A stretch of 34,559 bases of DNA from a virus. The DNA lies in IMG/VR virus record IMGVR_UViG_3300010412_000452, positions 1-34,559 of that record. One strand, 5' to 3'. The translations under genes were made by a program, and so were the position numbers. Under the pieces are notes generated by a model. The model ran no database searches. It was not told the DNA's origin and saw nothing but the letters and a program-made list of their open reading frames with translations. This document shows positions 1 through 34,559 of the stretch, piece by piece. Position 1 is the first letter of the stretch, and the number at the start of each line of letters is the position of its first letter.

Positions 1-1046
1 CGGTCGGGCGGCTCGTACACGCGCTTGACCGAGTACCCACCACCACCACCGCCGAAGCTGGGCACGGTGTACTGCTGTTGGGCAGATGGCATTCTCGGCG
101 CAAAGTACTTTCCCGCAGCAGCCATGGCCTGTGGGCTGAAGCCCACGGCAGACGACTCGTACTCCCAGAGCACATGGTCTGCCAGTTCCTGGGCTCGCTC
201 CTGCGACATACCGGCCTGCCTGGCTGCCTGATAGGTCGAGTTCACCGATTGGTGGATGTTGGTGGGGTTGTACGCCTGGGCGATCTCTTCGTAGATGTAG
301 GTCAAACTCTCACCGAGCATGACCTCTACCTGCTCGATAGCGCCGAGATCACCCTCGAATCCAGCTTGCAACATCTCCCAGATCTTGGCTGCCTCGGGGA
401 TGGGGAGACTGCCAACCAGGGTATCGATGCGCTGGGTCCACTGCCTGGCCGTGTCCTTGTCGACACCGGAGATGATGAACCTCTGCCCCGCCGAGTCCAG
501 ATACTGGCCGTATTCGGATGTGCCCAGCTGGTCTTCGGTCCCCCCGGCACCCGGACCCTGGCCGGTCTCCTGTCCCGGCACCTCCGAGAACGGGTTGTTC
601 TCCAGGTTGTTGGGGATGGTGAGGATGACATCCTGGTCGAACTTGGCATCGCCGGAACTGTATGACAGGCCGGGGATCGACAGCTTCCACTCACCGCGGT
701 CATTGGGTTCGATGTGAATCTGATCTTCCGGGAGCCCGCCGTACACAGCCAGAGCTCGCTTGACTTCTGCCGGAGTGTTCAGGTTGTTGACCACACTCAT
801 CGGGATGTAGTCGGTGATGGGCTTGCGAGCTACGTCTTCGCCCATTGATCGAGGCATGGGGGTTACGAGTAGGCGCTGGGCCTGGTTCCTATAGTCCTCG
901 ATGTTGCCGCGCGGGTTGCCCCTACCCGGTGAGTTGGGGCGCAGCCTGGCGCTCGGATCGACAATGTAGAACCCACGAGCCCTGTAGTTTTCGACTTGCG
1001 CATCGGGCACATACCTGCGCTCGGTGCCATTGTTCATCCACGGCAT
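1..1046 (-). CDS. Phage protein of unknown function next to the giant protein, incomplete at left edge
   Basis: An uninterrupted minus-strand frame starts at ATG 1046-1044 and stays open to base 1, giving about 348 residues without a stop; the C-terminus lies outside the window. The start lies 22 nt downstream of the stop of the giant gene, whose in-frame TGA (1070-1068) is the first upstream stop. A second ATG at 1037 is preceded by GAGA and is a possible alternative. The N-terminus begins MPWMNNGTERRY. The middle is rich in Gly, Pro and Gln (EVPGQETGQGPGAGG), then comes a mostly helical, acidic stretch (KIWEMLQAGFEG, MSQERAQELADHV), and the visible end has a run of six glycines. I recognise no domain. 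Its position in the late operon, after portal and giant protein, suggests a virion or head-assembly role. That is inference from location only. Confidence 0.8.
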   Translation of the reverse strand, partial: MPWMNNGTERRYVPDAQVENYRARGFYIVDPSARLRPNSPGRGNPRGNIEDYRNQAQRLLVTPMPRSMGEDVARKPITDYIPMSVVNNLNTPAEVKRALAVYGGLPEDQIHIEPNDRGEWKLSIPGLSYSSGDAKFDQDVILTIPNNLENNPFSEVPGQETGQGPGAGGTEDQLGTSEYGQYLDSAGQRFIISGVDKDTARQWTQRIDTLVGSLPIPEAAKIWEMLQAGFEGDLGAIEQVEVMLGESLTYIYEEIAQAYNPTNIHQSVNSTYQAARQAGMSQERAQELADHVLWEYESSAVGFSPQAMAAAGKYFAPRMPSAQQQYTVPSFGGGGGGYSVKRVYEPPD

Positions 1047-1067
1047 CTCTTGTCTAAACCCCCGAGA

Positions 1068-4000
1068 TCACTCGTAGATTCCCAGCATGACCCTACGCCA
1101 GAAGCTGCGGTGGTCATACGTCATGTCCATCATGTCAGCCAACTGCAACACGCCCTGCTGGAAAGCAGGATCGGTATCGAATCGGATCTTCCAATCCTGA
1201 TACAGCTCCTCGTAATACGGGTCAACTGCACGACCACGGCGGGATACCTCGGCAGCATCCGCTGCCCTGCGGATCTCCATGATTTGACCCACATACTGGT
1301 CGAAGTTGGGGATCGACTGTGTGTATCCGACGACTGTCATCCTCATTGCCGGAGTGGCCTCATACCACCACAGCTCTGACTCCCTGCCCTCCTGAACCAG
1401 GTAGTCCTTGAATGCCTGGTCGATCTCCTGCTTGCGGTCCGAGTACTCCCACTCGTCGATCTCACCACGCTCTTCGCTGGCCTTCAGGTTGCTGATCTGC
1501 TGGCTCCACTCTTCATAGAGCTTGAAGTCCTGCTCGGTAGTGGGGAGCATCTCGGCCAAGTCGGGGTGGCTCTCGGCTAGCTGAGTGGTCACAGCCTGGG
1601 ACAGCCAGGTGGTGGGCTTCAGCAGGTTCTTGATGTCCCACCTGGCCTGGTCTTCGGTGGACTTGCCCGACCGGGACCGGGTGATGAGCGATGGCATGGT
1701 CACCGCCTGTCCATCGGCGGTGAAGACGACGGGCTGGCGGTTGTAGAAGAGGTTCTCCGTATCGCGAATCTGGGCCCAGATTGCGTCCTTCTCCTCTGCG
1801 GTATGCGCATTGGCCAGTGCGTCGTACAGATCACCCTGCTGCCGGAACATGGGCTCGGCATACTCCTCGTAGTACTGGGACAGGAGGTAGTCGCGAGGGC
1901 TGTCGATGAACTGGGCGTCCTCTTCGGACAGCGCCCGGTAGTCACGCAGGAATCCTTCCACCCTGCGCAGTGCGTCCCGCTGTTCCCTGATCTCCCCGGG
2001 CGTAGCATCGGGAGCGAGGGGAGAATCGAAGAGCTCCTGGATCTCATCGATGGCATCCAACAGATCACGCTGCTTGTCCCGCATCGTGCGGTAGGCAGAG
2101 GGGAGGTACTGATCTTCCCGGTTGACGAACTGCGCCCAGTCGCCACCGATCTGCTTGTCGATGACATCGGTCGCCATGTCGGCTGCGTCGTACATCTTGA
2201 GCAGTTCCCGGTACTGATCCTGGTTGGCCAGGATGGCCCTGGCCTGCTCGATGGGGTCGGTAGTACCAAAGGTCTCTGCCAGCTGAGTCTCGAACGAGAG
2301 CACGTTGTTGGCCTTCATCTCCAGGATGAACTGGATCTCCGGCTCATAGGGGGCGATCTTGCCATCACGGATCAGATCGATCCGCTCCTCGTAGGCACGG
2401 ACTAGCGGCGGCACCCCACCCTCTCTCCAGTAGGTGGTGCCACGCAGGTAGTATTGCAGCTCGGGTAGATAGGTCTTCAGCGCCTGCTTTGCCTCGTCTC
2501 CGCTCGGATCCTCCATCCAGGCAACCAGCAGGTCGTAGTAGGTCTGGAGCTCTTCCTCTATCCGCTCGGGGTCGCCGGAGAGAACGTCGGAGAGATCCAC
2601 GTTGGTCACGTCCAGGCCCTTGACCGCACCGTGGTCGACGAAGTCGCGGGTGGCGTAGTACATGCCAGCCTGCTTCTGCTCGGTGTACATGATGCTGGGA
2701 TTGGCAGGACCGAAGAGGCCAAGCAGACCACGCATGGTGGAGTTGGTCATGGCGATGTTGACGGCATCGTTGACCAGGATCTTGTTCTGTTCGGCAATGG
2801 ACGAGTTCAGGTCTTGCCACTCCACAGAGCGTGGGTCGTCGGTGTCGATACTCGGGTCCTTGCCGTCCTTGTTCAGGGAGAGTTCGAGCTCGTCCATCTT
2901 GACGGACATCTCGATGACACGCTCGAAGCGGGACGGGGTGCCAGGGTTGGCACGAGCATCGCGTGCATACATGAACTGCATAGCACGCAGAACCTCTGCT
3001 GCCATCTGGGCACGCTGCTCTGGCGGCAGGAACGCATTGCCCAGTGAGGTGGCGAAGTCGCCATCGAAGACGATGTCGCCCGTGTCGGTGACCTCGTACG
3101 GGGCATCCTCCCCCACCACGCCAGACAGGGCGATGCCCCTGAGTAGGAACCTGCTCCATGATGGCATGAAGCTGGCACCGATGAATGCCAGTGATTCGAC
3201 TCCACCCTCCGGCCTGCCGTACGGGAAGAAGATGTCGTCGATGATCTCCTCGTACAGGTTCGACTTCGGGATCTCCAGGTTGAGCTGAGGCAGGGTGACA
3301 TCTCGCGGATCGAGCTCACCGGCCATCATCTGGTTCAGCGCCTCGGTGCCCAGGGCGATCGAGAGGGCGGGGCGGTTCTGGGTGATCAGCTGCTGGAGTG
3401 AGATCTCGTGCTGATCCGCCACTGTCTGGAGGTTGGTGTCGGGCCCCACCGGAACGAACTCGTTGCTGCCCGCCCAGTTGATCCGGGCCATCAGCTGACC
3501 GGCAGCTGCACCGGGCAGGGGACCGAGACCAACGCCCAGCTGGAGCGCAGAGCCCAGGCCCTTGGAGGTGGGGTCTACCGGCCACCCGACGGAGATGCCA
3601 AACTCCAGCTTCCCGGGGTTGGCCAGGACATCCCTCTTGTATTGATCGACAGCCTCTTGACTCATTTCGGTGAAGACATCGGAGGCAAAGATAAGCGTTG
3701 ACAGAACCACGGGGTTGGTGATCATCCAGTGCATGCCACCGCTGGCCCACTTCGCTGCCTGGTTGTTGGAGAGCAGATGCCTGCTGATACGCAGGCGCAT
3801 GCCCCTGCCCTCGGCACCCAGCGTGTCCTCCGTCTCCTCGGCCACCTCGATCAGGCCCGAGCTGACCAGCGCCCTGAGCAGGCGGTAGGACCGGGACTGG
3901 AGCTTGTACTGTCCGACGAACCAGTTGCCACCACCGAGGAACTTCGGCATCCTGTACATCCAGGCGCGGTTCACTTCGTAGAGCGCCGAGAAGAACGGGA

Positions 4001-7000
4001 ACACCTTGTTCATCTGGGCGACGATGTGAGGCACGTCCTTCATGTTGAAGTAGACATCGTTCACCCGCTGGGCTGCCAGCTGTCGGGCTACGGTGTCGGC
4101 TGCCTTCTCGTCCATCCCCACCCGAAGGAGACGAGCCTTCTCGTCGGCAAAGGTGGCGATGTAGGCGGGACGCCGGTTGAAGATCTGGGTTGACTTCTCA
4201 CCCGCATACTGGATGATGAAGTCGGCCGTGGCAGACAGCAGGTTGTCGTGAGTTCCGTCCATGGCATACCGCATGTCGAAGGGGGCAGCCACGGCAGACG
4301 GCATCCGAACCGCAGAGTTCTCGGTGACACCGGATGCCAGCTCGCCAAACGCCTCGGCCCACCGCTGGGGCCGAGCCCGGTTGTACTCGGCGGTGAACGG
4401 CACGCCGTTGAACATCGTCTCGATCCTGCCCTCATGCACGAAGCGCATGATGGTGTTGGCTGCTTCGGCAGGCCGCTGGCCGATGATCATCGGCTGCATG
4501 AGGTTGGCTACGAAGTTGTTCGCCAGGTAGTTCAGGTACCAGTCGGCCAGGGCGAAGTCATCCTCCCACTCCACCCCTGCATACCTGGCCATGGCCTCGA
4601 TGTTCTCCCGCATCCTGCCCCAGTGGTTGCCGGTGACGATACGGTGGGCAGCCGCAGGATCCACAGGCTCCTTGGCAACCAGCTCCGCATACCGCATGGT
4701 CGCCTCGCGGAAGTAGGGGTCGTCGTGGAGCTGGCCTACCTGGTGGGCCCACGCCTGGCCGAAGAGGTTCTTCTGCCTCTTCGACATCGTCGGCTCCCAC
4801 GACATGCTGTCGGAGGAGACGGCAATCTCGTTGGACAGCGTCTTGGCCCACGAAGCCTGCATGATCTCGTCGATCTCCTCGAAGGTGAAGCCATCGGGGA
4901 GCAGGTACTTCTTCAGCTTGTCCTGTACCTTGTTGTTGCGGATGACCGCACGCTTCACCGCACGGGGCGTGCTGGTTCCCAGCACCTGGGTGCTGGAGAT
5001 GTTGAGATCGACATTGCGCTTGATCCATGCACGGACGGCCCCGACCGGGATGTCCTCGATCTTCTCGATGTTGGAGAACTCGGCCAGCAGGCGTGCCCGC
5101 TGTCCCGGGAGAACCTCGTCGAGCACCCTGAGCAGGTCGTCGATGTTCTCCGTGTCGAGCATGGGGCCGAGGGTTTGCTGCACCACACGTCGCAGGTTCT
5201 GTACGTTCTTGGATGAGGCGGCAATCTGCTGCGATGCCATGGTCGCAGCTACGTACTTGAAGGGATTCCGATAGAGGGATGGCATGTCGGCCATCGCACC
5301 GCGCAGCATCTCATCCAGAACCACCACACGGGAGAACCAGGTGAACGGTCTGGCAGCCAGTTGCATCTTGGTGAACGCACGGTGCATGAAGCGGAAGCCC
5401 TGCTTCATGCCATCGCCAACGTAGTCCAAACCACGACGCCAGGCCCGGATATCGCCCTGCTCGACCAGAGCAAAGGCCATGGCCTCCAGCTCGTCTGGCT
5501 CCAGCGAGATCCCCTGCTCGTCGAGGATGTTCTTGATCTGCGCCATCTTTGCCTCACGGGCCTTGCGCACATCCCCGATGCCCTGGGAGTAGACGTTGGA
5601 CCCCGCAGCCCTGGCGGTCTTGTACCGCCTGAGCATGGTGTAGAACTCGGAGGGGGGAGCGGGGTAGTGATCGGACATCTGGCTCGGGCCGAGCGGGCGG
5701 AGCACCGTCTTGTTGTTCTTGGTGCGAGACGCAGTCCGACCCAGCGGCTCACCATCAACTGCGAATCCGAACTTCGTATTGCCAGCGGTCGAGTTGAACT
5801 CGATCATCGATGCCCGCAACACCGGGTCGTCGATCAGATCTGGTATCTGTCCGGAGAAGAGATCATTGAGGTAGTCCCACCTCTCATTGCTGGGCTTGCC
5901 CAGGTACTCCGAGATGATGGGGGCGATCTGCTCATCACGCAGGCCCATGGTTCTGAGGATGGTGGTCAGATCATCCTCACCATTGGACAGGCGAATGTAC
6001 TCCGGCGGCTCCTTGCCGAAGGCCCTGCGGATCCCCAGGCGCAGGCGATCACGGATGGGAGTGTTCCCGTACCGGGACGCCGACCAATCAGCCAGGGCCC
6101 ACCTGGCCTGGCTGGGCTTCCGGGCACGGAGGAACCCGGCTTCTCGCGGAAGCTCACGCAGTAGATAGATGCCCCTGTCCTGCTGGGCCCTCGCAGCCTG
6201 CAAGCTGGCCTGCGTCTGGACGGCCCGGGCACGGGCCTGCACCAGGTCTACGGGTGGCGACTGCTCACCACCACGAACCTTCAGCGCACGACGCTGTGCG
6301 TCCTCGGTGAGGAACACCCTGCCCCCCACGCCCTGGAACCCATCGACACCATTGCGCTTGGCCAGCTTCTCCAGGATCCGCTGCTCTCGCCTGTCGGGCA
6401 CCAGCCCGGCAGCCCAGGAGAGCGCACGCTTCACGGTGTCGGGAACCACCTCGTCGCCATACATGAGAGAGGCCAGCCCCAGCGGATCGAAGGGGATGGC
6501 AAGCTCCCTGCTGGGCACGGTTCCCGGAAGCACCGAGCCGGTGTATCCGGGATCGGGGACGGCGGGCAACATCTGCCTGCCTGGGAACTCGCGCGGTGAC
6601 ATGCCCTCAAGTCGCAGCTGCCTGCCACGGCGGGACGCCGCACCGATGTCCTGCGGTGGGGGTACCACCTCACTGCGGCGGAGATGTGCGGGGCTCGGCC
6701 TGATGTGCCTGCCGCGCTGGGTGACCTTGCCTTCCGCTGCGTACTGGGGCTTGCGGGCCAGCATGGCTGCCCTGTCCCTCACCCTTTGCGCAGCCTCGTC
6801 GTAGTAGCGGTTCTTCACCCACTGGGGGATGCGGTCGTCAGCCAGCATCTCCTTGATGAGGTTCTGTCTGGCAGCGTTGTTGCCACCCGCCTCGGAGAAG
6901 AGGCGGGCATACTCGTCGATGGCAGTGGCCTGAACCTCTGACAGGCCGGTGTCCATGCCTTCGATCCTTTGCAGGCTCACGTCTTCGGCAGACATGGCGG

Positions 7001-10000
7001 CACCGGCAGTGGTGATCTCCTCGAAGGTGCCTTCCCCGCTGGGGAGGTCGGCACTCATGCTGTAGGGGGCCTCCATCGTCTCGTCGAAGAGGCGACCGGC
7101 ATCCGCCACCTCTCCCTCACCCGAGATGGCGAGCGAGGATGCGGCACCGCGTGCCGTGGTCTGGCCAGCCTCCAGCACCACATCCTCCGAGCCGGGCAGC
7201 GGAACGATGCTGCCACGGCCGAAGGCTTGCAGTGGATCGAACCCGAGGGCCTCCGTGAGTGCGGCCCGCTTGGCCGGATCCTGAATCAGGAGGGCGGTCA
7301 CGGCACCGTACTTGCCGAGTAGGCTACGGGCCGCTTCGTTCTGCGGTTCCGCAAACTCCACATACCGGGACCCGGTGAGCGGGACCACCTGGTAGTTGGC
7401 CTTCTTCCTGTAGGGCAGGATGTAGTCGAACGCCTCGTTGAGCCCCTCGTCGATGGTGCTCTGGATCTTGGCCCCGCCCTTGTCCAGTGACTTCTCCGCC
7501 AGTCTCCTCGGGTTGACGGGAATCGAGTTCATCAGGATGGAACCGTGGCACGGCCCCTTATCTCGCTGCGGGCACCAAAGTGTCTTGCCATCAAGATTCT
7601 TGATAGCCTCCTTGAAGTCAGGGTCATTGTCCATTCTGAGCTGGACGTAGAGCCTGTACTTGTCTTCCCAGGAAGCATCGGACTGCGTCACCAACCCGGC
7701 AGTCCCGGCACCCCGCTTGATTAGCCCACGCTGCTCGGCAGCCTTGGCGATCCCGGCCCCATGGACGCCACCCAGGTTGGTGGTGATGACCGGTATGCCG
7801 GAACCGTCGAAGATGTCCCCACCCTCCACGACCTGGCTGCCAAGACCCTGCTCCTTGAGCTTGGCCACTACCTGCGTGGCAGTGCCCGGCTCACCGAGCG
7901 GCAGTCTGCCACGGGGCATCCTTGCTGCAACTTCGTCAGAGGGGATGACTAGGCGGATGTTGGGATTGTCCTGGAGGAGGTCACGCAGTCCGTCATAGAC
8001 TTTGTCCATGAACTCCTGAGTCGACAGCCCACCGTGTCCGGTGCCGGGCATGGGCATCAAGAAGGTGGACTCTGGGTTCTTCTTGGCTGTTTCCGACAGC
8101 TGAGAAAGGGAAGAGTTGATCAGCCCGGTAGACGCCTTCTCGTTCCACACCTTCTTGACCGGGAAGGTGAAGGCAACGGGCCTGCTCGGCAGCCTGCTCT
8201 CGACCTCCTCGGCCCAGAGGCGCTGCTGTTTGGTGAGGTTCTTGGCAGTGGTGCCATCGGTGTTCCACGGGTTGCCGAGGTACCCCGACTCCCCCTTGCC
8301 CCGACGACCGATGTACACATGGTCGCCAGTCGGGGGGGTCCCGCCCGTGACCACCCTGGTCTTGCCGCTCTTGGCACCGGCTCGCTTGGCGTTCTCGTTG
8401 ATCTCCTTGGCGGCCCTGGCTGCGGCCACCTCGGCATTCATCTTCGCCACATTCTCGGTGGCAGTGGGGGTGCGGCGGGCGAGGGCATACACCTCGGGGC
8501 TGTCGTACTCCTTGTTCATCTGCTTCAGCAGCCTGCGCATCATGTTGTCGATGTACTTCTGGCGGCGCTCGCCCTTGAAGCCGACAGAGTATTCAGACAG
8601 CAGAGAGCGGAACTGGAACAGCAGCTCCTGGTCGGTGAGCTCGGTGGGGTTCTTGTACAGATCCTCCAGGAAGGCGAACATCCTACGCTGAGCGTTGGCC
8701 TGCCTGACCCTCGGGCTGTTGAGCAGGTCGATGATGCCGGGGATCATCCCGGTCTCCTCGTACTGCCCATAGCTCAGGGCGGAGAGGAGCTTGTTGATCG
8801 ACTCGTTGAGGATCTCTCGGTACTGGGCTTCCTCGACCAGATCGCCCGTCTTCTTCAGCACCGTCTTGGTGCCGATCTCTTCGCCCATCCCATCCATCAC
8901 ACGGAGCGTGAGAACCGACGCCAGAGCATCGGCCTCGTCGGGATCGACGCCCCGAGCCATGAGCTCTGCGGCCACATTGTCCGCACGGTTTCCGATGTCA
9001 CGGATGAAGTTGGCAACCAGCTCATCGGCCTTGCGGTGGGTCAGCGCATCGCCGTTGTCGAGCACCGCACGAACACGGCGAACCAGATCCTCGACAGTGT
9101 TCAAGTCGTTGTCCAGGTAGCCCTGTACCGCAGCAGCCTGCACCTCGTCGAGCTGGGCCAGGGCCCTCGACAGGGTGCCGCCTACCATATCCTCGCCTGG
9201 CGTGACATCGAAGACCCAGCCACCCTCGAACGTCACCTTCCCCGTGGCCAGGGACCGCTGCTCTCCCAGCTCGACATTCCTGCCTACCGTCCCCAGGATC
9301 GCCCTCTGCATGGACGACGCCTCGCCCGGAAGCGTTTTCGCTTCGACCAGCATCTTGGGGGCTGCGTCCTCTGGCGTCCAGATCCGAATCCGACTAGTCG
9401 GAACCTTGCCCTGGACTAGCGCGCCAATGTTCGACTCATTCAACGACTCGCGGACCGTGTAGCCGAGCTTGGTTCCTTCAGGTGACTGAACCAGATCACC
9501 CTTGCGGATGGTGATGGCAACGACCTGGCCCGGCTCATCGCCCTCGCGTCCGAACAGCCAACGAAGCCGCTCCGGGTCAGAGCCCACGTAGATGCCTTCT
9601 GCGGCTGTCAGGTCTGTGGCATGTTCGCCACGCTTACGCAAACCACCCATGCCGGACGTGACATGCTCTTGGGCCCTCGCCGGTGACGTTGCGTGATAGA
9701 CTTCGATTAGCTGGTCATCTCCGAGCGTGTCCCAGACATCTCGGTGGACAGCTGCTGAAGCGGGGATGGGCGTTACCTCGACGACCTCACCTGTCTTCTT
9801 GGCGGGACCACGAGACCTGCGGTTCAGGTAGACACGCTTGTGCTTCTTGTCGGTGGGGAGCACGGCACGGGTCACGCCCAGCGGGTTCTCTGCCTCGACC
9901 CTGCCGACATCGTCGATCCTGGTCGCAACGTCGGGATCGCTGGACCCGATGATGACGCCACGCCCGAACAGGAGACCGTGGTCGTCTCCCATCTTCCCCG

Positions 10001-13000
10001 CATCCACCGTGACTTCACCGGCAAAGATCGGCTGATCCAGATCTGTCCAGTAGGTGACGGTCCCGTCGCCCGACACTCGCCTGGCACCGGAGCCGAGGTA
10101 GCTCTCGCCCCTGCCTATGTAGATCACCGGCTCACCCGGCATGCCGAGCCTGGACTGGACGGTCAGGATGTCCTGGATTCCCGCCTGCCCCTGCTCGATG
10201 ATGTTCTCAAGAACCTGATAGATCTCCTGCTCGTCCTTGCCGGTGGAGTTGGCGAGCGCCCGTGCCAGGTTGCGGATCTCGGTGAACTTGTCCAGCCCGG
10301 GGTCGTAGTTCACCGGGACGGCCACACCACGGAACACGGGGTACCCGATGCTCGCATAGAAAGCCTTCTCGATCGCCCCCTTCTGAGTGCCGATCTGCCG
10401 CTTCAGAGCGTTCAGCCCACCCTGGCGCTTGCCCCCCTCGACCCTGGGGCCCTTGACCAGCTCATCGATCTCATCGATGATCTTGCCCTTGGCTTTGCGA
10501 GTCTTGGCCGTGCCCTTCCTGGCTTCGAGCGCGGCCACCCTCTTCTCCATCTGCCAGGCACGGCGCTCCAACTTGGCAAGCTCCTCGTACCTGAAGAACA
10601 GATCATCGATGGCATTGGTGTCCAGCCGCTCCTCGTACCCGAGGGACCTGAGGATCTTGCGCCAGTATGCCAGCCGGTTCTCCCGGGACTCGGCCTGACC
10701 CACCAGCTGTGTGGTGACATACCGCCAGACAACGTCGAGGATGCCCTCCGGCTCACCAGGGTCACGCCGGATGGGGGGCAGGTTGGCGATCGACAGCTGC
10801 TCCGCCATGTCGGCAGGCCCCCGGCCTGCGAACTCCCCACCCGTATCGGGCACGAGCACCCGGCTGGGTTCGGTGGGCAGATCGTCCAGCAGCCCCTGCT
10901 CACGAAGGGCACGCTCTGCCTGTTCCATCGTGTTCTCGATGGGATCGGCAAAGCCGGTGCGATCGTCGTACCGATAGCGACGCACACGCTTGCGTGAGGT
11001 CCCGCCGGGGAACGGGAGCTGGGGCTGGCGTGGGTCGGGTGGTGTGGCCAGGTCGAGAACCTGGGCACGGGTGTGCATGCGTGGGTCGATCTCGGTGACG
11101 TTCCACTGACCGAAGGTTCTGCCCACAACGAAGCGGGCACCGGCCGTTGCCTCCCCCTCCTTGTTCAACGTGGGTGAACCAACGATGTGGCCTATCACGT
11201 TGCCTTCGTCGTCGAGCACCCGTTGGTGATAGCGGGCCCTGGCCTGGGCCAGCCTGGACGCCTTCTCCACCGGCTCCTCGGACAACCCCCTCAGCTGCTT
11301 GACGATCTTGGTGGTGTCGTCGATGTCGAGGATGTTGACACCCACCAGATACCATGCGTCTGGATCGATGGCCTCTTCTTGCGACACGATGCGGGCACTG
11401 CCGTCGGCGGTCAGCTCCAGGATCTGCCTGCCCTTGAGGTCGAGGTTCTGGACGCCGATGGTGCCAGCTGCCACATGCGCTTTCTCGATCTCGTCGAGCT
11501 GGTCGGCAGCCTGCTTCACCATGTCTTCCAGGCGAGCTCGCAGGTCGGCAGCTCCCTTGCCGCCAGGCTGGAACGCAGCCCGCAGACCAACACGGACGGT
11601 CTCCGGGTCCTCGAAGGTGATGAGCTTGAGAGCTCCGGACTTCCTGAGCTGTTCGAGGTTCTTGTACCTGCGGGTCAGCTCGTATTCGATCTGGGCCTGG
11701 TTGAGCCCTGCCTTGCGCCCGGCAGCCACCACTTCTGCGATCCCGGTGACCAGCCTGTCCACCTTCGGGGTCTGGACGAACTTGTCGACCTCTTTGGAGA
11801 ACAGGGCATAGCCGAGCCGCATGTAGGGGGCACGGGACCCGAGGGGGAGCGACTCTTTGACGAGGTTGCGCCCGAACCTCGGAACCAGCACCGCAAAGGC
11901 AGATCTGTACCGCCCCATGTTGGCAAGCTGCCCGAGCCGCGGAGTCTCTCCGGCAACCCTGGCACCCATGCCTACGCCAAAGGCGAGGTTGATCGGATCG
12001 CCGTAGAACGTGCCGAAGAAGTCCCAGGCACCCGACACCGTGGAGTAGTGATCTTCGGACGGGTCGACACCTACGGCGATGGCGAAGTTCTGTCCGGGCG
12101 TCAGGGCCCGGCGCACGGCGTAGTTGTCGGGATCGGCAATCGTCGCCCAGAGCGACGAGAAGGCACCGGACGCCAGGCGGTAGGGCGTGTCGATCGCCAC
12201 ACCCAGCGACCCGTACCAGGTCTCGTTCATCCGCTGTTCGTTCTGTGTGCTGTTCGCCTGAGCGAACAGCCAGTAGACGTACTCGTTCGTCAGGGCCTCG
12301 GACAGGAACGTGTCCGGATTGGCCTGCATGTACTCCCACGAAAGGGCAGCCACCCTGTCCCTGAAGTCGGAGGGGACGGTGGCCATCAGGTGGGCGATGA
12401 CCGGCCTGGCATAGGCGGGCATCTGGTCGCCGTACTCCTGGAAGAACTGTGCGGTGACCGGGGTCTTGTCCAGGATCCCCCTCAGCCGATCGGGGGTGAG
12501 GACATCGCCCTCCCATCCGATCTCGTCGTAGAGAGCAGACATGGCCTCGGCCGTGGCCAGCGCACCCCAGTCCGTCTTCTCGAAGTGCTGGGCCACCTCG
12601 GGCAGCAGGAAGTACGACTCGGGCCGGGCCTTCAGCATCCCTGCCAGGTACGGGTCCATGTCGTCGATCATCTGAACCACGTTGTTCACATGGTCGAGTG
12701 CCTCGTTGACCAGAGCGAAGCTGGCGGGCTGGAAAGAAGTGGGGCCGATGTCGCTCGGCTTCAGCTTGCCGTAGAACTCCTCGTAGGCCATCCGGGCAGC
12801 TGGCGTCTGGATGCTGTCCAGCCGCACCACTGTCGTCTGCCCCAGCTCGGGGAGGTTCGCCATCAGGCGAGGCATCACCTCGGTGTGGGTGCGGATGAAC
12901 CTTCTGGCGACCTCTTCGCCCAGGTAGAACTGACCACCCTCGGGATTGAGGGTGATCCTCTCCGGGTCTAGGCCAGACTCCCCCGTGTGGAGGGGCTGAA

Positions 13001-13073
13001 AGATTCTCTCCTCGGACTCCTCGGCTGCCTGTGCACCCGGGACCCTCGGACTACTGGTAGAGCCAGTCGTCAT
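1068..13073 (-). CDS. Giant 4001-residue polyvalent-type virion protein with ART-like and macro/DUF4326-like segments
   Basis: One 12-kb frame, ATG at 13073 with GAGGA about 9 nt upstream, overlapping the preceding gene by 23 bp. Segments I can point to: (a) about residues 1120-1235, an ADP-ribosyltransferase-like stretch with VYHATSPARA, then GIYVGSD and VVAITIRKGDLV; (b) about 1586-1845, VYIGR and GNPW, FPVKKVW, PMPGTGHGG, GDIF, NLGGVHGAG and finally CHG, which mix DUF4326 and macro-domain signatures; (c) about 2750-3090, helical segments including NKVFPFFSALYEVNRAW, the PFF-type patch seen in large internal virion proteins; (d) about 3205-3240, a LysM-like stretch (NLQTVADQHEISLQQLI). The remainder is mainly helical and charged. 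It occupies the slot after the portal where many siphophages carry a MuF/ART minor capsid protein. Family knowledge: large phage polyvalent proteins carry effectors that enter the host with the DNA. That this one is injected is inference. The domain calls are by eye and need profile searches. Confidence 0.75.
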   Translation of the reverse strand: MTTGSTSSPRVPGAQAAEESEERIFQPLHTGESGLDPERITLNPEGGQFYLGEEVARRFIRTHTEVMPRLMANLPELGQTTVVRLDSIQTPAARMAYEEFYGKLKPSDIGPTSFQPASFALVNEALDHVNNVVQMIDDMDPYLAGMLKARPESYFLLPEVAQHFEKTDWGALATAEAMSALYDEIGWEGDVLTPDRLRGILDKTPVTAQFFQEYGDQMPAYARPVIAHLMATVPSDFRDRVAALSWEYMQANPDTFLSEALTNEYVYWLFAQANSTQNEQRMNETWYGSLGVAIDTPYRLASGAFSSLWATIADPDNYAVRRALTPGQNFAIAVGVDPSEDHYSTVSGAWDFFGTFYGDPINLAFGVGMGARVAGETPRLGQLANMGRYRSAFAVLVPRFGRNLVKESLPLGSRAPYMRLGYALFSKEVDKFVQTPKVDRLVTGIAEVVAAGRKAGLNQAQIEYELTRRYKNLEQLRKSGALKLITFEDPETVRVGLRAAFQPGGKGAADLRARLEDMVKQAADQLDEIEKAHVAAGTIGVQNLDLKGRQILELTADGSARIVSQEEAIDPDAWYLVGVNILDIDDTTKIVKQLRGLSEEPVEKASRLAQARARYHQRVLDDEGNVIGHIVGSPTLNKEGEATAGARFVVGRTFGQWNVTEIDPRMHTRAQVLDLATPPDPRQPQLPFPGGTSRKRVRRYRYDDRTGFADPIENTMEQAERALREQGLLDDLPTEPSRVLVPDTGGEFAGRGPADMAEQLSIANLPPIRRDPGEPEGILDVVWRYVTTQLVGQAESRENRLAYWRKILRSLGYEERLDTNAIDDLFFRYEELAKLERRAWQMEKRVAALEARKGTAKTRKAKGKIIDEIDELVKGPRVEGGKRQGGLNALKRQIGTQKGAIEKAFYASIGYPVFRGVAVPVNYDPGLDKFTEIRNLARALANSTGKDEQEIYQVLENIIEQGQAGIQDILTVQSRLGMPGEPVIYIGRGESYLGSGARRVSGDGTVTYWTDLDQPIFAGEVTVDAGKMGDDHGLLFGRGVIIGSSDPDVATRIDDVGRVEAENPLGVTRAVLPTDKKHKRVYLNRRSRGPAKKTGEVVEVTPIPASAAVHRDVWDTLGDDQLIEVYHATSPARAQEHVTSGMGGLRKRGEHATDLTAAEGIYVGSDPERLRWLFGREGDEPGQVVAITIRKGDLVQSPEGTKLGYTVRESLNESNIGALVQGKVPTSRIRIWTPEDAAPKMLVEAKTLPGEASSMQRAILGTVGRNVELGEQRSLATGKVTFEGGWVFDVTPGEDMVGGTLSRALAQLDEVQAAAVQGYLDNDLNTVEDLVRRVRAVLDNGDALTHRKADELVANFIRDIGNRADNVAAELMARGVDPDEADALASVLTLRVMDGMGEEIGTKTVLKKTGDLVEEAQYREILNESINKLLSALSYGQYEETGMIPGIIDLLNSPRVRQANAQRRMFAFLEDLYKNPTELTDQELLFQFRSLLSEYSVGFKGERRQKYIDNMMRRLLKQMNKEYDSPEVYALARRTPTATENVAKMNAEVAAARAAKEINENAKRAGAKSGKTRVVTGGTPPTGDHVYIGRRGKGESGYLGNPWNTDGTTAKNLTKQQRLWAEEVESRLPSRPVAFTFPVKKVWNEKASTGLINSSLSQLSETAKKNPESTFLMPMPGTGHGGLSTQEFMDKVYDGLRDLLQDNPNIRLVIPSDEVAARMPRGRLPLGEPGTATQVVAKLKEQGLGSQVVEGGDIFDGSGIPVITTNLGGVHGAGIAKAAEQRGLIKRGAGTAGLVTQSDASWEDKYRLYVQLRMDNDPDFKEAIKNLDGKTLWCPQRDKGPCHGSILMNSIPVNPRRLAEKSLDKGGAKIQSTIDEGLNEAFDYILPYRKKANYQVVPLTGSRYVEFAEPQNEAARSLLGKYGAVTALLIQDPAKRAALTEALGFDPLQAFGRGSIVPLPGSEDVVLEAGQTTARGAASSLAISGEGEVADAGRLFDETMEAPYSMSADLPSGEGTFEEITTAGAAMSAEDVSLQRIEGMDTGLSEVQATAIDEYARLFSEAGGNNAARQNLIKEMLADDRIPQWVKNRYYDEAAQRVRDRAAMLARKPQYAAEGKVTQRGRHIRPSPAHLRRSEVVPPPQDIGAASRRGRQLRLEGMSPREFPGRQMLPAVPDPGYTGSVLPGTVPSRELAIPFDPLGLASLMYGDEVVPDTVKRALSWAAGLVPDRREQRILEKLAKRNGVDGFQGVGGRVFLTEDAQRRALKVRGGEQSPPVDLVQARARAVQTQASLQAARAQQDRGIYLLRELPREAGFLRARKPSQARWALADWSASRYGNTPIRDRLRLGIRRAFGKEPPEYIRLSNGEDDLTTILRTMGLRDEQIAPIISEYLGKPSNERWDYLNDLFSGQIPDLIDDPVLRASMIEFNSTAGNTKFGFAVDGEPLGRTASRTKNNKTVLRPLGPSQMSDHYPAPPSEFYTMLRRYKTARAAGSNVYSQGIGDVRKAREAKMAQIKNILDEQGISLEPDELEAMAFALVEQGDIRAWRRGLDYVGDGMKQGFRFMHRAFTKMQLAARPFTWFSRVVVLDEMLRGAMADMPSLYRNPFKYVAATMASQQIAASSKNVQNLRRVVQQTLGPMLDTENIDDLLRVLDEVLPGQRARLLAEFSNIEKIEDIPVGAVRAWIKRNVDLNISSTQVLGTSTPRAVKRAVIRNNKVQDKLKKYLLPDGFTFEEIDEIMQASWAKTLSNEIAVSSDSMSWEPTMSKRQKNLFGQAWAHQVGQLHDDPYFREATMRYAELVAKEPVDPAAAHRIVTGNHWGRMRENIEAMARYAGVEWEDDFALADWYLNYLANNFVANLMQPMIIGQRPAEAANTIMRFVHEGRIETMFNGVPFTAEYNRARPQRWAEAFGELASGVTENSAVRMPSAVAAPFDMRYAMDGTHDNLLSATADFIIQYAGEKSTQIFNRRPAYIATFADEKARLLRVGMDEKAADTVARQLAAQRVNDVYFNMKDVPHIVAQMNKVFPFFSALYEVNRAWMYRMPKFLGGGNWFVGQYKLQSRSYRLLRALVSSGLIEVAEETEDTLGAEGRGMRLRISRHLLSNNQAAKWASGGMHWMITNPVVLSTLIFASDVFTEMSQEAVDQYKRDVLANPGKLEFGISVGWPVDPTSKGLGSALQLGVGLGPLPGAAAGQLMARINWAGSNEFVPVGPDTNLQTVADQHEISLQQLITQNRPALSIALGTEALNQMMAGELDPRDVTLPQLNLEIPKSNLYEEIIDDIFFPYGRPEGGVESLAFIGASFMPSWSRFLLRGIALSGVVGEDAPYEVTDTGDIVFDGDFATSLGNAFLPPEQRAQMAAEVLRAMQFMYARDARANPGTPSRFERVIEMSVKMDELELSLNKDGKDPSIDTDDPRSVEWQDLNSSIAEQNKILVNDAVNIAMTNSTMRGLLGLFGPANPSIMYTEQKQAGMYYATRDFVDHGAVKGLDVTNVDLSDVLSGDPERIEEELQTYYDLLVAWMEDPSGDEAKQALKTYLPELQYYLRGTTYWREGGVPPLVRAYEERIDLIRDGKIAPYEPEIQFILEMKANNVLSFETQLAETFGTTDPIEQARAILANQDQYRELLKMYDAADMATDVIDKQIGGDWAQFVNREDQYLPSAYRTMRDKQRDLLDAIDEIQELFDSPLAPDATPGEIREQRDALRRVEGFLRDYRALSEEDAQFIDSPRDYLLSQYYEEYAEPMFRQQGDLYDALANAHTAEEKDAIWAQIRDTENLFYNRQPVVFTADGQAVTMPSLITRSRSGKSTEDQARWDIKNLLKPTTWLSQAVTTQLAESHPDLAEMLPTTEQDFKLYEEWSQQISNLKASEERGEIDEWEYSDRKQEIDQAFKDYLVQEGRESELWWYEATPAMRMTVVGYTQSIPNFDQYVGQIMEIRRAADAAEVSRRGRAVDPYYEELYQDWKIRFDTDPAFQQGVLQLADMMDMTYDHRSFWRRVMLGIYE

Positions 13074-13572
13074 TCGGCGGTTCCTCGAACTGGTAGAGAT
13101 CGACTTCGATTGGCTCTGCCATGTAGGGCTGCCTCATAGCAGACGAGATTCCCTCGATCATAGCAGCACGCAGGGCACCCGACATGCTGTTGGTCTGCAT
13201 CGACTGAAGCAGGCGCGACCATCCAGCCATGTTGCGGCGCTGCCTGGTCTCGGGTCGTCCGCCCAGCGTACCGCCCAGCTTACGACTGGCGAACTCCATC
13301 GGATCGGGCGCGGCGAGGCCGGGGCCTCCGCCCCGGACCCCGGCACGCCCCCCACGCCCCCCGGCAGGAGAGGGGGCTGCGGGTGCCATGACCTGCTTGG
13401 CGATGGGAGCTACCGCTTGACCGGCTTCCAGCATCGATACATCGCCATACTGCAAGTCCGAGCCGGAGAGCCCGGGTGTTGCCGGGGCCTCCAGGTCGTG
13501 GCGCTTTGCGTTCTTGCCCACCCCGCTGGCCTGTGGGGGTCGGCCGTCGGGGGGGATGATCCCGCCTGCCAT
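13051..13572 (-). CDS. Small Gly/Pro/Ala-rich late protein between portal and giant protein
   Basis: 173 residues. The ATG at 13572 follows the portal stop after one base, and a TAGGAGC ribosome binding site sits inside the end of the portal gene. The stop overlaps the start of the giant gene by 23 bp, so the three genes are translationally linked. The first 85 residues look disordered (Pro, Gly and Arg rich, with a GGRGGRAGVRGGGPG run around residues 71-85). The last 75 residues look helical (MAGWSRLLQSMQTN, GALRAAMIEGISSAMRQ) and end in an acidic, aromatic tail (NDDWLYQ). I recognise no family. Position suggests a head-assembly or internal virion role, for example a scaffold-like or portal-associated protein; this is inference from location. 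Confidence 0.8.
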   Translation of the reverse strand: MAGGIIPPDGRPPQASGVGKNAKRHDLEAPATPGLSGSDLQYGDVSMLEAGQAVAPIAKQVMAPAAPSPAGGRGGRAGVRGGGPGLAAPDPMEFASRKLGGTLGGRPETRQRRNMAGWSRLLQSMQTNSMSGALRAAMIEGISSAMRQPYMAEPIEVDLYQFEEPPNDDWLYQ

Positions 13573-13573
13573 G

Positions 13574-15259
13574 TCAGGCTCCTACTGCTAGTGCTTCGGG
13601 TGGGATGCCTTCCAGCTCTTCCTCCATCGGCTCGCCACCCTGTGGCATGTCGGGAACCGTCATCGCCATCTGTTGCTGGTTCGCCATCTGTGCAGCTTGA
13701 GCCTGCTCTTCGAGCATTTCGTTGTACTTGTTGATAGCCTCGTAAAGGGGCAATCCCTTCCTGGCCATCTGTTCTCTGAGCTTTCCCCAAACGCGGAGAT
13801 CAAGTCCACCGGGGGTGCTAGCCAGGGTCTGAAAGGCGACGGCTCCAGCCTCATCCATACGCTCCAGTTCTATCTCGCGCATCAGGTCTTCCACATCCGA
13901 GATGCCCGGCATCTCCTCCATGGCCCGACGCTTGGACTGCACTCCGGCCTGGTTGGCCTGGAGGTTCATCAGGAATCCCTGATACCCGCCCAGACCGAAA
14001 CCGTAGTGGACGCGAACAGCATAGTCGCCGTCGATGTCTTTCAGCGGCACATAGGTGTCCGAGAACTTCTTGCCTCGCATCGTCCCCGAGATCTGGCGCT
14101 CCTCGTTGCCGAAGGCGATCTCGTCGATCTCGTAGGCCATGGCGAACAGGCGTTCCATCCCGTCGGAGATGATGTCCCAGTATCGACCGATGACGGTGTC
14201 GATGGCCTCGGACAGCTGCTCTAGTGTCTTCGATGCGGTGTACTGCGAGGAGTTCTGGATCTCGCCCTGCCGCATCTCCGGGTTGCGGTTGAGGATCCGG
14301 GAGAACCTCTCCAGGGTCTCGATGTCCCGGTCTGCCTGGAGGGTCATCTCCGGCTGGAGTGATCCCATCTCTCCTTGGAGTCCGAGCTTGTTGATCTGGT
14401 AGGGGCCCAGCTTGATGGTCCCCTCGTGCCCCTTCACCCAGTAGACCGGATAGACGACCCGGTCACCGAAGGCCAGCTTCTGGGAGATGATGCGGCTGAT
14501 CGCCACCATCAGGGAGATCTGATCATTGAACTGGCTGAGCCCGGACAGCCCGTTCGGGGAGAAGGACTGGAAGACGTGGCCGGGCACGAACCCCAGATTG
14601 TGGAACTCGGTGATCGAGAACTCGTCCGAGCAGAGGACATGCTTGGTGTCGTCGAGGTATTCGATCACCTCGACCTTGTCCTCTCCCGTCTCACCGAACG
14701 CCTTGGGCACGTCGCTCTTTCGTGATTCGGCCAGGCCAAGCCGGACGGCTTCCGCACGGGGAATCTCGTACCTGAACATCAGGTCTGACAGCTCGACCGG
14801 CCTGGTCCCGGCCCTCCGCTCGACTCCTGGATAGCAGTCGCGCGGATCGCGAATCTCGAATCTCGGTCCGTTCTCGTCGGTGGTCACGATGACGATGGCC
14901 CGGCCTACCAGCAGCCACCACGCCACCTCCCACATGAACTCCTTGCCACCCGGCAGGGAGTTCTTCAGGTAGGAGAAGGCGATGCGCTCCAGCAGCCCGA
15001 CCCGCTTGCCTTCGGCTGCGGTGCGGTCTACGGGATCTTTGACGATGTCGGGCAGCCGACCGATCTGTGTGGCCAGGTCGTCGTGCGCCAGGCGCACCAT
15101 GTTGACGACGTGGGTCGGCTCGTCCTTCGGGAAGTACTTCTGGTACTGCTCGGGCAGTTTGCCTTCGTACAGCTCTGCAAGAACAGAGAACTCTGTGAGA
15201 TCCTCGACGGGCTTGCGGAGCTCAAGCTCGGATTTGAGGGTGCGGAACAACTCGTTCAT
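13574..15259 (-). CDS. Phage portal protein
   Basis: 561 residues, within the normal portal size. The ATG (15259-15257) overlaps the terminase TGA in an ATGA junction, the classic terminase-portal order. The N-terminal half has the alternating pattern of actinophage portals: VVNMVRLAHDD, then WEVAWWLLVGRAIVIVTTDENG and EIRDPRDCYPG (wing and clip region). The long helical middle (FNDQISLMVAISRIISQK) fits the stem. The C-terminal region is helical and Gln/Met rich (residues about 500-540) and ends in an acidic, Pro-containing tail. Portals form the dodecameric ring at one capsid vertex through which DNA is packaged and ejected and to which the terminase docks. Assignment rests on synteny plus general sequence pattern. 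Confidence 0.85.
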   Translation of the reverse strand: MNELFRTLKSELELRKPVEDLTEFSVLAELYEGKLPEQYQKYFPKDEPTHVVNMVRLAHDDLATQIGRLPDIVKDPVDRTAAEGKRVGLLERIAFSYLKNSLPGGKEFMWEVAWWLLVGRAIVIVTTDENGPRFEIRDPRDCYPGVERRAGTRPVELSDLMFRYEIPRAEAVRLGLAESRKSDVPKAFGETGEDKVEVIEYLDDTKHVLCSDEFSITEFHNLGFVPGHVFQSFSPNGLSGLSQFNDQISLMVAISRIISQKLAFGDRVVYPVYWVKGHEGTIKLGPYQINKLGLQGEMGSLQPEMTLQADRDIETLERFSRILNRNPEMRQGEIQNSSQYTASKTLEQLSEAIDTVIGRYWDIISDGMERLFAMAYEIDEIAFGNEERQISGTMRGKKFSDTYVPLKDIDGDYAVRVHYGFGLGGYQGFLMNLQANQAGVQSKRRAMEEMPGISDVEDLMREIELERMDEAGAVAFQTLASTPGGLDLRVWGKLREQMARKGLPLYEAINKYNEMLEEQAQAAQMANQQQMAMTVPDMPQGGEPMEEELEGIPPEALAVGA

Positions 15260-17202
15260 CTATTCAGCGAAAACAGCTTTCCGTACCGTTGTATTCCTTC
15301 GTGTATCGGAGTCATCGATCCTACATCGACGGCATACACAGACTGCTGTAGATGTTCGCTGAGATCCGACCATCCGGGCATGACATCCGGGACCATGTTG
15401 GTGTACTCGTTGTGCATCTCCACCCAGCACCCGTAGGCGAGCCAGAGCGCCATGGGGATGTCGTTGGGGCGCTTGGGCCAGCGGATCAGAGCCTTGAGGA
15501 GATCCTCTGCCTTCTGCTGGTCGGCGGCTCCGGCGTACGGGACGACCAGGGTGTTGTTGCGCAGGCTCCTCTCCAGGAGCGGGATGCCCAGCATGGGATC
15601 GTTCTTGCGAGCGTCGGTCATCCACGGATCGATCATGAACCCGTACTTCGACTGAGCCCTCACCAGCCGCGGGTCCCGGGCCAGCGCCTTCTGGTAGGCG
15701 TTGATCTCGATCCTCACCCGGTTCACCCCATAGGACTTGACGAACCCGAGGATGGTGTCGGCATGGGTTTCGGGGCTGACCCGTGCGTGCCAGTAGTCCA
15801 CCACCCAGGTGTACTCGCACTTCGGACACCCGGCCAGCACCACCAGCGCAGACTCGGATGAGGTCTTCGTCTCACCGGCTGCCGGGTCGAACCCGATGGT
15901 CACCAGCGGGTTGACGTTGCAGTGCCGGGGGAGCTCCGAGAAGTGGAGGGAGGTATCCAGGATCCCCCCTGATCCCGTTTCGCCCCGCACCAGATCAGGG
16001 CCGAAGTACTCTACCTTGGAGGTACGAATGTTCTGATTGAAGCACGCCTCGAACAGCACGTCGCCCATGGCGGCACGCTGTGCCTCCAGGAACCAGAAGG
16101 GTCGCAGGGTGGGCCAGAGGATGCACCCCGAGTGGTCCGGGTCATCCACCGGATCGCACCGCTCGTAGTCGTGTGCCTTCTGCTCCACGATGAGCAGCTT
16201 GTGCCTGCCCACGCTCAGCTCGCTGGCGTTCTCCTTCACCCTCTCCCAGAGATCGCCGGTCATGGAGGGGAGGTGGGATCCGATACCCATCAGGGCGGTG
16301 TGGGGCTCACGCCGGGTCATCACCTGGGTGGTCAGCCACACGTAGTCACGCTGGGTCTGCGCCTCGGACTCTGCGGCGTCGATGTCCTGCGGATCGTCCA
16401 CGACGATGATGTCCGCATCGCGGGACAGCAGGTTGGTGCCCTTTCCGGCGGGGAGCATGGTAGGAGCTTTGGCAGCCGTCTCCCTGCCACGCACCATCAG
16501 CTGGTCCGACGACCAGGGCAGCTTGTCGTCCTGGAAGGGACCGTACAGCCTGTTGAGCTCTTCGTTGGATTCCAGCTCCGCCTTGACGTAGCCCATGTTC
16601 TGCTTCGAGGTGGAGAGGATACCGGCCACGTAGATGATGCGGATGGAGGGCTTGCGGCAGATCGCCCAGATGATCGAGTGGAGCAGCAGCTCCGTCTTCC
16701 CGTGCCTGGGGGGTGCGAGGAGGAGGAGGGAGATCAGGTGGTCCCCGTCGGCAATCATCCTGTTCAGCTCGGGTAGTTCGACATCCAGCTCCAGGTAGGA
16801 GTGGACCCACATAGGGAGGGGCTCCTTGAAGGCGAGCGACACGAACACATGGAACCAGGCCAGCTGGTGCCGGGGAGTCTCGTACGGGTTGCCCGTCGCA
16901 GGGTCGGTGAAGAACCTGGCCCGCCACTCGGGGAACCTCTCGGGCTCGAGGAGCTGCGCCGCTTCGCTGAGGGCCTCGGCCGTGGGGGTGAGGATCTCCT
17001 TGCGGATGATGGCCAGGTCGTTGAGGATGGTGGCCTGGCTCACCGGCTTGCACCGGAAGTGTCGGGCGATCTCCGACGCCATCATCCTGGTAGACCAGCC
17101 GGTGGGTCCCTTGTCCCAGGGGTCACGCCACCCGAACTTCCCGGTCAGGTGGTCTTGGATGTACTGTCGCCTCAGCTTGGCGTTGTAGGGGAGTGGCTCC
17201 AC
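15256..17202 (-). CDS. terL: Terminase large subunit with N-terminal helix-turn-helix
   Basis: 648 residues, GTG start at 17202, four bases after the preceding stop. Residues about 37-70 look like a helix-turn-helix (MMASEIARHFRCKPVSQATI). The ATPase follows: Walker A APPRHGKT at 163-170 and Walker B DIIVVDD at 264-270. The C-terminal RNase H-fold nuclease has its first acidic residue in TIGFDPAAG (D439), a second in RIEIN (E499) and a third near PNDIPMAL (about 600). The protein pumps DNA into the prohead through the portal and cuts the concatemer. The fused N-terminal HTH is of interest because no separate small terminase gene is visible nearby; it may supply DNA recognition. No frame defects are seen. 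Confidence 0.95.
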   Translation of the reverse strand: MEPLPYNAKLRRQYIQDHLTGKFGWRDPWDKGPTGWSTRMMASEIARHFRCKPVSQATILNDLAIIRKEILTPTAEALSEAAQLLEPERFPEWRARFFTDPATGNPYETPRHQLAWFHVFVSLAFKEPLPMWVHSYLELDVELPELNRMIADGDHLISLLLLAPPRHGKTELLLHSIIWAICRKPSIRIIYVAGILSTSKQNMGYVKAELESNEELNRLYGPFQDDKLPWSSDQLMVRGRETAAKAPTMLPAGKGTNLLSRDADIIVVDDPQDIDAAESEAQTQRDYVWLTTQVMTRREPHTALMGIGSHLPSMTGDLWERVKENASELSVGRHKLLIVEQKAHDYERCDPVDDPDHSGCILWPTLRPFWFLEAQRAAMGDVLFEACFNQNIRTSKVEYFGPDLVRGETGSGGILDTSLHFSELPRHCNVNPLVTIGFDPAAGETKTSSESALVVLAGCPKCEYTWVVDYWHARVSPETHADTILGFVKSYGVNRVRIEINAYQKALARDPRLVRAQSKYGFMIDPWMTDARKNDPMLGIPLLERSLRNNTLVVPYAGAADQQKAEDLLKALIRWPKRPNDIPMALWLAYGCWVEMHNEYTNMVPDVMPGWSDLSEHLQQSVYAVDVGSMTPIHEGIQRYGKLFSLNR

Positions 17203-17206
17203 AAGG

Positions 17207-17428
17207 TCAGATCCATCCGCCTGTCAGGAAGTGGGTGACCAGCCAGGCGAGGAAGGCGACCAGCACGAACCGCCGGATCTTGTATCCACCTGGCTTGCCC
17301 TGGATGCCGAACCACTTCCAGACATGCTCGGAGAGCGTGTCACCGCGATCCTTGTCCAGGATGGCGGGAACCTCGATGGCGAAGAACATGGCGATCCAGA
17401 ACAGCCACGCCCACGTCCAGCCACTCAC
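17207..17428 (-). CDS. Small two-helix membrane protein, holin-cassette type
   Basis: 73 residues from a GTG start that shares GTGA with the stop of the upstream holin-like gene. Residues about 4-21 (WTWAWLFWIAMFFAIEV) and about 51-69 (RRFVLVAFLAWLVTHFL) are hydrophobic helices, separated by a polar loop containing DTLSEHVWKWFG. The amphipathic TLSEHVWKWF motif with a following helix is, from memory, shared by small membrane proteins found beside holins in actinobacteriophage genomes. A role in lysis or membrane permeabilisation is inferred. No endolysin is visible in the window, which weakens the lysis-cassette reading. Confidence 0.8.
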   Translation of the reverse strand: MSGWTWAWLFWIAMFFAIEVPAILDKDRGDTLSEHVWKWFGIQGKPGGYKIRRFVLVAFLAWLVTHFLTGGWI

Positions 17429-17748
17429 TCGGTGACCTCAGGACCGGGATGCTCCACGTCGATGTCACGGAACATCTCCGCCAGGGCGTTCTCCACGTTG
17501 GCACGCTCCTGGGTTCGGGCAGCCAGGAAGGCAGAGTACTTGACTGCGTTGGCCTTGGCGTAGGACTGGTCGACCACTCCCTCACCTACGATGAACCCCA
17601 CCACACCGATGGCCAGTGCCAGGAGATCCTGGGGCCCCAGGCCCCACCCGTAGAAGTGGTTGCCCAGGACGATGGCCACCAGGACGACCATGGAGAGGAA
17701 CTTGCGAGAGGTGAGCTTCTGAATCCACATACGGGAATAGTAACCCAT
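17425..17748 (-). CDS. Holin-like small membrane protein
   Basis: 107 residues from ATG 17748, or 101 from the internal ATG at MWIQKL (17730). Neither start has a clear ribosome binding site, so the start is uncertain. Two hydrophobic helices lie at about residues 18-34 (FLSMVVLVAIVLGNHFY) and 42-57 (LLALAIGVVGFIVGEG), with a short turn, then a charged helical tail rich in Ala and Glu. Two close membrane helices with a charged C-terminus is the class II holin topology. It is the first gene of the leftward late operon, directly beside the divergent control region, and is followed by a second membrane protein and the terminase. Holin function is inferred from topology. Confidence 0.75.
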   Translation of the reverse strand: MGYYSRMWIQKLTSRKFLSMVVLVAIVLGNHFYGWGLGPQDLLALAIGVVGFIVGEGVVDQSYAKANAVKYSAFLAARTQERANVENALAEMFRDIDVEHPGPEVTE

Positions 17749-17955
17749 CAGGTGTGGTTTGCATTCCCGAGAGTGTTACTCTCCTGCTCGGACTCACTGC
17801 GACGGTCCGAGGGAACTGGGGTCAGAAGTCCCCCACAGGGTCTGGTGGTGCGCAGGCTTGAACAGCCATCACCCCGGGGGCAGGGAGTACGGTAGACGAT
17901 CTACCAGGAAACCGAAAAGGGATTCCCCCCTTCTGGGGAACCATTTCTTCTTCTT

Positions 17956-17972
17956 GTTCAATGCATTTGAAC
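17956..17972. promoter_or_regulatory. Operator-like inverted repeat GTTCAA-N5-TTGAAC
   Basis: Perfect 6-bp arms separated by TGCAT, in an AT-richer patch of the divergent region. Size and symmetry fit a dimeric repressor site. No repressor gene is visible in the window, so the binding partner is unknown. Confidence 0.35.
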
Positions 17973-18022
17973 ATAGGATCTACTGCTCTGATCCTCGGGA
18001 TACTGGGGTGAAGAAAGAGCTA

Positions 18023-18038
18023 CCCCCCGTGAGGGGGG
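18023..18038 (+). other. GC hairpin CCCCCC-GTGA-GGGGGG with GNRA-type tetraloop
   Basis: A six-pair all-GC stem closes a GTGA loop, which in a rightward transcript would be a GNRA tetraloop. No T-tract follows, so it is not an intrinsic terminator. It may be part of a folded leader RNA or a pause site. Confidence 0.4.
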
Positions 18039-18106
18039 AGGTGTGTATCCAGATATGCGCATAATCGCAGCATATCGTGCCTGTTCAGGCGGATTTCTAT
18101 CATGAT

Positions 18107-18123
18107 ACACACACACACACACA
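18107..18123. repeat. AC dinucleotide repeat
   Basis: Uninterrupted (AC)8 followed by A, 17 bases, in the non-coding divergent region. A repeat of this kind can change length by replication slippage. Confidence 0.85.
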
Positions 18124-18278
18124 TGGATAACTGAAAAGGGGGTGGGTCATTTCAACACATGAACGCCAACCATCATAGAATCCCCTCCCCGGCTTCGGGG
18201 TATCATATACTCCTACCCCCTGGCACCATGCACCGCCGACCACCGGGGGCGGTGTCGGGGGGAGAATGGCACGGGCAC

Positions 18279-18294
18279 GGGGGGGTTCCCCCCC
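18279..18294. repeat. Seven-G/seven-C inverted repeat
   Basis: Seven G, TT, seven C, flanked by C and G (18278-18295). It could form an extremely stable hairpin in either transcript, but there is no T-tract to make it a standard terminator. Confidence 0.6.
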
Positions 18295-18323
18295 GGACCC
18301 CCGGTGCAGCAGGGCCGACAGCG

Positions 18324-18344
18324 ACCACCACCACCACCACCACC
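18324..18344. repeat. ACC trinucleotide repeat
   Basis: Seven perfect ACC units, followed by ACT ACC, in the leader of the first rightward gene. I see no supported gene in which it would be translated. Confidence 0.85.
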
Positions 18345-18460
18345 ACTACCTTCCTCGCTGGCTCTGCTACCCCCCACCTCGTGCCTGCCCGTCGAGACGG
18401 TTTACGCGTGTTTGTGTGTGGGTGGGGTGACAGCGACGACGACAGAGAAAGGAGAGTCGC

Positions 18461-18865
18461 ATGTCAACCACACCATCGTGGATCGAAGACTCCACATCCT
18501 CCCCGGCACGGAAGGCGAAGGAGTACAAGTTGGACGATATCTACGTCCAGCCTGTCTCCTCCTCCTACGCTGCCAAGGTGCTGGCTGAGCGCAAGGGCGA
18601 GTATTGGGTCAACAATCTCGCTGCTCAGGTCGTCGCCATCCTCGTCAACCAACTCATCGACCACAACCTGAAGCGCGTCACCGCCAAGGGCTGGGAGATG
18701 CTGAACGAGGTCGGCCTCGATGGCCCGGCCGCCGAGACTGCCCTCTACTGGGCCGTCGTCAACGCCTCCCGCAACATCGACATCGCCGCCAACATCCGGG
18801 GACAGATCGACCGTGAGTCCCTCTTCGACCACATGGCGAAGAGGCGAGGGGAGCGCACCAACTGA
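18461..18865 (+). CDS. First rightward gene, small protein of unknown function
   Basis: 134 residues. The ATG at 18461 has an excellent ribosome binding site (AAAGGAG) about 7 nt upstream. Residues 1-35 are polar and likely flexible; the rest is helical, with an Ala-rich segment (NLAAQVVAILVNQLIDHN, about 52-69) and AETALYWAVVNASRN (about 90-105), ending basic (MAKRRGERTN). There are no cysteines and no membrane helix long enough to call. I do not recognise the family. It has its own long, structured upstream region and a strong terminator right after the stop, so it forms a separate transcription unit. Phage genes in this arrangement are often made early and in large amounts; that is inference. 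Confidence 0.85.
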   Translation: MSTTPSWIEDSTSSPARKAKEYKLDDIYVQPVSSSYAAKVLAERKGEYWVNNLAAQVVAILVNQLIDHNLKRVTAKGWEMLNEVGLDGPAAETALYWAVVNASRNIDIAANIRGQIDRESLFDHMAKRRGERTN

Positions 18866-18896
18866 GCGAGGGGCTTCGGCCCCTTGCTCTTTTTTT
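18864..18896 (+). terminator. Strong intrinsic terminator after the first rightward gene
   Basis: Stem GAGCGAGGGGC paired with GCCCCTTGCTC (11 pairs, one G-T), loop TTCG, then seven T. It begins inside the stop region of the 18461-18865 gene. This is a textbook intrinsic terminator and isolates that gene from the following operon. Confidence 0.93.
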
Positions 18897-18920
18897 GCTA
18901 GCACGTCAACGCGTGATAGC
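18897..18920. promoter_or_regulatory. Operator-like inverted repeat just after the terminator
   Basis: GCTAGCACG, six bases (TCAACG), then CGTGATAGC: 9-bp arms with one mismatch, beginning directly after the terminator T-tract and about 34 bases before the next gene. It is well placed to be an operator or part of the promoter of the AAA+/VWA operon. I do not see a standard -35/-10 pair with correct spacing. Confidence 0.35.
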
Positions 18921-18953
18921 AAGACAGAGCAAGACGCCGCCAGGAAGAGAGGG

Positions 18954-19160
18954 GTGAAGGACATGGTGTTCGCACCAGATCAGCACCGAGCAACGATCAA
19001 CGACGCAGTTCGCCAGCACGACCTGCGTCACAACTACTGCCAGCACTTCACGCTGGCACCATGGGATGTGCGACGCAACAGGCGCACGCATCCCAGCATC
19101 CAGCCCACCCACGCAGTCTGCCGTGACTGCGGCGAGATCTTCGAGGTAGACAACACATGA
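18954..19160 (+). CDS. Small His/Cys-rich protein, possible zinc binding
   Basis: 68 residues from GTG 18954, chosen because AGGA lies 8 nt upstream; ATG 18963 is the alternative and would give 65 residues. The C-terminal part carries CRDC (CxxC) and, before it, a Cys-His pair (NYCQHF) and further histidines, a pattern that could hold one zinc ion. It is first in the operon that leads to the AAA+ and VWA genes, and its TGA shares ATGA with the next start. Family unknown. Confidence 0.75.
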   Translation: MKDMVFAPDQHRATINDAVRQHDLRHNYCQHFTLAPWDVRRNRRTHPSIQPTHAVCRDCGEIFEVDNT

Positions 19161-19420
19161 CCTACGCAACCCTGTACCAGCTCAACTTCAAGGACGGGAA
19201 CACCCTGGAGTACGTGCGCGTACCCCATCACGATCCGTACTACCTCCGCACCGAGGAGGGCAAGGATCTGAAGGAGGAGTTCCCTCTCGCCCAGCTCGTC
19301 AACGATGTGCACCTCGACCATCCCCACTACCTGCGCGTCGTCAAGTCGGAGACCGACGACGTGTGGTTCAACCACAACGACATCCACAACGTGCGCACGT
19401 TCAGGACGAGGATGATCTGA
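19157..19420 (+). CDS. Small acidic protein of unknown function
   Basis: 87 residues, ATG overlapping the upstream TGA (ATGA), with GAGG about 9 nt upstream. The sequence alternates hydrophobic and charged residues with many His and Asp (PHHDPYYL, HLDHPHYLRV), suggesting a small beta-rich fold. The end (WFNHNDIHNVRTF) is typical of small phage proteins that describe no known domain. It sits in a tight operon with the downstream membrane proteins. Confidence 0.75.
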   Translation: MTYATLYQLNFKDGNTLEYVRVPHHDPYYLRTEEGKDLKEEFPLAQLVNDVHLDHPHYLRVVKSETDDVWFNHNDIHNVRTFRTRMI

Positions 19421-19569
19421 TGAGGTACCTCTTCTTCATCATCAGCGTGGTGATGGTGATCACCATGATCATCCTCATGCAGTTCTATCCGACGCCGACC
19501 CCGGTTCGCATCATCGCCAGCATCATCGGCGGGGCGTGGATCGGATCCGAATGGACGAGCAAGCCATGA
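19420..19569 (+). CDS. Small membrane protein (49 residues)
   Basis: ATG 19420-19422 overlaps the upstream TGA in a TGATG junction. Residues about 3-21 (YLFFIISVVMVITMIILMQ) form a clear membrane helix, and a second weaker hydrophobic segment follows (VRIIASIIGGAWIG, about 29-42). The protein ends at the start of the next gene (ATGA). Family unknown. It is one of three small membrane proteins in the operon with the AAA+ and VWA genes. Confidence 0.7.
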   Translation: MRYLFFIISVVMVITMIILMQFYPTPTPVRIIASIIGGAWIGSEWTSKP

Positions 19570-19781
19570 GGCTGGCGCTACCCACCGTCATCCTCATCGG
19601 ATGGTTCATCCTCGGCATGTGCGTATGGCAACTGGTGCTGGCATTCAGGGAGGAAAGGAGGAGACGCCAGTACCTCAACCAGATGTGGGTCATGTACCCA
19701 CGCCCCTGGCCCGAAGCACACAGCACCAGGCCAGAATGGGACAGCATCATCGAGAAAGGAGAACAACATGATGATGCCTGA
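19566..19781 (+). CDS. Small single-span membrane protein
   Basis: 71 residues from ATG 19566, chosen because it forms an ATGA junction with the previous gene; ATG 19551 (MDEQA) and 19536 lie further upstream in frame. Residues about 4-25 (ALPTVILIGWFILGMCVWQLVL) are a membrane helix, followed at once by a basic cluster (EERRRRQ), which by the positive-inside rule places the soluble, Trp/Pro-rich tail in the cytoplasm. Function unknown. Confidence 0.7.
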   Translation: MRLALPTVILIGWFILGMCVWQLVLAFREERRRRQYLNQMWVMYPRPWPEAHSTRPEWDSIIEKGEQHDDA

Positions 19782-20133
19782 TGACGACGCCGTGTTCGAC
19801 ATTGCAGACCGGATGACCCAAGTCATCCATGATGGCAAGACCGTCCTGCGTGACAAGATGCTGGCCGAGAGCATGTCCGCGTACATGTCTCTCATGATCT
19901 TCGCTCTGTCCATCAAGTACCCCGACATCCTCAGGGAGGAGTACTTCCAGGGACTGAGCGAGGATGCAAGGTCGTTCGTCACCGAGTTCGTCGACCTGGT
20001 CAGCGAGTCCATGGCGATCGGCGTCGCCATCGGGGCGGGCAAGGCAGAGGATCTCTACTCTGTCCTCATGCCCATCCTCGATCGCGTCGTCGAGACCGCC
20101 ATCGAACTGGGAGGAGAGATCGATGAGACCTGA
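19768..20133 (+). CDS. Small helical acidic protein of unknown function
   Basis: 121 residues. The ATG at 19768 is preceded by AAAGGAG with good spacing; two more in-frame ATGs follow immediately. The protein is acidic and almost entirely helical (IADRMTQVIHDGKTVL, AESMSAYMSLMIFALSIKY, VSESMAIGVAIGAGKAEDL). The helix around residues 38-50 is hydrophobic but broken by polar residues, so a soluble helical bundle is more likely than a membrane protein. It overlaps both neighbours by about 11-14 bases, so it is translationally coupled. No family recognised. Confidence 0.75.
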   Translation: MMMPDDDAVFDIADRMTQVIHDGKTVLRDKMLAESMSAYMSLMIFALSIKYPDILREEYFQGLSEDARSFVTEFVDLVSESMAIGVAIGAGKAEDLYSVLMPILDRVVETAIELGGEIDET

Positions 20134-20824
20134 CCCGGACGAAGCAGCCCGCGAGGACACGTACGGGATCGCCCATCGCATGGGCATGTTCTGGCCCACC
20201 GACACACCGTGGGGCCTGGACTTCAGGCAGATGGATCCCGTGCACGATGACCTCGACGAGCACATCACCGTCGCCCGGGCCCTCGACCTTGAGGGCACAT
20301 GGACTACGTTGCTCAGTAGTTTCCACATCTACTGGCGTGACGTGAACTTCCATGTCTACGGGTGGATCGGTGACAACGACGACATCATCGTCAACACTCC
20401 CACCTCTGTTCTCGAAACGCTCGAAGCACTCGGTGTCCAGATCTTGGAGACCATCGACGACGAGGACGAGGAAGGCTTCGGAGCCAGGGTGTACCCCACA
20501 CCCCGGGTTCTCGAAGAAGACAACATGACGTACCTCGCCCGCCTCTTCGACCTCGACCCCGCCACCGAGTCGGAGATGCGCAGGCAGGTACAGCATCTCA
20601 TCAACAACGCCTGGAGAGAGATGACGATCGACCACTCCACGGCAGCCGACGACCAGGAACTGTACAGCAAGCTCATCGAGCGAGCTGTCAAGAACCAACT
20701 CACGAAGGAGGAGAAGCAGGAGTTCCTGAAACTCCGTCAGCGCATGGCACAACGTGCCCAAGCACAGCGCAACCTGTCCATCAAGCCGCAGGAAGATGAC
20801 GATCTTCCTGGCTTCTACATCTGA
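20123..20824 (+). CDS. Acidic protein of unknown function upstream of the AAA+ gene
   Basis: 233 residues. ATG 20123 follows GGAGGAGA and overlaps the upstream stop by 11 bases. The N-terminal half has Trp/Tyr-rich, beta-type sequence (FHIYWRDVNFHVYGW) and a run of acidic residues (DDEDEEG, about residues 113-119). The C-terminal third is helical and basic or Gln rich (LTKEEKQEFLKLRQRMAQRAQAQ) and ends DDDLPGFYI. I recognise no domain. Its stop lies 11 bases before the AAA+ gene start, so it may be a partner of the ATPase/VWA pair; that is inference from operon position. Confidence 0.75.
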   Translation: MRPDPDEAAREDTYGIAHRMGMFWPTDTPWGLDFRQMDPVHDDLDEHITVARALDLEGTWTTLLSSFHIYWRDVNFHVYGWIGDNDDIIVNTPTSVLETLEALGVQILETIDDEDEEGFGARVYPTPRVLEEDNMTYLARLFDLDPATESEMRRQVQHLINNAWREMTIDHSTAADDQELYSKLIERAVKNQLTKEEKQEFLKLRQRMAQRAQAQRNLSIKPQEDDDLPGFYI

Positions 20825-20835
20825 GAGGAGAACCA

Positions 20836-22005
20836 TTGCCCACTGAGAGTCAGCTCCGCGACATCGCTGCGAAGCTGGGCGTCGATGCCGATCAGTTCAT
20901 CAAGGATCTGATGGGCAGTGTCCCATTCGAGGAGGAGAAGAAGGAGAAGGAGGTGATCGTCTTCGACGACAGCCTCGAAGTCCCCTTCCACAAGCTGCTC
21001 CGCCCCGGACCGTTCGCCCCCAACTGGTCGTTTCGTGACGAGTATGGTCGCCTGATCAAGAGCTTCCCCACCAAGAACGAAGCACTCGGTTGCTTGATGG
21101 ACAGGACGTGGTCGCACCATCTGGGTGGCGACATCGTCCACAAGATCTTCATCGAGGCCGACCCCGAGAATCCGTACGACACCGTCGGTGGTACGTATGA
21201 GCAGATCGAAGTGCTCAAGCACCACGCATCACTCGACACGAGCAAGCACGAAGACCCCGAGACAGAGGAGACCATCACAGTGACTGATCACATTCCGTCA
21301 GACGTTCTGGAGTTCGCTGATGAAGATGCCCTTCATCAGTGGGAGTTGGCCAATGCGGTCATCCCCCACTCCCGCCGCGTCCTGTTCTACGGCCCGCCCT
21401 CCACTGGCAAGACCTACTTCGCCAACACCGTGGGCGGCGTGACCAAGGACGACATCTACTCGGTCACCCTGACCGAGGAGACCAGCGCCGCCGAGATCCG
21501 TGGCCACTTCATCAACCGTGGATCCGACACGGTGTGGCACTACGGACCCGGGGCTCGAGCCTGGCTGGAGGGCAAGCGGTTCGTCATCAACGAGATCGAC
21601 CGTGCCAGTGCCGACGCACTCACCCTGCTGTACGCACTGCTCGACGATCCGATGTTCGCCAGCCTCACGCTGCCGAACGGTGAGACGATCCGCCCGGAGG
21701 AGGGCTTCGCCGTCGTGGCCACCATGAACGGCGTGCCCGAGGATCTGCCCGAGGCACTCCAGTCCAGGTTCCCCGTCAAGTTCGGTGTCAACAAGCCGAA
21801 CCCGGCTGCCATCGCCGCACTCGACAAGGACTTGCGCAAGCTGGCGTCCGGCCTGTCCATCAGGAGGGACGAGAACCGTCAGGATCTCCGTGCCTTCTTC
21901 GAGTTCCAGTCCCTTCGCAAGTTCGTGTCCGTGGATCTGGCCGGTGAGGCCGTGTTCGCAGACCAGTGGCCGAGCATCAAGGCAACCCTCACGCTGGGTA
22001 GCTGA
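20836..22005 (+). CDS. MoxR/CobS-like AAA+ ATPase
   Basis: 389 residues from a TTG start with AGAGGAG 7 nt upstream. Residues 1-150 are an N-terminal extension of unknown fold. The AAA+ module follows: Walker A GPPSTGKT (186-193), Walker B FVINEID (249-255), sensor-1 VVATMN (293-298) and an arginine-finger candidate in LQSRFP (about 313). NEID together with the GPGA-containing insert (WHYGPGARAWLEG) resembles the MoxR/CobS group of chaperone-like ATPases. These act with a VWA-domain partner to remodel or insert metal into target proteins. The VWA gene follows after 2 bases. The target in this phage is unknown; a cobalamin role is not implied, since no cobaltochelatase large subunit is nearby. 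Confidence 0.9.
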   Translation: MPTESQLRDIAAKLGVDADQFIKDLMGSVPFEEEKKEKEVIVFDDSLEVPFHKLLRPGPFAPNWSFRDEYGRLIKSFPTKNEALGCLMDRTWSHHLGGDIVHKIFIEADPENPYDTVGGTYEQIEVLKHHASLDTSKHEDPETEETITVTDHIPSDVLEFADEDALHQWELANAVIPHSRRVLFYGPPSTGKTYFANTVGGVTKDDIYSVTLTEETSAAEIRGHFINRGSDTVWHYGPGARAWLEGKRFVINEIDRASADALTLLYALLDDPMFASLTLPNGETIRPEEGFAVVATMNGVPEDLPEALQSRFPVKFGVNKPNPAAIAALDKDLRKLASGLSIRRDENRQDLRAFFEFQSLRKFVSVDLAGEAVFADQWPSIKATLTLGS

Positions 22006-22007
22006 TC

Positions 22008-23720
22008 ATGCGCACCGGCCCATCCTTCCATCCGGAAGGGCTGGATGGCAGAGAGTGGGAGTACCACGATGGCGTGATGCCCAAGCTCGACAAGCGAGGG
22101 CGCAAGTTCACCCATCTGGGTAAGATCCGTGGAGCCTGCCCGACCTGCGGCAAGGATCACACGATCATGCGTGAGCTGTCCAGCGTACGCGCTGCCAACC
22201 TCAAGCGACTGAAGCGTCACCCCTATCGGGATGTGTGCGCTCAGTTCATGGTTGAGAAGCTCATCGCCCAGAAGGATGACACCCTGTCTGCCACATGTGA
22301 TCCCGACATCGAGTTCCTCGCACAGATGCGCAGGTACACAGATGCCAGGGATCAGGTGGTGGTCAACCACAACCTGCGTTCAGCCATCAGCCCAGCAATC
22401 GCAGACATCCTCGACAACCCCTGGTTCGGCAAGCACCTCGTCTCTATCGGGCGTGCCGAATACGAGAAGAAGCACGGCAAGACGCCTCGCTTCAGGGGGA
22501 ACCACCTGGGACAGAAGTTGTTCGATGACTTCTTCATCCCATCCATCAAGGATGTCTTCGCCAAGACCAATCCCCATCTCAGTGAGGAGGTGATCGACGA
22601 AACAGTTCGCAAGTTCTGCGATCGACTGCCGCCAGAACTTCATCAGTTCCGCAACAAGTGGACGACCCTCGGTGCCTACCTGTACAATCAGGTCAGCCTG
22701 CCCTGGGGCGTCAGCGTTGATGGTGAGAACAAGGTCTTGGCACGAGAGGCCAACGAGCTCATGCTCTCCATCGACGATGCAGTCGAGACCATCGAGCCAG
22801 CACTTGCCTGGTTCGAGGCATTCATGGACACGCCGACCAAGGATCGTGGCCGACCGTCCGAAGGTACCACCGATGACGACGAGGATGATGACGGGGAATA
22901 CGAAGATGATGCGGACACCGCAGAGCGGCTGGCCGATGACATGCTTCGCAAGGATCCCCGTGAGATGGGCGATCGATTCCGCAAGCGCGGTACGCCCATG
23001 CCTCCCGTCAAGGATCCGGAACTGAAGGACAAGATCGAGACGATCAAGAAGGGTGAAGCCCAGGTCCGCTGGAATCAGATGGACATCGTCAAGCACTCCT
23101 TCACATCCCAGGCACCAGCCTGGAAGGTGCAGCGTGGCAAGAACAGAAGCCAGGAGGAGGGAGTGATCCCTCGCAGGTTCGAGCGTCTCGCCTCGGACCA
23201 GAGGATCTACACCCACAAGATCCGGGTGCCATCAGTCAGTGTGCTGATCGATGCATCCGGATCCATGGATGTCAACGCAGAAGACATCCGTCGCATCGTT
23301 GACATGCTTCCTGGTTCTACGATCGGTTCGTATGCTGGATGGGATCATGACCCCACCCTCACCAGAGTGGGCAAGCTCTACGTCATTGCCGAGCGTGGCA
23401 AGATGGTGAACCTCACCATCGACGACCACCTCCAGCCTTCTCTGCATGGCAATGGCGTCGACTACCCTGCCCTCCAGTGGCTGGCCGAACAGCCAGGCCC
23501 CAGGCTCTGGGTATCGGATGGTGGTGTCACCGTCTCTCGCAACTACGGTGCGGGCAACCTGCCATACAAGCAGTGTGTCGCACTCTGCGAACTGGCAGGC
23601 ATCGAGCGTGTGCACCACACGTACGACGCCATCGAACTGATCATCAAGCGCAAGCGGGAGTCTGACTGGAAACAGCCGAGACTTCCCGTCTACCGCAGGA
23701 ACTGGCGAGTCTATCGATGA
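22008..23720 (+). CDS. CobT-like protein with C-terminal VWA (MIDAS) domain
   Basis: 570 residues. The start lies 2 bases after the AAA+ stop. Near the N-terminus is CPTC (about residues 44-47), a possible half zinc site. A long helical middle is followed by a strongly acidic linker (TTDDDEDDDGEYEDD, about 286-300), typical of CobT-type proteins. The VWA domain starts near residue 405: SVLIDASGSMD carries the MIDAS motif DxSxS at 415-419, and a later acidic site is in VSDGG (D504). Such proteins use the metal-dependent VWA domain to bind substrates and present them to a MoxR/CobS ATPase. Its C-terminus (RRNWRVYR) is basic. The TGA forms an ATGA junction with the next gene. Confidence 0.88.
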   Translation: MRTGPSFHPEGLDGREWEYHDGVMPKLDKRGRKFTHLGKIRGACPTCGKDHTIMRELSSVRAANLKRLKRHPYRDVCAQFMVEKLIAQKDDTLSATCDPDIEFLAQMRRYTDARDQVVVNHNLRSAISPAIADILDNPWFGKHLVSIGRAEYEKKHGKTPRFRGNHLGQKLFDDFFIPSIKDVFAKTNPHLSEEVIDETVRKFCDRLPPELHQFRNKWTTLGAYLYNQVSLPWGVSVDGENKVLAREANELMLSIDDAVETIEPALAWFEAFMDTPTKDRGRPSEGTTDDDEDDDGEYEDDADTAERLADDMLRKDPREMGDRFRKRGTPMPPVKDPELKDKIETIKKGEAQVRWNQMDIVKHSFTSQAPAWKVQRGKNRSQEEGVIPRRFERLASDQRIYTHKIRVPSVSVLIDASGSMDVNAEDIRRIVDMLPGSTIGSYAGWDHDPTLTRVGKLYVIAERGKMVNLTIDDHLQPSLHGNGVDYPALQWLAEQPGPRLWVSDGGVTVSRNYGAGNLPYKQCVALCELAGIERVHHTYDAIELIIKRKRESDWKQPRLPVYRRNWRVYR

Positions 23721-23971
23721 TTCGCTGGTTCGGTATCGCTGTTGTTCTGATCGGGATCGTGTTCGCACTGATCATGTTCATGAACAGCATCGACTACCTG
23801 TACAGCGGGGAGTTCAGTACACGGAGCTTCCTCTGGGGGATGGCGTCACTGACCACATGGACGATGCTCATGTACCTTGAGCCATCGGGCTACATGTGGG
23901 CAGTAGCCTTCCCCATCCTCGCCAGCTGGATCAGCATCTACTACTTCGTCAAGGAGAAAGGAGTCTTCTAG
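23717..23971 (+). CDS. Small three-helix membrane protein at the end of the AAA+/VWA operon
   Basis: 84 residues, ATG overlapping the VWA stop (ATGA). Three hydrophobic segments: about 3-23 (RWFGIAVVLIGIVFALIMFM), about 38-53 (FLWGMASLTTWTMLMY) and about 59-77 (YMWAVAFPILASWISIYYF), ending in the basic KEKGVF. Last gene before a strong terminator. Its coupling to the VWA gene suggests, without proof, that the ATPase/VWA pair works at or near the membrane. Confidence 0.8.
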   Translation: MIRWFGIAVVLIGIVFALIMFMNSIDYLYSGEFSTRSFLWGMASLTTWTMLMYLEPSGYMWAVAFPILASWISIYYFVKEKGVF

Positions 23972-23974
23972 AAG

Positions 23975-24017
23975 AGAGGGATCTCACCCATCCAGGGTGA
24001 GGTCCCTCTTTTTTTTT
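23975..24017 (+). terminator. Strong intrinsic terminator closing the AAA+/VWA operon
   Basis: Stem AGAGGGATCTCACCC paired with GGGTGAGGTCCCTCT (15 pairs, one T-G), 5-base loop ATCCA, then nine T. It begins 4 bases after the stop of the membrane protein gene. Confidence 0.95.
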
Positions 24018-24027
24018 GATGACACAG

Positions 24028-24056
24028 TGGACGACAGGGAATATCCATGCTAGTCT
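24028..24056 (+). promoter_or_regulatory. Candidate promoter of the nuclease/replication operon
   Basis: TGGACG (24028-24033), a 17-base spacer, then TAGTCT (24051-24056) preceded by TG (extended -10, TGCTAGTCT). It lies directly after the terminator and before an untranslated leader of about 155 bases. The leader includes an inverted repeat GCCGG/CCGGC around 24096-24116. TANNNT with TGN is the usual -10 form of actinobacterial housekeeping promoters. Confidence 0.5.
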
Positions 24057-24215
24057 ACACGTTGAACAAGACAGACCACAACACCTACCGAGGGAGCCGG
24101 AAGCAGGAGTACCGGCAATCCCATCTCAATCCACGTAATAGGTAGGAATGAAGGAATCAAGTGACAGCTCCAAACATACCAACATCTTTGGTGAAAGAAA
24201 ACCCAAAGGGGAAGT

Positions 24216-24383
24216 ATGGGTAATAGGGTTGTTAGTTATAAGTATAAGTGTCCAAACTGTGAGAAAGTCTTTGATATAAGCACGACGATTGATGTCGAAG
24301 ACGAGCGCGTTTATATCTCACATTTGTGTGCAAAAGAGAACGGAGGTATACGCTCTTGGTGGAGCATGAAACCCGTCCGATAA
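24216..24383 (+). CDS. 55-residue zinc-finger-like protein
   Basis: ATG 24216 is preceded by AAAGGGG with a 4-nt spacer. The protein starts MGNRVVSYKYKCPNCEKVFD: CPNC at residues 12-15 and HLC at 36-38 give a Cys2-His-Cys site consistent with one zinc ion, and the region between them alternates hydrophobic and acidic residues like a zinc ribbon. It ends in a basic, Trp-containing tail (SWWSMKPVR). It overlaps the start of the nuclease gene by 25-28 bases, so the two are probably coupled. It lies at the start of an AT-richer stretch that also covers the nuclease gene. Function unknown; nucleic-acid binding is likely for the fold. Confidence 0.65.
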   Translation: MGNRVVSYKYKCPNCEKVFDISTTIDVEDERVYISHLCAKENGGIRSWWSMKPVR

Positions 24384-25141
24384 CCAGCGAGTATCCCATC
24401 CGGCAAACGCTGGTATCCAACGTGATCTTCGAGTGCCCATTGCGGGAGCGCCTGTCCCTGACCCATGCCCTGGAGGAGGAGCCTCGGGCGTGGAATGCAC
24501 TAGGTACTGTACTACATACAGTAGTAGAGAATATCATACATGATCGTTATGCATCATTGAGTGATGCACTATCAGCCACTACCCATGCAGTGACTGATGC
24601 ACTGGATGGTGTACAGATCTTCTCCAAGAACAGACCTGATCTACTCACCAACCTCACTGAAGCAGATGCAATGATCATTGCATTCTGGAATGAATGGCAT
24701 GACACAGACAGTGTGTATGCATCACTGTCTGTTGTTGGTACAGAGATTAACATGGTATTCACTCATGGTGGTATTACATGTGACACCACATGTGATGCAC
24801 TGTTCACTGACAAGGATGGTAGGTATGTACTGATTGACTTCAAGACAGGTGACAAGACAGGAAACAACAAACCATTCCAGCTCTGGTTCTATTGGTGGTG
24901 CCTGCGTCAAACAGGCCAGGTACCACCCGAGGCAGAGTTCAATGGGATGTACCACCACCTGGCAGACAACAGCTTCCAGGTAGTGGGGCAGTACCCCGGC
25001 GATGGGGTGATGGAGTCCTACCTGCACCATGCTGGCGCAGCACTGGATTTGCCATTCCCCAGGCCGAGCTACTACTGTCGCTGGTGTCCATGGCAGGAAC
25101 CCTGCCCCGTAACCACGAAGGAGGTGGAGAGTGGACAGTAA
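24356..25141 (+). CDS. PD-(D/E)XK nuclease of the RecB/Cas4 type with iron-sulfur cysteines
   Basis: 261 residues from TTG 24356, chosen because CGGAGG lies 9 nt upstream; GTG 24359 is possible, and GTG 24326 is further upstream without a binding site. Motifs, numbered from the TTG: FECP (C27), LGTVLH (H54), CDALF (D147), LIDFKTG (D161, K163) and QLWFY (Q175, Y179), the canonical RecB-family nuclease core. C241, C244 and C250 in CRWCPWQEPC, together with C27, form the four-cysteine iron-sulfur pattern of AddB/Cas4-type nucleases. The enzyme should degrade DNA ends, in recombination or host DNA breakdown. The first two thirds of the gene are AT-richer than its neighbours, with GCA and CTA/TTG-type codons, a sign of different origin. 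Confidence 0.9.
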   Translation: MVEHETRPITSEYPIRQTLVSNVIFECPLRERLSLTHALEEEPRAWNALGTVLHTVVENIIHDRYASLSDALSATTHAVTDALDGVQIFSKNRPDLLTNLTEADAMIIAFWNEWHDTDSVYASLSVVGTEINMVFTHGGITCDTTCDALFTDKDGRYVLIDFKTGDKTGNNKPFQLWFYWWCLRQTGQVPPEAEFNGMYHHLADNSFQVVGQYPGDGVMESYLHHAGAALDLPFPRPSYYCRWCPWQEPCPVTTKEVESGQ

Positions 25142-25562
25142 AGAGCTGGGTCTCACAGTTGGCATGTGCTTCAAGGGAGCACTGGAACTGGTGGCTGGCA
25201 TCGATCAGGACGTGACGATCGAGGAGCTGGCATCCCAGGTTGGTGACGTGACCAAGGCCCTGGTCACCCGAGCAGTGGAGGTGCAGCAGTGGGCCGAGTC
25301 AGAGTACGCTTCGGTCCTGACCGAGAGGCCGAAGTCGAGGGGGAGCTCGAACGGGCGGAGCGGGTACTCCGGGAGGCAGGGCTCATCGAGGAGCAGCGGA
25401 CCCTTCGGGTCGTCCCGTCCCTCCGAGAAGCAGATCGGATTCGCAAGCCGTCTGCTGGAGGAAAGGGCACACGACTTCGGGGATGACATCGACGTGGCTT
25501 CCATGTCCAAGGCGGATGTGGGCAAGCTCATCGAGCATCTGCTGGCGCAGCCCGAACTGTAG
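25131..25562 (+). CDS. Protein with Ser/Arg-rich linker, probable DNA-metabolism accessory factor
   Basis: 143 residues. GTG 25131 follows an ideal GAAGGAGGTGGAGA binding site and overlaps the nuclease stop by 11 bases. Three parts: a helical N-terminal domain (about 5-60, VGMCFKGALELVAGI), a Ser/Gly/Arg-rich flexible linker (about 65-100), and a C-terminal helical motif starting EKQIGFASRLLEERA and ending ADVGKLIEHLLAQPEL. Similar EKQxxF...LxxER...KLIExLL tails occur at the ends of many phage DNA-metabolism proteins, from memory. The context (nuclease before, RecA-like ATPase after) supports a DNA-processing role; the exact function is unknown. Confidence 0.75.
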   Translation: MDSKELGLTVGMCFKGALELVAGIDQDVTIEELASQVGDVTKALVTRAVEVQQWAESEYASVLTERPKSRGSSNGRSGYSGRQGSSRSSGPFGSSRPSEKQIGFASRLLEERAHDFGDDIDVASMSKADVGKLIEHLLAQPEL

Positions 25563-26393
25563 ATGCATTCGCTGTGGCGAGCTTCGAGGTCACGGGGTCT
25601 GATCGGAACACCGATCAGTCTCCCCTGGCCACACATGGACAGGCTCGTCAACCTGCGTACCAAAGAGCTGGTCATCGTGGCGGGAGCACCGGGTGCAGGG
25701 AAGAGCGCACTGGCCATCGCACTGTCGATGGCAGTGGACTTCCCCGTGCTGTACATAGCGCAGGACTCCCCTGCCTCGGTTGCTTCCCGCATGATGGCGA
25801 ACGTGCTGAACCGTCCGGTTCGCACGGTACAGCGTGAGGTAGAGAGGAACCCCAAGGCCATCGAGATGGACATCAAGTCACGCATCCCATCCACCAAGCT
25901 GGTGCTTGCCACTGGCCCACACACCGTGGACATGGTGCGTGACGAGATCCTTGCGATGCGTGAGTGGCTGGGCATCAGCCCGCCGATGGTTGTCATCGAC
26001 AACCTGATCGACATGAAGAGTGAGAAGGGATCCTCCGCAGAGAACATCTTCTATTCGGATGTTCTCCTCAGCCTCAAGCAGGTTGCCATTGAGCTGGATA
26101 CCTGCATCGTCGTGCTGCACCACGTTGTGCGTGGTGACTTCTCTCACGACAGCAGCATGGGACGCAAGCGCTTGCGCCTGCGTGACCTGCTGTTCGCCGG
26201 GGAGAGGGAGGCACGGCATGTGTGGGGCGTGTGGAACGACGGGGACATGGGCCTGTTCCTGTCCGTGCTGAAGCAACAGGATGGCCCGGCCGACCCCTAC
26301 GGCACACTGAGTGTGCGGTTCCGGTGGGACACCAGCACCTTCAGGATGACTGAAGATGTGCTTGAGAGAGGAGACATAGGTGGCGAAGAGTAA
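25563..26393 (+). CDS. RecA/DnaB-fold ATPase, probable replicative helicase
   Basis: 276 residues. ATG 25563 directly follows the upstream TAG; there is no clear binding site, but the N-terminus (GLIGTPISLPWPHMDRLVNL) matches what precedes the ATP site in DnaB-type helicases, so I keep it. Walker A is GAPGAGKS (41-48) and Walker B MVVIDN (142-147); a conserved IVVLHHVVRG (182-191) follows, then a basic segment (GRKRLRLRDLL) and GEREARHVWGVWND. It lacks the DnaB N-terminal domain, which is common for phage helicases. It should form a hexamer on single-stranded DNA at the fork, with the primase genes that follow. A recombination ATPase is the alternative. Confidence 0.88.
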   Translation: MHSLWRASRSRGLIGTPISLPWPHMDRLVNLRTKELVIVAGAPGAGKSALAIALSMAVDFPVLYIAQDSPASVASRMMANVLNRPVRTVQREVERNPKAIEMDIKSRIPSTKLVLATGPHTVDMVRDEILAMREWLGISPPMVVIDNLIDMKSEKGSSAENIFYSDVLLSLKQVAIELDTCIVVLHHVVRGDFSHDSSMGRKRLRLRDLLFAGEREARHVWGVWNDGDMGLFLSVLKQQDGPADPYGTLSVRFRWDTSTFRMTEDVLERGDIGGEE

Positions 26394-26775
26394 GTGGATC
26401 ACCAACAAGAAAGAGCTGCGGGGCAGGCCGAACAAGTTCGACCCGGGCGACGTGGTCGAAGTGAACGGCAGGCTCCATGCCGTAGTGGATTGGAAGTCGA
26501 AGGAGAGCAACAGCTACTACGCCTGCGTTCCCATCAACGAGATCACCCAGGCAGACAAGGCTGCGGCCAGGTGGTACATGTCCACCGATGTGCACACTGC
26601 CGTCACCAAGACGGGAAGACGTACGGCACCCACGGTGTTGAGGAGATACCGGCGCTGGCGACGGTTCGATCCAGAGGGGAAGGGATGCGGCTGCATGTGC
26701 TGCACTCACATCCCCCTCGCACCGAGTGAGGTCAACCTCGACGGGACCTTTGCGTGGGAAGGAGATGAAGAATGA
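26380..26775 (+). CDS. Small basic protein with a C-terminal cysteine cluster
   Basis: 131 residues from GTG 26380, overlapping the helicase stop by 14 bases, with GAGAGGAG upstream. The first 60 residues look like a small beta-barrel (FDPGDVVEVNGRLHAVVDW). A very basic stretch follows (LRRYRRWRRFD), then GCGCMCC (about 106-112), which could bind a metal with nearby His. Basic plus metal-binding features suggest nucleic-acid contact. Family not recognised. Confidence 0.75.
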   Translation: MAKSKWITNKKELRGRPNKFDPGDVVEVNGRLHAVVDWKSKESNSYYACVPINEITQADKAAARWYMSTDVHTAVTKTGRRTAPTVLRRYRRWRRFDPEGKGCGCMCCTHIPLAPSEVNLDGTFAWEGDEE

Positions 26776-27032
26776 ACTTCTACAGGGGCAACGTCACTGT
26801 CACCACACACCATGAGGATGGCGTGTGGGCAGGCGACATCGAGTCTGCCAAGGGGAAGATCATCAGCGCCTGGAAGGAAGAGTACGGCAAGTGCCTTGAG
26901 GAGTGGGGCTACGACCCGAGCGACGGGATCATCCATGTGCGCATCGATACCCTGACGCAAGAGGATCCGTACCTCGACTCCATCTTGGTAGAGGAGCATG
27001 AGGACGAGGATGTCGGTGGTGTTGTTTTCTAA
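26772..27032 (+). CDS. Small acidic protein of unknown function
   Basis: 86 residues, ATGA junction with the upstream gene. It looks like a compact alpha/beta fold (NFYRGNVTVTTHHEDG at the start, KIISAWKEEYGKCLEEW in the middle), ending in an acidic run (EEHEDEDVGG). It overlaps the primase zinc-finger gene. Function unknown. Confidence 0.75.
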   Translation: MNFYRGNVTVTTHHEDGVWAGDIESAKGKIISAWKEEYGKCLEEWGYDPSDGIIHVRIDTLTQEDPYLDSILVEEHEDEDVGGVVF

Positions 27033-27315
27033 TCCGCAGGGAGCACTGCGCCATGTGCTGGATGCGGGGGCTGTCCACTATCGGGACATAGCCGGATGGC
27101 AGTCGATCAGATGCGTGAACCGTGAAGCCCATTCGCACGGTGACCGCACCCCCTCCGCCTCCGTCAACCTGGGCATGGGCAGGTACAACTGCCATGCGTG
27201 CGGGCTGCACGGTGACGGGTATGACGTAGCGATGGCGGTGCACGGGCTGAGCGCCATCGATCTGGACAAGGGGATGGGCAACGGCAAGAGAGAGGAACCC
27301 ACATGGATTCTCTGA
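27010..27315 (+). CDS. CHC2 zinc-finger protein, primase DNA-binding half
   Basis: 101 residues from ATG 27010, chosen for its GAGGA upstream; ATG 26998 is also in frame but its AGGAG lies too close. The core is CVNREAHSHGDRTPSASV followed by YNCHACGLHGDGYDV: a Cys-His-Cys-Cys zinc site of the DnaG N-terminal (CHC2) type, with the conserved TPS and G-D motifs. In DnaG this ribbon reads the template. Here it stands as its own protein, while the catalytic Toprim domain is encoded separately at 27547, so primase is split. The gene ends 13 bases inside the WhiB gene. Confidence 0.88.
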   Translation: MSVVLFSNPQGALRHVLDAGAVHYRDIAGWQSIRCVNREAHSHGDRTPSASVNLGMGRYNCHACGLHGDGYDVAMAVHGLSAIDLDKGMGNGKREEPTWIL

Positions 27316-27689
27316 TCCCACGCCCCAGGCCACGGATCAACCAATCGGATGAGTTCTTCGTGGATGCAGCGTGCAATCCGAAGAACAACGACATGACGAC
27401 AGAGGAACTGTGGACGTACTTCTTCCCACAGGAAGAGAAGGACCGACACCTGTACCGCAAGGCATTGGAGATCTGCGCTGAGTGCCCGGTCATCCAGGAC
27501 TGCTTAGAGTACAGCTACTATCTGAACCTGGAGAAAGGAGTGTTCGGTGGTCAGACTTCAAAGCGTCGAGTCCAGTTCATCTTCCCCGCATGGGACAGGG
27601 CTGGATTCAGCAGCCAGCGAGTTCTTGTCGAGCAGGGGTATCACGACCAAGCTCGCAGAAAGATTCTCCCTGAGCGTCTGCCCCGATGA
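27303..27689 (+). CDS. WhiB-family iron-sulfur transcription regulator
   Basis: 128 residues, ATG 27303 with GAGAGGAA upstream. Four conserved cysteines, C24, C58, C61 and C67 (the last three as CAECPVIQDC), bind a 4Fe-4S cluster; GVFGG (79-83) is the WhiB turn that contacts the sigma factor, followed by SKRR. WhiB proteins occur only in Actinobacteria and their phages, which fixes the host group. They bind the principal sigma factor and redirect transcription; phage copies can act on host genes, for example in superinfection control. Unusually, residues about 83-128 are read in a second frame across the first 143 bases of the Toprim gene. The basic tail (ARRKILPERLPR) may contact DNA. Confidence 0.92.
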   Translation: MDSLIPRPRPRINQSDEFFVDAACNPKNNDMTTEELWTYFFPQEEKDRHLYRKALEICAECPVIQDCLEYSYYLNLEKGVFGGQTSKRRVQFIFPAWDRAGFSSQRVLVEQGYHDQARRKILPERLPR

Positions 27690-28173
27690 CGGGCCCCGGC
27701 CCGGGTGGCTGGAGATCCCATACCTGAACGTGTTCGGTAGCTGGGGTAGCAGATACCGCAACCTGCGTCCCGACTCGAAGAAGGACAGATACTGGAACCC
27801 GAGCGGCCAGGAGGTGCACCTCTACAACCCGCTGCACCATGGCCCACAGTCCGAAGTCATCGTGCTGTGTGAGGGTGAGTTCGACACGATGATCATGAAC
27901 TCACTGGGCTACCCGGCCGTTGGTGTGCCAGGTGTGGGGTCGGGCGCTTCGCTCAGGCGTGAGTGGATGCTGTTGTTCAAAGACGCACACATCATCATCG
28001 CATTCGATGGCGATGATCCCGGCCGCACTGCGGCGGAGAAGCTGAAGATGTACCTCGATTCGGAGGGCGTGAAGGCAGACATCCTGCACGTACCGGATAC
28101 ATTCGACATCAACGACTGGTATCTTGAGGATCCTGATGCGCTCAACGCAGCGATGGCCGAGCTTCTCGCATGA
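27547..28173 (+). CDS. Toprim-domain primase catalytic protein
   Basis: 208 residues from GTG 27547, which has AAAGGAG 6 nt upstream. ASEFLSSRGITTKLAERF (about 23-40) and LEIPYLNVFG match the segment before Toprim in DnaG. Toprim motifs: IVLCEGEFD with catalytic E109, and AFDGDDPGR with D154, D156 and D157. It makes RNA primers together with the separate CHC2 protein encoded 230 bases upstream. There is no helicase-interacting C-terminal domain. The first 15 residues (SSSSSP) look unconstrained, consistent with their lying over the end of the WhiB gene. Confidence 0.9.
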   Translation: MVRLQSVESSSSSPHGTGLDSAASEFLSSRGITTKLAERFSLSVCPDDGPRPGWLEIPYLNVFGSWGSRYRNLRPDSKKDRYWNPSGQEVHLYNPLHHGPQSEVIVLCEGEFDTMIMNSLGYPAVGVPGVGSGASLRREWMLLFKDAHIIIAFDGDDPGRTAAEKLKMYLDSEGVKADILHVPDTFDINDWYLEDPDALNAAMAELLA

Positions 28174-28535
28174 GCAACACGGACCAGGGGACGAGGTGGG
28201 AGAAGTTCCTCAAAGACCTGGGGCTGCGGAACAAGATCAGCGCCGACCGACACCCGAAGCGGGGACAGAAGGGGGAGGCCGACGTATGGTGGCAGCGGGG
28301 GAACGGAGCCAAGGTGATCCCCGCCGTAGGTTGGAAGAGGCTTACCGGCAAGAAGTCGGAGGGCCGGAGATCCCCTCTCGGCGCTAGGGACATGATCGTT
28401 CTCAGCCCCGAGGACTTCGCATGGCTGGTATCCCAGGCGTACAACGTGCGCATCGAGATACAGGCCAAGGCATGTGCCGCACTGTCCGTGTCGCAGACAC
28501 TGAAGGAGATCACAGAATGGACACACAACAGATGA
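28170..28535 (+). CDS. Small nuclease- or resolvase-like protein, low confidence
   Basis: 121 residues, ATGA junction with the Toprim gene. The N-terminus GTRWEKFLKDLGL and the following RGQKGEADVWW resemble the opening of small phage Holliday-junction resolvases (G-x-x-WE, then a G-D pair), but the expected E-x-K strand is replaced by AVGWKRLTGKK, so the catalytic site looks altered. A basic patch (KKSEGRRSPLGARD) and a helical C-terminus follow. Either a degenerate resolvase-like fold kept for DNA binding or an unrelated family. Context (directly after primase) suits a DNA role. Confidence 0.7.
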   Translation: MSNTDQGTRWEKFLKDLGLRNKISADRHPKRGQKGEADVWWQRGNGAKVIPAVGWKRLTGKKSEGRRSPLGARDMIVLSPEDFAWLVSQAYNVRIEIQAKACAALSVSQTLKEITEWTHNR

Positions 28536-28786
28536 GTGAGCGGCGGTGGGAGGAACTGCTGTGGTGCGATGAGTGCGGTTACCACCACGACTCGGACGAG
28601 GGTATTCCAATGACCGACGCCGAGGTGCTGGCCGAGATGGGCGGGGAGCGGATGTGGGCCTGTGCCTGGTGGGACGACTCGGTGTGGAGCGATACCAAGT
28701 GCAACCCCCACAACCCAAGGGCGGGTAAGGGTTGTTCGGATCGTTGCGGTTGGGTGTGGGTCGTGAAGGAGGCCGACGATGAGTGA
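28517..28786 (+). CDS. Small Trp/Cys-rich protein, probable zinc binding
   Basis: 89 residues from ATG 28517 with GAAGGAG 8 nt upstream; it overlaps the preceding gene by 19 bases. CDECGYHH near residue 17, C49 in MWACAWW, and a C-terminal group (TKCNPHNP, GCSDRCGW) give enough Cys and His for one or two zinc sites. It is rich in Trp. Family unknown. It overlaps the next gene by 8 bases. Confidence 0.72.
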   Translation: MDTQQMSERRWEELLWCDECGYHHDSDEGIPMTDAEVLAEMGGERMWACAWWDDSVWSDTKCNPHNPRAGKGCSDRCGWVWVVKEADDE

Positions 28787-29135
28787 GCGATACACGGTTG
28801 AGAACCTGAACCCCCGGAGCAAGCCAGTCCAGTCACTGGTGTCTGCGTGCAAGAGGGCACTGGCTCTGCGCTCTCTACTCAATGACCTCAATGTGTACAT
28901 GTCGGTCGAAGAGATCAAGTCTGCACCACCATGGGCATGGGGTGCGCTGGATGGCAGGAGCCTGGTCGTCCGGACCAAGGAGATATGGGGCGAGAAGTAT
29001 CGGGAATGCCCCGACCTCAGGCCCGACAACTGGGTGTATCTGGTGGATCAGTGGGACAACGGATCACTGGATAGACAGATCCGTGACCTGGCTGCTAACC
29101 TACCGGAGACCGCACGCAACAAGCTGGACATCTAG
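28779..29135 (+). CDS. Small protein of unknown function
   Basis: 118 residues, ATG 28779 overlapping the upstream stop. Mixed alpha/beta sequence with a helix LVSACKRALALRSLLND (about 20-36) and APPWAWGALDGRSLVV in the middle; the C-terminus is helical and acidic. No motif recognised. Last gene of the replication operon before the candidate promoter and leader at 29.17 kb. Confidence 0.75.
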   Translation: MSERYTVENLNPRSKPVQSLVSACKRALALRSLLNDLNVYMSVEEIKSAPPWAWGALDGRSLVVRTKEIWGEKYRECPDLRPDNWVYLVDQWDNGSLDRQIRDLAANLPETARNKLDI

Positions 29136-29170
29136 ATTTGGGTGGGGAAGCTCCCGTAAAAGAAGCGGGG

Positions 29171-29176
29171 TATAGT
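29171..29176 (+). promoter_or_regulatory. Candidate -10 box (TATAGT) before the exonuclease gene
   Basis: TATAGT differs from the consensus -10 by one base. No good -35 is found 16-18 bases upstream, so it may be a weak or activator-dependent promoter. Transcription from here would produce the folded leader that follows. Confidence 0.4.
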
Positions 29177-29189
29177 GGTCCCCCGTGTA

Positions 29190-29229
29190 ACGGGTGGAGA
29201 GGGTCTCCTTTCCCCTCTGAGAAACCCGT
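29190..29229 (+). other. Nested hairpin in the exonuclease leader
   Basis: Outer stem ACGGGT (29190-29195) with ACCCGT (29224-29229); inner stem AGAGGG (29198-29203) with CCCTCT (29213-29218); apical loop of 9 bases. It ends 23 bases before the ribosome binding site AAGGAG (29252-29257). There is no T-tract, so it is not a standard terminator; mRNA stabilisation or translation control is possible. Confidence 0.5.
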
Positions 29230-29262
29230 CGGGAGCGGCCCCACCCCCCTCAAGGAGAATGC

Positions 29263-30018
29263 ATGAGCGGGGTCAAGGTTCTCTTCTTCGACGTAGAGAC
29301 CACACCAAGACGGTCCTACATCTGGCACCCCAAGCAGGGATGGATCCCTCACCAGATGCTACAAGGCGAGAGCGCTCTCCTGTCATGGGCTGCGAAGTGG
29401 CGAGGCCAGAAGCGTGTCATGTCCGATGTGCTCACCATCGAAGAGGCACAGAAGCAGGACGACCACCGCATCATCCAATCGCTGGCAGATCTGGTACGCG
29501 AAGCTGACATCGTCATCGCCCACAACGTGGACAAGTTCGACATCAGGGTTCTCAACGGCAGGGTCGTCCTTGCCCAGACCGAACCCATCGGGAAGGTACA
29601 GACCATCGACACACTCAAGCTGAGTCAGAAGCACTTCGGCTTCGCCTACCACAAGCTGGACTATCTGGCCAAGATCTTCTTCGACGAACACAAGATCAAG
29701 ACGGAGTTCGATTGGTGGGCCAAGTGCATGGAGGGGGACGAGGCTTCACTGCGCAAGATGGTGAGGTACAACCGCAAGGACGTAGTCCTACTGGAGAGAG
29801 TGTTCGAGCACATCCTTCCCTACGTGACGGGCACGCCCAGGTTGTGGGACCCGGACAACAAGTGGCAGTGCGGGAACTGTGGGCACGAAGTGTTCCAACG
29901 TCGTGGATACCACCGCACCAAGGCAGCCACCTACGCCAAGGTGCAATGTCAGGGATGCTTCCGCTACAGTAGGCGACGTACCGCCGAGTCCAACGCAGGA
30001 GAGTACAGGCTTCTATGA
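29263..30018 (+). CDS. DEDDy-type 3'-5' exonuclease with C-terminal zinc ribbon
   Basis: 251 residues from ATG 29263; AAGGAG lies 5 nt upstream (an out-of-frame ATG at 29259 is nearby). RNase H-like exonuclease motifs: FFDVETTP (D10, E12), IAHNVDKFD (D90 or D93) and YNRKDVVLLE (Y169, D173), the YxxxD that defines DEDDy enzymes. After residue 195 a zinc ribbon is added: CGNC (203-206) and CQGC (229-232). Related proteins are common in actinophages and are predicted to trim single-stranded DNA or RNA. With no DNA polymerase in view it could be a stand-alone proofreading or processing nuclease. Two small genes follow with 4-base overlaps. Confidence 0.9.
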   Translation: MSGVKVLFFDVETTPRRSYIWHPKQGWIPHQMLQGESALLSWAAKWRGQKRVMSDVLTIEEAQKQDDHRIIQSLADLVREADIVIAHNVDKFDIRVLNGRVVLAQTEPIGKVQTIDTLKLSQKHFGFAYHKLDYLAKIFFDEHKIKTEFDWWAKCMEGDEASLRKMVRYNRKDVVLLERVFEHILPYVTGTPRLWDPDNKWQCGNCGHEVFQRRGYHRTKAATYAKVQCQGCFRYSRRRTAESNAGEYRLL

Positions 30019-30212
30019 ACAACAACAGTCCCGTTCGCAAGGTGCTCGTACCCTGGCTGGTTCGTGGGCCCGACGATCCTCGGGGCAGGGCGGGCGTCAT
30101 CCAGACGGTGGTCTATGCCCTGTCTGAGCAAGAAGCACGAGAGACAGGAGCCAGCATGTTGGGTGTCCCCGCACACATCCTCTCCGTCACCCAGGCCCCG
30201 GGGTTGAAGTGA
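30015..30212 (+). CDS. Small protein of unknown function
   Basis: 65 residues, ATGA junction with the exonuclease gene. Beta-alpha-beta type sequence (RKVLVPWLVRG, QTVVYALSEQEARETGASMLG, HILSVTQAP). No family recognised. Its stop overlaps the GTG of the next gene (GTGA). Confidence 0.7.
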   Translation: MNNNSPVRKVLVPWLVRGPDDPRGRAGVIQTVVYALSEQEARETGASMLGVPAHILSVTQAPGLK

Positions 30213-30481
30213 CTGATTGGGAAGGCATGAGCCTCGACGAGATCGGGGAGAAGGTCGAGTCGGTTCTCCGTGAGTGGGAGAGCTACGTCACAGAGCACAA
30301 GGACGACCCCCTCGTCCGTGATGTGCACAAGCTGATACAGTGGAACGGGACCTATACTGTCCTGCTGGAGGAAATGCTACGTGAGTCGCAGCAGTCGAAT
30401 CTTGAGCTTCGTGAGAAGCTGGCAGAGACAGAGAGAAATCGCAAGAGGCTCTATGTTGCTAGAGGAGGAACTGATGTCTGA
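30209..30481 (+). CDS. Small coiled-coil protein
   Basis: 90 residues from GTG 30209 (GTGA junction). Strongly charged and helical; residues about 52-82 (LLEEMLRESQQSNLELREKL) carry a heptad-like pattern typical of a coiled coil. Function unknown. It overlaps the next gene by 8 bases, and the two may interact since both are coiled-coil-like. Confidence 0.72.
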   Translation: MTDWEGMSLDEIGEKVESVLREWESYVTEHKDDPLVRDVHKLIQWNGTYTVLLEEMLRESQQSNLELREKLAETERNRKRLYVARGGTDV

Positions 30482-30701
30482 CACAGTTGAGACCCTGCGT
30501 GAAGTGATCCTTGAGAACGAGCAGCTGCGTGGCAGCAACGCCACCCTGGGCCAGCTGCTGGCCGGGCTGCTCGCTCACGTTGGTGACCAGCAGATCCCCC
30601 GTAAGGTGGTCGAGGGGACCAACGGCCTGGTGAGCTTCGAGGTGAACGAAGAGTACATCTCGATCTCGCTCAGTAGTTCCCCGACCGAGCCCACTCCCTG
30701 A
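30474..30701 (+). CDS. Small protein with N-terminal coiled coil, last rightward gene
   Basis: 75 residues from ATG 30474, chosen for its GGAGGA binding site; an upstream in-frame ATG at 30381 would overlap the previous gene by 100 bases and is unlikely. VETLREVILENEQLRGSN (residues 4-21) looks like a short coiled coil; the second half is beta-like (VSFEVNEEYISISLS). It ends 32 bases inside the convergent tail-fibre gene. Confidence 0.72.
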   Translation: MSDTVETLREVILENEQLRGSNATLGQLLAGLLAHVGDQQIPRKVVEGTNGLVSFEVNEEYISISLSSSPTEPTP

Positions 30702-33700
30702 AGGCTTCGAGGAACCCATTACTCACCGTACCTGCCAGCTCATTCACGGCACCCAGTACCTCTGTTCTGGTTGCGCCCATAGCCTGGAGCGCCCCCACCG
30801 GATCAAGATCGGTGCCGCTCAGGGCACGCAGGGCACCAGCGAAGTCCTTGGGGGTGACATGACCACGAGCCTCAAGCATGGCAGCGAGGATGGCGAGGAT
30901 GTCCTTAAGCTCCACCTCGACCTGGCCCTCGACGAAGACAGCCCATGACACCAATGCCCGCCTATTCGTCTGGCCGTCGGGTACCTCAAACTCTGACCAT
31001 GAGACTTGCGCTCGTCTGGGCGCGGTTGGCACCTCGTACTCGGACCATGAGAGCTGTGCTCGACGGGGTCCGTCATCTGTCTCTAGTTCTGCGAAGCTCA
31101 CCTGTGAGCGTCTGGGAGCTGTTGGTACCTCCAGCTCCGACCAGGAGATGGCAGCACGACGAGCGGCGTCGGGCACTTCGTACTCAGCGAAGGAGATCGT
31201 TCCTCTACGCGCTGCTGTCGGAATCTCAAGCTCGGCCCACGCTACCTGTGCCCTACGAGGTGGAATGTCCGGAGTCTCCACCTCAGTAAAGCTGACCTGC
31301 GCCCTGCGTGGTGCGTCCCCCACCTCCATCTCGGTGAACGAAACCTGCCCCCGTCTCGGTGGATCGCCCGTCTCGAACTCTGCGAAGGTGATCTGACCAC
31401 GACGCGGTGCATCCCCCGTCTCCAACTCAGCCCATGCAACCTGGCCTCGCCTCTCTCCCAGGGATGGTACCTCGAACTCCGCCCACGCCACAGCACCACG
31501 GCGTGGTGCGTCACCCGTCTCAAGTTCGGTGAAGCTGACCTGACCTCGACGTGGGGCAGTGGGCACCTCCGTCTCGGCAAAGCTGATGAGTGCGCGGCGT
31601 GGTGCGTCCTGGAACTCCACCTCTGCCCACGCCACCTGAGCGCGCCTACCACCGTCGGTGGTCTCAAGCTCACTGAATGACACCTGTGCCCGACGGGGTG
31701 GGTTGTCCGTCTCGAAGACGGCCCAGCTCACCTGTCCCCTACGCCCACCGTCACCTGTCTCCAGCTCAGCCCAGCTGACCTGAGATCTGCGTGCCCCATT
31801 GGGTACCTCCATCTCAGCCCATGCAATCTGCCCACGCCTGGGTGGATCTGCTACTTCCAGCTCTGCGAATGACACCTGTCCCCTGCGTGGTGCGGTAGGC
31901 ACTTCGAGTTCGGCAAAGGACACCTGGCTCCTGCGGGGAGCGGTGGGGAACTCTATCTCTGCCCATGACACCTGGCCTCGCCTGCCAGCATTGCCTGTTT
32001 CTAGCTCCGCAAACGAAACCTGGGATCTGCGAGGGGCGGAGGGAACCTCGAACTCAGCAAAGCTGACGCGTGATCTTCGATCCGTGCTGCCCAACGTCCA
32101 GGTGGCACCCGCAGCGGCGGTCCACACCTTGCCCGTCGTGTCGCCGTCGCCGGTGAGCCACATGACGGCGGCGTCCCACACCTGGCGGTACCGCCAGTTG
32201 AAGTTGGTGTACGCACCGTCGAGGCCCTGGAACAGAACCCGCTTGTTCTCGGCGGTGTCCGACGCCTGGAGGGTGGCACCCGAGTTGTAGGCGACGACGA
32301 TCCTGTTGGATGTACCGCCCGCCGAGATGACCACATTCGCACCCGACGGCAGGTTGCCGTCCGCCGTGTAGCGGTAGTCGGTCCCCGAGTCGTACATGGT
32401 CAGACCCGTCCCCGAGAGCATGGCCGCTATCGGGTGGGTCGAGTCGGTGACATCGAAGGTGCTGCCCGTCCCCGTCGCCCCGCCTGCGCTGGTCAGGTTG
32501 TGGTCATCCCAGGCGGCGTGTTCATGGTGAAGGACGGGCGACGCCGAGTCCTTGTACTTGGTGGTGAGGACGGTGGAGGTACACGACTCGGCAATGACGA
32601 CCAGGTCGTAGCCGATACCTTGAAGCGGCGGAGCGGTAGAGGTGAAAGCGTTGATCGTTGCCCCGCTCGTAGCGAAGGCGTCCTCCTGCCGGGTCCAAGT
32701 GCCGCTGGCAGCGGTGAAGTAGTTGGCTTGGGGGGCGGAGGCGTCGATCCCTACGAAGGCGATTGCCAGAGTTGGTTCGACGCCTCCCGTGGACAAGTCA
32801 AGAGGGATGGGGGACACCGTGTCGGGCGCGCCAGAGTTGTGGGCGATGAAGGTGCCACCCCTGACGGCGATGATCGCCCCCGCCTGCTGGTTGGAGGTGG
32901 ACGACTGCCAGGTGTACGAGGCAGGTTCAGACGCTGTTGCCGTCTTCTTCCACGAATGCCAGTTGCCGCCGCCGCCGTCGGAGGTGATCGACTGGACCAC
33001 TGACCACCCTGTCGGGGGTGTGACGGTCGGGGCCACGCCGTCCTCGGTGATGATCTGTGCGTACAGGACATCGCCCTCTTGCACACCCGTTGGCTTGTCG
33101 ATAGTGAGGTCGGTGCTGGCAGTCTCAATGGCATTGGATGTCGAATCGACCACAGAGGCCGCACCCGACCATGCAGCAACCGTGACGCCGCCAACTGTTG
33201 CTCCTAATGCGCCGAGCCACCTAGTCGCAACACCTTCCACCGCCTCGTCAGAGATGTAGGTGACCGTGTATCCGTGGTCTTCCAGCCAGCCCTTCAGGAT
33301 GGCGTCGCCCGCCGTCGGGGTGGTGGAATCCGCCACGACGAGGAGGGCGGTGGACGAGGCAGCGCCCTGGTTGTCGGCGGTGAAGTTGGCGTTAGCGACA
33401 ACCGTGCCGCCGATGCCGTTCCGCAGCTGCATCTTGTAGATGCGCCCGTCGAGGGCTTCGGATGGTTCGTCGTCCCGGTTGCCGACGGAGAGGGCGGCGG
33501 TGCCGTCGTTGATGGTGGTGGCTGCCGCACCCGTGACCGATGTCCCGTGCTGGGTCCATGACACCGATGCGGGGTCGGTCGTAACGGGGTCGTCCGAGTA
33601 GTAGAAGGTGACCTCGTAGACGGACGACCCGTTGGAAACGTCGAGGGTGGCCCGATACCAGCGACCGGCCGACTGGGCGAGGCCGGTGCTGGAGGTGGCG

Positions 33701-34168
33701 GTGCGGGTGGTGCCACCCGATTCCCGCCAGATGAACTGGAGGGCGGTGGTCGACGCTTGCCGCTTCAGCACCCAGGCACCGGCGGCGACCGACGGGTCAC
33801 CCTGCGCCACCAGGGTCTCGGCGGTAGACCCGGTCGGGCCGTCCATCTCGGTGAACACTCGAACGTCGAGGTCGGTCGAACCCGTCGGGAACGAAGGGTG
33901 ATCGGGGGTGGAGACGTAGGCGGTGGAGGTGCCGTTGAAGTCGTAGTAGCCGGGGGGAGGCGCGTCCCCCGTCTCTAGCTCTGCAAAGCTGAGCTGTGCC
34001 CTACGGCCAGCGTTGCCCGTCTCCAGTTCGGCAAACGAAACCCGAGCCCGGCGGGGGGCATTGGGGGACTCCAGCTCAGCAAATGAAACCTGACCACGCC
34101 GGTCGGTAGATGCCGCCGTGTAGACCCCGTTGACCTCGATGGCCGCAACTTGGAGCTTGGAGGGTCCC
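30670..34168 (-). CDS. Tail fibre or adhesin: 16-residue repeats, LamG-like and ThuA-like domains (main frame)
   Basis: Coding sequence to stop TGA at 30672-30670. Upstream of about 34,165 this frame becomes an Arg/Pro-rich shadow, while good sequence continues in another frame (next entry), so the gene is broken or frameshifted and has no start of its own here. From the N-terminal side: three 16-residue repeats (34101-33958); a LamG/concanavalin-like beta-sandwich (about 33957-33370, YYDFNG to MQLRNG); the first half of a ThuA/flavodoxin-like domain (LLVVADS, ILKGWLEDHGYTV, about 33345-33235); an inserted beta domain (about 33234-32620, with TPPTGW and TATASEPASYTW); the second half (YDLVVIAES to VMWLTG, about 32618-32130); 24 more repeats (32079-30925); then a helical C-terminus (KDILAILAAMLEARG). 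LamG-type domains bind glycans, which fits host recognition. Proposed as a late virion adhesin; inference. Confidence 0.82.
30925..32079 (-). repeat. 24 tandem 48-bp (16-residue) repeats in the tail-fibre gene
   Basis: Consensus RRxQVSFAELETGDAP, with F/W at position 7 and E, V or T alternation later. Units are diverged at the DNA level but almost constant in length; single-residue insertions occur in a few (for example after SLGE and DIPP). The span of about 1155 bases equals 24 units. Confidence 0.95.
33958..34101 (-). repeat. Three further copies of the same 48-bp repeat, upstream of the LamG-like domain
   Basis: RRGQVSFAELESPNAP, RRARVSFAELETGNAG and RRAQLSFAELETGDAP: exactly 144 bases. 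The array resumes after the domain block at 32079, so the LamG and ThuA-like domains lie inside one repeat series. Confidence 0.95.
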
Positions 34169-34559
34169 CGTGTCCCAGCCGCCCGCCTTGCTCTTCGTCC
34201 ACGAGATGTGGAGGTAGGCCCCGTCCCACGACGCCTTGTTGGCAGTCGTGTTGACGTAGGTGGCGTTGACCTGCCGCACCCCTGCGGTGAAGGTGCCGCC
34301 CGTCCAGTTGGCAGCCTCCTGGGCAGCGGTCGAGGACGCACCGGCCAGGAAGGTCTCCACGTTGTCGGCGGTGGTGATGCCGACCTGCACCTGAATGGTG
34401 TCGTTCGACAGGACGCCAGTGGACTGCAGGTACACCCGAATCTCCACCGAATCCATCGTCTGGAAATCGGCGGGCATATCCGGCAGCACCATCCACAACT
34501 CGCAGTTGGCCGAGTTGTAGAGACCCTCCACCCAGGAGGTGGTGGACGGGGTGGTGTCG
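34166..34559 (-). CDS. N-terminal part of the tail-fibre/adhesin gene, out of frame and incomplete at right edge
   Basis: The frame is open from the right edge (no start in the window). It encodes a good beta-type sequence (VEIRVYLQSTGVLSND, VQVGITTADNVETF, ASWDGAYLHISWTKSK) with a predicted TNF- or carbohydrate-binding-like jelly-roll flavour, ending GGWDTG. At 34166-34169 (CCCC on the plus strand, GGGG in the message) the meaningful sequence moves to the frame of the 30670 gene: removing one G gives GGWDTG-PSKLQVAAIEVNG without interruption. The original frame runs on as an unlikely sequence to 34076. Either a one-base assembly error, a real mutation or a programmed shift. Confidence 0.7.

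Follow-up and report, generated by a model that had tools for sequence, protein, structure and literature searches.

Insertion of metal into nitric oxide reductase is driven, in the NorQ/NorD system, by a hexamer that acts on a linker in NorD (PMC13036017, PMC9976466). NorD consists of an N-terminal region, a linker and a C-terminal VWA domain (PMC9976466, PMC13036017), and its MIDAS threonine is essential (PMC9976466). Viruses carry pairs of the same general kind. AAA/VWA pairs have been described as CobST in tailed viruses of eight host orders (PMC8651126); jumbo phages of group 2.2 encode a MoxR-vWA pair in which the VWA protein is fused to a metallopeptidase, and a role in virion assembly was proposed for it (PMC7824862); and a further AAA/VWA pair has been published for Hardycor1 (PMC7911831). 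Phage AAA/VWA pairs are widespread and often annotated as cobalamin genes, and we found no experimental test of the function of such a pair in the phages examined. A sequence-only reading of the locus studied here had proposed an undescribed functional system; since phage and archaeal-virus AAA/VWA pairs are already in print (PMC7824862, PMC8651126, PMC7911831), that description no longer holds.

The window, by which we mean the whole stretch of DNA analysed, is a virus record of 34,559 bases. Between positions 18954 and 23971 it contains nine co-directional plus-strand ORFs (g1 to g9; Table 1), which overlap by 1-14 nt or are separated by gaps of 2-11 nt. Their third-position GC (0.72-0.90) falls in the range expected of coding sequence in the window, the weakest codon scores being those of g1 and g4. 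Together with the folding energies of the two flanking terminators, these features agree with the earlier description of nine tightly packed genes between two strong terminators. We found no sigma-70-like promoter in the short gap between the first terminator and g1. The genes for TerL (the large terminase subunit) and the portal lie upstream of the operon on the opposite strand, and those for an exonuclease, a DnaB-like helicase, a primase and a polymerase exonuclease subunit lie downstream on the same strand. Tight, overlapping packing is ordinary for phages, and only the ATPase/VWA pair goes beyond chance. Two further features of the record were observed. A lone plus-strand gene of 134 aa (18461-18865), with a good ribosome site and no family match, stands directly before the first terminator. 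Beside the portal region, a minus-strand ORF of 4001 aa (1068-13073) accounts for over a third of the record; it has a DUF4326 match at 1804-1848 that is barely above the cut-off, and a scan without PHROGs revealed neither a capsid nor a tail family in it.

Table 1. Features of the operon and its boundaries (positions are those of the window).
Feature	Position	Strand	Length (aa)	Remarks
Intrinsic terminator 5' of operon	18864..18896	+		11-bp stem, U7 tail; -23.5 kcal/mol, z -5.0
g1	18954..19160	+	68	GTG start; 3 Cys + 6 His; lineage-specific; no homologue in fetched loci or G246
g2	19157..19420	+	87	
g3	19420..19569	+	49	single hydrophobic segment, hydropathy 2.73 over 19 residues
g4	19566..19781 (or from 19551)	+	71	single hydrophobic segment near N terminus, hydropathy 2.33
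g5	19768..20133	+	121	
g6	20123..20824	+	233	in slot directly upstream of ATPase
g7	20836..22005	+	389	AAA_5 ATPase (NorQ/CbbQ-like); TTG start, GAGGAG
g8	22008..23720	+	570	VWA protein
g9	23717..23971	+	84	two hydrophobic segments
Intrinsic terminator 3' of operon	23969..24019 (stretch folded)	+		20-bp stem, U9 run; -34.4 kcal/mol, z -6.3

The product of g7 matches the Pfam family AAA_5 (1.8e-16) and carries an N-terminal extension (about residues 1-165) before the AAA domain; the sequence-only reading had correctly recognised a MoxR-type ATPase with a long extension, which it put at 150 residues. The extension is absent from relatives, because their ATPase ORFs, one truncated ORF aside, span only 201-296 aa. 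The idea that the extension derives from the gene preceding the ATPase in relatives, fused to it, was rejected, as profile comparison found no similarity to the three upstream families. When the ATPase profile was compared with known families, midasin scored highest, followed by NorQ (2e-16), CbbQ (6e-13) and CobS (6e-7). Similarly, the ATPase model (pLDDT 72) found NorQ as its best Foldseek match (1.3e-15) and then CbbQ2 (2e-13). Compared directly, g7 had no match to CobS (TIGR01650) at E 0.1, one relative matching CobS at 0.005, far under the cut-off; its score against bpMoxR (E 0.08, 12.4 bits against 27) was also under the cut-off. The Walker A Lys, Walker B Glu, sensor-1 Asn, Arg finger and sensor-2 Arg are present in 66 of 66 aligned sequences. 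The Walker B Asp is replaced by Asn in 51 of the 66 ATPases (in g7 at residue 252, window 21589-21591), next to an invariant catalytic Glu, E253 of g7. By its sequence and predicted fold, g7 resembles a MoxR motor of the NorQ/CbbQ type, with its catalytic positions kept save for this Asp-to-Asn change. An internal GTG start with a Shine-Dalgarno sequence at residue 149, which might have given a domain-only form of g7, was dismissed, since the long genes of the record contain a site of this sort roughly every 670 codons.

The g8 protein is predicted to begin with a mostly helical N-terminal region (low confidence), followed by an acidic linker (about residues 288-312) and a C-terminal VWA domain (about 400-550). 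D415, S417 and S419 (DxSGS), N482, D485 and D504 are invariant in 66 sequences. No Pfam or NCBIfam family, CobT included, matched g8. Of the earlier label of a CobT-like VWA protein, therefore, the VWA part stands, on the invariant DxSGS, and membership of the CobT family was not confirmed. The full MIDAS pattern of a VWA domain, DxSxS-T-D, fails in g8: the DxSxS and the final Asp are invariant, and the Thr position is not conserved, being G in g8 and S, G, N, L, I or Y in relatives (this position was aligned by eye with the GGT of phage CobT-like proteins). The structural model of g8 is poor (pLDDT 44.5), and even the top fold match in the PDB is marginal (E 0.011). HExxH, found near the N terminus of 11 of 66 relatives, is absent from g8. 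Two candidate features of g8 were rejected. A degenerate metallopeptidase at its N terminus is unsupported, as a profile of this region from the HExxH-bearing relatives scores g8 at background; and an internal GTG start with a Shine-Dalgarno sequence at residue 386, which would give a domain-only form, is confined, among 66 sequences, to that of the window. Judged from the aligned sequences, both genes of the pair are under strong constraint across phages.

Compared with NorQ/NorD and CbbQ/CbbO, the g7/g8 pair shares the ATPase fold and profile, the adjacency of the two genes, and the order of N-terminal region, linker and C-terminal VWA domain in the partner. It differs in that g8 lacks the MIDAS Thr and g7 carries the Walker B Asp-to-Asn change, and in that g7 has its additional 165-residue extension, while the N-terminal region of g8 is unrelated by sequence. 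In addition, the C-terminal VWA region of g8 seems not long enough for a pore "finger" like that of NorD. Neither norCB, rubisco nor any other known client gene was recognised among the window genes scanned. Cultured phages also carry CobST-like pairs: Gordonia phages Schomber (gp70/71) and DalanDe (gp68/69), Brevibacterium phage Cantare (gp55/56), and DSL-LC01. These share with the window an AAA_5 ATPase followed at once by a large VWA protein. However, their VWA proteins bear an N-terminal HExxH that g8 lacks, three of the four have GGT at the expected MIDAS Thr (read by eye), and their sequence similarity to g8 is unconvincing. The jumbo-phage system likewise pairs a MoxR ATPase with a VWA cochaperone, but the latter is a metallopeptidase fusion and g8 is without HExxH. 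The best PHROG matches were to unnamed phage families: phrog_16448 (ATPase) for g7 (6e-35, AAA region only) and phrog_33218 (unknown) for g8 (2.2e-15, VWA region only).

To gather relatives, we used both single proteins and alignments as queries against viral contigs. With a small number of loci from genomes and isolated phages included, the set came to 167 loci, selected by a match to either gene of the pair. The ATPase and VWA genes are adjacent, on the same strand and in the same order in 139 of the 167 loci, a figure that describes pairing and not prevalence, because loci were selected by a match to one pair gene and some share a contig. At 90% VWA identity, 68 loci are distinct, and the ATPase lies directly upstream of the VWA gene in 65 of them. 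An exonuclease-like gene follows the pair in most relatives. Another, larger phage group carries the pair with a gene of about 172 aa upstream, and with a 90-aa gene and an exonuclease-like phosphoesterase downstream; by these kept neighbours, the pair seems to belong stably to the genome in that group. A search of isolated phages with the DNA directly or with the VWA protein gave no match. Of 198 genomes from the phylum of a metagenome-assembled genome (MAG) with a related contig, the VWA profile matched that MAG alone. Contig PBPX01000045.1 (loci L025 and L026; Actinomycetota MAG RS345) bears the pair and looks like a phage genome; its sequence starts again, 99.985% identical, after 43,859 bases. 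Two other arrangements were seen in isolated phages. In Microbacterium phage Cece (L032, 4929-9412), a related AAA-ATPase directly precedes rIIA-like and rIIB-like genes, and no VWA gene is present there. In Gordonia phage GodonK (L174, 3173-7792), one gene lies between the ATPase and a protein that bears both HExxH and a VWA-like DVSGS motif.

A TerL-anchored scan identified the closest relative of the window, G246 (L256-L258; 42,445 bases). Its TerL, portal and next gene are 40%, 48% and 43% identical to those of the window, and the collinearity extends to the exonuclease, DnaB, the primase, several small genes and parts of the giant 4001-aa protein. Because the DnaB gene is split across the ends of the record, G246 is apparently a complete circular map. 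We searched all of G246 for the pair and for each of g1 to g9 and found none; the interval between exonuclease and TerL contains other small ORFs instead of the operon. The absence of the whole block from G246 indicates that the block is accessory in the window's phage lineage.

The genes around the pair are not shared with relatives. No homologue of g1-g6 or g9 was found in the 167 loci (tblastn, E < 0.01), and profile comparison of the window genes with the neighbour families of relatives revealed no cryptic homology. As the sequence-only reading had noted, the operon does encode a small Cys/His-rich protein (g1) and three small membrane proteins, strong hydrophobic segments being evident by hydropathy in each of g3, g4 and g9. 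In 61 assessable loci, we found no small membrane protein within five genes upstream of the pair or directly downstream of it. The slot upstream of the ATPase is occupied in relatives by one of three families, among which we found no mutual similarity. Two proposals for g6 are unsupported (profile comparison, probability 25%): kinship with these upstream genes and a relationship to TerL (a weak match around residues 61-125).

Starting from the observed gene anatomy, the conservation of the pair, its catalytic positions, the likeness to NorQ and the absence of the other genes from relatives, we propose that g7 and g8 constitute a phage AAA+ motor and a VWA adaptor that would work, by analogy, like NorQ/NorD and CbbQ/CbbO. 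We assign this reading a probability of roughly 0.6. The core of the operon is a divergent, phage-borne MoxR-type AAA+/VWA pair that probably remodels protein and acts early. According to this model, g7 would form a hexamer; g8 would dock on it through its VWA domain and keep hold of a client protein with its N-terminal region. ATP hydrolysis would then pull or twist by way of the acidic linker, and the client would be remodelled. Strand and neighbours suggest that the pair is expressed with the early and replication genes, and this shared transcription would make an early phage protein or a protein of the host the probable client, in preference to a late structural one. As part of the same explanation, the other seven genes are best regarded as lineage-specific small phage genes that share a transcript with the pair.

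Other explanations must be weighed against this one. The pair could be a virion-assembly chaperone that assists the folding or processing of proteins of the tail or head, in the manner proposed for the jumbo-phage MoxR-vWA and for Acidianus two-tailed virus; this role has both an explicit proposal and a precedent (PMC7824862), and many tailed phages have the pair. In the window, however, the pair lies beside replication genes, and TerL and portal are encoded on the other strand. Moreover, G246 has a homologous TerL, portal and giant virion-region protein but no pair, and those parts are therefore independent of it. We consider a role in assembly unlikely, if worth keeping in view. An assignment of the pair as CobST-like cobaltochelatase subunits, which would borrow the host's CobN and so supply more cobalamin for nucleotide synthesis, follows a proposal made for viral cobST (PMC8651126) and accords with the annotation of distant relatives as CobS/CobT. 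This we judge improbable: g8 has no CobT family match, the ATPase profile is closer to NorQ and CbbQ than to CobS, CobN occurs in 0 of 47 related records (a host may still supply it), and a domain of the ribonucleotide reductase (RNR) large subunit occurs in just 4 of the 47 and not on PBPX01000045.1.

A function in counter-defence or host take-over, through which the pair would take apart or modify a host complex, seems to us no more probable than the cobaltochelatase. The pair is accessory in the window's lineage, being missing from the collinear G246, and g7 has a weak local similarity to IetA defence ATPases; that match, however, is confined to about 60 residues around the P-loop, and a PADLOC search gave weak P-loop matches only, with none for the VWA protein or the small proteins. 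On this search and the low bpMoxR score, the pair does not qualify as a MoxR-VWA conflict system of the BREX or bpMoxR ternary type. The stable gene order of the pair in another large phage group is likewise unlike that of a rapidly exchanged counter-defence gene. It is more doubtful still that the pair has acquired a new target in this lineage, with the 165-residue extension and the co-transcribed membrane proteins bringing it to the cell membrane, where a host complex would be dismantled or rebuilt during infection; the sequence-only reading had suggested action at the host membrane, and we found nothing in support of it. Least probable of all, in our estimation, is that the nine genes make up one membrane-linked system. 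They do share an operon with terminator bounds, but the seven other genes have no homologue in 167 loci, 61 loci have no small membrane protein near the pair, and profile comparison uncovered no hidden relationship. The sequence-only reading had named relatives that carry the pair without its neighbours as the observation that would count against a nine-gene system. Such relatives are what we found: the pair alone is shared, and we reject the nine-gene system on that ground.

We return to the reading of g7/g8 as a motor and adaptor of the NorQ/NorD kind. The family that they represent is carried by small phages in which neither CobN nor, save for an RNR domain in 4 of 47 records, ribonucleotide reductase was detected, and its VWA protein belongs to none of the families in present libraries. 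An ATPase nearer to NorQ and CbbQ than to CobS, a VWA protein outside the libraries and the lack of detected CobN or ribonucleotide reductase argue against the default label of "CobST" and point to protein remodelling. Finally, the existence of cultured Gordonia phages with an analogous pair makes this function testable.

Follow-up and report, generated by a model that had tools for sequence, protein, structure and literature searches.

The replication region of an uncultured actinophage raises the question of why a gene for a WhiB-family regulator lies between the genes for the two halves of a DnaG-type primase, and whether that gene is what split the primase. The stretch of DNA analyzed here, hereafter the window, is the whole 34,559-nucleotide record IMGVR_UViG_3300010412_000452.

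Gene layout of the primase locus

ORF calls placed three plus-strand genes within positions 27010 to 28173 of the window, in the order CHC2, WhiB, and Toprim. The first gene (27010..27315) encodes a 101-amino-acid CHC2 zinc-ribbon protein corresponding to the N-terminal primase half; its start, ATG 27010, is preceded by GAGGACGAGG, and an alternative ATG at 26998 would give 105 amino acids. The second (27303..27689) encodes a 128-amino-acid WhiB-like (Wbl) protein with four cysteines and a GVFGG turn, and AGAGAGG stands 7 nt upstream of its ATG at 27303. The third (27547..28173) starts at GTG 27547 and encodes the catalytic half, a 208-amino-acid Toprim protein. A scan of the sequence and its starts found a Shine-Dalgarno-like AAAGGAG (27534..27540, plus strand) 6 nt ahead of this GTG, within the codons for the WhiB GVFGG turn. 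Each of the three genes thus has its own plausible ribosome-binding site. The initial annotation described WhiB as lying between the primase genes and overlapping both. The plus-strand order and the overlaps held, with the correction that CHC2 and WhiB share only 13 nt, whereas WhiB and Toprim share 143 nt (27547..27689, plus strand), Toprim being in the +1 frame relative to WhiB. Since the AAAGGAG site supports the start at GTG 27547, this long overlap is probably real.

The surrounding genes form a replication module. Upstream on the plus strand is a DnaB-like replicative helicase gene (25563..26393; phrog_243, 1.5e-33; PF03796, 3.2e-10). Downstream, also on the plus strand, are a gene for a conserved 118-amino-acid protein with an NLNPRS motif and no assigned function (28779..29135), found by ORF comparison in the related loci L003, L006, and L146 as well, and a DNA polymerase exonuclease subunit-like gene (29263..30018; phrog_403, 4.6e-63) that ends the conserved module. 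Elsewhere in the window, positions 20836 to 23720 encode an AAA_5 ATPase (MoxR/CobS-like) followed by a 570-amino-acid protein with a VWA-like stretch, SVLIDASGSMD, and no Pfam match of its own. A 1,223-amino-acid ORF on the minus strand (30670 to 34341) contains many RRxQVSFAELE-type repeats of about 16 amino acids; its only Pfam match, a weak one to DUF503, is probably repeat-derived.

Separate CHC2 and Toprim proteins, as initially annotated, were borne out by distinct ORFs, by family matches for each, and by retention of key residues. The CHC2 protein matched PF01807 (E = 1.4e-5; 25.2 bits, just above the 24.9 cut-off) and the 133-position PHROGs family phrog_360, "DNA primase" (6e-10), and a profile built from its alignment matched the zinc domain of Bacillus stearothermophilus primase (1d0q, 5e-8) among solved structures. 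Alignments identified C39, H45 or H47, C65, and C68 (numbered from ATG 26998) as candidate zinc ligands, giving the three cysteines and one histidine of a zinc ribbon. The Toprim protein matched PF13155, Toprim_2 (E = 4.8e-10), in Pfam and phrog_849, "DNA primase" (3.7e-26), in PHROGs, and its alignment profile matched DnaG RNA-polymerase domains (5vaz, 2.9e-16). The catalytic glutamate (E109 in EGEFD) and the DxD pair (D154/D156 in DGDD) are retained. The label Toprim is narrower than the protein, which also takes in a portion of the core's N-terminal lobe.

The 34,559-base contig gave no further match to CHC2, Toprim_2, or WhiB, and no sign of the full-length primase that the initial annotation had named as a refuting result; the record is classed as linear and could be incomplete, so another primase may conceivably lie outside it. 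The zinc-ribbon and Toprim core domains are those of T4 gp61 and bacterial DnaG, but those enzymes are single chains with a flexible linker, whereas the window has separate ORFs. Nor did Pfam detect a C-terminal helicase-binding domain in the 208-amino-acid Toprim protein, which stops just past the core. The primase of the window is thus not a full bacterial DnaG, which is a single chain with such a domain.

The two-gene primase in other actinophages

A tblastn search of GenBank phages with the Toprim protein returned 971 records at E ≤ 1e-3 and 1,081 at E ≤ 0.01; most came from phages of Mycobacterium and Propionibacterium/Cutibacterium. A minority were fused primase/helicases; typically, the matching records had two neighboring genes named DNA primase. 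Two-gene primases without WhiB occur in GenBank phages of Mycobacterium, Gordonia, Streptomyces, and Cutibacterium, and the two genes adjoin and overlap in SarFire, Jeeves, Stella, Ibantik, Remus, and PHL141N00. In Gordonia phage Remus they are annotated as "DNA primase, N-term" and "C-term". The CHC2 half is missing from the GenBank annotation of two phages: in Streptomyces phage Yosif (positions 2528-2767 of its locus, L125) a hypothetical gene on the opposite strand is called instead, and in Thermobifida phage P318 (positions 2203-2643 of L122) only the Toprim half is named.

Single-sequence scans of IMG/VR with Toprim or WhiB returned no relative, and alignments were required. A survey covered loci from IMG/VR and GenBank, many of which are close relatives of one another. 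The halves were adjacent in 108 loci, with no WhiB between them, and Toprim was in the +1 frame relative to CHC2 in all but one, L038, where it lies inside a long ORF. Something lay between the halves in six loci: WhiB in the window, L003, and L146, another ORF in L164 and L165, and a gap in L109. A further 76 loci had no CHC2 match by the model, and those inspected carry Toprim within long ORFs. A scan of genome contigs yielded just four distant matches to CHC2, and the arrangement was not seen in any cellular or prophage sequence there.

The window shares several features with the split actinophage primase (phrog_360 plus phrog_849), exemplified by Remus gp67/gp66, Mycobacterium phage SarFire gp53/gp52, and Propionibacterium phage PHL141N00 gp31/gp30. 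Separate CHC2 and Toprim genes lie near a DnaB-like helicase gene, and Toprim is in the +1 frame of the gene immediately upstream. In those phages, however, the halves overlap each other with nothing between them, usually by about 150-190 nt (e.g., L005:2706-3552 and L091:3998-4850), whereas in the window the CHC2 protein is shorter (101 amino acids) and the overlapping partner of Toprim is WhiB. Because the WhiB gene intervenes, the window departs from the usual adjacent, overlapping layout and is a variant of the split form.

On sequence comparison, the primase split is evidently ancestral to the group, and the two-gene state is its normal condition. The initial annotation had raised the alternative that the primase was once a single gene, which WhiB broke in two in this phage. 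The CHC2-WhiB-Toprim order has the appearance expected of such an event, and fused primases do occur in other phages, but 107 adjacent split loci and L006, a member of the same clade as the window, have separate halves without WhiB, the pattern that the annotation itself had named as refuting. The clade of the window is also nearest to other split primases rather than to a WhiB-free single-gene primase, on deep branches that are poorly supported. We consider interruption extremely unlikely.

The long overlap in adjacent split loci shows signs of constraint. Across 939 non-independent pairs of such loci with 60-93% Toprim identity, a descriptive comparison made with no formal test, four-fold sites of the Toprim frame differed by 0.365 inside the CHC2 overlap vs 0.576 in the next 300 nt, and amino acids by 0.384 vs 0.196. 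The lower four-fold change fits an overlap constrained in the CHC2 frame, pointing to dual coding.

The constant frame relation could also mean that programmed +1 frameshifting joins the upstream frame to the Toprim frame, as a CHC2-Toprim product in the relatives and a WhiB-Toprim product in the window. The +1 relation in 107 of the 108 adjacent loci speaks for this, as does the end of the L146 WhiB gene, CCC TGA, a shift-capable sequence. Yet the relatives share no slip site: the last CHC2 codon and the stop vary widely over 84 distinct contexts, none with CCC TGA or CTT TGA, and a +1 shift at the CHC2 stop was rejected on these grounds. Most Toprim genes, moreover, have their own start, many of them preceded by AAGGAG, and the WhiB gene of the window ends in CCC CGA TGA. 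We give frameshifting hardly any weight.

A clade with WhiB between the primase halves

A tree of concatenated helicase, CHC2, and Toprim proteins placed the window with L002, L003, L006, and L146 in one clade with a support of 100. WhiB lies between the halves in the window, L003, and L146, always directly upstream of Toprim. The order in L146 is helicase, hypothetical, CHC2, WhiB, and Toprim, and L003 has an additional hypothetical gene between CHC2 and WhiB. Gene-order comparison, which the initial annotation had proposed, therefore shows that the arrangement recurs and is not a one-off. The CHC2 proteins of the window, L003, and L146 end in TWIL, DWLL, and TWLF, respectively, and Toprim is in the +1 frame of WhiB in all three, with overlaps of 143, 17, and 23 nt. 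That constant relation is not significant alone, because it may go back to one inherited event. The L003 and L146 WhiB proteins, which matched PF02467 at 3.4e-10 and 2.7e-15, respectively, carry N-terminal extensions absent from the window protein, and the cysteines, glycines, and basic residues of WhiB are conserved across the three lineages.

The remaining two members of the clade differ in what they show. The halves of L006 are adjacent, overlapping by 47 nt, and its 46-kb contig showed no WhiB; the L002 contig ends in the helicase gene, so that the primase region falls outside it. Since the CHC2-WhiB-Toprim order is kept in L003 and L146, divergent relatives with 34-45% identical primase proteins, it looks old and clade-specific; the primase proteins of the three lineages with WhiB between the halves share only 34-46% identity. 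L006 groups with L003 in the Toprim tree (94) and with L146 in the concatenated tree (59), the branch order within the clade being poorly supported. The distribution may reflect one gain of WhiB and a loss in L006, or two or three gains; short and divergent as they are, the WhiB sequences do not distinguish these. The CHC2-WhiB-Toprim order is real, a new arrangement of known parts that a few divergent phages of one small clade retain.

The WhiB-like protein and its place in the module

WhiB genes are common in actinophages. They serve as the usual marker gene for the freshwater ones (PMC6802176, PMC10202952), and in cluster EK phages whiB is found close to primase genes (PMC8612146). A WhiB gene stood about 1.4-3.3 kb upstream of CHC2 in 16 surveyed loci and immediately before the helicase gene in L138; in the wider group, WhiB often precedes an uninterrupted split primase by 1.4-6 kb. 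All 13 wider split-primase records searched had a WhiB gene, five of which (L146 and four others) were chosen knowing this and eight not. As WhiB is this common in the surveyed loci and wider records, its presence in a replication region is ordinary, and its position between the halves is the special part. Marky, Footloose, L011, and L111 were considered as further cases and rejected, their WhiB genes being located outside the primase halves.

The WhiB protein of the window matched PF02467 in Pfam (9.5e-11), phrog_472 in PHROGs (2.5e-12), and the solved structures of WhiB4, WhiB3, and WhiB1 (WhiB4 7f7n, 2e-4). It is divergent, with about 30-39% identity to phage WhiBs across about half its length, the family domain. 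Like phage Wbl regulators such as WhiBTM4 of mycobacteriophage TM4, it has four cysteines in the family spacing (C..CxxCxxxxxC; C24, C58, C61, and C67 in the alignment) and a glycine-rich turn followed by basic residues. The turn reads GVFGGQTSKRR and differs from the G[IV]WGG of those proteins in that phenylalanine replaces tryptophan; the three glycines, which are needed for DNA binding by WhiB1 (PMC3390391), are present. The protein also differs from phage Wbl regulators in lying between primase genes and in its C terminus. The family domain stops near residue 92, so the ~36 residues beyond it come from Toprim codons read out of frame. By analogy, the window WhiB is most likely an iron-sulfur protein that modulates host transcription, as proposed for phage Wbl proteins including WhiBTM4; the TM4 protein inhibits expression of host whiB2 (PMC8612146).

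The reading that we prefer, with a probability of about 0.7, is a split primase acting in trans on the helicase, with WhiB as a co-expressed modulator of host transcription at a permissive junction. The replication module of this uncultured actinophage would encode a two-protein DnaG-type primase in which the CHC2 protein recognizes the priming site and the Toprim protein synthesizes the primer, the two meeting on the DnaB-like helicase with no peptide link. Precedents in T4 gp61 and DnaG make such a meeting plausible: the zinc domain and core of T4 gp61 are connected through a flexible loop and bind to different dimers of the helicase (PMC10359460), and Corn et al. (2005), going by its title in the reference list of PMC6163395, reported primase (DnaG) subunits acting in trans. 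Because no simple frameshift could join its halves, the window is a natural argument for assembly in trans. In this clade, a WhiB-family gene would have settled between halves that were already split; it would use its own translation start and probably belong to the same early operon. Its position would give co-expression with the primase, and direct action on the primase is unnecessary to explain the placement.

WhiB might instead be a working partner of the primase, its translation coupled with that of Toprim and its iron-sulfur cluster tuning primase dosage or the assembly or activity of the primosome, so that the redox or NO state of the host would set replication timing. The initial annotation had likewise suggested that the regulator may couple iron-sulfur/redox state or host transcription to replication timing. 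In all three cases WhiB immediately precedes Toprim, which is read in its +1 frame, and this placement persists over large divergence; both are consistent with such a role. However, L006 has a two-gene primase and no WhiB on its 46-kb contig, 107 other split loci have no WhiB at this place, and many phages have WhiB upstream instead. We know of no Wbl protein that acts on replication proteins, and we regard a partnership as highly unlikely.

Alternatively, insertion at the junction might simply be neutral, and WhiB might be a passenger that does little. The location of WhiB varies across the wider group, and the junction holds other insertions, namely an HNH-like ORF in L164 and L165, the extra gene in L003, and the gap in L109. 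The conserved cysteines, glycines, and basic residues in three divergent lineages argue, on the contrary, for a functional protein, and we judge a passenger role unlikely. The HNH-like ORF (192 amino acids; L164:2418-2996, the same in L165) has a start, MLNEKQRISLTDAAERYSSNL, that resembles the start of the Toprim gene, VLNEKQRTLLTDAANRYSESL, as though part of the latter had been duplicated when the ORF was inserted.

Some observations weigh against the preferred reading of a co-expressed WhiB at a permissive junction. The window WhiB is divergent and has GVFGG in place of G[IV]WGG, and WhiB is kept between the halves in lineages of such low primase identity, so the position itself may be selected. 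The locus suggests that the primase halves can dispense both with a covalent link and with an overlapping junction shared by their genes, and that a whole regulator gene is tolerated between them. A clade of uncultured actinophages with a host-type regulator inside the primase locus is a natural set for asking whether phage Wbl proteins act on replication.
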